Shown here piece after piece: positions 1 to 64,000 of a stretch of DNA of 64,000 nt. Each line of letters starts with the position of its first letter. Position 1 is the first letter of the stretch. The notes under the pieces are model-generated. The model worked only from the letters and a program-made list of their open reading frames with translations, was not told the DNA's origin and ran no database searches. The stretch is from Silicimonas algicola (GTDB lineage: Bacteria; Pseudomonadota; Alphaproteobacteria; Rhodobacterales; Rhodobacteraceae), in assembly GCF_003148765.1 (NCBI RefSeq), contig NZ_QGGV01000001.1, positions 62,001 through 126,000 on the forward strand, written 5' to 3'. The translations under genes were made by a program, and so were the position numbers.

Positions 1-219
1 GATGTCGAAGCCGTGCCCGCCCGCCTCGATCTTGGCCAGCGCGGTGGTGTTCGAGTCGTAGTCGGTGACGGTCACCTTGACGTCGAATTCCTCCTCGAAC
101 TTCTTGATGAGGTCCGGGCTCGTGTAGTTGCCCCAGTTGTAGATGTTGAGTTCGCCCTCTGCGGCGGCGCCTCCGGCCAGCGCGAATAGCGCGGCGGCGG
201 ATGTCAGGGTTCTGGTCAT
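1..219 (-). CDS. Polyamine-type ABC transporter substrate-binding protein, N-terminal part (cut by window edge)
   Basis: Only the first 73 codons lie in the window; the gene continues past position 1. The product starts with a Sec signal peptide (MTRTLTSAAALFALAGGAAA) and then reads LNIYNWGNYTSPDLI, the usual opening of periplasmic spermidine/putrescine-binding proteins (PotD/PotF family). A good ribosome site (AAAGGAGTGACC) precedes the ATG. It is the last gene seen of a minus-strand amidase-ATPase-permease-permease-binding protein operon, 31 bases after the second permease. The ligand cannot be read from this fragment; polyamine-like is an inference from family only. Confidence 0.85.
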   Translation of the reverse strand, partial: MTRTLTSAAALFALAGGAAAEGELNIYNWGNYTSPDLIKKFEEEFDVKVTVTDYDSNTTALAKIEAGGHGFDI

Positions 220-250
220 GGTCACTCCTTTGTTGGGATGGGTCGCGGGA

Positions 251-1054
251 TCAGTCCCGTCTTCTGGTCAGCAGGAAGAAGGCCGTCAGCAGCATCACCG
301 TCAGGACGAGAAGCGCGGTCGAGATCGCGTTCACCTCGGGCGTGACGGCACGGCGCAGCTGGCCCAGCATGTAGGTCGGCAGCGTATCCTGTCCGGCGGA
401 TTTGACAAACTCGGTGATGATCACGTCGTCGAGCGAGATGACGAAGGCCAGCATCGCGCCTGCCGCGACACCCGGCGCCATGAGGGGAAGCGTCACCCGG
501 CGGAACGTCTGCCAGGGCGTGGCGTAGAGGTCGGCCGCTGCGATCTCGAGCGTGAGGTCCATGCCCTCGAGACGCGCTCGGATCGGCAGATATGCGAAGG
601 GAATGCAGAAGGCGGAGTGGGCAAGGATGAGATAGCCCAGGCCCTGGTAGCCGGTCGCGACCTTGATGGTGGCGAAGAAGATCAGGAGTGCCACGGCCGT
701 CACGATCTCCGGCACCATCAGGGGCTGGTTTATCATCACGTAGATGAAGGTCTGTCCCTTGAACCGCCCGCGCCGTGTCGTCCCGAGCGCGGCCATCGTG
801 GCGAGCGTCGTTGAAATCAGCGCGGCCGAGACGGCAACGACCAGCGAGCGGATGGTAGCGTCCTGAACCTGAGTGTTTTCCCACGCGATCTCGTACCACC
901 GAAACGAAAATCCGCCCCAGACGGCCACCGAGTTCGAAGCGTTGAAAGAGTAGACGACTATCGTGACGATCGGCGCATAGAGCACGACGAAGACGCCGAT
1001 CGCGATTGCCGAGAATCCCGGGAGTGCGGTGATGTCGAACCGGCGTCCTCTCAT
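251..1054 (-). CDS. ABC transporter permease, PotC-like
   Basis: 267 residues with about six hydrophobic segments and the binding-protein-dependent permease loop (EAA motif region near residue 170, IAAADLYATPWQTFRRVTLP). The sequence class is that of PotC, the second inner-membrane permease of spermidine/putrescine importers. Its ATG overlaps the stop of the upstream permease as ATGA, so the two are translationally coupled. It should form the membrane channel with the neighbouring PotB-like protein, fed by the binding protein at 1-219 and driven by the ATPase at 1938-2990. Substrate specificity is not visible. Confidence 0.9.
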   Translation of the reverse strand: MRGRRFDITALPGFSAIAIGVFVVLYAPIVTIVVYSFNASNSVAVWGGFSFRWYEIAWENTQVQDATIRSLVVAVSAALISTTLATMAALGTTRRGRFKGQTFIYVMINQPLMVPEIVTAVALLIFFATIKVATGYQGLGYLILAHSAFCIPFAYLPIRARLEGMDLTLEIAAADLYATPWQTFRRVTLPLMAPGVAAGAMLAFVISLDDVIITEFVKSAGQDTLPTYMLGQLRRAVTPEVNAISTALLVLTVMLLTAFFLLTRRRD

Positions 1055-1941
1055 TGCGGCCTCTCGGACGAGGTGACGCGGACGTAGGCCAGAAGCGCTG
1101 CCAGCACGATCAGGAGAAGCAGCATCGACAGCGCCGCCCCGAGGGGCCAGTTACGGCCCTGCCCGAACTGAAGCTCGATGAAGTTGCCGACCATCATGTT
1201 CTTGCCGCCGCCCAGGATGCGCGGCGTGACATAGGCGCCGAGCGAGGGGACGAAGACGAGGATCGACCCCGCCACGATGCCCGGACGCACGATCGGCAGG
1301 ACGATCCGGCGCAGCACCTTCCAGCGCGAGGCATAGAGGTCGTAGCCCGCCTCGACGAGCTTGAAGTCGAAGCGGTCGATGGCGGCGAAGAGCGGCAGGA
1401 CCATCAGAGGCAGATAGACATAGACCATGCCGATGAGCACCGCCGTGTCGGTATAGAGGATCTGGATCGGGGTCTCGATCAGGCCGAACTTGAGCAACGC
1501 GGTGTTCAGAAGACCCTGGTTCCGGATGATCTCGCTGATGGCGAAGGTACGGATCAGCAGATTGGTCCAGAACGGGATGGTGATGAGGAAGAGCCAGATC
1601 GCGCGGCTGGAAGGCGGACGCGTGGCAATGAACCAGGCCGTGGGAAAGCCCACGGCGAAGGTGATGAGGGTCGTCAGAAGCGACAGCTTCACCGACCGCC
1701 AGAAGATCGTCAGATGCGCATCGGCAAGGCTGACGGTCCCGTCGAAGATGTCCCGCTCGAGAAACACCCTGAACCAGGGCTCGGTCGTGAAGTTCCAGAC
1801 GACGCCCGAGTACTCCCCCGGTTCCAGGAAGGAGTAGACGACGACGATCAGCAGCGGCCCTGCCGCGCCTAGGGCCAGAAGAACGAGCGCCGGCAGGGAC
1901 AGAAGCCAGCCCGAGCGGGTCGAGGACGCCGCGCCCGTCAT
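1051..1941 (-). CDS. ABC transporter permease, PotB-like
   Basis: 296 residues from the ATG at 1941 ([19 protein letters not shown]). An upstream in-frame extension to 2079 exists but lies inside the ATPase gene and is not needed; the chosen ATG overlaps the ATPase stop as ATGA, the same junction used by the next gene. About six membrane segments are visible, with the EAA-type cytoplasmic loop near the C-terminal third ([21 protein letters not shown]). Family: PotB/PotH-like permeases of polyamine-type importers. Partner of the PotC-like permease downstream. Confidence 0.9.
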
Positions 1942-2990
1942 GCGCCCTCGAGGATCTGGAGCGCGCCGGGCGCGAAGTCGATCCTCACGCCCTGACCATC
2001 TCTCAGACCGATGTCGCCCGAGGGCGGGCTTTGCAGGCGTGCGACGATTTCGGTGCCGTCCGACAGCGTCATGTGACAATGCGTGTCGGTCCCGAAGTAC
2101 ACCGTGCGCGTCAGTGTCGCCGGAAGGGGGCCGTTGCTGCCGATGCGCACTTGTTCGGGCCGTGCGGCCAGCGTCACTGGTCCGTTGCCAGCGCCTGGCA
2201 AGGACAGATCGACACCTGCGACCCTGACGAGGTCGCCGCGGGCCTCTGCCGGGATGAAGTTCGTCTCGCCGATGAAGTCGGCGACAAAGCGGTCGACGGG
2301 GCGGTTGTAGATCTCGCGAGGCGCTCCGACCTGAAGCAGCCGGCCCCCGCTCATCACGCCGATCCGGTCGGACATGGTCAGCGCTTCTTCCTGGTCGTGG
2401 GTGACGAAGACGAAGGTTATGCCCGTTTCGGTCTGGAGCCGCTTCAGCTCGAGCTGCATTTCCTTTCGGAGCTTCAGATCGAGGGCCGAAAGAGGCTCGT
2501 CAAGGAGAAGGACCTGTGGCGCCGGCGCCAAGGCCCGAGCGAGGGCGACCCGCTGCTGCTGGCCTCCCGAAAGCTGTCCCGGACGGCGGTCGGCCATCTC
2601 CTCGAGCTTGACGAGGGCGATCATTTTCTCGACCTCCGACGCCACCTCGTCCCTCGGGCGTCCCAGCATCTGAAGACCGAAGGCGATATTCTCGCGCGCG
2701 GTAAGATGCGGGAAAAGTGCATAGGACTGGAATACGGTGTTCACCGGCCGCTTGTTCGGTGGCACGGCGGTCATGTCCTTGCCGCCGATGTGGATGGTTC
2801 CCTCGGTCGGCATCTCGAAGCCCGCGATAAGCCGAAGAAGCGTTGTCTTTCCGCAGCCGGAGGGGCCGAGAAGGGTGAAGAACTCGCCCGTGCGGATGCC
2901 CAGTGATACTCCACCCAGGGCCCGCGCCGCACTCGCCCCGTAACCATAGACCTTCGCGGCGTCGACGATCTCGATGGCGGACGGGCTCAC
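1938..2990 (-). CDS. ABC transporter ATP-binding protein, PotA-like
   Basis: 350 residues. Walker A is GPSGCGKTT, the signature is [15 protein letters not shown], Walker B is [12 protein letters not shown], and a TOBE-type C-terminal domain follows from about residue 270. This is the PotA layout of polyamine-type importer ATPases. The start is GTG at 2990, preceded by AGGAGATCTTCC. It lies 16 bases after the amidase stop and overlaps the next permease by ATGA, so amidase, ATPase, permeases and binding protein form one transcription unit. It energises uptake by the two permeases. Confidence 0.93.
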
Positions 2991-3006
2991 GGAAGATCTC
3001 CTGTCG

Positions 3007-4464
3007 TCACGGGTCTGTACGTCCCGCCCAAACCGCCGGTCTCCGCTGTGCCCATGGACAGGCGCGTTCGAGGTCCGCGCAGAGGCTCATCAGATCGAGG
3101 TCGGCGCCGAAACGCGCGGCGAGGTGGATGCCGACGGGCAGGCCGTCCTCGGTCCAGTGAAGCGGAACCGATGCGGCTGGCTGGCCGGTGGCATTGAAGG
3201 CGGCGGTGAAGGGCGAATAGGCGAAGACACCATCCGACGCCGTGCGATAGGCGAGATAGTCGTCCCGGTCGTGCGAGAACCGGCCCACCTTTGCGGGCGG
3301 CTCGGCCATCGTGGGCGTCAACAGGATGTCGAAGTCGAGAAAGACCCTGGCCATCTGACGGCCGTAGGAGTGGATCTTGCCGACCGCGTCGAGGTAGTCC
3401 GCACCGGACAAGCCTCGCGCGTAGTCGCGGGCCGAGAGGGCGATGCGTTCCACCTCGCCCTCCTCCAGCGGCCGTCCGCGCGCGGCCACGGTCTTGTCGA
3501 TCCAGAGGGCCGTGCCGCAAGCCACGATCTTGCACCACGCGAGCATCATGCCTTGCGTGTCCGCTGGCGGTGGCGCGATCTCGACGATCTCGTGGCCCAG
3601 ACCCTCAAGCGTCCTCGCAGCCTCGCGGGCCGCCTCGACGCAGGCCGGGGCAAGTTCGGCTCCGGTCAGCGACGTCGTCAGAAGCGCCACGCGTCGTTGC
3701 GGCAAGGCCGTCCGTGTTGCCTCGGTGAACGTGCCCTGCAGACGCGGCGCGACATAGGGTGCTCCCAGGTCCGGGCCTGCACAGGCGTCGAGAAGTGCTG
3801 CCTGGTCCCGAACCGAACGCGTCAGGAAGCCGTCGGTCGCCATGCCGGCCCAGCCTTCCCCGGCGTAGGGCCCATCCGGCAATCGCGCGCGCGTCGGCTT
3901 GAACCCGAAGAGGCCGCAGTTGGACGCCGGGATGCGAACCGACCCGCCACCATCCGAGCCGTGCGCGCCGGGCACGATCCCCGACGCGACGGCGGCGCCC
4001 GATCCGCCCGACGATCCACCGGGCGTGCGCGAGGTGTCCCAGGGATTGCAGGTCGGACCGCCATAAACCGCCGCTTCCGTCACAGGACCCACGCCGCCTT
4101 CGGGAGAGGCGGTGCGCCCGAACGTCACGAGACCGGCCGCCGCGATCCGCTCGTAGATCGCCGAGTCGCGGTCGTAGGTCGTGTGGTGCAGAAGGCGCGA
4201 TCCATTGTGAGAGGGATAGTCTACGGCCTCGGCACCGAGGTCCTTCAGAAGAAACGGCACGCCTCGGAACGGTCCTTCGGGAAGCCCCTCGGCGATCTTC
4301 CGACGGGCGACATCGTCGAAGCGCAGCACGACCGCGTTGAGATGGCCGTTCACCCTGTCGCACCGCGCGATGGCGGCGTCCAGCAACTCGACAGCGGTCA
4401 CCCGGCCATCCGCCACATGGGCCGCAAGTCCGGTCATGTCCTCGGTGTCGAAAAGCTCGTCCAT
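3007..4464 (-). CDS. Amidase (amidase-signature family)
   Basis: 485 residues from the ATG at 4464 ([10 protein letters not shown]); a TTG 54 bases upstream would add 18 residues but looks less likely. The Ser-cisSer-Lys triad of the amidase-signature family is visible: Lys about 74 in FLLKDLG, cis-Ser about 151-152 in GGSSGGSG, nucleophile Ser about 175 in [13 protein letters not shown]. Members hydrolyse a wide range of carboxamides. Here the gene leads an operon with a polyamine-type importer, which suggests that the transporter brings in an amide substrate that the enzyme cleaves in the cytoplasm. The substrate itself cannot be read from the sequence. Confidence 0.9.
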
Positions 4465-4567
4465 CGCCCGCCGTGCCCGCCCCGGGTCAAGCTTGGCACC
4501 CGCTCGGTGGAAGGGCAAGTCGCCAGCCGCGATGGACGACGCCTGTCGGGTTAGACAAGCTCAGGAT

Positions 4568-5218
4568 ATGAGCGACGACGACCTCTCCTTGCGCACATCG
4601 ATCATCGAGGCTTGCCTCGAAATGACTGCAAGCGGCCTGACGACTGGGACCTCCGGAAACCTGTCGGTGCGTTCGGGCCGCGACATGCTCATTACGCCTT
4701 CCGCAACGCCTTACCTATCCATGACGCCGGACATGATCGCCCGAATGCCGCTCGCGGGAGACGGAGCATGGACGGGACCAAGACCCCCTTCGACCGAGTG
4801 GCGCTTCCACCTCGACATCCTGAACGCACGAAGCGAGATCGGGGCGGTTGTCCATGCGCATCCGACCCATGCCACGGCGCTCGCCGTCGCCAGGATGGAG
4901 ATTCCCGCTTGTCACTACATGGTCGCGGCCTTCGGCGGCTCGACCGTGCGATGTGCGGGGTATGCGCGCTACGGGAGCGCCGACCTATCCGCTTTGGTCC
5001 TGGATGCCCTTCGGGACCGCACTGCCTGCCTTCTGGCGAACCACGGCGCCATCGCGCTTGGCGACACGCTGGACAAGGCGATGTGGCGCATGACGGAACT
5101 CGAGACCCTCGCGCGGCAATTCGTCGTGGCCCGGCAGGCCGGCGAGCCCGTCATCCTGTCGGATGCGGAGATCGCCGAGACGCTTGCCGCCTTCGCTGAT
5201 TACGGCCTCAAGTCTTAG
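4568..5218 (+). CDS. Class II aldolase/adducin family protein (fuculose-phosphate-aldolase-like)
   Basis: 216 residues, the size of FucA/AraD-type aldolases and epimerases. Conserved pieces are TGTSGNLSVR near residue 23, the zinc-binding HAHPTHA near residue 98, and a later NHGAI histidine. The start at 4568 is the ATG (MSDDDLSLRT) just inside an open frame that runs further upstream through the amidase shadow. It is transcribed toward xylB and the two stop codons overlap by four bases (TTAG). Likely a sugar-phosphate aldolase acting with one of the nearby kinases, but the substrate (L-fuculose-, L-ribulose- or another ketose-phosphate) is not decided by sequence. Confidence 0.85.
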   Translation: MSDDDLSLRTSIIEACLEMTASGLTTGTSGNLSVRSGRDMLITPSATPYLSMTPDMIARMPLAGDGAWTGPRPPSTEWRFHLDILNARSEIGAVVHAHPTHATALAVARMEIPACHYMVAAFGGSTVRCAGYARYGSADLSALVLDALRDRTACLLANHGAIALGDTLDKAMWRMTELETLARQFVVARQAGEPVILSDAEIAETLAAFADYGLKS

Positions 5219-6687
5219 GCCGGAAGGACGGGCCGAGTGCCGGGGTATAGCGCTCGGTACCGCGCCAGATTATCGGCGTGATAGGCGGCCATTACCGCGT
5301 TCGGCTCGATCGTCCGCTCGATCGGGGCCGGTGCGCAGAACTCGAGCGGGTCGGCTCCCTCCGCCGCGCAATAGCCCAGCCGCGCCGCGCCGAAGGCCGC
5401 GCCATAGTCGCCTGCCGTGGGAAGATGCAGCGGCGATCCGGAGGCGTCTGCGATCATCTGGACCCAGGCCAGCGACCTGGCGCCGCCGCCGATGGCATAG
5501 ACCAGCTCTGGGCGTGTGCCGGCCGCCGCCAAGGCATCGAAGCTGTCGACGAAGGCATAGGTTACGCCCTCGAGCGCGGCACGCGCGATGTCCTCGACCG
5601 AGGTTGCCTGGCTCATGCCGACGAGGGCGCCGCGGGCGCCGGCATCGTTGTGGGGCGTCCGTTCGCCCGACAGATAGGGCAGAAAGGTCAGCACGGCCCT
5701 GGCAGGCGTCGTCGCATCGATACCGTCGGTCAGCGCTGAAGGCTCGCGTCCGGTGATGCGCGACAACCAGTTCAGCGTGTCGGTCGCCGAGAGGATCACC
5801 CCCATCTGGTGCCACACGTCGGGAACGGCGTGGCAGAAGGCGTGGACCGCCTGGGCCGTGTTCGGCGCGAAGCCGTCGGTCGCGACAAAGAGAACGCCGG
5901 ACGTTCCGAGAGAAGCAAAGCCTGCGCCCGGTTTCACCGCCCCCACGCCCGCAGCGGACGCCGCATTGTCGCCGCCGCCGCCCGCGACGATTGGAGGCTT
6001 GGCCATGCCCCACCTCTGCGCCAACTCGGAACGGAGGCGACCCGCCGGTTCGGAGCCTTCGACAAGTGACGGCATCTGTCCCTCGTCCAGCCCCGTCGCG
6101 GCCAGAAGCTCGGGCGACCAGCAGCGGCGGCCCACGTCGAGCCAGAGCGTGCCCGCGCTGTCGGACATCTCGGAGATGTATTCGCCGGTGAGAAGAAGCC
6201 GCAGATAGTCCTTCGGCAGAAGCACCTTCGCGACTTGCTCGAAAACCTCGGGTTCGTGACGCCGGACCCACTCGAGCTTGGGCGCGGTGAAGCCGGGCAT
6301 GACGAGGTTGCCGCCGATCCCGCGGAAGTCGGCCTTGTCCTCGAGAATGCTGCATTCCTCGGCCGAGCGCCCGTCGTTCCACAGAATGCAGGGCCGCAGC
6401 ACGCGGTCGTCGGCGCCGAGAAGCGTCGCACCGTGCATGTGTCCCGACAGACCGATACCGCGGACACGCGCCATGCGTTCCGGTTGAGTGCGGGCCAATT
6501 CGTCGAGCGTGGCCTCGGTCGCACTCCACCACTGTGCGGGGTCCTGTTCCGACCAGCCGGGGCGGGGTCGGTCGACGTCGAGCGGCGCATGCGCCGTGGC
6601 GACGACGCGCTGGTCCCCGTCCATCATCAGGGTCTTCACGCCCGATGTGCCGAGGTCGATGCCCAGCCAGATGCCGCCCGTCGCCAT
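5215..6687 (-). CDS. xylB: Xylulokinase
   Basis: 490 residues of the FGGY sugar kinase family. The N-terminal phosphate loop GIDLGTSGVKTLMMD, the sugar-contact region LSGHMHGATLL, and GGGGDNAASAAGVG carrying the likely catalytic Asp are the XylB pattern. It phosphorylates D-xylulose to D-xylulose 5-phosphate in the cytoplasm. It lies 65 bases after rhaK on the same strand, so it may be read through from the rhamnose operon, but no xylose isomerase or xylose transporter is in the window. The stop shares TTAG with the convergent aldolase gene. Confidence 0.92.
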   Translation of the reverse strand: MATGGIWLGIDLGTSGVKTLMMDGDQRVVATAHAPLDVDRPRPGWSEQDPAQWWSATEATLDELARTQPERMARVRGIGLSGHMHGATLLGADDRVLRPCILWNDGRSAEECSILEDKADFRGIGGNLVMPGFTAPKLEWVRRHEPEVFEQVAKVLLPKDYLRLLLTGEYISEMSDSAGTLWLDVGRRCWSPELLAATGLDEGQMPSLVEGSEPAGRLRSELAQRWGMAKPPIVAGGGGDNAASAAGVGAVKPGAGFASLGTSGVLFVATDGFAPNTAQAVHAFCHAVPDVWHQMGVILSATDTLNWLSRITGREPSALTDGIDATTPARAVLTFLPYLSGERTPHNDAGARGALVGMSQATSVEDIARAALEGVTYAFVDSFDALAAAGTRPELVYAIGGGARSLAWVQMIADASGSPLHLPTAGDYGAAFGAARLGYCAAEGADPLEFCAPAPIERTIEPNAVMAAYHADNLARYRALYPGTRPVLPA

Positions 6688-6752
6688 GTGTGTCTCCCTT
6701 GATTTCGGCGCGACCTTAGTGCGGGGGGAAGGCCTTGCCTAGGCCCGGATCC

Positions 6753-8120
6753 TCAGGCCCGCGCCAGCCTGCGCCATGCGTCGGCATATGCGATGAGATC
6801 GGCGTCTCCCCGACGATCGACCGGAGTTGTCTCAGGTAAGGTCACACCGCCGTCGGGCAGGGCAAGAAGCGCGCAGCCCTGACTTGTGCCGGTCGACCCA
6901 CGCGAAGGAAGGACGAGCGATCCCGTGACAGCTGATAACATTGCGAGATATGCCTCGTTCCGCGCGAACGGGCCTTCGACCACCACGTCGCCCCGGTGGC
7001 CGGTCAACGTCAGTCCTTCCGCCGTCATCAGAGCCAGATAGGCGCCGAGCGCTGCCGCTCGTTCGGAAGTTCCGATAGATGGTTCGCGCCCGACCCAGTA
7101 CGCGGCTCGGCCCTGAAACGGCCCCGTCTCGGGCACCACGGACGGCATCAGCATGACACCCTCGATGATCACATCGGACAAGGCAGCCAACGTCGCGGGT
7201 GCAGGCGACCCGCGCGAGACGATATCGTGCTCACGGCCCCCCATGAACCTGGCCGAGGGGACGGGAGCGCCAAGGGCGTTGACGTTGACCAGCGTGTCCC
7301 GCGCCGGATCAAGCGCCAAGGCCTCGCCTCCCATGCTCATTTCGATCACCCAAGTGCCGGTAGAGACGACAGAGAAAGGCGGCGTCTTTCCCAGGACGTA
7401 GGGCAAGAGGGATGCGTTCGAGTCGTGGATCCCACAGTGGACAGGCGTGGTGGCCGGAAGTCCGGTGCGCGCCGCGACGTCGGGAAGGATTGTCCCTAGA
7501 ACGTCCCGCGCCGGACGCTGCGGCGCAAGCTTGTTCTCCAAACCGAGCGTTGCCAGCAAGGCCGATTCCTTGCCTTCTGACGGGTTCCAGAGATCCGTAT
7601 GACAGCCAAGCGAGGTGACCTCCGTCGCCGCAACTCCGGTCAGCCGGAAGCTCCAGTACTGCGGATAGGTCAGGACAAGCGCGGTCCGGTCCCGCAGGCC
7701 GGGGTCGGTCTTCAGCATCCAGTGAAGCTGCGCGCCGACGTTCAGACCTGCGGACAGTCGCGGCGAGCCGGTCTGCTCAAAGGGCGGCCGGATGGCGTCG
7801 TACTCGGCGGCCACTTCGTCCGGCCCTTGATGCTCATAATCCAGCATGGGTGTCGCCAGTCTTCCTTCCCGGTCCACCAGCACGATCGATGCCCCGTGGG
7901 TCGTGACCGAGATCGCCTCAATCCCATGCGCGTCGTGAAACGCGCGCAACGCCTCGAGAATGAAGGACCAGTGCCCGTCGAGGTCGAAGTGCGGCCAGGG
8001 AGGCCCGGTGCGCACCGTGTTGGGCCTCGTGACGACAGCGACCTCGGACATGGTGTCGAGGTCCACCAGCGCAACCTTGGCATTGGTCTTGCCGATGTCG
8101 ATGACGGCGACGTGCCTCAT
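6753..8120 (-). CDS. rhaK: Rhamnulokinase (FGGY-type, rhizobial RhaK)
   Basis: 455 residues from the ATG at 8120 ([20 protein letters not shown]); an open extension to 8357 only runs through rhaU. FGGY kinase with the N-terminal phosphate loop DIGKTNAK and a C-terminal ATPase half. In Rhizobium leguminosarum the orthologous position (rhaRSTPQUK) encodes the kinase making L-rhamnulose 1-phosphate, and RhaK there is also needed for ABC-dependent rhamnose uptake (established knowledge, not visible here). The start overlaps the rhaU stop by ATGA. The product feeds RhaD at 14009-16111. Confidence 0.9.
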
Positions 8121-8431
8121 GGCATGTGGAAGACGGTTTCCAGCGGCACCGCGACGGGCTCGTTGTCCGGCTTCGTCTCCATGATGTCGGCCATGTGCGC
8201 CCACCACCGCTGCATTACCTCGTGCGACGGCAGGGCGTCCATGCCGTGATCGTCGGTCCGCCACAGTACCCCGAAGAGGCTGTTCGTCTCCTCGTCGAGG
8301 TGGATGGAATAGTCGGACACGCCTGCATCCTTCAGAAGCGTCACCAGTTCGGGCCATATCTCGTCATGGCGCTTCAGATACTCGTTCCTCATGCCGGGAT
8401 TGAGGCGCATCCGGAAGGCGTACTTCTCCAT
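8117..8431 (-). CDS. rhaU: L-rhamnose mutarotase
   Basis: 104 residues, full length for the RhaU/RhaM mutarotase family, which interconverts alpha and beta L-rhamnose. The family core is visible: [13 protein letters not shown] at the start, [10 protein letters not shown] with the conserved His, then a beta strand [15 protein letters not shown], and [10 protein letters not shown] toward the end. The ATG at 8431 overlaps the stop of rhaQ by one base (TGATG) and its own stop overlaps rhaK by ATGA, so it is tightly embedded in the transporter-kinase operon. Confidence 0.95.
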
Positions 8432-9417
8432 CACCCTCTCCACATCGTCCAGAGCCGGGGCAGGGCAATCACCCCGATCAGAAGACAGCCTATGAAGATC
8501 GACATGACGATCCCCGGGACGTTGAGGAGCCCCAGCCCGAAGGTAACGAGCCCCATGACGAAAGCCGCGATTACGACGCCCGGGATCGTGCCCGACCCGC
8601 CCAGGATATTGACGCCCCCCAGCACGACCATCGTCACCACTTCCAACTCCCATCCGAAGGCGATGGAGGGGCGCGTCGAGCCAAGGCGCGAGGTCAGGCA
8701 AATTGCGGCGATGCCGGACATGAGGCCGGTGAGCAGGAAGAGGATGAACTTCACCCTCTGCACCCGGATGCCCGAGAAGAGGGCCGCCGTGGGGTTGTTC
8801 CCGATGGCATAGACCGCGCGGCCGAAGTTAGTCTTGTGCAGCAGGACGCCGTAGACGACCGCGAGGATCGCGAAAAGCACCAGCTCGAACGAGAAGACCC
8901 ACCAGACATAACCCTGTCCGAAGTAGCCGAAGTCGGAGGGATAGCCCTTGTAGACCTTGTCGCCGAGCGCGATGTAACTGATCCCGCGAAAGAGGCTCAT
9001 CGTCCCGATCGTCACCACGATTGACGGCAGACCCATCCGCGTGACGAGAATCCCGTTTACCGCTCCGCAGGCGAGCCCCGTGCCGAGGCCGATGCCGACG
9101 AGGACAGGTGTGCCCGCACCAGCCTGTACCGCCGCGCCCATGGCGGTAGATGCCAGGGCGATGATCGAGGCGACGGAGAGGTCGATCTCGCCCGAGATGA
9201 TGAGAAGTGCCATCGCGAAGGCGATCATCGCCTTCTCTGTGAAGTTGAATGTGGCGTCGGACAGGTTCCAGGCGTTCAGGAAGTAGGGCGAGGCGAGGCT
9301 GTTCGCGACAAAGATCGCCAGCGCCACGGCCAGAAGCAGCGTCTCCCAGCTCTTCAGGAGGCGGGCGGCGGGGCTGACCAGCCGGTCGGGGATATGTCGG
9401 GCGGTGGCGTCGGTCAT
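8431..9417 (-). CDS. rhaQ: Rhamnose ABC transporter permease RhaQ
   Basis: 328 residues, ribose/rhamnose-type permease with about nine to ten hydrophobic segments. The conserved cytoplasmic stretch ([21 protein letters not shown], in two parts around residue 210) is typical of RbsC-like sugar permeases. It is the second of two permeases in the order S-T-P-Q-U-K known from Rhizobium leguminosarum. The ATG overlaps the rhaP stop by four bases. It should pair with RhaP as the heterodimeric membrane channel; the P/Q assignment follows gene order only. Confidence 0.9.
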
Positions 9418-10394
9418 GCGTGGCCCTCGGCGCGCTTGAGGATGATGCGGCCCTTCGCGCGGCTGACACGGGCGTTGAACGCGACGGCGATCACGATGGC
9501 CGTGCCCGAGATCGCCATCTGCCAGAACGGCGAAACGCCGATGACCGGAAGCGCATTCTTGACGATCCCGAGGAACAGCGCGCCGAGGATAGCTCCGGCG
9601 ATGGTGCCCGCACCTCCCGCGATGGAAATTCCGCCGATGACGCAGGCCGCGACCACTTCCAACTCGAACCCCCCGGCGATGTCGACGTAGGCGACCGAAT
9701 AGCGCGCGACCCAGAGATAGCCGGTCAGGCCAGCGAGCGTGCCCGAGATCACGAAGGCCCAGAACTGCGTCCGGCCGACGTCGAGACCCGTGTAGACCGC
9801 AGCGTGAGGATTACCGCCCACGGCATAGAACGCGCGACCAAGCGGTGTCAGGCGGACTGCGAGGAGGAATGTCGCCGCCACGAGGATCGCGATCCACGAC
9901 AGCATCGGCAGACCCAGGAGGACGGAGCGCGGAAACCCGGTAAAGGCTGCGCTCATCTCGTGGGCGTTGACCCACTGGCCGTCCGAGATCAGGAAGATGG
10001 TGCCGCGATAGATCGTCATGGTGCCGAGCGTCACGACAATCGGGGGAATGGTCAAAAGCCAGACGAGGAGGCCGTTGATCGCCCCCATGGTTGCGCCGAG
10101 CGCGAGCGCGAGCCCAAGGATGACGGGGATCGGCAGGTCCGGCATGGCGACGTTTAGCATCGCGCAGACCATGCCCGTCAGCGCCAGGTTCGCCGCCACC
10201 GAGAGGTCGATGCAGCGGGTCAGGATCACGACGGTCTGGCCAAGTGCCAGGATGATGAGCGGCGCCGTGTCATTGAAAACGCGGGCGAGGTTTCCGGGCG
10301 AGACAAAGGCCGGAAAGCGCCCGGCAATAAGCGCGACAAGGACGAGGATCACACCGACCAGAAGCGCCTCGCGGGACTTGAGCAGGTAAGTCAT
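9414..10394 (-). CDS. rhaP: Rhamnose ABC transporter permease RhaP
   Basis: 326 residues of the RbsC-like sugar permease class with multiple membrane segments, opening MTYLLKSREALLVGVILVLV and with the conserved GRAFYAVGGNPHAAVYTG loop near residue 200. It follows the ATPase gene with a 4-base ATGA overlap and overlaps rhaQ in the same way. Position matches rhaP of the rhizobial rhamnose operon. It forms the inner-membrane channel with RhaQ. Confidence 0.9.
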   Translation of the reverse strand: MTYLLKSREALLVGVILVLVALIAGRFPAFVSPGNLARVFNDTAPLIILALGQTVVILTRCIDLSVAANLALTGMVCAMLNVAMPDLPIPVILGLALALGATMGAINGLLVWLLTIPPIVVTLGTMTIYRGTIFLISDGQWVNAHEMSAAFTGFPRSVLLGLPMLSWIAILVAATFLLAVRLTPLGRAFYAVGGNPHAAVYTGLDVGRTQFWAFVISGTLAGLTGYLWVARYSVAYVDIAGGFELEVVAACVIGGISIAGGAGTIAGAILGALFLGIVKNALPVIGVSPFWQMAISGTAIVIAVAFNARVSRAKGRIILKRAEGHA

Positions 10395-11929
10395 CCGGAC
10401 GCCCCCGCGATCCCCGCCGCGTGGCGCACCAGCACCTCGGGCGTCAGGTCGTCACCTTTCACTTTGGCCGCCATAAGCCCTTCGCGCATGACGATGACCC
10501 GGTCCGACATGCCGACGATCTCGGGGATCTCGGACGAAACCATGATCACCGCCAGGCCTTCCGCAGCCAGTTCCGCCATGAAGGCGTGGACGGCGGCTTT
10601 GGAGCCGATGTCGATCCCCTTGGTAGGCTCGTCCAGGATGATGACGCGTGGCTTCGTCGCCAGCCATTTGGCGATAACGACCTTCTGCTGGTTGCCGCCC
10701 GACAGGTTGCCAACGTCCTGATCCAGGCTGGCGGCGCGAAGCTCCAGCCGCTCGACATAAGTCCGGGCCAGAGCGAACTCCCGAGCGAGCTTCAGGAATC
10801 CCTGCCGCGAGGTCTGGTCCAGCGAGGGAAGCGTGATGTTCTGAAAGATCGGCAGGCCGATGACGGCGCCCTGCTTGCCGCGATCTTCCGGCACATAGAC
10901 GATGCCGGCGGCAATCGCGTCGGCGGGCGCGCGAATGTTAAGGGCCGCGCCATCCAGCGAGACCGTGCCACTCGAGGCCCGAGTAATTCCGAAGATCGCC
11001 TGCATCAGCTCCGAGCGGCCCGATCCTATGAGGCCGTAGAAGCCGAGGATTTCGCCCTCACACAGCGTGAAGGACAAGTCGTCGAACTCGGTGGGGTGCG
11101 ACAAACCCTCGACGCGCAAGACCTCTCGCCCCGGCGCCTTGTCGCGCGCGGGGAAGATATGATCGACCGAGCGACCGACCATCATCCGGACCAACTCGCT
11201 CTCGCTCACATCGGACATGAGGCCCGAGCCGGCCAGAGCGCCATCCCGGAAGACGGTGAAGCGGTCCGCGATGCGAAAGATCTCGTCGAACTTGTGGCTG
11301 ATGAAGAGGATGGCGCGGCCCTCGGCTTTCAGACGTTCGACCAGATCGTAAAGCTCCTCGATCTCTTTTTGCGAAAGGGCAGCGGTCGGTTCGTCCATCA
11401 CCACCACGCGCGCATCGATTGAAAGCGCACGGGCGATGGCAACGAGATGCTTGTTGGCGATGCCCAACTCCTTGAGCGGCATCATCGGATCAAGCCTAGC
11501 ATCGATCCGGTCGAGGATCTCGACTGCGCGGCGGCGCAGTTCGGGCCAGTCGATCAGACCCCACCTGGTGCGGGGCGCATGGCCGATGAAGATGTTCTCG
11601 GCGACGGTCAACTCGTCGAAGAGGACCGTCTCTTGATGGATCGCCGTGATCCCTGCTTCGGTCGCGGCGCGAGCCGTCGGAAAGGTCACCGGCAGCCCGT
11701 CCAGCCGGATCGTGCCGGCGTCGGGCTGGTAGATGCCGGTCAGCACCTTCACGATGGTGGACTTGCCCGCGCCATTCTCTCCCACGAGCGCCGTCACTTG
11801 GCCGGGGTAGAGCTCGAGCGCCACCTCGGAGAGAGCCTTCACGCCCGGAAAGGACTTGGTGATCCCTTCAAGCGTGAGGACAGGCAGACCGAGAACCTCG
11901 GCCGGGACGGTGTCGGCGGCGTGACGCAT
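10391..11929 (-). CDS. rhaT: Rhamnose ABC transporter ATP-binding protein RhaT
   Basis: 512 residues with two fused ABC domains, as in RbsA-type sugar importers. The first half has Walker A GENGAGKST and Walker B VVVMDEPTAAL; the second half has a degenerate Walker A region (GLIGSGRSEL), the signature LSGGNQQKVVIAKWL and VIILDEPTKGID. I prefer the ATG at 11929 (MRHAADTV); a TTG at 11983, directly after the rhaS stop, would add 18 residues. It powers rhamnose import with RhaS, RhaP and RhaQ. This RhaT is the rhizobial ATPase, not the E. coli proton symporter of the same name. Confidence 0.9.
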   Translation of the reverse strand: MRHAADTVPAEVLGLPVLTLEGITKSFPGVKALSEVALELYPGQVTALVGENGAGKSTIVKVLTGIYQPDAGTIRLDGLPVTFPTARAATEAGITAIHQETVLFDELTVAENIFIGHAPRTRWGLIDWPELRRRAVEILDRIDARLDPMMPLKELGIANKHLVAIARALSIDARVVVMDEPTAALSQKEIEELYDLVERLKAEGRAILFISHKFDEIFRIADRFTVFRDGALAGSGLMSDVSESELVRMMVGRSVDHIFPARDKAPGREVLRVEGLSHPTEFDDLSFTLCEGEILGFYGLIGSGRSELMQAIFGITRASSGTVSLDGAALNIRAPADAIAAGIVYVPEDRGKQGAVIGLPIFQNITLPSLDQTSRQGFLKLAREFALARTYVERLELRAASLDQDVGNLSGGNQQKVVIAKWLATKPRVIILDEPTKGIDIGSKAAVHAFMAELAAEGLAVIMVSSEIPEIVGMSDRVIVMREGLMAAKVKGDDLTPEVLVRHAAGIAGASG

Positions 11930-11983
11930 GTGCGGGTTCCGGAATGTGTCCGGCGCGAGGGCGGCCCCGCGCCGGACGGACAA

Positions 11984-12982
11984 TCAGAAGATTTCCTTGA
12001 ACTGGTCGATGTTCGAGGCGTCGTAGACGAAGGGATCGGCCATCGCCCCCTCGGCGTTGTCGTCCAGTGTCAGCGTGCCCATCCGACCCATGGGGATCTC
12101 GGCGCCCGGGCCCGCCTCGGCGGCGTCGGTGGCCAGGTTATAGGCCAGCATCGTGGCCGAGTAGCCGAGGTCGATAGGGTTCCAGATCGCGAAGGACTTG
12201 GACGCGCCCGACTGGATGGCGCCTGCCATCTCGGACGGAAGGCCCAGGCCCGTGACGTTGATCTCCCCCGCCTTGCCCGCGTCCTCGACCGCCTTCGCGG
12301 CGGCGACGATGCCGACGGAGGTCGGTGCGATGATCGCCTTCAGGTCGGGGTAGGTCTGCATCAATCCCTGCGCTTCGCGGTAGGACTTGTCGGCGAGGTC
12401 ATCGCCGTAGACGGTGCCGACCACTTCGATATTGGGGTAGTCGCCCATAACCTTTTCCATCTCGGCGATCCAGGTGTTCTGGTTCGTCGCGGTGGCCGAG
12501 GCGGAGAGCACGGCGACCTTGCCGCCGTCCGGCAGTTCGTCTGCGGCGAGCTTGATGATCATGTTGCCGATCAGAGCGTTGGACGACGGGTTGAGGTGCA
12601 TCTCGCGCCCCTCGGGCGCCACGCCCGAATCCCACGATATGACAGTGATACCGCGGTCCATCGCCTTCTTCAGCGCGGGGACCAGGGCGTCGGGGTCGTT
12701 GGCCGAGATCGCGATGGCGTCGACCTGCTGTGCGATCAGGCTGTTGATGACCTCGATCTGGCCTTCGGCCGTGGTGTCGGTCGGGCCGGTATAGATGATC
12801 TCGACGTTGCCGAGTTCTGCCGCGGCTTCCTCGGCGCCTTCCGCCGCGGCTTCGAAGAAGCCGATGCCAAGCGCCTTGACGACGAGGGCGATGCGCACCT
12901 TGTCCTGCGCCTGCGCCATGCTTCCGGCCAGGATCATGGCCGCGAGGGCGCTGCCGCCCAGTAGTCTTCTGGTGATGCTCAT
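11984..12982 (-). CDS. rhaS: Rhamnose ABC transporter substrate-binding protein RhaS
   Basis: 332 residues. The N-terminus MSITRRLLGGSALAAMILAG ending in MAQAQD is a Sec signal peptide, followed by a periplasmic-binding-protein type 1 fold (VRIALVVKALGIGFFEAAAEGAEEAA split over residues 30-55; VDAIAISANDPDAL near 100). A strong ribosome site GGGAGGTAAGACC sits before the ATG at 12982. First transporter gene of the operon, 39 bases after rhaR. Role: captures L-rhamnose in the periplasm for RhaTPQ. Confidence 0.92.
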   Translation of the reverse strand: MSITRRLLGGSALAAMILAGSMAQAQDKVRIALVVKALGIGFFEAAAEGAEEAAAELGNVEIIYTGPTDTTAEGQIEVINSLIAQQVDAIAISANDPDALVPALKKAMDRGITVISWDSGVAPEGREMHLNPSSNALIGNMIIKLAADELPDGGKVAVLSASATATNQNTWIAEMEKVMGDYPNIEVVGTVYGDDLADKSYREAQGLMQTYPDLKAIIAPTSVGIVAAAKAVEDAGKAGEINVTGLGLPSEMAGAIQSGASKSFAIWNPIDLGYSATMLAYNLATDAAEAGPGAEIPMGRMGTLTLDDNAEGAMADPFVYDASNIDQFKEIF

Positions 12983-13021
12983 GGTCTTACCTCCCAAAGG
13001 TGAACGATCGGTCCGGCCGTC

Positions 13022-13822
13022 TCAGGCCGTCCCCCTTTCCGCCGCAGCGCCAGCCTGCGCCACGATCAGTCGTATGCCCGCCGCGTCCAGCAACGCTGCT
13101 GCGCGGTCGGAAATTCCATCGTCGGTTATCACCACGTCGATCCGCTCCAGCGGACACAGGACGAGGCTCGAGCGGTTCTCGAACTTCGAGCTGTCGACGA
13201 GGACGACCAGTTCGTCCGCCTGTCCGATCAGCTTCTGTTCCGCCTGAATCAGCAGAGGATCCGCCTCCATGAGCCCGAGAGGACCGAGGCCCTGCGCGCC
13301 CATGAACATGCGGCGGGCGTAGAAGTTGCGGGTCACGTCGTTGTCGAAAGGCGACAGGATGATGTTCTGCTCGCGGTAGATCGCACCGCCGGAGAGCATG
13401 ATCGTGTTCTTCGAGTGCTTGAGCAGGTGCTCGGCGATCGGGAACGAGTTGGTGAAGACCTGCATCCGCCGCGAGGCAAGCGGATGGACCATCTGGAAGG
13501 TGGTCGTGCCGCCATTGATGATGATCGACTCGCCGTCTTGGCAAAGGTCGACGGCGGCGCGGGCTATCGCCTGCTTCTCTGCGGCGTGAAGCGCCTGGTT
13601 GACCGAGAAAGGCCTGCCGGCGAGGCCGACGAACTGGGGCGGGCTGATCGCCTCGGCCCCGCCCCGTACACGGCGCAGCTTCTTCTGCATATGGAGCGTG
13701 GCGATGTCGCGCCGGATGGTCGCCTCGGATACGCCGGTAAGGGAGCAGAGGTCGATCACGGTTGCGACCGGGCGCTCCTGCACTGCCGACAGAATGATCC
13801 GGTGGCGTTCCGTCTCGTGCAT
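13022..13822 (-). CDS. rhaR: DeoR-family transcriptional regulator of rhamnose catabolism
   Basis: 266 residues from the ATG at 13822 (MHETERHRII), preceded by AGGGAGGGCTTCG. Residues about 5-60 are a DeoR winged helix (LTGVSEATIRRDIATL); the C-terminal DeoR sensor domain shows DGESIIINGGTTTFQM around residue 125. It is the first gene of the minus-strand operon and faces rhaD across a 186-base intergenic region that carries a long inverted repeat, its probable operator. In Rhizobium the equivalent regulator is a negative regulator of rha transcription; the inducer here is not visible. Confidence 0.9.
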   Translation of the reverse strand: MHETERHRIILSAVQERPVATVIDLCSLTGVSEATIRRDIATLHMQKKLRRVRGGAEAISPPQFVGLAGRPFSVNQALHAAEKQAIARAAVDLCQDGESIIINGGTTTFQMVHPLASRRMQVFTNSFPIAEHLLKHSKNTIMLSGGAIYREQNIILSPFDNDVTRNFYARRMFMGAQGLGPLGLMEADPLLIQAEQKLIGQADELVVLVDSSKFENRSSLVLCPLERIDVVITDDGISDRAAALLDAAGIRLIVAQAGAAAERGTA

Positions 13823-14008
13823 CGAAGCCCTCCCTGATCGGTGACGTTGTGGGGATTCCCTAAGTGTGTCAATCAACAATCGTCATATTCAATCATTCTG
13901 CGCCGCAGCATGAACGGTTATGATCGTTTGTGATTGACAATCCGCCGCAGCCTGAGCAGCCTTGCGGCAACTGTCATGCAGGCGCGGCCGCGTCTCCGGG
14001 AGGGCTTG
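13823..14008. promoter_or_regulatory. Divergent rhaR/rhaD promoter region with 21-base inverted operator repeat
   Basis: Two copies of nearly the same 21-mer face each other: positions 13867-13887 read TGTCAATCAACAATCGTCAT plus one more A, and the reverse complement of 13919-13939 reads TGTCAATCACAAACGATCAT plus A. The first nine bases are identical and most of the rest matches with small shifts. The two arms lie in the middle of the rhaR-rhaD divergent region, which is AT-rich relative to its surroundings. This is the expected place for RhaR to control both transcription units at once. Direct observation for the repeat; its role is inference. Confidence 0.7.
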
Positions 14009-16111
14009 ATGCTGAAAAACGCTGGAGAACAGCGGCTTGAAAACCTCTGGGACGAAAGCCGTGCGGCGGGGATGAGCGAATCCGAAAAGCTGCTCTACCG
14101 CTCGAACCTCCTCGGCTCGGACAAGCGGATCACGAACTACGGCGGCGGCAACACCTCGGCCAAGGTGACGGAGCGCGATCCACTCACGGGCGAGACGGTC
14201 GAAGTGCTGTGGGTCAAGGGATCGGGCGGCGACGTCGGCACGATGAAGTTGGACGGCTTCGCCACGCTCTACATGGACAAGCTGCGCGCGCTTAAGGGTC
14301 TCTATCGCGGCCTCGAGCACGAGGACGAGATGGTGGGCTACCTGCCGCATTGCACCTTCGCGCTGAACACGCGCGCGGCCTCCATCGACACGCCGCTCCA
14401 TGCCTATGTCCCGAAGAAGCACGTCGACCACATGCACCCCGACGCCATCATCGCTATCGCCGCCTCGGCCGGTTCGGAGGCGCTGACGCGGGAGATATTC
14501 GGAGGCGAGATCGGCTGGCTGCCTTGGAAGCGGCCAGGATACGAGTTGGGGCTCTGGCTGGAGAAATTCTGCCTGGAGAACCCCGACGCGAAGGGCGTCG
14601 TGCTGGAGAGCCACGGGTTGTTCACCTGGGCCGACGATGCGCGCGAGTGCTACGACCTGACGCTGGCCACCATCCAGTGCGCGATGGACTGGTTCGCCGA
14701 CCGCACAGAGGGTGCACCGGCCTTCGGGGGCGCGGTTCACGAGAGCCTGCCGGAAGGCGAACGTCGCACCGTTGCCGCGCGGCTGATGCCGGCGATCCGT
14801 GGGATGGTCTCGGGCCAACATCGGATGGTGGGACACTTCGACGACAGCGAGACGGTGCTGGATTTCGTCAACGCGCGTGAGATGGAGCCGCTCGCGGCGC
14901 TCGGCACCTCTTGCCCCGACCATTTCCTGCGCACCAAGATCCGCCCGCTGGTCGTGGCCTTCGATCCGGCGAAGAAGAACCTCGATCAGGTGCTGGACGG
15001 CCTTCGCGCGCAGGTCGCAGCCTACCGCGAGGATTACACGGCTTACTACGAAAGGTGCAGGCACGACGACAGCCCGGCGCTGCGCGACCCGAACGCCGTG
15101 GTCTATCTCGTCCCCGGCGTCGGCATGATCACCTTTGCCAAGGACAAGGCCACCGCGCGGATCTCGGGCGAGTTCTACGTCAACGCCATCAATGTCATGC
15201 GTGGCGCGTCGGCGGTCAGCGAATACCGGGGGCTGCCGGAGCAGGAAGCCTTCGACATAGAATACTGGCTTCTGGAGGAAGCGAAGCTCCAGCGGATGCC
15301 AAAACCCAAGGCGTTGGCCGGGCGAGTGGCGCTCGTCACCGGCGGGGCCGGCGGGATCGGGTCGGCCACGGCAGAGAAATATCTCGCGGAGGGTGCCTGC
15401 GTGGTCCTGGCCGACATCGACGCGGAGGCTTTGGCTTCGACGAAGGAACGGTTGGTCCAGCGGCACGGGCGGGACGTGGTTTGCGCGGTCGAGATGAACG
15501 TGACGGACGAGGCCGGCGTGGCGCGCGCCTTCGCCGAGACGGCCGTGGAATTCGGAGGGCTCGATATCCTCGTGTCGAACGCAGGGATCGCGTCGTCGGC
15601 ACCGGTTGAAGAGACGACGCTCGACCTCTGGAATCGCAACATGGAGATCCTGTCGACGGGCTATTTCCTGGTGAGCCGCGAGGCGTTCCGAACCATGCGC
15701 GCGCAGGGCATCGGGGGCTCCATCGTCTTCATCGCGTCGAAGAACGGCCTCGCCGCCAGCCCGAACGCCTCGGCCTATTGCACCGCGAAGGCTTCCGAGA
15801 TCCACCTGGCCCGCTGCCTGGCGCTGGAGGGCGCGGACGCCGGCATCCGGGTCAACGTGGTGAATCCGGACGCGGTGCTGAAGGGCTCGAAGATCTGGGA
15901 GGGCGAGTGGCTGGAGCAGCGCGCCTCGACCTACAAGACCGACAAGGAGGGGCTTGAGGAGATGTACCGCAACCGCTCGATGCTGAAGCTCTCGGTCCTG
16001 CCCGAGGACATCGCCGAGGCGGCCTACTTCTTCGCCTCGGACCTCTCGGCCAAGTCGACCGGCAACATCGTCAACGTGGACGCAGGCAACAAGGAGGCCT
16101 TCACCCGCTGA
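14009..16111 (+). CDS. rhaD: Bifunctional rhamnulose-1-phosphate aldolase / lactaldehyde (short-chain) dehydrogenase
   Basis: 700 residues from the ATG at 14009, which has CGGGAGGGCTTG before it. Residues about 20-400 are a class II aldolase domain (NYGGGNTSAKV, then HVDHMHPDAIIAIAASAGS with the metal-binding histidines). Residues about 430-700 are a short-chain dehydrogenase: TGGAGGIG near 446 and the YCTAK catalytic pair near 590. This fused protein is the rhizobial-type RhaD, cleaving L-rhamnulose 1-phosphate to dihydroxyacetone phosphate and L-lactaldehyde and oxidising the aldehyde. It is followed 24 bases later by rhaI. Confidence 0.93.
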   Translation: MLKNAGEQRLENLWDESRAAGMSESEKLLYRSNLLGSDKRITNYGGGNTSAKVTERDPLTGETVEVLWVKGSGGDVGTMKLDGFATLYMDKLRALKGLYRGLEHEDEMVGYLPHCTFALNTRAASIDTPLHAYVPKKHVDHMHPDAIIAIAASAGSEALTREIFGGEIGWLPWKRPGYELGLWLEKFCLENPDAKGVVLESHGLFTWADDARECYDLTLATIQCAMDWFADRTEGAPAFGGAVHESLPEGERRTVAARLMPAIRGMVSGQHRMVGHFDDSETVLDFVNAREMEPLAALGTSCPDHFLRTKIRPLVVAFDPAKKNLDQVLDGLRAQVAAYREDYTAYYERCRHDDSPALRDPNAVVYLVPGVGMITFAKDKATARISGEFYVNAINVMRGASAVSEYRGLPEQEAFDIEYWLLEEAKLQRMPKPKALAGRVALVTGGAGGIGSATAEKYLAEGACVVLADIDAEALASTKERLVQRHGRDVVCAVEMNVTDEAGVARAFAETAVEFGGLDILVSNAGIASSAPVEETTLDLWNRNMEILSTGYFLVSREAFRTMRAQGIGGSIVFIASKNGLAASPNASAYCTAKASEIHLARCLALEGADAGIRVNVVNPDAVLKGSKIWEGEWLEQRASTYKTDKEGLEEMYRNRSMLKLSVLPEDIAEAAYFFASDLSAKSTGNIVNVDAGNKEAFTR

Positions 16112-16135
16112 GGCGGGCGGCGGGGGGAGAGGACC

Positions 16136-17410
16136 ATGATCGACAAAGGCCTGATCGAGAGCGAGAACGCCGCGCGTGAGGATGCGCTCAGGGCGGATTA
16201 CGAGGCGCTCGGCGACCATCTTGACCGGCGCGGCATGGACATCGGGCGCGTCAGGGACAAGGTCGCGGCCTACGGCGTCGCCATTCCCTCCTGGGGCGTG
16301 GGAACAGGGGGTACGCGCTTTGCCCGCTTCCCGGGACCGGGAGAGCCGAGGGGTATCTTCGACAAGCTCGACGACTGCGGCGTGATCCATCAGATGACCT
16401 GCGCGACGCCAAGCGTCTCGCTTCACATCCCCTGGGACAAGGCGCCGGCCGCCGACCTCAACGCCAAGGCCGAGGAGGTGGGACTGGGCTTCGACGCGAT
16501 GAATTCGAACACGTTCCAGGATCACGTAGGCGATCCTCGTTCCTACAAGTTCGGTTCTCTCTCGCACGTCGATTCCTCGACCCGTGCTCAGGCCATCGAG
16601 CACAACCTCGAGTGCATCGACATCGGCAAGAGCATCGGCTCGACCGCCCTGACGGTCTGGATCGGCGACGGCTCCAACTTCCCCGGTCAGACCGACTTCA
16701 CCCGCCAATTCGACCGCTATCTGGATGCCATGAAGCAGGTCTATGCAGGCCTGCCCGACGATTGGCGGCTGTTCACCGAGCACAAGATTTACGAGCCCGC
16801 CTTCTATTCGACCGTCGTGCAGGATTGGGGCACCAACTATCTCATCGCGCAGGAGCTGGGCGAGAAGGCGCAGTGCCTCGTCGACCTCGGTCACCATGCG
16901 CCGACGGTGAACATCGAGATGATCGTCGCCCGCCTGATCCGGTTCGGGAAGCTGGGCGGATTCCACTTCAACGATTCCAAGTACGGCGACGATGACCTCG
17001 ATACGGGGTCCATCGACCCGTTCCGGCTGTTCCTCGTCTTCAACGAACTGGTGGAGGCGGAAGACCGTCCCGGTTTCGCGCCCGCGCACATGCTGGACCA
17101 GAGCCACAACGTGACGGACCCGATGGAAAGCCTGATGATGTCGGCCTCCGAGGTGCGTCGGGCATATGCGCAGGCGCTGTTGGTCGACCGCGCCGCATTA
17201 CGGGGGTTCCAGGGCGACAATGATGCCTTGATGGCGGCGCAGACCCTGAAGGCCGCGTTCCGCACCGATGTCGAACCGATCCTCGCCATGGCGCGGATGG
17301 AGGCAGGCGGCGCAATCGACCCTGTCGCCGCCTTCCGTGCGTCCGGCTATCGCGCGAAGGTTGCAGCGGAACGCGCCGCCGTCACTGGCGCTGGTGGCGG
17401 CATCGTCTAG
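16136..17410 (+). CDS. rhaI: L-rhamnose isomerase, rhizobial type
   Basis: 424 residues of the xylose-isomerase-like TIM-barrel family, matching the rhizobial rhamnose isomerase class (distinct from E. coli RhaA). Visible features are the IPSWGVGTGGTRFARFPG segment near residue 50, LTVWIGDGSNFPGQ near 180, FTEHKIYEPAFYSTV near 215, and GGFHFNDSKYGDDDLD near 280 with metal-binding acidic and histidine residues. It converts L-rhamnose to L-rhamnulose. Ribosome site GGGGAGAGGACC precedes the ATG. The stop overlaps the convergent mscS stop by CTAG. Confidence 0.92.
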   Translation: MIDKGLIESENAAREDALRADYEALGDHLDRRGMDIGRVRDKVAAYGVAIPSWGVGTGGTRFARFPGPGEPRGIFDKLDDCGVIHQMTCATPSVSLHIPWDKAPAADLNAKAEEVGLGFDAMNSNTFQDHVGDPRSYKFGSLSHVDSSTRAQAIEHNLECIDIGKSIGSTALTVWIGDGSNFPGQTDFTRQFDRYLDAMKQVYAGLPDDWRLFTEHKIYEPAFYSTVVQDWGTNYLIAQELGEKAQCLVDLGHHAPTVNIEMIVARLIRFGKLGGFHFNDSKYGDDDLDTGSIDPFRLFLVFNELVEAEDRPGFAPAHMLDQSHNVTDPMESLMMSASEVRRAYAQALLVDRAALRGFQGDNDALMAAQTLKAAFRTDVEPILAMARMEAGGAIDPVAAFRASGYRAKVAAERAAVTGAGGGIV

Positions 17411-19776
17411 TCGCCGTCCGGGTCGGGGCCGACGAGGGCAGGATCGAGCGCGTCGGAAGGCGGGCGCGGTTCGGTTGTCGCCTGCACCAGGGCCTCGGGA
17501 TTGCGAAGCCAGATGTCGCGCTGCGCGAAGGGGATCTCGATGCCTTCCTCGCCGAAGCGTCGGGCGATCTCGTGGTTCATGTCGGATTTGGCGGTCACGA
17601 CGAAGGACACGTCGGTCAGGATCGCCCGGATCTCGAAGTCCATGCTGTCGGCGCCGAAGCCGATGAAGAGGATGTTCGGCGCCGGACTTACGGCGACGAT
17701 CGGATGCGCCTCGGCGACCTCCTTGAGAATCCGTTCGACCTTGCGGGTGTCGGTTCCATAGGCCACGCCCACCGGCACGATCACGCGCCCCATCGAGTTG
17801 CCGTGGGTCCAGTTGGTCACGGTCCCCGAGATGAGGTCGCCGTTCGGGACGATCACGTCGCGCTTGTCAAAGGTCTCGATCCGGGTCGACCGGACGCTGA
17901 TCGCCTTGACCACGCCCATCTGGCCGCCGGCTTCGACCCAGTCGCCCTCACTGATAGGACGCTCGATCAGAAGGATGATTCCCGACACGAAGTTGTTGAC
18001 GATGTTCTGAAGCCCGAAGCCGATGCCGACGCCAAGCGCGCCGATGACGATGGCAAAAGACGACAGGTCGATGCCCGCCGCCGATATGCCGATGACGGCC
18101 GCCAGCGTCAGCCCGAGGTAGCCCAGGCCCGACACGATGGCATTCTGGCCGCCGCGGTCGAGCTTGGTGCGAGGCAGCACGGTGGTTTTCAGTGTGCCCT
18201 GGAACAGCCGCGTCACGGCAAGGCCGATGGCGAAAACCACGATGAAGGTAATGAAATCACCGGGCGAGATCGTGGTGTCGCCCAACTTGAACCCGGTCCG
18301 GAACCGCGTCCAGGCTTCGCCCAGATCGGACGGTTCGGCGCCCCAGACGAGGGCGAGGACCGGGATCGCAGCCAGGGTGAGTCCGAGGCTGATGAGGACC
18401 GGAGCAAGGGCCTGCTGCGCCTGTTTGGTGTCAAGACCGCGGGCGATGGCAAAGGCGCCTCGGACCGCAAAGTGGAGGCTGGCGAGGAAGGCGAGAAGAG
18501 CGAGTGTGGCGGCCGTCGGAGCGATCAGCTCTTGAGCCAGAGCGCGGAAGCCGACGAGCGCGGCAAGGGGTCCGATGACTCCGACCGCCTGCACCGCTGT
18601 CCCGAGGATGCGGGCCGCGTGATGCGCGATGGTGACCTCGGTGTCCGCGCCGACCGCTCCGCCGTGGACCAGGAGTTTGCCGAGCCGGAACAGCACGTAA
18701 CCCGTCGCCAGGTGAAGCGGCAGGCCCATGACGCCGACATAGTCCGGCGCGATTTCGGCGCGGCTGGCGACGACGCGCAGGATGACGGCGAGGCCGGCAA
18801 GAACGCCAAGCAGGGTAGAGAAGAAGCGACCTTTCGCCCTCTGCCGTTCCGTGAGGTCGAGGGGCGAGGGGATCGCGTCGCGCTCGGGGAAGATGCGCCC
18901 GCCGAGCCATCGCGCGATGGCGGATGACAGGATGGCGGCGTTGATCCCGATGGCCGTCGCCTGGCCGATGGGGCCGAGGATTCCGGTGGTGATGAGGGCG
19001 GCGTTGATGAGGGAAACGCCGGCCATCGCCATGAGGACGCCACCGAAGGAGAGGAGGAAACCGTAAACGATGCGGCCGTGCTCGCCGGCGCGGGTCTCGA
19101 TTCGGGCGAGGAAGCGCTCGACGACGCGGGGGCCGCGGGCGATCAGGAAAGCGGCGAAGACCAGGAGGGCGGCGGCGAGGGCGAGGCGCTGCCAGAGGCC
19201 CGTCGTGCTGGGTTCGGACAGGCGGGCCGTGGCCTCGGTGCGGATAGTGTCGATCACGCGCAGGCCAGAGGCGACCGCCCCGCTCCACAGGGTGGGATCG
19301 AGCGGCGTTCGGGCGAGTTCGAAGAGCGCGTCGGTCTGGCGCGCACGCAGCGTGGTGTCGATCTGGCCGATCAGCGACGTGGCGCGGGCGGCCGCCTCCT
19401 CGGCTTCCAGACGCGGCGCCCGTGCGGCGGTGAGCTGGGAGTTCAGCGCCTCGCGGCGGGAGGCGAGGCTTTCGGGTTCCGTCTCGCCTTCGGCGGGGGC
19501 GGGTCCGAGCGCGTCGAGCTGGGCCTCGAGCGAGGCGATGCGGGCCGAGTTGACGTCCTGCGCATCGGCGAAGCCCGCGCGCCAGTCGACGAGCTGGGAG
19601 CGCAGGGCGCGGAATTCGTCGTCCGTCGCCTCGCGTGTCTCGATGACGCCTTCGACGGTGTCGGCGAAGCCGGAGAAGCTGTCGAAGTCGAGATTGTCCT
19701 GCGCGGCGAGAGGCAGCGCAAGGCAGGTCCAGACCAGGGACAGGATCGCCAGGACGCGTAAGGCGCGGCGGAGCAT
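17407..19776 (-). CDS. Large mechanosensitive channel of the MscS family (DUF3772 type)
   Basis: 789 residues from the ATG at 19776 (MLRRALRVLAILSLVW), which lies four bases after the cysK stop. Order: signal peptide ending LPLAAQ, a periplasmic coiled-coil-rich region to about residue 195 (DUF3772-like), around ten hydrophobic segments, and the MscS channel core near residue 550-620 (GIGFGLQNIVNNFVSGIILL, then IERPISEGDWVEAGGQMGVV). Such MscS-related proteins release solutes on osmotic downshock. An open extension upstream of the ATG runs through cysK and is not coding. Close spacing suggests cotranscription with cysK. Confidence 0.9.
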   Translation of the reverse strand: MLRRALRVLAILSLVWTCLALPLAAQDNLDFDSFSGFADTVEGVIETREATDDEFRALRSQLVDWRAGFADAQDVNSARIASLEAQLDALGPAPAEGETEPESLASRREALNSQLTAARAPRLEAEEAAARATSLIGQIDTTLRARQTDALFELARTPLDPTLWSGAVASGLRVIDTIRTEATARLSEPSTTGLWQRLALAAALLVFAAFLIARGPRVVERFLARIETRAGEHGRIVYGFLLSFGGVLMAMAGVSLINAALITTGILGPIGQATAIGINAAILSSAIARWLGGRIFPERDAIPSPLDLTERQRAKGRFFSTLLGVLAGLAVILRVVASRAEIAPDYVGVMGLPLHLATGYVLFRLGKLLVHGGAVGADTEVTIAHHAARILGTAVQAVGVIGPLAALVGFRALAQELIAPTAATLALLAFLASLHFAVRGAFAIARGLDTKQAQQALAPVLISLGLTLAAIPVLALVWGAEPSDLGEAWTRFRTGFKLGDTTISPGDFITFIVVFAIGLAVTRLFQGTLKTTVLPRTKLDRGGQNAIVSGLGYLGLTLAAVIGISAAGIDLSSFAIVIGALGVGIGFGLQNIVNNFVSGIILLIERPISEGDWVEAGGQMGVVKAISVRSTRIETFDKRDVIVPNGDLISGTVTNWTHGNSMGRVIVPVGVAYGTDTRKVERILKEVAEAHPIVAVSPAPNILFIGFGADSMDFEIRAILTDVSFVVTAKSDMNHEIARRFGEEGIEIPFAQRDIWLRNPEALVQATTEPRPPSDALDPALVGPDPDGD

Positions 19777-19780
19777 GACG

Positions 19781-20809
19781 TCAGCCTTCGTAGACGCCCG
19801 GCAGCGCGCGGCTTTCGCCGTCCAGCCACCCGGGCACCGGCAGGCCCTTGTCGGCAAGGAAAGCCGGGTTGAACAGCTTGGACTGGTAGCGGTTGCCGTA
19901 GTCGCAGAGGATGGTGACGATGGTGTGTCCCGGACCCATTTCGCGGGCCATGCGCATCGCGCCGGCGATATTGATCCCGCTCGATCCGCCAAGGCAAAGG
20001 CCTTCTTTTTCAAGCAGATCGAAGACGATGGGCAGGGCTTCCTCGTCCGAGATCTTGTAGGCGGCGTCGGGGGTGAAGCCGTCTAGGTTGGCGGTGATGC
20101 GGCCCTGGCCAATGCCCTCGGTGATCGAGTCGCCGGAGGGCGGCTCTTCGCCCGTGTAGAGCTTGTAGAGCCCCGACCCGTAGGGATCGGACAGGGCGAC
20201 CTTGACGCCTTTCGGCTGAAGCACCTCGGCCACGCCGGCAAGAGTTCCGCCTGTACCGACGGCGCAGGTGAAGCCGTGGACGGTGCCGCCCGTCTCCTTC
20301 CAGATCTCGGGGCCGGTGCCTTCGACATGGGCCTGGCGGTTGGCGGTGTTGTCGAACTGGTTGGCCCAGATCGCGCCATTCGGTTCGGTCTCGGCCAGCT
20401 TCGCCGCCAGACGCTCGGAGTAGCGGACGTAGTTGTTGGGGTTCGAGTAGGGGACCGCCGGGACCTGCACAAGCTCGGCGCCGCAGAGGCGGATCATGTC
20501 CTTCTTTTCCTGGCTCTGCGTCTCGGGAATGACGATGACGGTGCGGAAGCCCATCGAGGCGCCGACGAGGGCGAGGCCGATGCCGGTGTTCCCCGCGGTG
20601 CCTTCGACGATGGTCCCGCCCGGCTTCAACTCGCCCCGCGCCACGGCGTCGCGAATGATGAAGAGCGCGGCGCGATCCTTGACGGACTGGCCGGGATTCA
20701 GGAATTCGGCTTTTCCCAGAATATCGCAGCCCGTCTCTTCGGAGGGACCGGCGAGGCGGATCAGGGGGGTATGGCCGATGGCGTCGGCGAGGTCACGGCG
20801 GATGGTCAT
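19781..20809 (-). CDS. cysK: Cysteine synthase A (O-acetylserine sulfhydrylase)
   Basis: 342 residues of the fold-type II PLP family. The PLP lysine lies in NPGQSVKDRAA near residue 42; the acetylserine loop GTAGNTGIGLAL and the phosphate loop CAVGTGGTLAGV are intact. It makes L-cysteine from O-acetylserine and sulfide in the cytoplasm. It follows trgB on the same strand after 225 bases and precedes mscS. In Rhodobacter sphaeroides cysK sits next to trgAB and contributes to tellurite resistance (established knowledge), so this gene may have the same double role. Confidence 0.95.
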   Translation of the reverse strand: MTIRRDLADAIGHTPLIRLAGPSEETGCDILGKAEFLNPGQSVKDRAALFIIRDAVARGELKPGGTIVEGTAGNTGIGLALVGASMGFRTVIVIPETQSQEKKDMIRLCGAELVQVPAVPYSNPNNYVRYSERLAAKLAETEPNGAIWANQFDNTANRQAHVEGTGPEIWKETGGTVHGFTCAVGTGGTLAGVAEVLQPKGVKVALSDPYGSGLYKLYTGEEPPSGDSITEGIGQGRITANLDGFTPDAAYKISDEEALPIVFDLLEKEGLCLGGSSGINIAGAMRMAREMGPGHTIVTILCDYGNRYQSKLFNPAFLADKGLPVPGWLDGESRALPGVYEG

Positions 20810-20941
20810 GGCGTCTCCCGGAAGGGCTTGCCTCTGTCCTAGTCGGGCCGGGAACGGGTTTCAATGCAAGTAGAAGTTAACTGGCAGCGCGGAGCGCGGG
20901 GCGACCTGAGTCGGCCGCGTCGGACGGCGGATCCGGTGTAT

Positions 20942-20974
20942 CGGTATCGCGTCGGTATCGCGTCGGTATCACGT
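20942..20974. repeat. Three tandem copies of an 11-base repeat between trgB and cysK
   Basis: The unit CGGTATCGCGT occurs at 20942-20952 and 20953-20963, and with one change (CGGTATCACGT) at 20964-20974; a fourth partial copy starts at 20975. It lies in the 225-base gap upstream of cysK. An 11-base spacing is close to one helical turn, so the copies would be on one DNA face, but nothing shows that a protein binds there. It may equally be replication slippage. Confidence 0.75.
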
Positions 20975-21034
20975 CGGTGCATCCCTCGGTGCGGTGAGGG
21001 CGGCAGGAACAGGTTCGACGGGACCGCGTGCCCC

Positions 21035-22150
21035 TCAGCCGCGCAGCCGGTCGCGGTTCGCGGCGAGCCAGAAGAGCGTGAGGACGAGCGGCGCGGTGTT
21101 GGCTGCCCCGGTCTCGACCATCGCCATCGCCTCGTCGAAACCGAGAACGTGGGAGAGGATGTCTTCGTTCTCGCCTTCGAGACCCGCGATGCGGCCGTCC
21201 TGAGCCGAGAGGTCGGCGATGGCGACGTAACTCCAGAGGTATTCGTTGAAGGCGCCGGGCGACGGGTAGTAGCGGCTGATGAGGTGCAGTGCGCCCGCCT
21301 CGATCCCGGTCTCTTCGAGAAGCTCGCGCCGGGCAGTCTGCTCGGGCGTCTCGCCCGCGTCGATGCGTCCCGCCGCCGGTTCGAGTGTCCAGGGGTTTGC
21401 GTCGCCGCGCGTGAAGGGCCCGTGCCGGAACTGGCGGACGACGAGCAGGCGGTCGGTCGCGGGGTCGTAGGGCACCACCGTCACCGCGTCGCCGCCCTGG
21501 AACGAGGACCGCAGCACGGGCGCGCTGTGACCACCCGAGAAGCGGGGGAAGGTCAGCACGTCCTCGCGGACGGCGAAATAGGCGGTGTAGGGCTGGCGCG
21601 TCTCGGCGATCCGCACGTCTTTGGCCGACATCGCGGGCGGAAGAGGCGCGGGCGTCGGCGCCTCGGCGGCGCGGAGCCGCGCGCCGGCCCGCATCTGGAT
21701 CTGGTCGAAGGCGCGGGCGGCGGACGCGGGGTCCATCACGCCGTGGAGGCGCATGTATTCCTCGGCCGCGGCGCGGGCGAGGGGGGCGCCGTCTGCCTGC
21801 CATCCGTCGAGCGACCACGCGCCGTCGGGCTTCCAGAGACCGGGTTCGGGAAAATAAACCAGAGCGACCGCGGCGCCCTTGTCTGTCCGCACCGAAACGG
21901 GACGCAGGTCGTAGCCGAAGCCCAGCTCGTAGAAGTCCAGCCGCGCCTGGGCGCGGGCATCAACCTCGGCCAGGAGGCCTTCGGCCGTGGCGTCATCGTC
22001 GGCGACGAGCGTGGGGAAGTCGTGCCCCTCGACCTGCGCCGTGCGGAAGCCGGGAAGGCTGGCGGGCCGCGCCGACACCTCGCGCCCCGCCACGAGGGCG
22101 AGGAGCGCCGGGTCCCGAAGCGTGCCGTAGAAGAAGACCGACTGGCTCAC
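21035..22150 (-). CDS. trgB: TrgB-like protein: gamma-glutamylcyclotransferase-like domain fused to NUDIX hydrolase
   Basis: 371 residues from a GTG at 22150 that overlaps the trgA stop as GTGA. Residues 1-130 form a GGCT/AIG2-like domain (VFFYGTLRDPALLALV); residues about 180-371 form an ADP-ribose-pyrophosphatase-type NUDIX domain with the full box GRIDAGETPEQTARRELLEE followed by TGI. The same fusion and position match TrgB of the Rhodobacter sphaeroides tellurite locus trgAB-cysK. The molecular reaction that gives resistance is not known to me; the NUDIX half would be expected to cleave ADP-ribose-like nucleotides. Confidence 0.88.
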   Translation of the reverse strand: MSQSVFFYGTLRDPALLALVAGREVSARPASLPGFRTAQVEGHDFPTLVADDDATAEGLLAEVDARAQARLDFYELGFGYDLRPVSVRTDKGAAVALVYFPEPGLWKPDGAWSLDGWQADGAPLARAAAEEYMRLHGVMDPASAARAFDQIQMRAGARLRAAEAPTPAPLPPAMSAKDVRIAETRQPYTAYFAVREDVLTFPRFSGGHSAPVLRSSFQGGDAVTVVPYDPATDRLLVVRQFRHGPFTRGDANPWTLEPAAGRIDAGETPEQTARRELLEETGIEAGALHLISRYYPSPGAFNEYLWSYVAIADLSAQDGRIAGLEGENEDILSHVLGFDEAMAMVETGAANTAPLVLTLFWLAANRDRLRG

Positions 22151-22593
22151 GACCAGCGGCGGGCGAAGAACTCGGTGAGCCAGGACATGAACAGGGCGCC
22201 GACGATGGCGGGGATCAGGATCTCCTGCGTCGCGACGAGCTTGGCGTAATCCACGCAAAGCTGCGCCATCTGCTGGAGCGCCTCCATCGGGCCGTCATAG
22301 CGAAGCTGGACCGACCGCGACAGCATCTTGTAGCCGGACCAGACGATGAACACCCAGAAGAAGGTCGCGGCGAGCGTCGTCAGGCCGAAGCCGAAGGACT
22401 GGCGGTAGGTCTTGCCCGATCCGTTGCCGAGGATCGTCCAGCCCATGACGAAGCCGACGCATGCGTTGAGCGGCGAGAGCCAGCCGACGCGCGTGCCTTC
22501 GGTGTCCATGAGAATGGGTTTCATCAAGTCGGAGATGAAGTAGGCGAGGGCCGCGAAGCTGAGCGCGGCGATCAGTTTTCCGCCCGTGGGCAT
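22147..22593 (-). CDS. trgA: TrgA family membrane protein (tellurite resistance locus)
   Basis: 148 residues with four hydrophobic segments (LIAALSFAALAYFISDLM, GWLSPLNACVGFVMGWTIL, TTLAATFFWVFIVWSGYKML, IPAIVGALFMSWLTEFFA). Its size, membrane character and its pairing with a GGCT-NUDIX fusion and cysK match TrgA of Rhodobacter sphaeroides. The gene starts six bases after the cfa stop and overlaps trgB by GTGA, so cfa-trgA-trgB appear to be one unit. No catalytic motif is visible. Confidence 0.85.
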   Translation of the reverse strand: MPTGGKLIAALSFAALAYFISDLMKPILMDTEGTRVGWLSPLNACVGFVMGWTILGNGSGKTYRQSFGFGLTTLAATFFWVFIVWSGYKMLSRSVQLRYDGPMEALQQMAQLCVDYAKLVATQEILIPAIVGALFMSWLTEFFARRWS

Positions 22594-22599
22594 GCGTCA

Positions 22600-23811
22600 C
22601 TATCCCGGTTTGTTGACCGTTATCTGCGTGACGTCGATTGATCCGGCATGAAATCCTGCCGCGCAAGATGTAAGGTAGAAGTTCCACATTCTTCGGAAGC
22701 GATCGTCGAATCCGAGCAACGATACCTCGGACCAGCATTCATTGAACGTGTCGTGCCAACGACGCAGGGTCTGGGAATAGCTCTCGCCGAACTCGATGGA
22801 CCTGAGGACGCCGAGGCCCGCGCGCTCGATCTCGGCGCGCAGCGCGCTGGGCGAGGGGAGCATCCCGCCGGGGAAGACGTACTTCTGGATGAAGTCGACG
22901 CCCTTGCGGTAGGTCTCGAAGCGCTTGTCCTCGACGGTGATGATCTGGAGCGTGGCGTTGCAGCCGGCGTTGAGGCGGTCGCGGACGGTCTGGAAGTAGA
23001 CGGGCCAGTATTTCTCGCCGACGGCCTCGAACATCTCGATCGAGGCGATGCCGTCGTAGGTGCCGCGCTCGTCGCGGTAGTCCTGGAGCTTGATGTCGAC
23101 GCGGTCGGAGAGGCCGGCGCGTTCGATCCGGGAGCGGGCGTAGTCGTGCTGTTCGCGGCTGATGGTCAGGCCGGTGACGCGGAGGCCGCGTTCGCGCGCG
23201 GCGTATTCGGCGAAACCGCCCCAGCCGCAGCCGATCTCGAGGACGTGGGCGCCGGGGGCGACGCCCATCTGGTCGACCATGCTTTGATACTTGCGGGTCT
23301 GGGCGCGTTCCAGGCTTTCCTGGCCGGTCTCGAAGAGGGCCGAGGAGTAGGTCATCGTGTCGTCGAGCCAGAGGGAGTAGAACTCGTTGCCGAGGTCGTA
23401 GTGGTAGGAGATGTTCTTCTTCGCCCGCTCCCTGGTGTTGCGGTTCATCCAGTGTCGCAGGCGTTCCCACAGCCGCATGATCTGGAGACCGCCGAAGCTG
23501 TGATAGACCTCGTCGTTGTCGGCGTGGACCACGTCCATGAAGGCCTGGAGGTCGGGGGTGGACCACCAGCCCTCGAGATAGGCGTCGGCGAAGCCGAGGT
23601 CGCCCTCGCGGATGAGGCGCGCGAAGGTGTCGGGGTTGTGGATGACGATCTCGGCGACCGGACCGGGGTTCGGAGCCTCGACGCGGAACAGACGTCCATC
23701 CGGCATCCGGAAGTCGAGGCGGCCATTTCGGAGCTTTCCGGCGAGGCTGAAGGCGGCTGCGAAATAGCGCGGCAGATCCCGCTGGCCGTCCAGCGTCGTG
23801 ATCGGATCCAT
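22600..23811 (-). CDS. cfa: Cyclopropane-fatty-acyl-phospholipid synthase
   Basis: 403 residues. The SAM-binding motif VLEIGCGWGGFAEYAA is near residue 177, and the family stretches NISYHYDLGNEFYSLWLDDTM (read in two parts) near residue 133 and YPVYFQTVRDR-like near 265 are present. The enzyme adds a methylene group from SAM across double bonds of membrane phospholipid acyl chains. It leads the minus-strand cfa-trgA-trgB block, which puts membrane lipid modification next to tellurite-resistance genes. Confidence 0.92.
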   Translation of the reverse strand: MDPITTLDGQRDLPRYFAAAFSLAGKLRNGRLDFRMPDGRLFRVEAPNPGPVAEIVIHNPDTFARLIREGDLGFADAYLEGWWSTPDLQAFMDVVHADNDEVYHSFGGLQIMRLWERLRHWMNRNTRERAKKNISYHYDLGNEFYSLWLDDTMTYSSALFETGQESLERAQTRKYQSMVDQMGVAPGAHVLEIGCGWGGFAEYAARERGLRVTGLTISREQHDYARSRIERAGLSDRVDIKLQDYRDERGTYDGIASIEMFEAVGEKYWPVYFQTVRDRLNAGCNATLQIITVEDKRFETYRKGVDFIQKYVFPGGMLPSPSALRAEIERAGLGVLRSIEFGESYSQTLRRWHDTFNECWSEVSLLGFDDRFRRMWNFYLTSCAAGFHAGSIDVTQITVNKPG

Positions 23812-23969
23812 TTGCTTTCCCCCGGTGTCGTTCCGCTGAACCTAGCCGAACGGACCAGTTCATCAACCTTTTCTTGATTTTCCGTGGCTTCCGGGAGGTG
23901 CGACAGCTTGGCGCGACGGAAGGGGCGGCACGGTGCGTATCAGTCGGGCAATCGGAAAAGAGGTGCGGC

Positions 23970-24092
23970 ATGGCACGGACGACCCTGACCCTGGCCGGAA
24001 TGGCAGCGCTGGCGCTGGCGTCGGCGCTTGCCGTGGCCGACAGCTCGACGCTCTGGAGCGGTGCGCCGAGCGAAATCGCGGCGCGGCGCTGA
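23970..24092 (+). CDS. Small secreted or membrane peptide (40 residues)
   Basis: An ATG at 23970 preceded by AAAAGAGGTGCGGC opens a 40-codon frame. The peptide (MARTTLTLAGMAALALASAL, then AVADSSTLWSGAPSEIAARR) has a basic N-terminus and a hydrophobic stretch followed by AVA-D, which looks like a signal peptide with a 16-17 residue mature tail, or one membrane anchor. Its TGA ends exactly one base before the stop of the convergent nnr gene. I know no family for it. A real gene is plausible because of the ribosome site and the signal-like composition, but it is short. Confidence 0.45.
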   Translation: MARTTLTLAGMAALALASALAVADSSTLWSGAPSEIAARR

Positions 24093-25877
24093 TCAAAGGC
24101 CGAGCGCGCGGAAGACCTTCGGCAGTTCCTCGGGGATGTCCTCGGCGATGAGACCGGGGCCGAAGGAGAGCGCGCATTCGGTGTGGAGCCAGGCGGCGGT
24201 GCCGGCGGCGTCGAAGGGGTGCAGGCCGCGCGCGAGGAGGCCGGTTATCATGCCGGACAGCACATCGCCCGAGCCTGCGGTGGCGAGCCAGGGCGCGGCG
24301 CGCTCGTATGCGCTGGAGTTGATGGAACATTGCCCGGACGGATGAGCGATCACGGTGTCGGGGCCTTTGAACAGGATGGTGCAGCCTGCGCGTTTTGCCG
24401 CTTCGCGGGTGGCGTCGACCTTGGAATAGGCGGGGCCTGTCGTCGCGGGGGCGTCGAGTTTCTCGGCGATGTCGGGGAAGAGGCGTTTGAACTCGCCGGC
24501 GTGAGGGGTGAGGACGCAGCCTTGATGGAGCGCGTCGAAGAGGACCTGCGGGTTGCGCTCGAATCGGGTGAGGGCGTCGGCGTCGAGGACGACGGCTCTG
24601 GCGGGGCGGGGCCCCGGCTCGGGGGCCGGGGGGGTGGTGCTGGCGGGTCGGGGCCCCGGCTCGGGGGCCGGGGCAGCGGTGCTGGTGGGGCGGGGCCCCG
24701 GCTCGGGGGCCGGGGCAGCGGGGTTATGTTCGGAGCGGTCCTGCCCCGGACTGGATCCGGGGCCTCGCGGCGCGGTCGCCTTCAGTGCCGCCAGGACGAG
24801 GGCCTGGGTGTCGGCGCCGAGGCCTAGGCCGGGACCGAGGCAGAGCGCGTTTATCCGCTCGTCCTCGAGCGCTTCGGTCAGACCAGGGGCGCCGTCGAGA
24901 GGGCGGCACATGATGGCCGTGACCTGCGAGGCGACTTCCCAAAGTGCGGTCTGCGGGCAGCCGACGGTGACGAGGCCCGCGCCGATGCGCAATGCGCCAC
25001 GGGCGGCAAGGCGGGCGGCGCCGGTCTTGCCGGGACCTCCGGAGAGGATCAGGGCGTGGCCGTGGGTGTATTTGTGGACGTCGTCGTGAGGGGTCTTGAC
25101 CCTCGTTTTTGCAAGCCGCATCACCTGATCGAATTGAAGCTCACGATCAAAAGCCGATGTAACTCTGTCAGAGTAGGGAAAATTGCCAAAAGCGCCGGAC
25201 CCTACACCGGCGGGCAGACCGATGTCCTTGCAAATGACCTTTCCGGAAAGGGTAGGACCGAAGTCCAATAGGTGACCGTGCTTAAAGCCATGAAACGTCA
25301 CAGTCATATCTGCAAGGAAGGGTGCTCCCAGCACTTTTCCACTGTCGGAGCACAAGCCGCTTGGTATGTCGATTGCGACGTGCCTAAGGTTGCCGCGAAG
25401 TCCGTCGCCAGGGACGCTTTCCGCTGTGTCAGCGTATTCTTCCCCTAGATCGACAGGCCGCGTAAGTCCAATTCCGAAAAGTGCATCGAAAAAAACGTCC
25501 GGGTACGCGACGCGGCGCTCAGGGTGATAGAATGTTCCGGAGAACGCGAAGGTCTCCCCCAACTCCCCCCACCGCTCATAATTCACCTTTGCATCCGGCG
25601 GTAGCTTCTCGGGGTCGCCGTAGAGGAACACCTCCACCTCCCAGCCCCACTCCTTCAACAACCGCGCCACGACGAAGCCGTCGCCGCCGTTGTTGCCCGG
25701 TCCGCAGAGCACCACGGCCTTGTGCGAGGTCGTCGCAAGCTCCGGCCATTCCTCGAAGATCGCCTCGACGACGCCGCGGCCGGCGCGCTCCATGAGTTCG
25801 AGGCCGGTCACCTCGCCGGAAGCGATGGCGGCCTGTTCGATGGCGCGCATCTGCGCGGCGGTCAGGAGTTCGGTCAT
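24093..25877 (-). CDS. nnr: Bifunctional NAD(P)H-hydrate epimerase / ADP-dependent NAD(P)H-hydrate dehydratase
   Basis: 594 residues from the ATG at 25877 (MTELLTAAQMRAIEQAAIAS). The N-terminal third is the epimerase domain (VVLCGPGNNGGDGFVVARLL); the C-terminal part is the ADP-dependent dehydratase (ILSGGPGKTGAARLAARGAL, VVLDADALTRFE, AGSGDVLSGMI). Together they repair hydrated NADH and NADPH. The dehydratase is interrupted in frame by about 55 residues of Pro-rich sequence with three PAPEPGPRP units, encoded by palindromic DNA repeats at about 24600-24765. The insertion lies between LKATAPRG and RAVVLDADAL, probably on a surface loop. The frame is intact, so the enzyme is probably still functional. 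Confidence 0.92.
   Translation of the reverse strand: MTELLTAAQMRAIEQAAIASGEVTGLELMERAGRGVVEAIFEEWPELATTSHKAVVLCGPGNNGGDGFVVARLLKEWGWEVEVFLYGDPEKLPPDAKVNYERWGELGETFAFSGTFYHPERRVAYPDVFFDALFGIGLTRPVDLGEEYADTAESVPGDGLRGNLRHVAIDIPSGLCSDSGKVLGAPFLADMTVTFHGFKHGHLLDFGPTLSGKVICKDIGLPAGVGSGAFGNFPYSDRVTSAFDRELQFDQVMRLAKTRVKTPHDDVHKYTHGHALILSGGPGKTGAARLAARGALRIGAGLVTVGCPQTALWEVASQVTAIMCRPLDGAPGLTEALEDERINALCLGPGLGLGADTQALVLAALKATAPRGPGSSPGQDRSEHNPAAPAPEPGPRPTSTAAPAPEPGPRPASTTPPAPEPGPRPARAVVLDADALTRFERNPQVLFDALHQGCVLTPHAGEFKRLFPDIAEKLDAPATTGPAYSKVDATREAAKRAGCTILFKGPDTVIAHPSGQCSINSSAYERAAPWLATAGSGDVLSGMITGLLARGLHPFDAAGTAAWLHTECALSFGPGLIAEDIPEELPKVFRALGL
24612..24715. repeat. Three 42-base-spaced palindromic repeats inside nnr
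   Basis: The 20-mer CCCCGGCTCGGGGGCCGGGG occurs identically at 24612-24631, 24654-24673 and 24696-24715, spaced by exactly 42 bases (14 codons). Each copy is an inverted repeat (CCCCGGC / GCCGGGG around a 6-base centre). On the coding strand each reads as PAPEPGPRP. The spacing in multiples of three keeps the nnr frame open. Confidence 0.9.
24744..24762. repeat. Fourth palindromic element inside nnr, different sequence
   Basis: CCCCGGACTGGATCCGGGG is an inverted repeat with arms CCCCGGA and TCCGGGG and a 5-base centre. It lies 28 bases beyond the triple repeat and at the other edge of the inserted Pro-rich segment; it is translated as part of GPGSSPGQD. GC-rich palindromes of this look are frequent between genes in many alphaproteobacteria, from memory and not checked here. 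Confidence 0.75.
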
Positions 25878-25952
25878 GCTCACAGGTTCTGGGCAATCGC
25901 GGGTCGCCTGGCAAGCGTGGACTCCGCGCGCCGGCCGGTCCAGAGTGCGGCC

Positions 25953-26345
25953 ATGAAACTGACACGACGCCAGACCGGCGCCCTTCTCGCGGCGAGCCTG
26001 ATTGCGCCGTCGGCCGTCTTCGCGCAGGCGAAGGACAAGAAACGCCGGCGCAAGAAGGAAAAGCCGCCTCCGAAGTTTCCCGACCTGATGGAGAAGCTGG
26101 GCGCGGCCTTGAACGGGCACCTTACACCGGGCTGCGGCGGGCAGTTCTCGGTCCTCGACCTCGATTACGGAAACGCGAGTGGTGGCGGCAAGGGAATGCG
26201 CGCGGTCGTGCGGCTCGATTGGCCGCCCGGCTTTCGCCAGCGGCCCTTCGTCGCGGGTGGCGCGGACGCACAGGGCGCGTTCGACGCGCTGGTCGCGGCG
26301 AGCCTCGACGGCTTCCGCCCGGCATGGCCCGACTGCATCGTTTGA
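25953..26345 (+). CDS. Small exported protein of unknown function
   Basis: 130 residues from the ATG at 25953. MKLTRRQTGALLAASLIAPS with AVFAQA is a signal peptide carrying a twin-arginine-like TRRQTGA start. It is followed by a very basic stretch (KDKKRRRKKEKPPPK) and a globular remainder with two cysteines (GCGGQF and PDCIV). It is divergent from nnr and lies 159 bases upstream of glnB on the same strand. I do not recognise a family. The Cys pair could form a disulfide in the periplasm. Confidence 0.7.
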   Translation: MKLTRRQTGALLAASLIAPSAVFAQAKDKKRRRKKEKPPPKFPDLMEKLGAALNGHLTPGCGGQFSVLDLDYGNASGGGKGMRAVVRLDWPPGFRQRPFVAGGADAQGAFDALVAASLDGFRPAWPDCIV

Positions 26346-26843
<498 letters not shown>

Positions 26844-26879
26844 CACATATCAGGACCACGAAAGGGAAGGGTCTTTCTC

Positions 26880-28286
26880 ATGAGCAACAAGGACGTCTTG
26901 AAGACGATCAAGGACGAGGACGTCGAATACGTCGACATCCGCTTCACAGATCCGCGCGGCAAGTTGCAGCACGTGACCGTCATGGCCGACCAGGTCGACG
27001 CCGATTTCATGGACGACGGGTTCATGTTCGACGGCTCGTCCATCGCCGGCTGGAAGTCGATCGACCAGTCCGACATGAAGCTGATGCCCGACGCGACCTC
27101 GGCCTACATGGACCCGTTCTTCGCCGAGAAGACGCTGGCGATCCATTGCACCGTCGTCGAACCCGACACCGGAGAGCCCTATAACCGCGACCCGCGCGGC
27201 ACCGCGCAGCTTGCGGAAGCCTACCTGAAGTCCAGCGGCATCGGCGACACCGCCTACATGGGCCCCGAGGCCGAGTTCTTCATCTTCGACGACGTCCGGT
27301 TCAAGGTGTCGATGAACAAGGTGTCCTACGAGGTCGACGCCATCGACGCGGCCTGGAACACTGACACCGACTACGAGATGGGCAACATGGGCCACCGTCC
27401 CGGCGTGAAGGGCGGCTACTTCCCCGTCCCGCCGATCGACGACGCCCAGGACCTGCGGTCCGAAATGCTGTCGACCATGAAGCGCATGGGCATGAAGGTC
27501 GACAAGCACCACCACGAGGTCGCCTCGTGCCAGCACGAGCTGGGGCTGATCTTCGGGACGCTGACCCACCAGGCCGACGAGATCCAGAAGTACAAGTACG
27601 TCATCCACCAGGTGGCGCACGCCTACGGCAAGACGGCGACCTTCATGCCGAAGCCGATAGCGGGCGACAACGGCACCGGCATGCACGTCAACATGTCGAT
27701 CTGGAAAGGCGGCAAGCCGCTCTTCGCGGGCGACAAGTACGCCGACCTGTCCCAGGAGGCGCTGTACTACATCGGCGGCATCCTGAAGCACGCCAAGGCC
27801 CTGAACGCCTTCACGAACCCGTCGACCAACAGCTACAAGCGCCTGATCCCCGGCTTCGAGGCCCCCGTCCTGCGCGCCTATTCGGCCCGCAACCGCTCGG
27901 GCTGCGTCCGGATCCCGTGGGCCGAAAGCCCGAAGGCCAAGCGCATCGAGGCCCGCTTCCCCGATCCGTCGGCGAACCCTTACCTGGCGTTCTCGGCGCT
28001 TCTGATGGCCGGTCTCGACGGCATCAAGAACAAGATCGATCCGGGCGAGGCCATGGACAAGGACCTCTACGACCTGCCGCCGGAAGAGCTGGAGGGCATC
28101 CCGACCGTCTGCGCCAGCCTGCGCGAGGCGCTGGGCGAGCTTGAGGCCGACATGGACTTCCTGCTTCAGGGCGACGTGTTCACCCGCGACCAGATCGAGG
28201 GCTACATGGATCTCAAGTGGGAAGAGATCTATGCCTTCGAGCACACGCCGCACCCGATCGAGTTCAAGATGTACTACAGCTGCTGA
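26880..28286 (+). CDS. glnA: Glutamine synthetase, type I
   Basis: 468 residues, the type I-beta (dodecameric GSI) length. Conserved stretches are [12 protein letters not shown] near 49, [11 protein letters not shown] near 126, [12 protein letters not shown] near 264 and [19 protein letters not shown] near 344. Tyr397 in [11 protein letters not shown] is the adenylylation site, so activity control through GlnE and the upstream P-II protein is expected. It makes glutamine from glutamate, ammonia and ATP. A hairpin terminator follows at 28312-28340. Confidence 0.98.
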
Positions 28287-28311
28287 GCCTTCCCTCTCGG
28301 CAAGGTGCGAT

Positions 28312-28340
28312 GGGGCGTTCCTGCGGGAGCGCCCCTTTTT
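28312..28340 (+). terminator. Rho-independent terminator after glnA
   Basis: GGGGCG pairs with CGCCCC and the inner TCC with GGA around a short loop (28312-28335), followed directly by five T residues (28336-28340). It lies 26 bases after the glnA stop and separates the glnBA unit from the chemoreceptor gene. Confidence 0.8.
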
Positions 28341-28419
28341 CGTCTCGGCGGACGCTGGCAACCTTCGGGTAAGACGTCGGGGTTATGAGGGCGTGACCGT
28401 CCACAGCCCGAGTGATCCA

Positions 28420-30456
28420 ATGTTCCCGTTTTCCAGGAAGAAGCCCGAAGGCGCCTCGCCCCGTCCATCCGAGCTTGACGCGATCCGCCGCTCGCATCTC
28501 GTGGCGCGGCTCGATGCGGAAGGCAGGTTCGTCGAAGTGAACGGCCCCTATGAGGCCTCCTTCGGCTATGCGCCCGGTGAGCTGGCCGGGCAGAGTTATC
28601 TCAGGCTCGTCCGGCAGAAGGACCAGGCCTGGGTCACGGGCAAGCTGAGACCCGAGATCGCGGCGGGCCGCGACGTCAACCTGATCTGCCCGCGCCTGAG
28701 CAAGGACGGGTCGGAGGTCTGGCTGGACGTGGGGTATCTCGCCGTAGGCAGTGGGGAGACCCTGATCCTCGCGCGGGACATCACTGAGTTCCACCTGCGC
28801 CGGCGCGACAACCGGGGGCACACCGACGCGGTCAAGTCGTCGATGGCGACGATCGAGTTCGACCTCACCGGCAAGATCCTCGACGCGAACCCGCTGTTCC
28901 TCGCCGCCACGGGCTACCTTCGGGAAGAGGTCGTGGGCAAGCACCACCGCATCTTCATGCCGGCCGGAGAGGCCGACACGCCGGACTACGCCGCCTTCTG
29001 GCAGCGGCTGGCGAACGGCGCATCCGAATACGGCGAGGTCATGCGCGTCTCGAAGTCCGGCGAACCGGTGTGGCTTCGCGCGACCTACGAGACCTTGCGC
29101 GACGCCGAAGGGCGCCCCTTCAAGGTGGTGAAGTACGGGTTCGACGTGACCGAGTCCAAGAACGTGTCGGCGGACGCGAAAAGCCAGATCGAGGCCATCC
29201 AGAAGGTCCAGGCGGTGATCGAATTCTCGCCCGACGGACAGATCCTTCGCGCCAACGAGAATTTCTGCACGGCCCTGGGCTATGATGCGGCCGAGATCGT
29301 GGGCAAGCATCACAGCATGTTCGTCCCTCCAGAGCAGTCCGCCGGCGCGGACTACCAGGCCTTCTGGGGTCGGCTCGCGGCGGGCGAGCAGTTCAGCGGC
29401 GACTTCGAGCGCGTCGGGAAGGCAGGGCGCCAGGTCTTCATCCGCGCCAGCTACAACCCGATCCGCGACGCCTCGGGCCGCGTCACGAAGGTGGTCAAGT
29501 ACGCGGTCGACACGACCGTCTCGCAGCTTCTGTCGACCACGTTGAAGGACGGGTTGCACAGGCTGTCGGCCGGCGACCTGTCGGTGCGCCTGACCACCGA
29601 CCTGCGCGAGATGGACGGCGTGCGGACCGACTTCAACGCCTCGGTCGAACGATTGCAGGACGTGATGATGGGCGTGATCGAGCGGTCGCGGCGCATCGAC
29701 GAGGAAACCAACGTGATCGACCAGGCGACGGACGAGCTGGCCCGCCGGACCGAGCAGCAGGCGGCCACGCTGGAGCAGAGTGCCGCGGCGCTGGAGCAGC
29801 TTTCGACGTCGGTGAGGAACGCAGCCGGCGAAGCCTCGAAGGCCAACCTGCAGGCCTCGGAAGCCCGCCGCGACACCGAGGAATCCTCGAAGATCGTTGG
29901 CGCGACAGTGCGCGCCGTCGATGCCATCGCCGAATCATCACGAAAGATCTCCTCCATCACCAGCGTGATCGACGACATCGCCTTCCAGACCAATCTTCTG
30001 GCGCTGAACGCGGGCGTCGAAGCCGCGCGTGCGGGCGACGCGGGGCGGGGCTTCGCCGTCGTCGCCTCGGAGGTGCGCGCGCTGGCGCAACGGTCGTCCG
30101 AGGCCGCGAAGGAGATCGCGGACCTCCTCACCACGTCGGAAAAGCAGGTCGACGAAGGCGTCAAGCTCGTCGGCCAGACGGGCGCGGTGCTGGACAAGAT
30201 CGCGAAGATGATGGTCTCGATCGACGAGAGCATTTCGCAGATCTCGCACTCGGCCAACGAGCAGGCGACCGGGCTGTCGGAGCTGAACAACGCCATCGAC
30301 GACCTGGATCGCGCCGTCCAGCACAACGCCTCGATGGCCGAGGAGACGAACGCCTCGGCTCAGAGCCTCCGCTTGTCCGTCAACGAGATGAACCACGAGG
30401 TCAGCTACTTCGACGTCGCCCGCCCCGGCGCGGAAGAGGCCAGGCAGGTGGCTTGA
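28420..30456 (+). CDS. Soluble methyl-accepting chemotaxis protein with three PAS domains
   Basis: 678 residues from the ATG at 28420; a GTG at 28393 could add nine residues and neither start has a strong ribosome site. Three PAS domains begin near residues 26, 136 and 260 (each with an EFxxxGxILxAN-type start and an NPIRD/ETLRD-type end), then a HAMP-like segment near 374-425 ([20 protein letters not shown]), and the MCP signalling hairpin near 513 ([19 protein letters not shown]). No membrane segment is visible, so this is a cytoplasmic receptor, probably sensing redox state, oxygen or a small ligand through PAS. No other che gene is in the window. Confidence 0.9.
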
Positions 30457-30820
30457 GGCGCAGTCTCCGCGGCGAAGGCGGAGGGCAGCGGTCGCACCGA
30501 TCTTCGGGGCAGGACGAGTCGGCTCTCGGGGCACGTCCTTCCGGCCACGTTCTTCCGGTCTATCCTTCCGGCTCCGTCCCGGACTGCCGCGCGTGTCTCG
30601 TCGCCGCGCGTGACGCGGTCGGCACGTTCCCGCGGCGCGCCGCGGGCCGCCGTCGCCGCCGTAGCCCTGTCGGTGGCATCCGTGCTAGGACGTTGCAGTC
30701 GGTCACACCGAGGTGAAGGACTGCGAGCGCTTGTTGCATTGTCAGTCGTACCTATCTGGTCGAAGAGTGCGCAATTGTCGCGGTCGCCCGGACCGCACAC
30801 CGAGCAGAATGGAGGAACGC
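30457..30820. other. 364-base intergenic region upstream of the DegP gene
   Basis: No convincing gene on either strand. Near its left end 30465-30470 (CTCCGC) can pair with 30478-30483 (GCGGAG), a weak hairpin after the chemoreceptor gene without a T run. A possible sigma-70-like promoter reads TTGTTG at 30731-30736, 16 bases, TATCTG at 30753-30758. A GC-rich frame-like stretch in the middle has no ribosome site or recognisable product. Confidence 0.4.
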
Positions 30821-32299
<1,479 letters not shown>

Positions 32300-32324
32300 T
32301 CCCCCCAACCATGCATGCTCTCGA

Positions 32325-32352
32325 ACCGCCGGTCCCTCACGGGGCCGGCGGT
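32325..32352 (+). terminator. Hairpin after degP
   Basis: ACCGCCGG (32325-32332) pairs perfectly with CCGGCGGT (32345-32352) around a 12-base loop. There is no T run after it, so it may work weakly or in both directions; the convergent gene ends at 32359. Confidence 0.5.
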
Positions 32353-32358
32353 CGCGAT

Positions 32359-32736
32359 TCAGAGGGACGGTTTCGTGAGCATGAGCCAGAGGATCGCCAG
32401 CACGGCTGCGAAGGCCGGAAAGCCGAAGGCGAACCACAGGCGGTAGAGGCGGTGATAGGCGGAGGGCAAGGGATCGCCCCGATCCCGCGGGCCGGCCGCG
32501 TTCACAACCACGTCGACGCCGCCGAGGAGGTCGGACCAGTCGCGGGGCGAGGCGCTTGCGAGGTCGAGGATGCGCCAGTCGGTGAAGCGTGTCGCCGCCG
32601 CGGCGCTGGCGGACCGACCCGCGCCCAGGATGCGGAAGCCCGCCCGGTCGAGCGCCTCCCTGCAGGAAAGCCCGATCAGGCCGCATCCGCTGAGGACGAG
32701 GACCGTGGTGCGACTGTCGGCCGTTCGCTCCGCCAT
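32359..32736 (-). CDS. Short fusion: N-terminal NAD(P)-binding (SDR-like) segment joined to a DUF2269-like membrane tail
   Basis: 125 residues from the ATG at 32736. Residues about 10-85 look like the first half of an extended SDR Rossmann domain (TVLVLSGCGLIGLSCREALD, then DLLGGVDVVVNAAG). From residue about 92 the sequence changes at once to HRLYRLWFAFGFPAFAAVLA plus ILWLMLTKPSL, which resembles the last helix of DUF2269-type membrane proteins. The catalytic SDR part is missing. The junction RDRGDP is encoded by a perfect inverted repeat at 32470-32486. I read it as a gene remnant made by an internal deletion; it is still open and follows the upstream gene by 20 bases. Confidence 0.6.
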   Translation of the reverse strand: MAERTADSRTTVLVLSGCGLIGLSCREALDRAGFRILGAGRSASAAAATRFTDWRILDLASASPRDWSDLLGGVDVVVNAAGPRDRGDPLPSAYHRLYRLWFAFGFPAFAAVLAILWLMLTKPSL

Positions 32737-32755
32737 GCAGTCCGGCCCCGACGGC

Positions 32756-33607
32756 CTACTCGGCCGCCATCGGGATGTCGGCCCGCCCGATGTCGGTGAC
32801 GTCGCGCACCACACGGTCTATGAGCTTGGCGAAGGCGTCGAAGTTGTTGTTCGGCCGGATCGCCTGCTCGTTCATGTAGAGCGAGCGGTCGATCTCGATC
32901 TGGACGACGTGCTGGTTCCGCGCCGGCCGTCCATAGTGCTGGGTCACGAAGGCGCCCGCGAAGGGAGCGTTGCGCGCGACGTTGAGCCCGGCGGCGGTGA
33001 AGGCGGATTCGATCCGATCCACCACCTCGGACGAGGCGGCGGCCCCGAAGCGGTCGCCAAGCACGATCTCGGGCTTCGGCCCGCGCGACGAGAGCGATTC
33101 GATGGCCTCGTGCGGCATCGAGTGGCAGTCGATCAGCACCGCCTCGCCGAACAGCGCGAGGCTGTCCGAGATCAGCGTCTGAAGCGCGTCGTGCCAAGGC
33201 TTCCAGTGGTCGGCGATACGCTGTTCGGCTTCCTTGCGGGTCAGCTTGCCCTTGTAGATCGCCCGGCCGTTGGCGACCACGCGCGGCACGACGCCAAGAC
33301 CCGAGGCGATGCGCGGATTATGCGCGGTCTTCTTCACGCCCTCGATCAGAGCGGGGTCGAGTTCGTCGAGCGAGCGGTTGACGTCGATCCAGGCGCGGGG
33401 CGCCACGGCTGTCAGAAGCGGCGCGCCGTGATAGGGGGCGGTGGCGAAGAGAACGTCCACGAAAGCGTCCTCGGACGATCTGAGCGTGCGCTCGTCCAGA
33501 ACCGACCGGCGGACGAACCTCCACGGGTATTCGTTGCCCGAATGCGGCGACGCGAAGACGACGCTTGTCGTCCGAATGTCCGGCATGTTCAGGCGGTAAG
33601 CCGTCAC
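32756..33607 (-). CDS. N-formylglutamate amidohydrolase family protein
   Basis: 283 residues from a GTG at 33607 with GGGGAG six bases upstream. The family motifs are visible: FASPHSGNEYPW near residue 18, AWIDVNRSLDELD near 72, LIDCHSMPH near 158 with zinc-type histidines, and QHVVQIEIDRSLYMNE near 232. Such enzymes hydrolyse N-formylglutamate in histidine breakdown or related N-acyl amino acids; no hut gene is nearby, so the substrate is open. Confidence 0.9.
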   Translation of the reverse strand: MTAYRLNMPDIRTTSVVFASPHSGNEYPWRFVRRSVLDERTLRSSEDAFVDVLFATAPYHGAPLLTAVAPRAWIDVNRSLDELDPALIEGVKKTAHNPRIASGLGVVPRVVANGRAIYKGKLTRKEAEQRIADHWKPWHDALQTLISDSLALFGEAVLIDCHSMPHEAIESLSSRGPKPEIVLGDRFGAAASSEVVDRIESAFTAAGLNVARNAPFAGAFVTQHYGRPARNQHVVQIEIDRSLYMNEQAIRPNNNFDAFAKLIDRVVRDVTDIGRADIPMAAE

Positions 33608-33664
33608 GGAATGCTCCCCACTGGCGTGTCATCCTACACGCATTGACAGGCTGTCGAAAGGCCC

Positions 33665-33726
33665 TTGAAGTGCCTTTCCTATCCCATTATAGGACACCGG
33701 ATCGACGCGGGGAGTCCCCCCGCGTC
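33665..33726 (+). promoter_or_regulatory. Candidate promoter and 5' hairpin upstream of tRNA-Val
   Basis: TTGAAG (33665-33670) and TATAGG (33688-33693) are 17 bases apart, a good sigma-70-like spacing. Just downstream, GACGCGGGG (33704-33712) pairs perfectly with CCCCGCGTC (33718-33726) around a 5-base loop, followed by GTGTTTATT. The hairpin lies in the expected leader of the tRNA transcript and resembles a terminator or processing signal. Confidence 0.5.
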
Positions 33727-33758
33727 GTGTTTATTAGGACAAGTCGGAAACGGCGGAC

Positions 33759-33833
<75 letters not shown>

Positions 33834-33901
33834 TTCACCGCCGCGCCACGCGCGGCAATCTGGACAGGCGCCTGTCACGCGCCACGACAAGGAGAGGGCC
33901 G

Positions 33902-34027
33902 ATGAAGGTCAGGAATTCGCTGCGTTCGCTGAAGAACCGGCACCGCGATTGCCGCGTCGTGCGTCGCAAGGGCCGCGTCTACGTGATCAACAAGACGCAG
34001 CGCCGGTTCAAGGCGCGCCAGGGCTGA
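33902..34027 (+). CDS. rpmJ: 50S ribosomal protein L36
   Basis: 41 residues: [20 protein letters not shown] then [21 protein letters not shown]. This is the longer L36 form common in alphaproteobacteria. The zinc-binding Cys/His set of the 37-residue form is mostly gone (a single Cys remains), which marks it as the zinc-independent type. Ribosome site AAGGAGAGGGCCG precedes the ATG. It is followed by a strong terminator at 34053-34077. Confidence 0.97.
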
Positions 34028-34052
34028 TCGCCCGCGCAACGCATGGAATACG

Positions 34053-34077
34053 GGGCTGCCTTCGGGCAGCCCTTTTT
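34053..34077 (+). terminator. Rho-independent terminator after rpmJ
   Basis: GGGCTGCC (34053-34060) and GGCAGCCC (34065-34072) pair perfectly around a TTCG loop, followed by five T residues. A classic stable tetraloop terminator. Confidence 0.92.
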
Positions 34078-34094
34078 CGTTCGGGGAGGAACGG

Positions 34095-35246
34095 ATGGAG
34101 AGACTGACCTGGGGGATGATCGGCGGCGGCGAGGGAAGCCAGATCGGCCCCGCGCACCGCCTTGGATCCGCGGTGGACGGAGAGTTCTCGTTCGCCGCGG
34201 CGGCGCTGGATCACCGGCCCGATGCGGGACGCGCCTATGCCCGGTCTCTCGGCATCGCCGGCGACCGCGCTTATGGCGACTGGAAGGAGATGCTGGCCGG
34301 GGAATCGGGCCGCGCCGACCGGGTCGACTTGGTGACCGTGGCGACGCCCAACGCGACTCACTTCGGGATCGCGCGCGCGTTTCTCGAGGCCGGGTTCGAC
34401 GTGCTGGTCGAGAAGCCGATGACGATCACGGTGGAGGAGGCCGAGACGCTGGTGCGCCTGTCGCGCGAGACGGGGCGCATCTGTGCGGTCAACTACGGCT
34501 ACACCGGCTATCCGCTGGTCCGGCAGATGCGCGGCATGGTCGCGCGTGGCGACCTGGGGCAGGTGCGCCTCGTCATGGCGACCTTCGCGCATGGGCACCA
34601 TGCGGATGCGGCCGACGCCGACAACCCGCGCGTCCGCTGGCGCTATGACCCGGCGACGGCAGGTATCTCGGCGCAATTCGCGGACTGCGGCATCCACGCG
34701 CTGCACATGGCGAGCTTCGTGACGGGGCAGGAGGTCGAGCGTCTGTCGGCCGACCTCGCATCCTGCGTGCCGGGGCGGGTGCTGGAGGATGATGCGCTGG
34801 TGGCGTTTCGCATGAACGGCGGCGCCGTGGGGCGGCTCTGGACCTCGTCCGTGGCAGTCGGGCGGCAGCATGGGTTGGAACTGCAGGTCTACGGCGAGAG
34901 GGGCGGACTGGCCTGGGCGCAGGAGCAGCCGAACCAGTTGCGCTGGACGCCGCTGGGGGAACGCACGCAGATCGTGGAGCGCGGCGATGCCGGGATGCTG
35001 CCCGAGGCCGCGGCGGCAAGCCGCGTGACCGTCGGACATGCCGAGGGGATGCCCCTGGCCTTCGCCAACATCTATCGCGACCTCGCCCGCGCGATCCGGG
35101 CGCGGAAGGCGGGGGAGCCTGCACCTCCCGCGCTTTATCCGACAGCCGAGGACGGCTTGAGGTCGATGGCCGCCATCGCGGCGGTTGCGGCCTCGGGGCA
35201 GGCGGAGGGCGTCTGGTTGGACGCCCGCCCGCCGATGTTCCGCTAG
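34095..35246 (+). CDS. Gfo/Idh/MocA family oxidoreductase
   Basis: 383 residues. The N-terminal Rossmann fold begins WGMIGGGEGSQIGPAHRLG; the family signature EKP lies in VLVEKPMTITVEEAE near residue 100; a catalytic-type GIHALHMA stretch near 197 provides the conserved His of the C-terminal domain. Members oxidise or reduce sugars, inositols or amino sugars with NAD(P). GGGGAGGAAC precedes the ATG. The stop shares CTAG with the convergent hydrolase gene. No partner reveals the substrate. Confidence 0.88.
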   Translation: MERLTWGMIGGGEGSQIGPAHRLGSAVDGEFSFAAAALDHRPDAGRAYARSLGIAGDRAYGDWKEMLAGESGRADRVDLVTVATPNATHFGIARAFLEAGFDVLVEKPMTITVEEAETLVRLSRETGRICAVNYGYTGYPLVRQMRGMVARGDLGQVRLVMATFAHGHHADAADADNPRVRWRYDPATAGISAQFADCGIHALHMASFVTGQEVERLSADLASCVPGRVLEDDALVAFRMNGGAVGRLWTSSVAVGRQHGLELQVYGERGGLAWAQEQPNQLRWTPLGERTQIVERGDAGMLPEAAAASRVTVGHAEGMPLAFANIYRDLARAIRARKAGEPAPPALYPTAEDGLRSMAAIAAVAASGQAEGVWLDARPPMFR

Positions 35247-35836
35247 GCGAGGAAGGCGCGGACGGCCTCGGTCTCTTCGGGGCGAATCTCGTGGCCGCCG
35301 TCGGTCCAGGTCAGCGTGACCTGCGCCCCTTGTCCCTCCAGCCAGTCGGCGAAGGCCTGCGTCGCAGGTGCAGGGCAGATCGGGTCGCGCCGTCCGGCGG
35401 TGATGAGGATGTGCCGCCCCGACAGGCCCGGCTGCGGGTCGGGCGTGAAGGGGATGAGCGGGTGCATCAGGACGAGGCGGTCGACGATCTCGGGCCGCGC
35501 GAAGGCGACCGAGGCGAGGATGTTCGCTCCGTTCGAGTAGCCGAGCCCGATGGTGGGCGGATCGCCTGCCGCCTTCTTCTCGGCGCTCAGGAAATTCGCC
35601 ATCGCCTCGGTCCTGCGTGCCAGGTCGTCCATGTCGTAGACGCCTTCGCCCGTCCGGCGGAAGAAGCGGTTCATGCCGGATTCGGAGACGTCGCCGCGCG
35701 GGGACACGACTTGTGCGCCGGGGACAAGCGTCGAGGCGGCGGCGTGGAACTGGTGTTCGTCACCGCCGGTGCCGTGGAAGGTGAAGACGAGGGGCGCGCC
35801 TTGCGCGCCCTCGGTCCGGGCCGTGACATACCTCAT
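35243..35836 (-). CDS. Alpha/beta hydrolase, phospholipase/carboxylesterase type (MhqD-like)
   Basis: 197 residues. The nucleophile elbow GLGYSNGANILA near residue 100, the Asp in GRRDPICP near 150 and the His in DGGHEIRPEE near 180 form a complete triad; HGTGGDEHQFH is the oxyanion region. It follows the glyoxalase-fold dioxygenase gene with a 4-base ATGA overlap. In Bacillus subtilis the pair MhqO (dioxygenase) and MhqD (hydrolase) act against quinone stress; the same pairing here suggests a similar job. Confidence 0.88.
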   Translation of the reverse strand: MRYVTARTEGAQGAPLVFTFHGTGGDEHQFHAAASTLVPGAQVVSPRGDVSESGMNRFFRRTGEGVYDMDDLARRTEAMANFLSAEKKAAGDPPTIGLGYSNGANILASVAFARPEIVDRLVLMHPLIPFTPDPQPGLSGRHILITAGRRDPICPAPATQAFADWLEGQGAQVTLTWTDGGHEIRPEETEAVRAFLA

Positions 35837-36762
35837 TGGATCGGCTCCAGGATGCGTTCCAGCTTGTCGCGCAGATGCGCGTGCTGGGATGGCAGTTTCA
35901 GCGCCTCGCCGAGGTGCGCGGTATCCTCGTCGATGTCGAAGCCGGGCTCGTTGGTCGCGACTTCGAACAGCACTCCGCCCGGCGTGCGGAAGTAGATCGC
36001 CCAGAAATAGTCCCGGTCGATCACCGGCGTCACCGCGTGGCCCGTGTCGATCAGCGCCTCGCGCACCTCGAGCTGCCGCGCGCGGTTCTCGACCGCGAAG
36101 GCGATGTGGTGAACCGATCCGGCGCCCTGAGCGGCGTGGGCCGCGCCCGGCAGCGTCTCGATGTCGATGGCGTCGGCGCCGTTGCCGCCCGGCACCTCGA
36201 AGCGGGTGACGTCGCCGTCTTTGCCCGTTTCCTCGTAGCCCATGAAGCGCAGCAGTTCGGCCGAAGCGCCCGCATCGCGCAGGCGCATGTCGGCGGAGTG
36301 GAAGCCCCGGATCGCCATGTCTTCGTTCACGCCGTTGCCCGTCCAGGGCGCGCGCTCGTCGTCACGGGTGGCGATAAGTGCGAAGGCATCGCCATCGGGA
36401 CCGTCGAACAGGACGCGGTCCTGCCCGAAGCGGGTATCACGCGACAGGCCGGCGGTTTCGAAGGTCGAAAGCCGGTCGGCCCAGGCGTCGAGACTGCCCT
36501 CGGGGACCGAGAAGCTGGTGCGTCCGACCTCACCCGTGCCGGGACGGCCGCGCGCGGCCTGCGGGAAGGGGAAGTAGGTCATCACCGATCCGGGCGTACC
36601 CTGGGCGTCGCCATAGTAGAGGTGGTAGACATCCGGGGCGTCGAAGTTCACGGTCTTCTTCACCCGGCGCAGCCCGAGCGCGTCGGTGAAGAAGGCGTTG
36701 TTTCGCGACGCCGACGAGGCGAGCGACGTGACGTGGTGAAGTCCCTTGATCTGGTTGAGCAT
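35833..36762 (-). CDS. Ring-cleaving dioxygenase of the glyoxalase/VOC fold (MhqO-like)
   Basis: 309 residues with two VOC repeats: the first starts IKGLHHVTSLASSASRNNAF, the second near residue 150 (IRGFHSADMRLRDAGASAEL). Metal ligands expected in this fold are present as His near residue 8, His in VHHIAFAVEN near 217 and Glu in GGVLFEVATNEPGF near 267. This is the layout of MhqO/LinE-like hydroquinone dioxygenases. It is cotranscribed with the hydrolase downstream (ATGA overlap). The 104-base gap to the divergent YkgJ gene should hold its promoter. Confidence 0.88.
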   Translation of the reverse strand: MLNQIKGLHHVTSLASSASRNNAFFTDALGLRRVKKTVNFDAPDVYHLYYGDAQGTPGSVMTYFPFPQAARGRPGTGEVGRTSFSVPEGSLDAWADRLSTFETAGLSRDTRFGQDRVLFDGPDGDAFALIATRDDERAPWTGNGVNEDMAIRGFHSADMRLRDAGASAELLRFMGYEETGKDGDVTRFEVPGGNGADAIDIETLPGAAHAAQGAGSVHHIAFAVENRARQLEVREALIDTGHAVTPVIDRDYFWAIYFRTPGGVLFEVATNEPGFDIDEDTAHLGEALKLPSQHAHLRDKLERILEPIQ

Positions 36763-36866
36763 GGTGCCCTCCGTAGTTCGGTTGAGGCTAAGTTAGTGTG
36801 TGTGGATGCGGATGAAATGGCCGATTTCGCGCATCTCTTGATCGCTGGCGCACATGAGGCCTCTGC

Positions 36867-37598
36867 ATGAAGAGCCTTGGCGACCTGAAGCGCAAGGTCG
36901 GTGCGACCAGGTCCGGGTCCGTTCCGGCAGCCTTCCGCGAGGCGGCGCGGCGCACCCTACTGGCTTGGGTGGACATGGCCGAGACGCATCGTCTCGACAT
37001 GCGCCAGGCCTTGCGGCGGTTGCGCGACGGCGAGGCGGCGGTCGAGGTAGCCCGGGCGGCACTGGGAGCGCAAGCGTCCGATCCCACTGGACCGATGGCG
37101 CAGGCCGATTGCCGCAAGGGCTGCGCCTTCTGCTGCATCCTCCTCGGCTCGGACGGCGGCACGATGACGGGCGTCGAGGCGGCGCGGCTGCATGAGGCCC
37201 TGGCCCCGCTCGCGGACCAGCCTGACGGGCGGGACTGGCACCCGTCGGCCTGCGCCGCGCTCGATCCCGAGACGCGGCTGTGCCGTGCCTACGAGGCGCG
37301 GCCCGCGATCTGCCGCAGCTACATCTCGCCCGACGCGGCGCTCTGCGAGAGGGTCGCGCAGGGCGAGGCCGTGGCAGGGCCGGGAGTCCTCGGCGGGCAC
37401 ACGCTGTACCTCTCGGTCCTGACCCTGACGCGCGAGGCGCTGCGCGGCGTCACGGCGGTGCCGACCTACAGCCTGTCGAAGATCGCAAGTGCGGCGGTCG
37501 AGGGCGTGCCGCTCGCCGACGCTCTGGACGGCGCGCGCCACGCGCCCCGCGAACTGACGGAGGAGATCGGCCGCCAGAAGGCCGCGCTCGGCCGCTAG
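36867..37598 (+). CDS. YkgJ family cysteine-cluster protein
   Basis: 243 residues. The cysteine cluster CRKGCAFCCILLG near residue 81 and, further on, CAALDPETRLCRAYEARPAI with CRSY match the zinc- or iron-chelating YkgJ family (CxxxCxxCC plus C...C...C). Function of the family is unclear; a metal-binding or Fe-S role is usually proposed. The stop overlaps the convergent GSCFA gene by CTAG. Confidence 0.85.
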   Translation: MKSLGDLKRKVGATRSGSVPAAFREAARRTLLAWVDMAETHRLDMRQALRRLRDGEAAVEVARAALGAQASDPTGPMAQADCRKGCAFCCILLGSDGGTMTGVEAARLHEALAPLADQPDGRDWHPSACAALDPETRLCRAYEARPAICRSYISPDAALCERVAQGEAVAGPGVLGGHTLYLSVLTLTREALRGVTAVPTYSLSKIASAAVEGVPLADALDGARHAPRELTEEIGRQKAALGR

Positions 37599-38830
37599 GC
37601 GTCCGCGTCGGCGGGCTCGTCCTGAGCCTCGGCCTCGGCCCTCTCCGCCCGCCAGGCGTCGAGAAGCGTCTCGAGAAGGCCGCGCATCGCGGCGTCGGTC
37701 CGGTCGTCCTCGTGCAGCCGCACGCCCGACAGGAACTTGCGCAGACGATAGGGCTTCCGCTTGGCGAGGATAGGCTGCAACTCGCCGGGAAGCGTGCCCG
37801 AGGCGACATGCGCCCGCACCCAGGCCTCCAGCAACTCGGTGCCGGTGACGCCGCTGTCCTTGCACCAGGCAGATTCGAAAAGGTGCATGATGTAGGACAG
37901 CACCACGGGCCGGACGTGCCTCCGGTCGGCCTTGTAAGGGCTGCGGAACACATCCGTCACAAGCTCGTAGGACGGCCAGTAGAACAGCCGTCCCTCGTCG
38001 CGGACCTCGCGGCAGACCTCGTCGATGGCGACGCGCAGGGTAGCCTTCGAGACCGAGTTGGCGGTGATGCAGGACACGTCGCGAAAGGTTGCGACCAGCG
38101 GCACGGGCGAAAGCGTGACGATGACCTTCGCGTCGGGGCGGTACTTCCGGATCAGGTCGTAGATGGCGCGGATGTTGTCGCGGTTCTCCTCGACCGTCGA
38201 CAGGCGGAACTTGTGCCGTTCGGGGTCGTAGGCGTCCTTGGGAATCGTGCGCCAGAAGACGTTACCGGTCTTCTCGTCGTACCAGACCTCGCTGAGGCCG
38301 AAGGTCAGGATGAAGACCTCGGTCTCGTCGAAGATGCGTTTCGTCTCCAGCCGCACGTCTTCGTCGTAGCCGTACTCCTCGGTCTTGTAGCCGTGCCAGA
38401 GCGCCTGGCCGAAGACACGGTTCTCCCAGGCCCATTCGAATTGCTGGCGGATGACGAAGCTGTTCACCATGCCTTCGCCCATGGTCACGACATAGGCGCG
38501 CGCGGCGTCGCCCGCTCGGTTCAGGACGCGGAAGTTCCGCTCGCTGAGCCAGTTCGAGATGTTGGCGGCGAAGCACGACCCGAAGGCGGTGATCTGGGTG
38601 CCCTTGTCGATCAGGGGCGCGTCGGGAAGCCAGCCGTGAAGTACCCACTTTTCGGGACCGTCGAGCTCCATCAGCTGCTGGAGCTTCGGGTTGAAGTTGG
38701 TGTGCTCGCCCCGGAACCAGGTGCGGAACTCCGGCCCCTTCTTGCTGGTGTGCTGGAAGGCGACGCCGACCGCGCCGGTGTCTTCCGGGCTGGTATCGTC
38801 GAGATCGACGTCCTTGGGCCTGTCCGCCAC
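37595..38830 (-). CDS. GSCFA domain-containing protein
   Basis: 411 residues from a GTG at 38830 (MADRPKDVDLDD), with GGAGAGGAG upstream; an open extension to 39265 runs through the divergent peroxiredoxin region and is not coding. The name-giving motif appears as ITAFGSCFAANISNWL near residue 62, followed by an SGNH-esterase-like block with TFGLSEVWYD near 150 and VTLSPVPLVATF near 214. GSCFA proteins are usually found near polysaccharide or capsule genes; no such genes are adjacent. Possibly an O-acyl esterase or transferase. Confidence 0.85.
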   Translation of the reverse strand: MADRPKDVDLDDTSPEDTGAVGVAFQHTSKKGPEFRTWFRGEHTNFNPKLQQLMELDGPEKWVLHGWLPDAPLIDKGTQITAFGSCFAANISNWLSERNFRVLNRAGDAARAYVVTMGEGMVNSFVIRQQFEWAWENRVFGQALWHGYKTEEYGYDEDVRLETKRIFDETEVFILTFGLSEVWYDEKTGNVFWRTIPKDAYDPERHKFRLSTVEENRDNIRAIYDLIRKYRPDAKVIVTLSPVPLVATFRDVSCITANSVSKATLRVAIDEVCREVRDEGRLFYWPSYELVTDVFRSPYKADRRHVRPVVLSYIMHLFESAWCKDSGVTGTELLEAWVRAHVASGTLPGELQPILAKRKPYRLRKFLSGVRLHEDDRTDAAMRGLLETLLDAWRAERAEAEAQDEPADADA

Positions 38831-38975
38831 GCTGCTCGCGCTCCTCTCCGGGTTTTCGCAAGGGTGCCCCAACACCCCCGCGCGGTCAACGCGATGCTGC
38901 CGTGCGGCGCTGCGCCTCTGTTGACAGAGCGGAAAGGGGATTATGTCGGTGTCGAAGCAAACGAAGGAGGACGCC

Positions 38976-39629
38976 ATGTCCCTGCGTATCAACGACACCG
39001 TTCCCGATTTCACCGCCGAGACGACCGAAGGCACGATCCGGTTCCACGAGTGGATCGGCGACGAGTGGGCGATCCTGTTCAGCCACCCGAAGGATTTCAC
39101 TCCGGTCTGCACGACCGAGTTCGGTGCGGTGGCGCAGCTTGCCGACGAGTGGAAGGCGCGCAACACCAAGGTCATCGGCATCTCGGTCGACGGCGTGGAC
39201 GACCACAAGAAGTGGAAGCAGGACATCGAGACCGTCGCCGGTGCGCCCGCAGGCTTTCCGATCATCGCCGACGAGGATCTGAAGGTCTCGAAGCTTTACG
39301 ACATGCTGCCCGCAGACGCCTACTTGCCGGACGGGCGCACGCCCGCGCATTCGGCCACGGTGCGGTCTGTCTTCATCATTTCCCCCGACAAGAAGCTTCA
39401 GCTCACCATGACCTATCCCATGTCGGTCGGCCGCAACTTCGCCGAGGTGCTGCGCGCGCTCGATGCCTTGCAGGCGACCTTCGGCGTGCCGATCGCCACG
39501 CCCGCCAACTGGGTCCACGGTCAGGACGTGATCGCGGCACTGTCGCTCGACGACGCGGCGGCCGAGGCGAAGTTCGGCGCGCTCGACAAGAAGCTGCCCT
39601 ACCTGCGGTTCGTGAAGGCTCCGGCCTGA
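38976..39629 (+). CDS. 1-Cys peroxiredoxin (Prx6 type)
   Basis: 217 residues from the ATG at 38976 with AAGGAGGACGCC before it. The peroxidatic Cys45 lies in HPKDFTPVCTTEFG, and the long C-terminal domain with PATPANW-like arm (IATPANWVHGQDV) is that of the Prx6 subfamily. No second conserved resolving Cys is seen. It reduces peroxides in the cytoplasm using an external thiol. Divergent from the GSCFA gene. Confidence 0.93.
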   Translation: MSLRINDTVPDFTAETTEGTIRFHEWIGDEWAILFSHPKDFTPVCTTEFGAVAQLADEWKARNTKVIGISVDGVDDHKKWKQDIETVAGAPAGFPIIADEDLKVSKLYDMLPADAYLPDGRTPAHSATVRSVFIISPDKKLQLTMTYPMSVGRNFAEVLRALDALQATFGVPIATPANWVHGQDVIAALSLDDAAAEAKFGALDKKLPYLRFVKAPA

Positions 39630-39641
39630 GCCCGCAATGCG

Positions 39642-39682
39642 AGAGACCGGCGAGGCTTGCGCAAGCGCGCCCGCCGGTCTCT
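39642..39682. terminator. Bidirectional hairpin between prx and tctA
   Basis: AGAGACCGGCG (39642-39652) pairs over eleven bases with CGCCGGTCTCT (39672-39682) around a 19-base loop. It lies between two convergent genes and could end transcription from both sides. Confidence 0.7.
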
Positions 39683-39716
39683 TGGCACGATCAGCCGAGC
39701 GTCTGAACGCATCCTC

Positions 39717-41225
39717 TCATGTTGGCCGGCGGCGGGACGGACGCAGATACTTGAGGGCCGGCAGGAAGATCAAGATCAGCGCGATGATCGTGATCGGGCC
39801 CGCGATCGGGCGCGTGATGAAGATCGTGGGATCGCCCGACGACAGAAGTAGCGACTGCCGCAGTGTCGGCTCGGCGATCGGGCCGAGGACGATCGCCAGC
39901 ACCGCAGGCGCGACCGGGTAGTCGAACTTCCGCAGCAGAAACGCGCCGAGGCCGAAGACGACCATCAGCCAGACGTCGAACATGTCGGAAGTCGCCGCGT
40001 AGCCGCCGATGATCGACAGAACGAAGATCAGCGGCGCCAGCACCGTGAAGGGCATCCGCAGCATCCAGATGAAGAGCGGGATGAAGGCCAGGTTCACGAC
40101 GAGCGCGAAGAAGTTCGAGACGTAGAACGACCCGATCAGGCCCCAGACGAATTCGGGCTGTTCCACGAACAGCATCGGTCCCGGTGTCAGGCCCCACATC
40201 ACCATGCCGCCGAGAAGGATGGCGGTGGTGGGAGAGCCGGGGATTCCGAGCGTCAGCATCGGCAGCATCGCTCCGCTGGCGGCCGAGTTGTTCGCGGATT
40301 CGGGCGCGGTCACGCCGTTCACCTCGCCTTGCCCGAACCTTTCGGGGTTCTTCGACGTCATCTTGGCGACGCCATAGGCCATCAAGGCGCCCGGCGTGGC
40401 GCCCGCCGCCGGAAGGACACCGACGAAGAAGCCCAGGGACGAGCCGATCGACATGCCCCTCCAGCCGCGGCGGAAGGTGGTTGCAGTGTCGTCCATCACC
40501 CCACGGAGCGACATCTTCGCTTCGCTTGTCGTGGTGCTGCCTTGCGATTCGTTCAGGGTCCAGAGCATCTCGCCGATGCCGTAGACGCCGATGGCGAGGA
40601 CGAGGAAGCTGATGCCGCCGAGAAACCCGTTCATGTCGAAGAGGACGAGGCGCGGCGCGCCGGTGATCTGGTCGAAGCCGACGGCGGCAAGAACGAGTCC
40701 GAAGCAGATCGAGAAGATGGTCTTCGGGATATCGTCTCCTCCCAGCCCCACGAAGGTCGCGAAGGCCAGAAGCATCAGCGCGAAAATCTCGGGCGGACCG
40801 AAGCTGAGTGCCACGGTGGCGAGAAGCGGCGCGAAGGCCGTGAAGAGGATATTTGCGACCGTGCCGCCGATGAAAGACGCGATAGCGGCAGCGATGAGCG
40901 CAAGACGCGCCTGCCCCTTGAGGGCCAGCGGCCGGCCGTCAAAGGTGGTTGCGACGGCGGTCGAGGCCCCCGGAATGCCGAGCGTGATCGACGAGATCGC
41001 GCCCCCGTACATCGCGCCGTAATAGATAGCGGCGAGAAAGATGATGGCGGATCCCGGCGGGACCAGGAAGGTGATGGGCAGCAGGATCGCCACCCCGTTG
41101 ACCGAGCCGAGGCCCGGCATGGCGCCGATCCAGAGGCCGACGGTCACGCCCGCGAGGATCAGCAGTATGTTCACGGGCTGAATGGCGATCAGAATTCCAT
41201 CGCTGAGCGATGATAGGATTTCCAT
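39717..41225 (-). CDS. tctA: Tripartite tricarboxylate transporter permease TctA
   Basis: 502 residues with about twelve hydrophobic segments. TctA signatures are visible: GAMPGLGSVNGVAILLPITF near residue 34, AIYYGAMYGGAISSITLGIP near 66, and ESANNSAASGAMLPMLTLGI near 325. The start is ATG at 41225 with AGGAGG eleven bases upstream. TctA is the large membrane subunit of solute importers that also need a small membrane subunit (TctB) and a periplasmic binder (TctC); neither is encoded beside it, so partners must lie elsewhere or the system is incomplete. The substrate is unknown. Confidence 0.92.
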   Translation of the reverse strand: MEILSSLSDGILIAIQPVNILLILAGVTVGLWIGAMPGLGSVNGVAILLPITFLVPPGSAIIFLAAIYYGAMYGGAISSITLGIPGASTAVATTFDGRPLALKGQARLALIAAAIASFIGGTVANILFTAFAPLLATVALSFGPPEIFALMLLAFATFVGLGGDDIPKTIFSICFGLVLAAVGFDQITGAPRLVLFDMNGFLGGISFLVLAIGVYGIGEMLWTLNESQGSTTTSEAKMSLRGVMDDTATTFRRGWRGMSIGSSLGFFVGVLPAAGATPGALMAYGVAKMTSKNPERFGQGEVNGVTAPESANNSAASGAMLPMLTLGIPGSPTTAILLGGMVMWGLTPGPMLFVEQPEFVWGLIGSFYVSNFFALVVNLAFIPLFIWMLRMPFTVLAPLIFVLSIIGGYAATSDMFDVWLMVVFGLGAFLLRKFDYPVAPAVLAIVLGPIAEPTLRQSLLLSSGDPTIFITRPIAGPITIIALILIFLPALKYLRPSRRRPT

Positions 41226-41764
41226 AGGTTGGTGCGCCTCCTGGGACGCGATTGGACGAGCGGCGGTCGAGCGATGGTGGCGTGTCAGCCGCGGACCCGG
41301 GCGACGGGGTCGGGACGGTGCTTCGCCGTGAACCCGGGACGTGCCTCGGGTCGGGATCGGGGCGGGAAGATGCGCGGAAACATGGGTTCGGGTCGGCGTT
41401 CCGGCGGGCGTGCCGGATGGGCGCAGACGATATAACGGTGACCCGAACGTTCGTGACGACACACCTCGGAGGGTCCCGGTTCCTCTGGCGACGATGCGAC
41501 TCGCGCCGGGATGCCGCTGCTCGCAGCGTCCATGATTGGCTGAGCGACCTCGACCTGGCAATGAGGCACGGCGCCGGCATGTCTCGGGAAAGCCGGTCTT
41601 GTGCAGAACTCCGCCAAGGGCGGTGTTTTCCGTTGCTCGCGGGACGCTGCGAGACGCGGCCATCGCCGTTACGGCGCCCCCGTCACGAAACCGTAACGGC
41701 GGCGACGCGAACCTGTCATCCTGCGGCTCTACTTCGGCGTAAAATCGTCAGAGGGAAGACCGAC
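41226..41764. other. 539-base region between tctA and phoX
   Basis: No gene that I can support. An open frame on the plus strand is continuous with phoX but has neither a ribosome site nor a conserved sequence upstream of the Tat signal. The right end holds a perfect inverted repeat and a Pho-box-like direct repeat (listed separately). The place where tctC/tctB would be expected upstream of tctA carries no recognisable remnant. Confidence 0.5.
41666..41699 (+). promoter_or_regulatory. Pho-box-like site and inverted repeat upstream of phoX
   Basis: CCGTCAC (41680-41686) and CCGTAAC (41691-41697) are direct heptamers separated by GAAA, the 7-4-7 layout of PhoB sites. They overlap a perfect 9-base inverted repeat CCGTTACGG (41666-41674) / CCGTAACGG (41691-41699). 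The site is about 70 bases upstream of the phoX start. Binding by PhoB is inference from layout and target gene. Confidence 0.5.
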
Positions 41765-43648
41765 ATGAAAGACACGACCGACACCCGCCACCTGAGCTGG
41801 GACGAGTGGGACGAACTCAAAAGCCCGCGCCCTGCCGAGACCGGATTCGACCGCGTGGTCGACATCGCGCTCAGCCGCCGGGGTTTCCTGGGCGGCGTAC
41901 TCGCCTGGGGATCGGGCGCCGCTGCCATGGGGGCGGGGACGCTTCTGTCGTCGACCTCGGCGCAGGCAGCCGCCAGCCGCTTCGCCTTCGAGGGCATCGC
42001 GGCCCAGACCGACGCCACGATTCACGTCCCGCAGGGCTATGCCTGGTCTACGCTCGTGCGCTACGGCGACCCGCTGTTCTCGGACGCGTCGGAAATGGCG
42101 CAGGACGCCGCCTTCGCGCCCGACGCGGCCGCCCGCGTCTTCGGCGAGAACACCGACGGGATGGAGCTGTTCGAGATCGATGGTCGCCAGGTCATCGCGG
42201 TGAACCACGAATACGCCAACCCCGAGATCAACCTGCCCGCCAGCGCGGGCGAGGTGACGAGCGCGGACGACGTGAAGACCCTCCAGAACCTTCAGGGCGT
42301 CGCTGTCTTCGAAGTCGCGCGTGAGGGGGACACCTGGTCGGTCGTGCTCGACTCGCCCTTCAACCGCCGCATCACGCATCTGACCGAGATGCGCCTGACC
42401 GGACCGGCGGCGGGCCACGACCTGCTCAAGACCTCGGCTGACGCGACGGGCACGTCGGTCCTCGGCACGCTGAACAATTGCGGCGCGGGCAAGACGCCCT
42501 GGGGCACCTATCTGACCTGCGAAGAGAACTTCAACGGCTACTTCGGCTCGACCGACGCCACGGTCGAGATCACGCCCGCCTTCAAGCGCTACGGCATCGG
42601 GGCCGAGGGCCGCTATGCCTACGAGGCGCACGATGCCCGCTTCGACATCTCGCAAGAGCCGAACGAACCGAACCGCCACGGCTGGATTGTCGAGATCGAC
42701 CCCGCCGACCCGGCCTCGGTTCCGGCGAAGCGCACCGCCTTGGGCCGCATTAAGCACGAGAATGCCGCCTGCGCGCTGACCCGCGAGGGCCATGTCGTTG
42801 TGTACATGGGCGACGACGAGCGGGGCGAACACCTCTACAAGTACGTCTCGAACGGCGTCTACGCGCCCGGCGTCGACACGGACAGTCTGCTGGACGATGG
42901 CCGGCTCTACGTGGCCGTCTTCGACTGGGACGGCACGGGCGACTGGGTCGAGCTGACGCCCGAGACGACCGGGATGGAGACGGCCGAGATCCTGGTCCAC
43001 ACCCGCATGGCGGCCACTGCCGTGGGTGCCACGACGATGGATCGGCCCGAGTGGGTCGCCGTGAACCCGGTCTCGTGTGAGGCCTACTGCGCGCTCACCA
43101 ACAACTCGCGCCGGGGCGTCGCAGGCGATGACGGCACCGTCGCGATGAAGCTGAACGCGCCCAACCCGCGCGAGGCCAACGAGTTCGGCCAGATCGTGCG
43201 CTGGTATCCGACGAACGAGGACCACGGTGCCGACAGCTTCCGCTGGGACCTCTACGTGATGGCGGGCAACCCGAAGGCGGCCGAGGGCGCGCACAAGGGC
43301 AGCGCCAACATCACCGAGGGCAACATGTTCAACTCGCCCGACGGGATGATGTTCGACACCTCCGGCCTTCTCTGGATCCAGACCGACGGCGAGGACTCGA
43401 ACGAAGGCGTCTTTGAAGGGCAGGGCAACAACCAGATGCTGGCCGGCGACCCGGCGACGGGAGAAATCCGCCGCTTCCTCACCGGCCCCAAAGGGTCGGA
43501 GGTCACGGGCCTGACCTGGTCCGCCGACCGCTCGACCATGTTCGTCGGCATCCAGCACCCCGCCGCCCCCTTCCCGGACGGAGAAGGAATGCTGCCCCGG
43601 TCGTCCATCGTGGCCGTCTGGCGCGAGGACGGCGGCCTCGTCGGCTGA
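41765..43648 (+). CDS. phoX: PhoX family phosphatase, Tat-exported
   Basis: 627 residues. The Tat signal is clear: SRRGFLGGVLAWGSGAAAMG around residues 37-57, later cleaved near AQAAAS. The long DUF839 beta-propeller body follows, with CEENFNGYFGS near 260 and MFNSPDGMMFDTSGLLWIQT near 520. PhoX enzymes are calcium/iron-dependent alkaline phosphatases that free phosphate from organic esters outside the cytoplasm. The ATG at 41765 has AGAGGGAAGACCGAC in front. A PhoB-like site upstream suggests phosphate-starvation control. Confidence 0.9.
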   Translation: MKDTTDTRHLSWDEWDELKSPRPAETGFDRVVDIALSRRGFLGGVLAWGSGAAAMGAGTLLSSTSAQAAASRFAFEGIAAQTDATIHVPQGYAWSTLVRYGDPLFSDASEMAQDAAFAPDAAARVFGENTDGMELFEIDGRQVIAVNHEYANPEINLPASAGEVTSADDVKTLQNLQGVAVFEVAREGDTWSVVLDSPFNRRITHLTEMRLTGPAAGHDLLKTSADATGTSVLGTLNNCGAGKTPWGTYLTCEENFNGYFGSTDATVEITPAFKRYGIGAEGRYAYEAHDARFDISQEPNEPNRHGWIVEIDPADPASVPAKRTALGRIKHENAACALTREGHVVVYMGDDERGEHLYKYVSNGVYAPGVDTDSLLDDGRLYVAVFDWDGTGDWVELTPETTGMETAEILVHTRMAATAVGATTMDRPEWVAVNPVSCEAYCALTNNSRRGVAGDDGTVAMKLNAPNPREANEFGQIVRWYPTNEDHGADSFRWDLYVMAGNPKAAEGAHKGSANITEGNMFNSPDGMMFDTSGLLWIQTDGEDSNEGVFEGQGNNQMLAGDPATGEIRRFLTGPKGSEVTGLTWSADRSTMFVGIQHPAAPFPDGEGMLPRSSIVAVWREDGGLVG

Positions 43649-43674
43649 CCCCTCGATCTGTCGTGACGAGTGCA

Positions 43675-43770
43675 GGGCCCGGTGGCGACGCCGGGCCCAC
43701 TTGCCGTTGTGCGGAGCCGCACAGGTCCCGTTCGGGACCTTATCTGGCGCGCAGGCGTCCTATCTAGGAC
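43675..43770. repeat. Four adjacent perfect inverted repeats between phoX and the hydroquinone reductase gene
   Basis: Within 96 bases: GGGCCCGG (43675-43682)/CCGGGCCC (43691-43698); TGTGCGG (43708-43714)/CCGCACA (43717-43723); AGGTCCCG (43723-43730)/CGGGACCT (43733-43740); GTCCTA (43757-43762)/TAGGAC (43765-43770). The first is a likely phoX terminator. The other three have 2-base centres and sit directly upstream of the next gene, so they may be operators or cruciform-forming sites. Confidence 0.75.
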
Positions 43771-43795
43771 GAATGACTGCGAGAGGAGACAGATC

Positions 43796-44860
43796 ATGGG
43801 CAAGCTTGTCGAGGGCGTTTGGAAGGACATCTGGTACGACACCTCCCAGTCGGGCGGACGCTTCGAGCGGTCCACCACCGCCTTCCGCAACTGGGTCACC
43901 CCGGACGGAAGCGCCGGACCCACGGGCGAGGGCGGCTTCAAGGCCGAAGCGGGGCGCTATCATCTCTATGTCTCCTACGCCTGTCCCTGGGCGCATCGCG
44001 CGTTGATCTTCCGCAAGCTGAAGGGGCTCGAAGACCTGATCCCGGTCTCGGTCGTGCATCCCGAGATGCTGTCCGACGGCTGGACCTTCGACGCCGATTA
44101 CGAGGGGGCGACGGGCGACGGGCTGTTCAACCTTCCCCACCTGCGCGACGTCTATATCCGCGCCGAGCCCGACGTCTCGGGCCGGGTGACTGTCCCGGTC
44201 CTCTGGGACAAGACCCGCGACACCATCGTGTCGAATGAAAGCGCCGAAATCATCCGCATGTTCAACTCGGCCTTCGACGGGCTGACGGGCAACACCGACG
44301 ACTATTGGCCCGAGCACCTGCGCGAGCGGATCGAGAAGGTGAACGCGCGGGTCTACGACACCGTCAACAACGGCGTCTACAAGGCCGGTTTCGCCACGAC
44401 GCAGGACGCCTATGACGAGGCCGTCGGCGACCTGTTCGACAGCCTCGACTGGCTGGAGGGGATCCTCGGGAAGAACCGCTATCTGGTCGGGGACCGCATC
44501 ACCGAGGCGGACTGGCGGCTGGCAACCACGCTCTTCCGCTTCGACCCGGTCTATCACACGCACTTCAAGTGCAACCGGAACTACCTGCGCGACTATCCCA
44601 ACCTCTGGGCCTATGCGCGCGAGTTGTACCAATGGCCCGGCGTGGCCGAGACGGTCAACTTCGACCACATCGTGCGCCACTACCACTATAGCCACGAGAC
44701 CATAAACCCGAACCGGATCATCCCGATCAATCCGGTGCTGGACTGGTCCGCGCCGCATGGGCGCGACCGTCTCAAGGCGGCCTGCGCCCGACGCGGCTGG
44801 CGATCAGGGCGACCGGACCCGCCGTCTTCTCATAGTCCAGCGGCGCCTGCTCGGCGGTAG
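43796..44860 (+). CDS. Glutathionyl-hydroquinone reductase (YqjG/ECM4 type glutathione S-transferase)
   Basis: 354 residues from the ATG at 43796 with GAGAGGAGACAGATC before it. The catalytic Cys63 lies in YVSYACPWAHRALIF, the xi-class GST motif; the C-terminal helical domain (NRYLVGDRITEADWRLATTL) and NRNYLRDYPNLWAY follow. The enzyme reduces glutathionyl-hydroquinones to hydroquinones. The family normally ends near LDWSAPHGRDRL; here about 28 extra Arg/Pro/Ser-rich residues follow and run 89 bases into the convergent gene, probably because an original stop was lost. Confidence 0.9.
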   Translation: MGKLVEGVWKDIWYDTSQSGGRFERSTTAFRNWVTPDGSAGPTGEGGFKAEAGRYHLYVSYACPWAHRALIFRKLKGLEDLIPVSVVHPEMLSDGWTFDADYEGATGDGLFNLPHLRDVYIRAEPDVSGRVTVPVLWDKTRDTIVSNESAEIIRMFNSAFDGLTGNTDDYWPEHLRERIEKVNARVYDTVNNGVYKAGFATTQDAYDEAVGDLFDSLDWLEGILGKNRYLVGDRITEADWRLATTLFRFDPVYHTHFKCNRNYLRDYPNLWAYARELYQWPGVAETVNFDHIVRHYHYSHETINPNRIIPINPVLDWSAPHGRDRLKAACARRGWRSGRPDPPSSHSPAAPARR

Positions 44861-45137
44861 GCGTCGCTCGCTTGTATTCAAAGACCATCTCGCCACCGTC
44901 CGCCTCGGACGCCACGATGAGGCATTGCGACAGGTGCCGCGCGCCGTCATAGACGTCGACCAGCCCCCGCAGGTGCGGGGCGTCGTCGGCATCGAGCGCG
45001 AACCCGTCGGTCCAGTGTCTGAGAATGACGAAGGTCCGGTCGCCCGCCTTGACCCTCATCCGGCTCTTCTTGCGAAGCGTCTGCTTGCGGGCCAACTCGA
45101 GCCCCTCACGCACTTCTTTCGGCAGATATTCCGACAT
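44772..45137 (-). CDS. Conserved hypothetical protein
   Basis: 121 residues from the ATG at 45137 (MSEYLPKEVREGLELARKQT), preceded by GGGGGAGTGCATT. The N-terminus is a charged helix (LARKQTLRKKSRMRV), then a compact beta-rich domain (FVILRHWTDGFALDADDAPH, GLVDVYDGARHLSQCLIVAS). I recognise no functional family. Its last 89 bases overlap the tail of the convergent GST gene. Confidence 0.75.
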   Translation of the reverse strand: MSEYLPKEVREGLELARKQTLRKKSRMRVKAGDRTFVILRHWTDGFALDADDAPHLRGLVDVYDGARHLSQCLIVASEADGGEMVFEYKRATPTAEQAPLDYEKTAGPVALIASRVGRRPP

Positions 45138-45266
45138 AATGCACTCCCCCCGGGGACGATCCTGCAACGATTCGTCCATTCCGCAAAGCGGGGTGAAATA
45201 CTGTCTCCCGCCACGGGACGATGACCGAAGAACGCGATATGCTTGTGACAGTTCCGCAGCGTCGGG

Positions 45267-45962
45267 TCAGAGACGCTCGCGGTAGATCACCTGTTGCGCC
45301 GCGCCCGCACCCATAAGCCAGAGCGAGGTCACCACGAGGCCCCAGTGCGCGAAGCTTTGCGGGTCGAACCCGACGGCCGCTGCCCATCCTGCGAAGACCG
45401 TCCAGAGCAGCGCCACGGGCAGCGAGATCCAGCGCCACCGCGCGGTGCGCACCGGATGGATGAACTTGATCGGCAGCAGCATCGCGACCGCGAGGATGCA
45501 GACCAGAAGCAGGATCACCCAGAAGCTGGGCTTGATGGCGAAGAGGACGAGGACGACCATGTTCCAGCAGGCGGGAAAGCCCGAGAAGGAATAGTCCGAC
45601 GTCTTCATCCGCGTGTCCGCAAAATAGATCGCAGACCCGAAGGTGATGACGATGATCGCGGCCCACCCCGTCCAGCCCGGCATCAGCCCCGACTGGAACA
45701 GCGCGAAGGCCGGAATAAAGACATAGGTCAGGTAGTCGATGATGAGATCCAGAAGCGCGCCATCGAGCCGGGGCGCGTTGATCCCGACGTCGGTCTTGCG
45801 CGCGAGAGGCCCGTCGATGCCGTCCACCGCAAAGGCGACCACCAACCAGAAGAACATCGCCGCCCAGTCGTTCTTGGCCGCCTCAAGGAGCGCCAGCATG
45901 GCAAAGACCGCGCCCGAGGCGGTCAAAAGGTGGACAAGGTAGGCCTGCGTCTTCCGCGTCAT
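45267..45962 (-). CDS. pcs: Phosphatidylcholine synthase
   Basis: 231 residues with about seven hydrophobic segments. The CDP-alcohol phosphotransferase motif is VDGIDGPLARKTDVGINAPR followed by LDGALLDLIIDYL, giving the DGxxAR(x)nGxxxDxxxD pattern. Pcs condenses CDP-diacylglycerol with choline to phosphatidylcholine in the inner membrane, a one-step route typical of alphaproteobacteria. Ribosome site GAGGGACCG lies before the ATG. It ends 130 bases from the hypothetical gene. Confidence 0.93.
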   Translation of the reverse strand: MTRKTQAYLVHLLTASGAVFAMLALLEAAKNDWAAMFFWLVVAFAVDGIDGPLARKTDVGINAPRLDGALLDLIIDYLTYVFIPAFALFQSGLMPGWTGWAAIIVITFGSAIYFADTRMKTSDYSFSGFPACWNMVVLVLFAIKPSFWVILLLVCILAVAMLLPIKFIHPVRTARWRWISLPVALLWTVFAGWAAAVGFDPQSFAHWGLVVTSLWLMGAGAAQQVIYRERL

Positions 45963-46022
45963 CGGTCCCTCATGCCTGATCCGGCTGTCGGGTGCAAAAC
46001 GGTTCTCGACCGCAAAAGGTCC

Positions 46023-46946
46023 TCACTCCGCCGCCGCACGCGGATGCGACGCTTCGTAGACCTCCATCAGCCGCGCGGTATCGACGGCGGTATAGGCTTG
46101 CGTGGTCGACAGCGAGGCATGGCCCAGAAGCTCCTGGATCGCGCGCAGATCGCCGCCCGCGTTCATCAGGTGTGTGGCGAAGCTGTGGCGCATGGCGTGG
46201 GGGGTCGCCGTCGCCGGTAGCCCGAGTTGCGCCCGTGCCTGCTCCATCACCTTCTGGATATGGCGCGGCCCCAGGCCGCCGCCGCGCATGGCGCGGAAGG
46301 CGGGGGCCTCCGGCGTCAGATCGAAGGGGCAGGCCTCGGCATAGGCCGCGACGGCACGCCGCGCGACCGGCAGGACCGGCACGATCCGCTCTTTCCCGCC
46401 CTTGCCGAAGATCCGCAGCGACTCGCCCAAAGGCAGGTCCCGGCCCATCAGGCCAAGCGCCTCCGAGATCCGCAGCCCGCAGCCATAGAGAAGCGTCAGC
46501 ACCGCCTGGTCGCGGAGGCCCGTCCAACCGGCGCTGGTCTGAAGCTCGACTGTCTCGATCATCGCGCGCGCGGCGTCCTCGGCCAGCGGGCGCGGCAGCT
46601 TGTTCTTGAACCGCGGCGTGCGCGTCATCAAGACGGCCGAGGGGTCGAACCCCTCGCGCTCGGCCATCCAGGCGACGAAGTTCTTCACCGCCGACAGCGC
46701 CCGCGCCAGCGACCGCGCCGAAAGTCCCCGGGCGCGCTCGTGCGCCATCCAGGACCGCATGTCCTGAAGCGTCAGCCGTCCGATCCGCGCCGTGCCCGCG
46801 CCGTCTCCGTCATGCGTCTGGAGAAAGGCCAGAAATGCCGCCACGTTCGAGCCATAAGCCTCGACCGTGCGCGGCGACCGCCCGCCCACGGCGGCCAGCT
46901 CGGCCAGCCACCGCTCCAGCGCGTCGCGGAGGCCGGGCTGGATCAC
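46023..46946 (-). CDS. xerC: Tyrosine recombinase XerC
   Basis: 307 residues from a GTG at 46946 that overlaps the DUF484 stop by GTGA. The N-terminal SAM-like domain runs to about residue 110; the catalytic domain has Arg in YGCGLRISEAL, HAMRHSFATHLMN (His and Arg), LGHASLSTTQAYT (His and the nucleophilic Tyr). With XerD it resolves chromosome dimers at dif during division. Pairing with a DUF484 gene is seen in many proteobacteria and supports the housekeeping XerC role over a mobile-element integrase. Confidence 0.95.
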   Translation of the reverse strand: MIQPGLRDALERWLAELAAVGGRSPRTVEAYGSNVAAFLAFLQTHDGDGAGTARIGRLTLQDMRSWMAHERARGLSARSLARALSAVKNFVAWMAEREGFDPSAVLMTRTPRFKNKLPRPLAEDAARAMIETVELQTSAGWTGLRDQAVLTLLYGCGLRISEALGLMGRDLPLGESLRIFGKGGKERIVPVLPVARRAVAAYAEACPFDLTPEAPAFRAMRGGGLGPRHIQKVMEQARAQLGLPATATPHAMRHSFATHLMNAGGDLRAIQELLGHASLSTTQAYTAVDTARLMEVYEASHPRAAAE

Positions 46947-47635
46947 CCCAGCCAGCGCCGCATGGCGCGTTCGAAGACCGATCCCATGAAGTCCAGAAGG
47001 TCCGTGCCCTGCGTCGGCGCGAAATGCAGCGGATCATCCGAGGCGAAGGCCAGCATCCCCGGCAGGCGGCCTGCGCCGAAGTCGAGATAGATGCAGGCTT
47101 CCGACTGGATCCACCCCGCGCCGCGCCCGAAGACGAGGCCGGCGTTGCCGTCGGTCTGGCGCAGCGTGACGCGCCGGATCGGACGCCCTTGCCCCATGTA
47201 GTCTCCCACGAAGCCGGGCTGCACCACGGTCAGGACGTCGCTGCCGAGGTTCGCGTCGGGCATCTCCTGGCTTTCCAGGACAAGGCGCACGAGGTTGACC
47301 TGCAGGATGTCGGCCACGTCCGTCCCGATGCAGGACAGGAAGCCCTCGAAGGTCAGAGGCTCGAGGAAAGACACGATGGCGCGATGCACCTGGTTCATGC
47401 CCGCGAGGTTCTCGTAGGCCGCCGCGATGACCGAGCGGTGCGTGTCTTCCAGCCGCTGGAGTCGTGCCTCGAGACGGTCCATCGCCACACCGCGAAGGTC
47501 GACGACATTGCCGCCAAGCGACCGGTCGTTCGCCGTGATGAGCGCCCGCATTACATCCGGATCCTCGAGGATCACGTCGGGTTGCTGAAGAATTCGCGTG
47601 CGCAATTCGTCGGCGAAAGCGTGCTGCTCGCTCAT
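46943..47635 (-). CDS. DUF484 family protein
   Basis: 230 residues. An N-terminal helical region with ILQQPDVILEDPDVMRALIT near residue 14 is the DUF484 hallmark; the C-terminal half is a GAF-like domain (RLVLESQEMPDANLG near residue 120, LLAFASDDPLHFAPTQGTDL-type end with conserved LALGS-like FASDDPLHF). Function is not established; the gene is a regular neighbour of xerC, here overlapping it by GTGA. Confidence 0.9.
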   Translation of the reverse strand: MSEQHAFADELRTRILQQPDVILEDPDVMRALITANDRSLGGNVVDLRGVAMDRLEARLQRLEDTHRSVIAAAYENLAGMNQVHRAIVSFLEPLTFEGFLSCIGTDVADILQVNLVRLVLESQEMPDANLGSDVLTVVQPGFVGDYMGQGRPIRRVTLRQTDGNAGLVFGRGAGWIQSEACIYLDFGAGRLPGMLAFASDDPLHFAPTQGTDLLDFMGSVFERAMRRWLG

Positions 47636-47759
47636 TGGTCCTGCCTCTCATGGACGCCGCTCTCATGGCGGCTGTAGGTCGGGAAACCTTGGCAGGCGCC
47701 CGGCGCTGTCGCAAGCGTCTTGGTCACGCAGTTCCCCGGACGCGGCAGGGAAGCCACGG

Positions 47760-49169
47760 TCAGAGGAGGGGCAGCACCGCGCCGGGGTTCATGATGCCCT
47801 TGGGATCGAGCGCCGTCTTGATCGCCCGCATGGCGGCCAGCTTGGCGGGGTCGCCCCAGCGTTGCAGTTCGCCCACCTTCTTGCGGCCCACGCCGTGCTC
47901 GGCGCTGAAGCTGCCGCCCCGCGCGACGACCATCTCGTGGACAAGGTCCGACACGTCGTGCGACCGCGCCATGTAGGCGTCGCGGGTGTCGCCCCTCTGC
48001 GGGAAGAGGTTGTAGTGCAGGTTGCCGTCGCCCAGGTGGCCGAAGCAGGCGATGCGGCCCGGTGCGATCGCGGCGATCGCCTCCGGCGCCTCGGCGATGA
48101 ACCCTGCGAGTTCGGACAGCGGCAGCGAGATGTCGTGCGACGCGATGGCGCCGATCCGGCGGTTCGCCTCGGGGATGGTCTCGCGGAAATGCCAGAAGTC
48201 GGCGCGCTGCTGCCCGCTCTGCGCCACCGCGCCGTCGCTGACGAGGCCGGCTTCGAAGGCATCCTCGAAGAGTGCGGTCATCATCTCCTCGGGGTCCGCG
48301 CCGGGGCCGGTGCCCAGTTCGGTCAAGATCGCCCACTCCGGGAACGTCTCGAACGGCTGACGCGCCTCGGGATGCGTCTCGGCCATCATGTCGAAGTTCG
48401 TGCGCGAGATCAGCTCGAAGGCCGACACCGCCTCGCCCGCCCGCTGTCGGAAGAGCGTAAGAAGCGCGATGGCCGCGCCTGGGTCGCGCACGACGAGGAA
48501 GGCCGTCGCGATTTGCGCGGGGCGCGGGAACAGGCGCATCGCCGCTCCCGTGATGATGCCGAGCGTGCCCTCGGACCCGATCAGCAGGTGGCGCAGATCG
48601 TAGCCCGTGTTGTCCTTCCGCAGCCGCTTCAGCCCGTTCAGGATCGAGCCGTCCGGCAGCACCGCCTCGATCCCGAGGCACACGTCGCGGACCATGCCAT
48701 AGCGCAGGACGTTCAGCCCGCCCGAGTTCACCGCCAGCCCGCCCCCGATCCTCGCGCTGTCCTGGCTGCCGTAGCTGACCGGAAACAGCCGCCCCGCCGC
48801 CTCGGCCGCCGCCTGCGCCTCGGACACCGTCACGCCGGCGTCGAGGACGATGGTATCTTCCTCGGGATAGATCGCGCGCACGCGGTTCATCCGTTCGAGA
48901 GAGACGATCAGCGGTACGGGCCCCTCGGACGAAACCTGCCCGCCGACAAGACCCGTGCCGCCGCCATAGGGCTGGATCCCCACTCCCGCAGCGGCGCAAG
49001 CCTTCACCACCTCGGATACCTGGTCGGTATCGGACGGCAGCGCCACGAAGCCGGGACGGCCATGATAGACGTCGCGCGGCTCTTCCAGGTAATTGGGTGC
49101 GGCGGGTTTCACGGTCACGCCACGAAGGGCGAGCGCGTCGGCGAAGGCTTGGTCGGCGTCTGTCAGCAT
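47760..49169 (-). CDS. FAD-binding oxidase/dehydrogenase (GlcD / D-lactate or D-2-hydroxyglutarate dehydrogenase type)
   Basis: 469 residues from the ATG at 49169. The PCMH-type FAD domain is visible: QPYGGGTGLVGGQV near residue 85, YGSQDSARIGGGLAVNSGGL near 150, GSEGTLGIITGA near 210. The C-terminal domain ends with CFGHLGDGNLHYNLFPQRGD and AEHGVGRKKVGEL, typical of D-2-hydroxyacid dehydrogenases. It oxidises a D-2-hydroxyacid such as D-lactate or D-2-hydroxyglutarate. No Fe-S partner (GlcE/GlcF) is adjacent, so a single-subunit enzyme is likely. Confidence 0.9.
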   Translation of the reverse strand: MLTDADQAFADALALRGVTVKPAAPNYLEEPRDVYHGRPGFVALPSDTDQVSEVVKACAAAGVGIQPYGGGTGLVGGQVSSEGPVPLIVSLERMNRVRAIYPEEDTIVLDAGVTVSEAQAAAEAAGRLFPVSYGSQDSARIGGGLAVNSGGLNVLRYGMVRDVCLGIEAVLPDGSILNGLKRLRKDNTGYDLRHLLIGSEGTLGIITGAAMRLFPRPAQIATAFLVVRDPGAAIALLTLFRQRAGEAVSAFELISRTNFDMMAETHPEARQPFETFPEWAILTELGTGPGADPEEMMTALFEDAFEAGLVSDGAVAQSGQQRADFWHFRETIPEANRRIGAIASHDISLPLSELAGFIAEAPEAIAAIAPGRIACFGHLGDGNLHYNLFPQRGDTRDAYMARSHDVSDLVHEMVVARGGSFSAEHGVGRKKVGELQRWGDPAKLAAMRAIKTALDPKGIMNPGAVLPLL

Positions 49170-49201
49170 GGGCCAAGCGGTAGGTCCGGGCCCCGAGAGT
49201 G

Positions 49202-50029
49202 TCAATCCAGCGAGGGTGCCAGAAAGCCCGGTTGCAGCACGACAACCGTCGGCCGCGACGGCAAGGTGCGCAGCGACACCTCCATCTCGCTGCCGTCACG
49301 GACGTCGACCGCGAACTCGTCCGAAACGCCCACAAGGAAACGCTCCAGCGACGGCCCCGAGAACCAGTGCATCGGCAGGACGACCGAGGACCGCAGCCGC
49401 TTCACGATCCGGATCATCGTCGGGATGTCGACCGTCATGCCGCCGTCCACCGCCGCCATCACCACGTCCAGCCGCCCGATGGCGGCATAGGTCTCGTCCG
49501 ACGGCTCGTGGTGAAGGTGTCCGAGATGCCCGATGCAGAGACCGGCGACCTCGAAGATGAAGATCGAGTTGTTGTCGGTGATCCGGTCGCCGCCAAAGCC
49601 GCCCCGCACGTCGGTGGTCACGTTCCGGACCAGCATCTCGCCCAAATCGAGGTAGTGGTCGGCCGGCGCGCCCTCCTGCCGCCAGCCCTCGAGAATGTTC
49701 GGGATCGACGGGTCGGGAATGGCGGTCCAGTGACTGCTGTGCGAGTTGTTCATCGTCACCACGTCCGGCCGCGGACCGCCCGAGCCCGTGAACCCGTTGA
49801 AGTCCGTGATGACGTCGAGCCCGCCCTCGGTCTGGATCAGGTACATCGAGTGATCGACATAGGAGATCCGCACCGTCTCGGCGTCGGGCAGGGGGTCGGA
49901 CCATGCGGCCCGCCAGACAAGTTCGGGCGAGGCGTCGGCGATGGCGATGCAGTGGCTCGGCATCCGGTCCTGCGCCAGCGCGGGCAGGCCGACGGTAACG
50001 AGGGCGACGGCAAGGGTCAGTCGGAGCAT
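49202..50029 (-). CDS. Secreted MBL-fold metallo-hydrolase-like protein
   Basis: 275 residues from the ATG at 50029 with AGGAGGTTTCCCC before it. Residues 1-20 are a signal peptide (MLRLTLAVALVTVGLPALAQ). The body looks like a UlaG-type metallo-beta-lactamase fold: MNNSHSSHWT near residue 93 and GLCIGHLGHLHHEPSDE near 164. The usual HxHxDH is altered to HSSHWT, with no Asp, so the metal site is either unusual or weakened. The gene follows the FAD oxidase by 32 bases in gene order. Substrate unknown. Confidence 0.8.
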   Translation of the reverse strand: MLRLTLAVALVTVGLPALAQDRMPSHCIAIADASPELVWRAAWSDPLPDAETVRISYVDHSMYLIQTEGGLDVITDFNGFTGSGGPRPDVVTMNNSHSSHWTAIPDPSIPNILEGWRQEGAPADHYLDLGEMLVRNVTTDVRGGFGGDRITDNNSIFIFEVAGLCIGHLGHLHHEPSDETYAAIGRLDVVMAAVDGGMTVDIPTMIRIVKRLRSSVVLPMHWFSGPSLERFLVGVSDEFAVDVRDGSEMEVSLRTLPSRPTVVVLQPGFLAPSLD

Positions 50030-50199
50030 GGGGAAACCTCCTGTGCCAAAGCCTAGCGGACAGGTCGGCCAGCGCCAATCACGAGCGGGTGAGGGACGGC
50101 AGGAGCGGGCTTGCATGATGGGGAAGAGATGAAGCGGCAGGCACGCAGTTGCGAAGTGCCAAGGCTTTGGACAGACTGCGCCCCAAAGGGAGGGACAGC

Positions 50200-51681
<1,482 letters not shown>

Positions 51682-51705
51682 CCTGCCGGGGTTGCCGGGG
51701 ACTGA

Positions 51706-53376
<1,671 letters not shown>

Positions 53377-53498
53377 CGGCAGCTTTCCGCTACGTCCACC
53401 GCCCTGTCGCGCGAATGTCGCGCAACCGTCACGCGAATCTGCTATGGCTGGGTCAGTGGTGGGACGATCCGACAAACCCTGAACCCTGGGGGCGACCG

Positions 53499-53894
53499 AT
53501 GACACTGCACGGTTCCGACGACAGACTCCGTTTCCTTTTGGCCGAGGACGATACCGTCGCGGCCATCGACATCGAATGCATTCTCGAAGATCTGGGCCAC
53601 GAGGTCGCGGCCATCGCCGTGGTCCCCGCGATGGCGCTCCGCGCCCTCAGAGGCGACGCGGCGCATGTCGACGCGGTGATCTTCGGTGCCTCGCTGTTGG
53701 GCCTGCCATCCGATGACCTGTCGCGCTGGCTGCGGCGCGCGGGGATCCCGGGCGTCGTCACCTCGCGTGAGCCTGCCGCCATCGTCCGCACCATGGGCTT
53801 CCACGAGCCCTGCCTCGAAAAGCCCTATGCACGGCCTGCCGTCGAGGTCATCTGCGCACAGCTTCTCCAGGCCCGACACACCTACGCCGCCTGA
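53499..53894 (+). CDS. Receiver-like protein lacking the phosphoacceptor aspartate
   Basis: 131 residues from the ATG at 53499, preceded by CTGGGGGCGACCG. It follows the pattern of single-domain CheY-like receivers: acidic cluster RFLLAEDDTVAAIDIECILE at residues 11-30 and the conserved Lys in EPCLEKPYARP. The position of the phosphorylated Asp in the third strand reads DAVIFGASLLG, with Gly63 where Asp is expected. It is therefore a pseudo-receiver that probably works without phosphorylation. Its stop is three bases from that of the convergent rlmH. Confidence 0.8.
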   Translation: MTLHGSDDRLRFLLAEDDTVAAIDIECILEDLGHEVAAIAVVPAMALRALRGDAAHVDAVIFGASLLGLPSDDLSRWLRRAGIPGVVTSREPAAIVRTMGFHEPCLEKPYARPAVEVICAQLLQARHTYAA

Positions 53895-53897
53895 CGC

Positions 53898-54365
53898 CTA
53901 GTCCCTGTGGTAGGGCGCGCCTGCCAGAATCGAGGCGGCCCGATAAAGCTGCTCGGACAGCATCACGCGCACCAGCATGTGCGGCCAGACCATCATCCCG
54001 AAGGACAAACGCGCATCGGCGGCCTCCAGCAGCGCCGGATGAATGCCGTCGGCGCCGCCGATGATGAAGGCGACCTCGCCGCGCCCCTGGTCGCGCCAGT
54101 CCGCCAGCATCGCCGCGAACTCGGGCGAGGTCATCACCCGGCCGCGTTCGTCCAGCGCCACGACGACATCGGCGCCCTGAACCGCGCGGCCAAGCAGGTC
54201 GGCCTCGGCCACCATGCCGCCCTTCTTCGCTTCGATTTCGTGGATGGTTGCGGGACCGAGCCCCAGCGCGCGCCCGGTTCGGTCGAACCGCGTGAGATAG
54301 TCCGAGACCATGTCGGCCTCGGCGCCGGCCCTCAGACGGCCGGCCGCCGCGATCTTGACGCGCAT
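53898..54365 (-). CDS. rlmH: 23S rRNA (pseudouridine1915-N3)-methyltransferase RlmH
   Basis: 155 residues of the SPOUT family. The SAM-binding knot FIIGGADGIHPALLEAADAR near residue 100 and the C-terminal YRAASILAGAPYHRD tail are diagnostic. It methylates the pseudouridine at 1915 of 23S rRNA in assembled ribosomes. It follows rsfS by 10 bases, the standard rsfS-rlmH pairing. Confidence 0.96.
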   Translation of the reverse strand: MRVKIAAAGRLRAGAEADMVSDYLTRFDRTGRALGLGPATIHEIEAKKGGMVAEADLLGRAVQGADVVVALDERGRVMTSPEFAAMLADWRDQGRGEVAFIIGGADGIHPALLEAADARLSFGMMVWPHMLVRVMLSEQLYRAASILAGAPYHRD

Positions 54366-54375
54366 AACCCTGGGG

Positions 54376-54738
54376 TCAGGCCCGGCCGGTCGCCGCTGCC
54401 TCTTTCGGCGACAGCCACATCTTTTCCAGCTGATAGAACTCGCGCACCTCGGGGCGGAAGACGTGGACGATCACGTCGCCCGCGTCGATCAGCACCCAGT
54501 CGCCGGTTTCCTTGCCCTCGATCTTGGACAGCCGCCCGTGATCCTGCTTCAGCCTGTCGACCACGGCATCCGCGATCGAGGAGACCTGCCGGGAAGACCG
54601 GCCCGTCGCGATAACCATCCAGTCGGCCATGCTCGATTTGCCGCGAAGGTCGATCTTGACGATCTCCTCGGCCTTGAGGTCTTCCAGCGTTGCGAGGATG
54701 TGGACGAGCAGTTCGTCGCTCGAAAGGGTGCCGGTCAT
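54376..54738 (-). CDS. rsfS: Ribosome silencing factor RsfS
   Basis: 120 residues from the ATG at 54738; a GTG at 54765 would add nine residues and cannot be excluded because neither has a clear ribosome site. The family core is IVKIDLRGKSSMADWMVIAT followed by GRSSRQV, then DWVLIDAGDVIVHVFRPEVR and REFYQLEKMW. RsfS binds protein L14 of the large subunit and blocks subunit joining under starvation. Operon with rlmH. Confidence 0.93.
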   Translation of the reverse strand: MTGTLSSDELLVHILATLEDLKAEEIVKIDLRGKSSMADWMVIATGRSSRQVSSIADAVVDRLKQDHGRLSKIEGKETGDWVLIDAGDVIVHVFRPEVREFYQLEKMWLSPKEAAATGRA

Positions 54739-54848
54739 CACAGGACCGGCCGTTCCGGCGGCCACGCTGGCCGCGTCTTGAACCTGGGACAGGACATCGT
54801 CCTCCTACGTTTCACCACGGAAAAACGGCGCCGGGGCCCGCCGGTTCC

Positions 54849-54877
54849 AATGTAACATCGCAATGTGGCGATTCCAA
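54849..54877 (-). promoter_or_regulatory. Candidate promoter for rsfS-rlmH
   Basis: On the minus strand TTGGAA (54877-54872) and TACATT (54854-54849) are spaced by 17 bases, a sigma-70-like pair about 110 bases before the rsfS start. The 257-base gap between tamB and rsfS holds no gene that I can see. Confidence 0.4.
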
Positions 54878-54995
54878 CATGCCGCCCCGACCATGCGCGG
54901 ATCCGCCCCGTCGGCCAGCGGATTGCCCGGAAATTCGACGTCCGCGCCGAATAACGACGTTGGAAAAGCGACTTGGCCCTCCGCGATGCCGTGGC

Positions 54996-57900
54996 TTAAT
55001 AGTCACGCTCGAAGAAGACGCCGAGGCTCGTCTCGCCGTCGTTCGAGAATCCGCCCTTCACCGTCACGGATGGCGTGAGGTCCAGGTTCAGATTGACCTC
55101 GGTCTCGCCCTCGCTGTCGACGGTCACGTCGGTATAGAGATTGTCCGACAGATATGCCCCCGCCCGCACCGCGGTGTTGCCGTCCTCTCCCGTCACGATG
55201 TCCAGGTCGTCCAGCCCCGATTGCTCGCGAACCCGGCTGACCACGCCCTCGCCTCCCTGACCGGCCAGCGTGCGGACGGCCAGCGCCAGTTGCGCTGCCT
55301 GAAACGGACTCAGCGTCTCCAGCCCGCGGCCGAAGAGAAGCCGCGACAGCACTTCCTCCTCGGGCAGATCGGGGTTTGAGGTGAAGGCGATGTCGGGATC
55401 GCCTGCCGGACCGGTGACCAGCACGTTCACGCGGTAATCCTCGGCGGTGGTCGAGGCGCGCAGGTCGAGGTAGGGCTCGAACGAACCCTGGATCGTCACG
55501 CGCGCTTCCTCCAGCTCCAGCCGCTTGCCGAGGATGTCCAGCCGGCCCCGGATCAGTTCGAACGACCCGAGGGGAACGACGTCGGCCGTTGTCCCGGTCA
55601 GGCGCAGGCTGCCGCCGAATTCGCTTTCCAGCCCCCGTCCTCGGATGAACACGCGGTTCGGCGCCGAGATCGTGATGTCCAGCGGATAGACCGGTCCGCC
55701 CGCACCCGAGCCGCCACCGTCGCCGTTGCCGCCGCCGTTTTCCCCCAGAAGACCGGCACGCGCCCGCGTCCGTCGCACGGGCGGCGGCTCCGCGATGTGA
55801 ATGATCTCGGGGATGGCGCCCGCGCCTCCGAAGCCCGAGGCGGGGATGCGGATGTTCGTCTCGCCCAGCTCGATGGAGCCGGCGATCCGCGCGCCCCCCG
55901 CGAGGGGACCGGTGATCGTGATACGCCCGTCCGCCGTCGTCTCGTAAAGCCTTGGGTCCGACAGCGCGACGCTCGACAGGACCAGCGTCAGGTCGGCCGG
56001 GTAGGGCGCGACGAGAGCCACGGAGCCCTCCAGCGTCACCCGTCCGCCGTCCGCGACCGCCGCGGTGGCCGAAATCTGGGCTTGGGCGCCGTTGATCTGA
56101 GCGTTCAGCGTCAGATCCTCCAGCGTCAGGTTCAGCCTCGGCAACACAAGCCGCGCATTGGCCGTCGTCACCTGACCCGTCAGGCTCGACAGGGCCAGCG
56201 GTCCGTTCAGTCGAAGGTCGAAACCGCCGGTGCCCGTCAGGTTCTGCGCCCCAAGGAAACGATCGAGCAGCCCAAGCGGCAGCGATCCCCGCAGCGCCAG
56301 GTCGGCGGTCGAGGCGTCGGAGGCGAGCGTGCCCTCGACACTTGCCGATGATCCGCCCGGCCCGTCAGCCTCCAGATTGACGGTGAAGGGTCCGGTCCCG
56401 CTGCGCGAGACCTGTCCCGTCACCGACAGCGGACCGGAGATGCCGCCCGCATAGCGCGAGACGTCCGCCAGCCGCGCCTCCAGCGACAGAAGACTGTCGC
56501 CCTCGGTGATCTGCCCGCTGGCAGATGCCGTAAGCTCGTCGGATCGCACCTCGAACAGCCGCACCGTCACCGCCTCGCGGCTGCCCGCAGCATCGACCCT
56601 CGCCGTCGCGCGCCCCGACAGCAGCCTGTCCACATCAGGCTGGCCGATGCCAAGATCCTGCGTCTCGACCTCCGCCCGCAGGTCGAACTCCGACAGGTCG
56701 AACGCCAGCACGCCCTCGGCATCCACAGTCGCCGCGCCCGAGATCGGCATCCCTACAAGCTCGCGGAAAGCCGAGACGTCGGGCGATGCGGCCTCGATCC
56801 GCCCCTCGAACCGGGGCGCCGTCGCCGCATCGGTCAGGACGCCCTCACCCGAAGCCGTCAGCACCGGCGTCGCCACCTCGAACACATCGAACGCGATCCG
56901 CTCCAGACTGCCCGCCACCTCGACCCGCGCCGAGGACGCGCCCGCGAACACCCGGTCGGCCTGAGCCTGCCCGATGCCGAAGCCGTCGCCCGTCGCCTGC
57001 GCGGTCAGCGCGAAGTCCGACAGGTCGAACGCCAGCCCGCCCTCGGCGTCCAGCGTCAGCGCCCCCCGGATCGGCAGTCCCGCCACGCCCGCGAAGGCGC
57101 TCACGTCGGGCGACGACGCTTCGATCCGTCCGTCGAAGCGTGGCGCCTCGTACAAATCCGTCAGCCGGCCGCCCACCGTCGCATCCAGATCGCGCCCGTC
57201 GAGCGTCGCGTTGATCGCCCAGTCGCGCTCCTCGTCCTCGGTGCCCTCGATGGTCAGCACCGCCGGCCCTGACAATTCCTCCAGCACCGTCGACGCATCC
57301 TCGAGCCGCGCCTCTAGCGAAAGCTGCGAGCCGCCAGACCGCAACTCGGCCCGTCCCGTCACCCGCGCCTCGGCACTCTCGATCCGTCGCAGCGTCAGGA
57401 CGATGCCCTCTTCGCTGCGCACGGCGCGCAGGCTCAAGTCCGTCTCGCCGTCCAGGATGCGGTCCGCGATCTCCTGTCCCACGGCAAGGTCGGTCGAGGA
57501 CCCCTCAAGATCCACGTCGAACGTCCCCGACAGCGGCTCGGCCGTGAAGTCTGCCTGAATCTCCGCTGCCCCCGAAAGCGGCCGCCCCGCAAGGCCCGAG
57601 AACGCCGCCAGCCGTTGCGCCTCGACGCGGGCCGAGCCCGTCGCGACCGGCCCGCCCTCCTCGGGAAACGACACCACCGCGTCGCCCGACAGACCATAGC
57701 TCTCGCCCGTCACCGTCAGGTCCGACACCCGCAGGTCGCCGCCCTTGGCCCATTCGATCCGCGCAGCACCCGTGACCTCCTCGCCCAGTGCCGCCTCGGC
57801 GTCGGGATTGCCGAAATCCAGCCGCCGCGCCGCGAAGTCGAGGTTCGCCGTGACCCCGCCGTCCTCGCCCTGCGCGATCCGTCCCGTGCCGTCCAGTTCC

Positions 57901-59147
57901 AGCGCCTCTGCCTTGAAGCCCGGCCGATCCAGCCCGGCGATGCGGAAGGCGCCCTGCCAGTCCTCGCTCTGCGCCGCGTCGTAAGAGACCTCAAGATCCA
58001 CCCGGTCCACCCGCGTCTCGGGTCCCGGCAGGGGCAGCAGCACGGGCGTCCCGTCTGCCGACGCAATCGCACCCTCGACCGCGATCTCGACCGGCAGCCC
58101 ATCCGCGCCGATCAGCGCACGGCCCTCCAGAGTCAGCGCACCCGCTGACAGGTCGAGCCCTTCAAGCAGCGTGCGCCCATCCGGAAAGCGCGTGACCTCC
58201 GCCTGCAACGCCACCGCATCGCCAAAGAACGGGCGATAGTCCGGCGCGAAGACCGGAGCGATGTCGCCGCCGATGTCGACGGTAAAGCGCCTCTCGCCCT
58301 CGGCCTCGCCGCCCGCTGTCGCGATCTGCCCGGTCAGCCGTTCGGCCCCGTCAGTCGCCAGGCGAATGTCGGCGGCGAAGGCGTCCACCGGTCCTTCGCC
58401 GACCACGCCGAACTCGACCGAAGGCCGGCCCGGCAGATCGACAAGATTGGCGAAGATACCGTCCAGCGCCTCCTCCAGCGCCAGATCCAGCGCCAGCACG
58501 CCCGTCTCGTTGGCGTAAGCCGCCTCCAGCGTCAGGGCCCCGCGCCCGTCCAACCGTTCGACCGCAAGCGTCGCTTCGCCTTCGCCGTCCGCGAGGCTCA
58601 CGGCGCCCTCCAGCGACACCTCCGCCTCGGCCCCGAACACCGGAGCGCCGATGGCCACCCGCGCGGCGGCGATCTGGCCGATCTCGATGCTGACCGGCAG
58701 CTCCGGCAGGCTGAACCCCGAGGCCTCGGGCGTCGGCGCATCGCTCTCGGGCACCGAAGGCAGTCGAGGCAGCAGGATCTCGTCCGCCGTCAGTTGCGAG
58801 ACTTCAAGCTGCCCCCCAAACAGCGCGCTCCGGTTCCAGTCCAGAACCGCGTCGGTGATGGTCAGCCACACGCCCTCATCGTCGGCGATGGTCAGGCTCT
58901 CTATCGTCGCCCGCCCGCCAAGCGCGCCCTCGAAACCCGTGATGCTGACCTGCCGGCCCGCGCCGGACAGGTTGTCCTCGATCAGCCGCTCGAGGAACCC
59001 GCCCTGCGCCTCGTCGTCGGGAGAGTCGTCGCTGCTGAACAGGCGGTCGAAGAAGCCGGGCTCCTCGTCGGCGGGCGCGTCCGTGACCTGCGCGGCGGCG
59101 GGCAGCGCGACGCTCAGCGCAAGGGCAAGAAGAAGACCGCGCCGCAT
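54996..59147 (-). CDS. tamB: Translocation and assembly module subunit TamB
   Basis: 1383 residues. MRRGLLLALALSVALPAAAQ is a signal sequence or anchor. The body is a long series of beta-strand-rich repeats (asma/DUF490 style) of low complexity in Ala, Gly, Leu and Asp, and the C-terminal DUF490 region ends with LNLDLTPSVTVKGGFSNDGE and GVFFERDY. TamB forms a hydrophobic groove across the periplasm and is now linked to lipid transport to the outer membrane as well as outer-membrane protein assembly with TamA. The ATG overlaps the tamA stop by one base (TGATG). A 109-residue unit is duplicated at 56511-57164. Confidence 0.93.
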   Translation of the reverse strand: MRRGLLLALALSVALPAAAQVTDAPADEEPGFFDRLFSSDDSPDDEAQGGFLERLIEDNLSGAGRQVSITGFEGALGGRATIESLTIADDEGVWLTITDAVLDWNRSALFGGQLEVSQLTADEILLPRLPSVPESDAPTPEASGFSLPELPVSIEIGQIAAARVAIGAPVFGAEAEVSLEGAVSLADGEGEATLAVERLDGRGALTLEAAYANETGVLALDLALEEALDGIFANLVDLPGRPSVEFGVVGEGPVDAFAADIRLATDGAERLTGQIATAGGEAEGERRFTVDIGGDIAPVFAPDYRPFFGDAVALQAEVTRFPDGRTLLEGLDLSAGALTLEGRALIGADGLPVEIAVEGAIASADGTPVLLPLPGPETRVDRVDLEVSYDAAQSEDWQGAFRIAGLDRPGFKAEALELDGTGRIAQGEDGGVTANLDFAARRLDFGNPDAEAALGEEVTGAARIEWAKGGDLRVSDLTVTGESYGLSGDAVVSFPEEGGPVATGSARVEAQRLAAFSGLAGRPLSGAAEIQADFTAEPLSGTFDVDLEGSSTDLAVGQEIADRILDGETDLSLRAVRSEEGIVLTLRRIESAEARVTGRAELRSGGSQLSLEARLEDASTVLEELSGPAVLTIEGTEDEERDWAINATLDGRDLDATVGGRLTDLYEAPRFDGRIEASSPDVSAFAGVAGLPIRGALTLDAEGGLAFDLSDFALTAQATGDGFGIGQAQADRVFAGASSARVEVAGSLERIAFDVFEVATPVLTASGEGVLTDAATAPRFEGRIEAASPDVSAFRELVGMPISGAATVDAEGVLAFDLSEFDLRAEVETQDLGIGQPDVDRLLSGRATARVDAAGSREAVTVRLFEVRSDELTASASGQITEGDSLLSLEARLADVSRYAGGISGPLSVTGQVSRSGTGPFTVNLEADGPGGSSASVEGTLASDASTADLALRGSLPLGLLDRFLGAQNLTGTGGFDLRLNGPLALSSLTGQVTTANARLVLPRLNLTLEDLTLNAQINGAQAQISATAAVADGGRVTLEGSVALVAPYPADLTLVLSSVALSDPRLYETTADGRITITGPLAGGARIAGSIELGETNIRIPASGFGGAGAIPEIIHIAEPPPVRRTRARAGLLGENGGGNGDGGGSGAGGPVYPLDITISAPNRVFIRGRGLESEFGGSLRLTGTTADVVPLGSFELIRGRLDILGKRLELEEARVTIQGSFEPYLDLRASTTAEDYRVNVLVTGPAGDPDIAFTSNPDLPEEEVLSRLLFGRGLETLSPFQAAQLALAVRTLAGQGGEGVVSRVREQSGLDDLDIVTGEDGNTAVRAGAYLSDNLYTDVTVDSEGETEVNLNLDLTPSVTVKGGFSNDGETSLGVFFERDY
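56511..57164 (-). repeat. Two tandem 109-residue units inside TamB
   Basis: Unit one (57164-56838) starts LTDLYEAPRFDGRIEASSPD and unit two (56837-56511) starts LTDAATAPRFEGRIEAASPD; both continue with VSAF, a PI[RS]GA turn, AFDLS[DE]F and [FL]GIGQ, and are exactly 327 bases long. They are clearly homologous over the whole unit and point to a recent tandem duplication in the beta-groove. Confidence 0.85.
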
Positions 59148-60925
59148 CAGAACGCCTGCCCGATGCCGACATAGATTTGAAAGTTGGCCGACTCCGTATC
59201 GCCCGCGATCGGCGTCGCGACGTCCAGCCGAATGGGTCCGATGCCCGTCACGTACCGCACGCCCAGACCAGCACCGGCGTGGCTCTCGCCCGAGAAGTCG
59301 GCAAAGCTTTCCTCGCCGATGTAGCCCCAGTCGACGAAGGGCACGACCTGGAAGTTTTCGCCCGCATTGACCCGCGCCTCGGCCGACAGACCGACGAAAC
59401 TGCGCCCGCCGGTGAAGGCGCCGCCCGTATCGACGCCAAGCGACTGGTAATCCTGGCCCCGCACCGTGCCGCCCCCGCCGGAATAGAAGCGATAGATCGC
59501 CGGGCTGTCTTCAAGGCTCGGCCCGGCCAGCGCGCCTAGTTGCAACCGCCCCGCGAAGATCGTGCCGCCCAGCGCGCGATAGCCGCGCCCGTCGAAGGTC
59601 ATCTGCGCTCCGTCGGTGGTTCCCGCCAGACCCAGGAACGGCGTCACCGTCAGGTCGGCATAGAGCCCCTCGGTCGGGTTCAAGGGCACGTCCCGCGCGT
59701 CGTACTCAGCGGCAAGCGGCAGGGTGATGAGACTGAAGGTCTCCGGCCCGAAGTCGTCCACGATCTCGGAGTAAAGATAGCCGAGCCCCGCCTCGACGGT
59801 CAGCTCGTCGGTCGCATAGCGCGTGAAGCCCAAAGTGAACTCAGTCGTGTCCGAGGTGAAATCGGGCTCGTCCAGCGACTCGAACGAGAAGGCTGCGAAA
59901 AGGTCGATGTCGGCCTTCGGCGTGGCTGGCCGCTCGTAGCGGACGCCGAGGCTGTAGTCGATGCCGCCGGTCTCGCCGGTGATGCCCGACACCTCGCCGT
60001 CCACGCGGAACCGCTCGGCGCCGCCCAGGAAGTTGCGGTGCAGCCAGAAGGCCGACAGTCGCCCGCCCTCGACCGAGCCGTACTCGGCGCCGAAGCCGAA
60101 GCGGCGCGGCGTCTGCTCGACGACGCCGATGGTCAGGGGCAGGGTGTTGCCCGGCCCTATCGCCTCGGCCTCCTCGACGGTGACGCTGCTGAAGGTGCCG
60201 GTGCGCCGAAGCCGCGTCACCGCGCGGTCGATCTCCTCTGGGTCATAGCGCCGGCCTTCCTCCAGTCCCGCGATCTTCAGGATGCGCGCCGTCTTTGTGT
60301 CGTCGTTGCCCCTGACGCGGACCGGACCGAAGCTCAGGACGGGGCCCGGCGTCAGTCGCAGGCTCGCGTCCAGTTGCGTCTGAGCGTGCCGCGCGACGAT
60401 CCTCTCGTCCGAAACCCGCGCCTTGGCGTTGCCGTTCGACCGCCATGCTTCCACGGCGGCCTCGGCTGCGGCGCGAATGGCCGCGGCGCCCGCGACCTCG
60501 CCCCTGCGATATTCCTCCGGGATCTCGGTGCCCGGCGCCAGCGGACCGATCTCGGCCCGGCCGAAGCGGAACACGGGGCCCGGCTCGACGCGGATCGTCA
60601 CCTCCTGCACCGCCCGCGGTGCCGACAGCGGCGGGATCGCCGCAGCCTCGCGCCCGTCGAGCAGGATCGAGATGACGCCGGAATAGCGGCCCCTGTCGTA
60701 AAGCACGCCCAGAAGCCGCGCATAATCCGCCTGCGCGGCAGCCAGGATGTCCTGCGGATCGTTCGTCCCTTCCTCCTTCTCGGCGGCCGTCAGCGACGAC
60801 GCGTAAAGCGCGTCGCGCAACGAGTCCCCCGTATCGGGAGTCTGGAACCTGATCTCGAACCCGAGAGCGCCGGTGGAGAAGGTGCAGAGCGCAAGAACCG
60901 CGCCCAAGACCCGTTTCGCCGTCAC
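59147..60925 (-). CDS. tamA: Autotransporter assembly factor TamA (Omp85 family)
   Basis: 592 residues from a GTG at 60925 with GGGAGGAGCGGCA before it; the open frame continues upstream to 61237 without coding character. Signal peptide to about residue 25, three POTRA-like domains (VQEVTIRVEPGPVFRFGRAE near residue 105; PGPVLSFGPVRVRGND near 190), then the outer-membrane beta-barrel with RGxD-type lid GGTVRGQDYQSLG near 485 and a C-terminal FQIYVGIGQAF ending in aromatic Phe. Partner of TamB, overlapped by TGATG. Confidence 0.93.
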   Translation of the reverse strand: MTAKRVLGAVLALCTFSTGALGFEIRFQTPDTGDSLRDALYASSLTAAEKEEGTNDPQDILAAAQADYARLLGVLYDRGRYSGVISILLDGREAAAIPPLSAPRAVQEVTIRVEPGPVFRFGRAEIGPLAPGTEIPEEYRRGEVAGAAAIRAAAEAAVEAWRSNGNAKARVSDERIVARHAQTQLDASLRLTPGPVLSFGPVRVRGNDDTKTARILKIAGLEEGRRYDPEEIDRAVTRLRRTGTFSSVTVEEAEAIGPGNTLPLTIGVVEQTPRRFGFGAEYGSVEGGRLSAFWLHRNFLGGAERFRVDGEVSGITGETGGIDYSLGVRYERPATPKADIDLFAAFSFESLDEPDFTSDTTEFTLGFTRYATDELTVEAGLGYLYSEIVDDFGPETFSLITLPLAAEYDARDVPLNPTEGLYADLTVTPFLGLAGTTDGAQMTFDGRGYRALGGTIFAGRLQLGALAGPSLEDSPAIYRFYSGGGGTVRGQDYQSLGVDTGGAFTGGRSFVGLSAEARVNAGENFQVVPFVDWGYIGEESFADFSGESHAGAGLGVRYVTGIGPIRLDVATPIAGDTESANFQIYVGIGQAF

Positions 60926-61032
60926 TGCCGCTCCTCCCGGTTTTGACCCTGCCCGACCCGATGATATAGTCCCCGCCGCCGAAGGGACAGGGCGCGACCC
61001 CACGTTTCGGTGAACTGTCGCCGGTCCGCCGC

Positions 61033-63033
61033 CTAGGTGGCGGCCCCCTGTTCGGTCTCTGCAGGCTGCGCGGCCGCTGTCGAGAAGGGCCGCATCCGGG
61101 GCCGCATATCCATCTCGCTCACCGGCCCCTGCGCCTGATCCAGATGCTCCACCAGCGCCGCCTCCAGCTCCGAGTTCAGCTCGCGCGACCGCGCGACATA
61201 GGCCGGGTTCTTGCTCACCGGCACGCCGGGCTTCCAAAGCGCCGCCAGCTCACGCAGCGCCTCGCGGTCCTTGCGGAAGAAGAAGTGCTCGATCCGCGCA
61301 GCCTCCATGTCGGTCAGCCCCATCTCCTCCAGCACGTATCGCCCCGCCCGCAGACTGCTGTCGAACAATTCGCGCACCTGCTTGTCGGCGCCCGCCTGGA
61401 CCAGCTCGTAGACATGAACCCGGTCGTGCGCCCGCGCCACGATGTGCAGGTCCGGCCTCTGCTGCCGGGCATAGCGCACCAGCCGCAGCGCCGCCTCCTT
61501 GTCGTCCAGCGCCACCACCAGCACGCGCGCGTCCTTCAGCCCCGCCGCGTGCAGAAGCTCGGGCCGCGTCGGGTCGCCGAAGAACCCCTTCACCCCGAAC
61601 TGCCGCATCGTGTCGATGGCCTCGAGGTTGTTGTCCAGCACGACCGCCCGCATCCCTGCCAGCATGATCAGCCGGTTGACGATCTGCCCGAACCGCCCGG
61701 TCCCCGCGATGATGACCTTCTGCTGCTCGTCGATGGTGTCGGGCTCGCGCGGGTCCACGCCGTCGCCCGCCATCCGGTGCTGAAGCCGCTCGTAGGCGAT
61801 GAAGAACAAGGGCGTCAGCAGCATCGACAGCGCGACCACCAGCAGGATCCGCCCGCTCTGGCTGGCCGACAGCACCCCCAGTTGCGACGAGAACGACACC
61901 AGCACGAAGCCGAACTCGCCCGCCTGCGCCAGCCCCAGGGTGAACAGCCAGCGGTTCCGCCCCTTCAGCCGGAACACGACCGCCAGAAGCCACAGCACCA
62001 GCCCCTTCGTCAGCATCAACAGAAGCGTCAGCAGCACGATCTGCAACGGATCCCGCCACAAGAGCCCGAAGTTGATCCCCGCCCCCACGGTGATGAAGAA
62101 CAGCCCCAGCAGCAGGCCCTTGAACGGCTCGATGTCGCTTTCCAGCTCGTGCCGGAATTCCGAGTTGGCCAGCACCACGCCCGCAAGGAACGTCCCCAAC
62201 GCGGGCGACAGACCGACAAGCTGCATCATGAAGGCGATGCCGAGGACCAGGAGCAGGGCGAAGGCGGTATAAAGCTCCCGCAGCCGCGCCCAGTGGACGA
62301 AGCGGAACAGAGGCCGCGTCGCATACATCCCGAACAGGATCACCACCGCGACCGCGCCGAAGGTCGCCAGCGTGACGCCCCAGGCGGGCAGCGACTCGAT
62401 GAAGGCCTTCGCCGCCTCGGCCGTCTGTTCCGCCCCGCCCGCACCTTCGGCTCCATGCCTGGCCGCCGCGTCGTCCCCCGGCCGCTGGATCGAGCCGTCC
62501 GGGCTGAACGCCATCCCCGATCCCACCGCCAGAAGCGGCAGCACCGCCAGCATCGGGATCACCGCGATGTCCTGCGTCAGAAGGACCGAGAACGTGGACC
62601 GCCCGCCCGGCGTCTGCATCAGCCGCTTTTCGTTCAGCGTCTGAAGCACGATGGCGGTCGACGACAGCGACAGGATCATTCCGATCGCCAGGGCCGTCTG
62701 CCATGGATAGGAAAAGCCCCACCAGCAGATGCCCGTCACCAGCCCGGCGGTCAGCACGATCTGCGCCCCACCCAGACCGATCAGCCGGTGCCGCATGTCC
62801 CAAAGCGCCCGCGGCGTCAGCTCGAGCCCGATCAGGAACAGCATCAGCACGACGCCGAATTCCGCGAAGTGCTGAAGGTCCTCGGCCTGGCCCGCATAAC
62901 CCAGGATCGGCCCGATGACGATGCCGGCCAGCAGGTATCCCAACACCGATCCCAGCCCCAGCCGCACCGACAGGGGCACCGCGATCACGGCCGCCAGAAG
63001 ATAGACGGCGGCTTCGAAGAGAAAGCCTTCCAT
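61033..63033 (-). CDS. Monovalent cation:proton antiporter-2 family protein (KefB/KefC-type)
   Basis: 666 residues. Residues about 5-400 are the CPA2 membrane domain with about twelve segments (LGSVLGYLLAGIVIGPILGY near 27, LMLFLIGLELTPRALWDMRH near 62, GTFLAGVVLANSEFRHELES near 283). From about 420 a RCK/TrkA-N domain begins with VIIAGTGRFGQIVNRLI. This is the architecture of glutathione-gated potassium efflux systems. A DNA region rich in charged residues (near 190-205) is loop. No KefF/KefG ancillary gene is adjacent. Confidence 0.93.
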   Translation of the reverse strand: MEGFLFEAAVYLLAAVIAVPLSVRLGLGSVLGYLLAGIVIGPILGYAGQAEDLQHFAEFGVVLMLFLIGLELTPRALWDMRHRLIGLGGAQIVLTAGLVTGICWWGFSYPWQTALAIGMILSLSSTAIVLQTLNEKRLMQTPGGRSTFSVLLTQDIAVIPMLAVLPLLAVGSGMAFSPDGSIQRPGDDAAARHGAEGAGGAEQTAEAAKAFIESLPAWGVTLATFGAVAVVILFGMYATRPLFRFVHWARLRELYTAFALLLVLGIAFMMQLVGLSPALGTFLAGVVLANSEFRHELESDIEPFKGLLLGLFFITVGAGINFGLLWRDPLQIVLLTLLLMLTKGLVLWLLAVVFRLKGRNRWLFTLGLAQAGEFGFVLVSFSSQLGVLSASQSGRILLVVALSMLLTPLFFIAYERLQHRMAGDGVDPREPDTIDEQQKVIIAGTGRFGQIVNRLIMLAGMRAVVLDNNLEAIDTMRQFGVKGFFGDPTRPELLHAAGLKDARVLVVALDDKEAALRLVRYARQQRPDLHIVARAHDRVHVYELVQAGADKQVRELFDSSLRAGRYVLEEMGLTDMEAARIEHFFFRKDREALRELAALWKPGVPVSKNPAYVARSRELNSELEAALVEHLDQAQGPVSEMDMRPRMRPFSTAAAQPAETEQGAAT

Positions 63034-63043
63034 GTCGTCCTCG

Positions 63044-63505
63044 CTACAGCGGCAGAGGGCCGTCTGCCTTCAATTGGTCCATCACGATCTGGCTCTGGAC
63101 ACGCGCCACGGCCGGATGCGGAAGCAGGACCTGGTGGATCAGGATGTTGAGCGCCGCGAGATCCTCGCAGTACACGCGAAGAAGATAATCGGCCTCGCCG
63201 GTCAATGTCCACGCGCTCGTGACCTCGGGGCGCGTCTCCACGATGCGCACGAAGGTCTTCACCTGGTCGGGCGCATGGGTCGCCATCTGCACCGACACGA
63301 AAGCCTGCACGTGAAGCCCCAGCTTCAAGGGGGCAAGCCGCGCGCGATACCCTTCGATATACCCCTCGGCCTCCAGCCGCTGACGCCGCCGCCCGACCTG
63401 GCTCGCCGAAAGGTTCAGCGCCTCGCCCAGCTTTTCCGACGTCAGATGTGCGTCGCGCTGAAGCGCCGTCAGCAGCCTGTAGTCGGTGTCGTCAAGACTG
63501 GCCAT
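63044..63505 (-). CDS. Lrp/AsnC family transcriptional regulator
   Basis: 153 residues. N-terminal winged helix (LDDTDYRLLTALQRDAHLTS, then LNLSASQVGRRRQRLEAEGY) and C-terminal RAM/ACT-like effector domain (VQAFVSVQMATHAPDQVKTF; GEADYLLRVYCEDLAAL). It lies divergent from hpd with a 132-base gap carrying a palindrome, so control of 4-hydroxyphenylpyruvate (tyrosine/phenylalanine) breakdown is the likely job. The kef gene follows 10 bases after it on the same strand. Confidence 0.93.
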   Translation of the reverse strand: MASLDDTDYRLLTALQRDAHLTSEKLGEALNLSASQVGRRRQRLEAEGYIEGYRARLAPLKLGLHVQAFVSVQMATHAPDQVKTFVRIVETRPEVTSAWTLTGEADYLLRVYCEDLAALNILIHQVLLPHPAVARVQSQIVMDQLKADGPLPL

Positions 63506-63575
63506 GCGGTCATCATGCGTAACGTGACCATGAAATGCAATTTTCGCGCATATAGATGTGTCACAAAGGCCAGAA

Positions 63576-63592
63576 TGCGCGGTTTCCGCGCA
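63576..63592. promoter_or_regulatory. Palindrome in the lrp-hpd divergent region
   Basis: TGCGCGG (63576-63582) and CCGCGCA (63586-63592) form a perfect inverted repeat with a TTT centre, about 46 bases upstream of the hpd start and 71 from the regulator start. Position and symmetry fit an operator for the Lrp-type regulator; binding is inference. Confidence 0.4.
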
Positions 63593-63637
63593 CCGTTCAG
63601 CCTACATTATAGGCAACAGCGAACAGGAGTGACCGCC

Positions 63638-64000
63638 ATGGGACCCTTCCCGCACGACGCCCCCCGATCCACCATCACCGACAAGAACCCCGCCGGCACC
63701 GACGGATTCGAGTTCGTCGAGTTCGCCCATCCCGACCCGCAGGTTCTCCGCGACCTCTTCGGGCGCATGGGCTTCACCCTCGCCGCGAGGCACCGCTCGA
63801 AAAATGTCGAGCTTTGGCAGCAAGGCGACATCAGCTACCTCATCAACGCCGAACCCGGCACCCACGCCGCCGCCTTCATCGACGAGCACGGCCCCTGCGC
63901 CCCCTCGATGGGCTGGCGCGTCGTTGACGCCGAGCACGCCCTGAAGCACGCCCTCGCGAAAGGCGCCGAGGAATACACCGGCCCCGGCAAGGTCATGGAC
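63638..64000 (+). CDS. hpd: 4-hydroxyphenylpyruvate dioxygenase, N-terminal part (cut by window edge)
   Basis: 121 codons are in the window; the gene continues past 64000. The N-terminal VOC domain reads GTDGFEFVEFAHPDPQVLRD near residue 20, then LWQQGDISYLINAEPGTHAA and CAPSMGWRVVDAEHAL, matching HPPD. The enzyme converts 4-hydroxyphenylpyruvate to homogentisate in tyrosine breakdown. AACAGGAGTGACCGCC precedes the ATG. The metal ligands lie in the missing C-terminal half. Confidence 0.92.
   Translation, partial: MGPFPHDAPRSTITDKNPAGTDGFEFVEFAHPDPQVLRDLFGRMGFTLAARHRSKNVELWQQGDISYLINAEPGTHAAAFIDEHGPCAPSMGWRVVDAEHALKHALAKGAEEYTGPGKVMD

Follow-up and report, generated by a model that had tools for sequence, protein, structure and literature searches.

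Introduction

Several systems are known in which palindromic DNA enters bacterial genes. The Rickettsia palindromic elements (RPEs) are repeats found in frame in unrelated metabolic genes, where they are predicted to be compatible with the protein fold, as stated in the part of a MITE review that cites Ogata 2000 and 2002 (PMC10969869). In-frame MITE insertions in Coxiella, described in a passage of PMC5896051, form a parallel. REPs, according to the relevant passage of PMC12306157, seldom overlap coding regions. In the sections of Di Nocera et al. 2013 (PMC3733652) used here, REPs are sorted into a GTAG and a CGTC type and intragenic REPs are given for several species. The CGTC elements of that account, which are sometimes intragenic, have a stem of 8–9 bp and a loop of 4–5 nt, with an unpaired tag at one end (CGTC, TGTC or CCTC) and a short tail at the other (mostly CCA), and the stem almost always starts with AT. 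Different REPs at about the same recB site in two Xanthomonas are also mentioned there. Given these intragenic REPs and the recB site, REPs in frame, and even their occurrence at a common site, are no novelty in kind. For the CGTC elements the same sections describe what seems to be the lack of a dedicated transposase, and Table 1 of the paper shows no association with a transposase gene.

Here we describe an insert of palindromic elements in an nnr gene, the recurrence of such inserts in related bacteria, and small nuclease genes that have palindromes of this kind at their ends.

The nnr Gene and Its Insert

The window, that is the whole stretch of 64 kb which was analysed, contains an nnr gene with the following features.

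24093–25877, minus strand: nnr, bifunctional NAD(P)HX epimerase/dehydratase, stop codon included; open reading frame of 594 aa with ATG at 25877
24600–24761, minus strand: insert, residues 373–426 (PGSSPG...RPA); from frame reading, loop comparison and the AlphaFold model
24597–24717 (approximate), no strand: palB tandem array, unit 42 nt, about 3 units, read as (A)PAPEPGPRP(T/A)ST; repeat family D1, spacing 42, 42
24612–24631, no strand: palB copy 1, CCCCGGCTCGGGGGCCGGGG; arms 7 bp
24653–24674 (20-mer 24654–24673), no strand: palB copy 2; arms 8 bp, loop 6 nt
24695–24716 (20-mer 24696–24715), no strand: palB copy 3; arms 8 bp, loop 6 nt
24743–24763, no strand: palA, GCCCCGGACTGGATCCGGGGC, stem 8, loop 5; dispersed CCCGGA..TCCGGG family

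The gene product contained the epimerase and dehydratase domains of a bifunctional Nnr with their conserved residues. YjeF_N (PF03853) and Carb_kinase (PF01256) both scored over the Pfam cut-offs, as did TIGR00197 and TIGR00196 over theirs; the full-length equivalog NF007856 gave 191.7 bits, below its own cut-off of 703. The nearest solved folds were Tm0922 (2ax3/3rs8) and other NAD(P)H-hydrate dehydratases.

An earlier note on this DNA had described three identical 20-mers exactly 42 nt apart and a fourth, different GC palindrome. Both observations were confirmed: the 20-mers are interrupted palindromes with arms of 7–8 bp and a 6-nt loop, and the fourth palindrome is palA. The limits of the palB array were judged from the sequence. 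With the adjoining residues the insert amounts to 58 aa above the baseline of empty loops, close to the 55 or so added residues of that note. It lies between LKATAPRG and RAVVLDADAL, and the frame is open throughout. On the gene strand palA comes reversed and is followed by palB in forward orientation, an order that differs from the tails-in order of the nuclease units described below. The tail of palA is an asymmetric CTC, as in the copies beside GIY-YIG genes. Perfect palindromes (arm of at least 8, loop of at most 6) occur 15 times in the 64-kb window, and three of these are crowded into 111 nt of the insert, so that chance is not the cause. An Rfam search of positions 24000–25400 gave no match near the gathering score.

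An AlphaFold model of the window Nnr (mean pLDDT 77.7, pTM 0.57, 41 rows) places the insertion point in a segment of low confidence: pLDDT was below 50 at residues 373–416, between the helix 355–367 and the strand 428–432. In alpha/beta folds of this kind a helix-to-strand turn is usually located on the side opposite the active site.

The nnr Loop in Related Bacteria

The loop was compared in 110 nnr loci, 30 from genomes of the window's own family and the best 80 of 135 related loci; by record title the relatives are mostly Rhodobacteraceae, a few MAG titles being broader. Loci and genomes are cited by our L and G numbers where necessary, G000 being the window's own genome. Delimited by tblastn anchors, the loop had both anchors in 109 of the 110 loci, and the only out-of-frame gap among these 109 was in a fragmentary MAG (L137). 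After L137 (gap not a multiple of three), L053 (N-terminal part missing) and the duplicates L063 and L090 (of L034 and L032, respectively) were left out, 106 distinct in-frame genes remained, with loops of up to 69 aa above the baseline. Alignment with the relatives revealed that the insert is absent from the nearest relative found (L061, 75% identical).

The loop was extended by at least 3 aa in 50 of the 106 genes. Perfect palindromes as defined above were present in 26 of these 50 and in four of the remaining 56 loops. Altogether, the loops contained 50 perfect palindromes in 10,323 nt, compared with 3.5 expected from 20 synonymous-codon shuffles (maximum 8). The rest of nnr showed 30 in 162,447 nt, against 35.8 expected by synonymous shuffling, and further palindromic inserts outside the loop were rejected in bulk on this count. 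Palindromes were observed to cluster near residues ~226–233, in the linker that joins the epimerase and dehydratase domains, in L032, L036, L067, L092, L103 and L136.

A class of element was recognised in 30 of the 106 loops, while codon shuffling gave 3.4 (maximum 10). By pattern, the classes were as follows.

GTAG-tagged (or CTAC): 17 of 106 loops; 2.6 expected by codon shuffling
CCCTCCCC/GGGGAGGG: 7 of 106 loops
palA-type, GYCCCGG/CCGGGRC: 5 of 106 loops
palA-type together with CCCTCCCC-type: 1 of 106 loops (L086)

Another 22 loops were longer by at least 3 aa and contained no recognised class, and 54 had neither extension nor class. Outside the loops, in 162 kb of nnr, the class patterns gave 0, 0 and, for GTAG, 8 matches. 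The nnr loop is a hot spot for unrelated classes of palindrome. Parsimony required at the fewest 14, 7 and 6 changes for the three classes (27 in all), gain and loss being indistinguishable on the tree, which was built without the loop by a short search with SH-aLRT only and had 15 of 103 inner branches starred.

The change of occupant is most directly visible in the sisters L033 and L089 (SH-aLRT 100). Their genes share 922 of 1062 bases before the loop and 435 of 489 after it (87–89%); one loop carries two CCCTCCCC palindromes and the other palA-type elements. L089 (CP059262.1) is a MAG titled Exiguobacterium profundum, probably in error, as its nnr groups among the Rhodobacteraceae. L081 and L084 form a pair with a filled and an empty loop. 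No target-site duplication was readable in the filled/empty nnr pairs. A clade of Silicimonas/Boseongicola MAGs (L073, L077, L078, L098, L108) has a common loop extension of 27 aa, which may be an old decayed insert because only L078 has a perfect palindrome there.

Among other families of the class an nnr match was obtained in 19 genomes. Since the two pieces of the gene lie at most 30 nt apart in 15 of these 19, the loop being unreadable in G056, G060, G063 and G073, the hot spot looks, within that sample, like a trait of the window's family.

Dispersal of palA and palB

The earlier note had raised the search of the genome for both palindromes, and the outcome was divided. The 22-mer GGCCCCGGCTCGGGGGCCGGGG, which contains the palB 20-mer, occurs three times in the 4.34-Mb genome with 2 mismatches allowed, and all three occurrences are in nnr; a palB-type variant was present in valS. 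Because the 22-mer is confined to nnr, the three palB copies are best read as one element that was tandemly duplicated and not as three insertions. The palA family, on the other hand, is dispersed. Its exact core CCCGGANNNGATCCGGG was found at four places in the own genome, nnr counted. The pattern GCCCCGG-N-CCGGGGC was found at 13 places, three of them in nnr, compared with 2–3 for the reversed control. Some of the 13 places resemble terminators (L024 and L028, a stem followed by a T run) and not members of the family. The view of the earlier note that the insertion is of a mobile type, and not an old linker, is supported by the dispersed palA family and by the empty loop of L061.

In 15 genomes a palA-like pattern was present in 2–97 copies per genome, against 0–7 for the reversed pattern, the excess being small in some (9 versus 7 in G093). 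Judged by such reversed-pattern controls, the families of the loop elements are dispersed in many of the relatives' genomes. An identical palB was found in Roseovarius sp. MMSF_3359 (L081), again in the nnr loop. PalB also has kin of like build, for example GCCCCGGTTCGGGGACCGGGGC in G010 and G083: its loop is unchanged, one stem pair differs in a compensated manner, and a palA-type palindrome is located 40 nt away. In G010 and G140, and once in G003, directional palindromes often form plus/minus pairs with starts 39–41 nt apart, a recurrent defined dimer.

A Second In-Frame Case in valS

Inside the valS frame of the own genome, identified by PF00133, a palA-type core with one mismatch lies together with the palB-type palindrome at G000:C3 179920–179968 (within G000:C3:179918–179968; L174:1119–1169). 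In frame the pair reads ...KSVPAGEPAPAGEPGPREVPDQARDM.... In an alignment with ValRS structures from the PDB the segment was longer in the own genome. By match to a regular expression the valS loop was readable in 15 loci out of 25, among them the own one; between the fixed motifs it comprised 61–90 aa. Because the loop length varies, only the palindrome and not the length marks the valS insert. Perfect palindromes were found in two of the 15, the own locus and L261, the latter with another, GTAG-like stem.

Nuclease Genes Framed by Palindromes

At G000:C3:325706–325726 and 326140–326160 of the own genome two inverted copies of palA type (together L173:1207–1661) enclose an intact gene for a GIY-YIG protein of 95 aa (G000:C3:325776–326060), in which PF01541 was confirmed. 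A decayed GIY-YIG gene at G000:C3:325706–326160 was ruled out by this intact reading frame and the Pfam match. The other GIY-YIG match in this genome is a UvrC-sized frame of 636 aa. The small protein is a candidate mobiliser of the palA family.

With one query and an E-value of 0.001, small GIY-YIG matches were obtained in 21 of 198 genomes of the family, the own one counted, and none in 177. From 25 matches 22 loci were evaluated; L230 and L233 (flanks cut) and L236 were left out. Of the 22 loci, 19 had a perfect palindrome no more than 250 nt from the match, and 16 had one at each end. Without the own gene, from which the idea arose, these numbers were 18 and 15 of 21. The palindrome density was 4.8 per kb near the GIY-YIG genes compared with 0.42 per kb farther out. 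As control served the ends of nnr genes alone, in the 61 of 80 loci with full flanks: palindromes were found at any end in 14 of 61 and at both ends in none (Fisher p 1.4e-12 for both ends). Random placements had palindromes at both ends in 0.7%. Judged by their tails the outermost copies were mostly inverted, 16 of 18 upstream copies being forward and 13 of 17 downstream copies reverse. In a set of small GIY-YIG loci from family and class, five of which recur among the 22, 13 of 18 had a perfect palindrome within 500 nt, compared with 2 of 10 UvrC-like loci.

The stem sequence of the flanking palindromes differs by genome and the arrangement is constant. Some of these copies are typical CGTC REPs with a CGTC or TGTC tag and a CCA tail (L191 and L228; L187 nearly so). 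Gene-less pairs with the tails inward were detected in nnr inserts, namely those of Defluviimonas denitrificans (L090/L032), L085, L086 and L089.

Directional palindromes were searched in 28 genomes: 17 of the family with a small GIY-YIG gene, the four genomes with the weakest match (G132, G167, G204, G214) not being among them, seven of the family without it, and four of other families. With copies beside the GIY-YIG gene included, the pattern was observed in 16 of the 17 and in one of the seven (p 3e-4), a rough contrast because the seven consist of two known palindrome carriers and five genomes from the head of the list. The directional pattern was absent from G051, G052, G060 and G062, which belong to other families and all have a small GIY-YIG gene. 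G010 contains 44 directional copies and no small GIY-YIG match; therefore, copies outlive the nuclease or need none in cis. Dispersal was also expected for the flanking TCCTCGGG palindromes of G025 and G051, which were found by exact pattern nowhere else in those genomes.

DUF559 genes were examined in the same way, using the best 8 of 18 matches by E-value and leaving out L242 (flank cut). Palindromes of the CCCTCCCC class were near in six of seven loci, and at both ends in only two; L239 has the variant stem CCCTCTCCC. DUF559 genes between CCCCTCCCC/GGGGAGGGG palindromes are located at L177:118–544 and L178:1005–1598, and eight relatives have palindromes of this class in their nnr loop.

Discussion

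The following course of events would explain the locus. A REP-like element consisting of palA and palB would have landed in the dehydratase domain of Nnr, in the loop that leads from the helix to the strand VVLDAD, and the palB part would then have triplicated in tandem in steps of 42 nt. Once translated, the insert would form a Pro-rich, disordered loop, and the enzyme would tolerate it since it falls in a turn at the surface and leaves the reading frame open. Unrelated palindromic elements have entered this loop many times in related bacteria. Each element is probably a copy, without the gene, of a unit that in the palA class consists of a small GIY-YIG gene between two inverted palindromes. 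The corresponding enzyme would probably be a DUF559 nuclease in the second class and a RAYT in the third. By cutting or nicking at the palindrome, the nuclease would probably enable it to copy. We regard this account as a whole, from the landed element with its palB triplication to the tolerated, recurrently targeted loop and the kinship with nuclease units, as highly probable. From the open frame it follows that the insert should be translated, and the protein is presumably made and working. The palindromes framing the genes suggest that the nuclease mobilises the elements, and RAYTs may serve the GTAG class. The hot spot probably acts as a filter: elements would land widely, and those in frame in the Nnr turn would survive. 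Selection of this kind, rather than a real target preference, is the reading that we favour.

Another reading is that slippage of GC-rich codons lengthened an ancient Pro-rich linker and that its palindromes simply follow from the use of Pro/Gly/Arg codons. Local duplication is indeed evident from the 42-nt tandem and from the restriction of the 22-mer to nnr. Nevertheless, shuffles that preserve the protein yield 3.5 loop palindromes where 50 were observed, the loop elements match families with copies scattered through many of the genomes concerned, and the stretch is missing in near relatives, so that this origin is scarcely credible. Alternatively, the palindromes might be kept for a function in RNA or DNA, such as an mRNA hairpin, a pause site between protein segments or a gyrase or nucleoid site, and the loop would then be regulated and not just tolerant. 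The convergence of three unrelated classes on one site would fit such a role, as would the folding of the insert, which is more stable than that of shuffles (z −2.35; equalled by 3 of 200). We consider it improbable, given that 54 of 106 genes lack both a class and an insert of at least 3 aa and that sister species differ. Moreover, the site coincides with the low-confidence loop of the protein model, and a similar variable loop with palindromes exists in valS (2 of 15 loci).

The link to the nucleases might be incidental if palindromes gather beside small acquired genes in intergenic gaps and another transposase, a RAYT or an IS, moves them. Genomes that bear palindromes often have no small GIY-YIG gene, and CGTC repeats are reported without a dedicated transposase in the sections of PMC3733652 cited above. 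Mere coincidence is rather doubtful, however, since 16 of 22 loci, but 0 of 61 controls and 0.7% of random placements, have palindromes at both ends. The mostly inverted outermost copies, the arrangement that stays while the stem changes by genome, and the different class that adjoins the DUF559 genes argue in the same direction. A wider proposal starts from a mobilising nuclease: small GIY-YIG proteins, with DUF559 for another class, would be the missing mobilisers of alphaproteobacterial REPs, encoded in transposon-like units with inverted-palindrome ends. Gene-less copies would spread from these units, also into reading frames, and the loops of Nnr and ValRS would change their occupant between sisters and thereby yield new disordered segments. 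We hold this to be slightly on the favourable side of an even chance.

Reports of in-frame REPs have dealt with individual genes. In the present case a single protein loop acts as a natural trap, in which sampling across relatives reveals repeated arrivals of at least three unrelated classes and their turnover between sisters. It offers direct access to the way in which such DNA gives rise to protein sequence. The class found in the window points to a small nuclease gene that has the same palindromes at its ends, and this candidate enzyme makes the question of a CGTC transposase, as posed in the cited sections of PMC3733652, testable at the bench.

Comparison with Known Systems

The nnr insert resembles the RPEs in being an in-frame insertion into a conserved protein gene that is absent from homologues. 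It differs in that it occurs in GC-rich genomes of another order, with three classes on one loop, and in its description: the units have ~20 nt (20–42 nt) and are single or paired, compared with ~150 bp for an RPE. Because of this unit length we do not claim membership of the RPE family.

With the CGTC REPs the elements share their occurrence as alphaproteobacterial palindromes, the CGTC tag and CCA tail of the L191 and L228 copies beside GIY-YIG genes, and the presence of several to many copies per genome, as for the palA-like pattern. PalA (stem 8, loop 5) is within the range of stem and loop and palB (stem 8, loop 6) outside it. The stem of the palA class, GCCCCGG or GTCCCGG, differs by having no AT start, and its tail is CTC. 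The third loop class resembles the GTAG REPs and REPINs: a GTAG (or CTAC) tag stands at one end of the palindrome, beside a GC-rich stretch, in the 17 loops listed above, and several inverted pairs have tags that face each other, for example in L062 and L083. This class is known here from its palindromes alone, and its nnr copies differ from GTAG REPs in lying inside a coding region.

In the open-access literature, preprints aside, we found neither GIY-YIG or DUF559 genes joined to REP-like repeats nor a loop repeatedly hit by three classes. Thus, both the hot spot and the nuclease link appear to be new. A close counterpart of the latter is the REPtron, a RAYT gene flanked by REPs. Like a REPtron, the GIY-YIG units consist of a small gene for a DNA-cutting enzyme between inverted palindromes, on both sides in 16 of 22 loci, which also occur dispersed without the gene, in 16 of 17 genomes of the same family although not in G025 or G051. 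The enzyme here is a GIY-YIG or DUF559 protein and not a tyrosine transposase.
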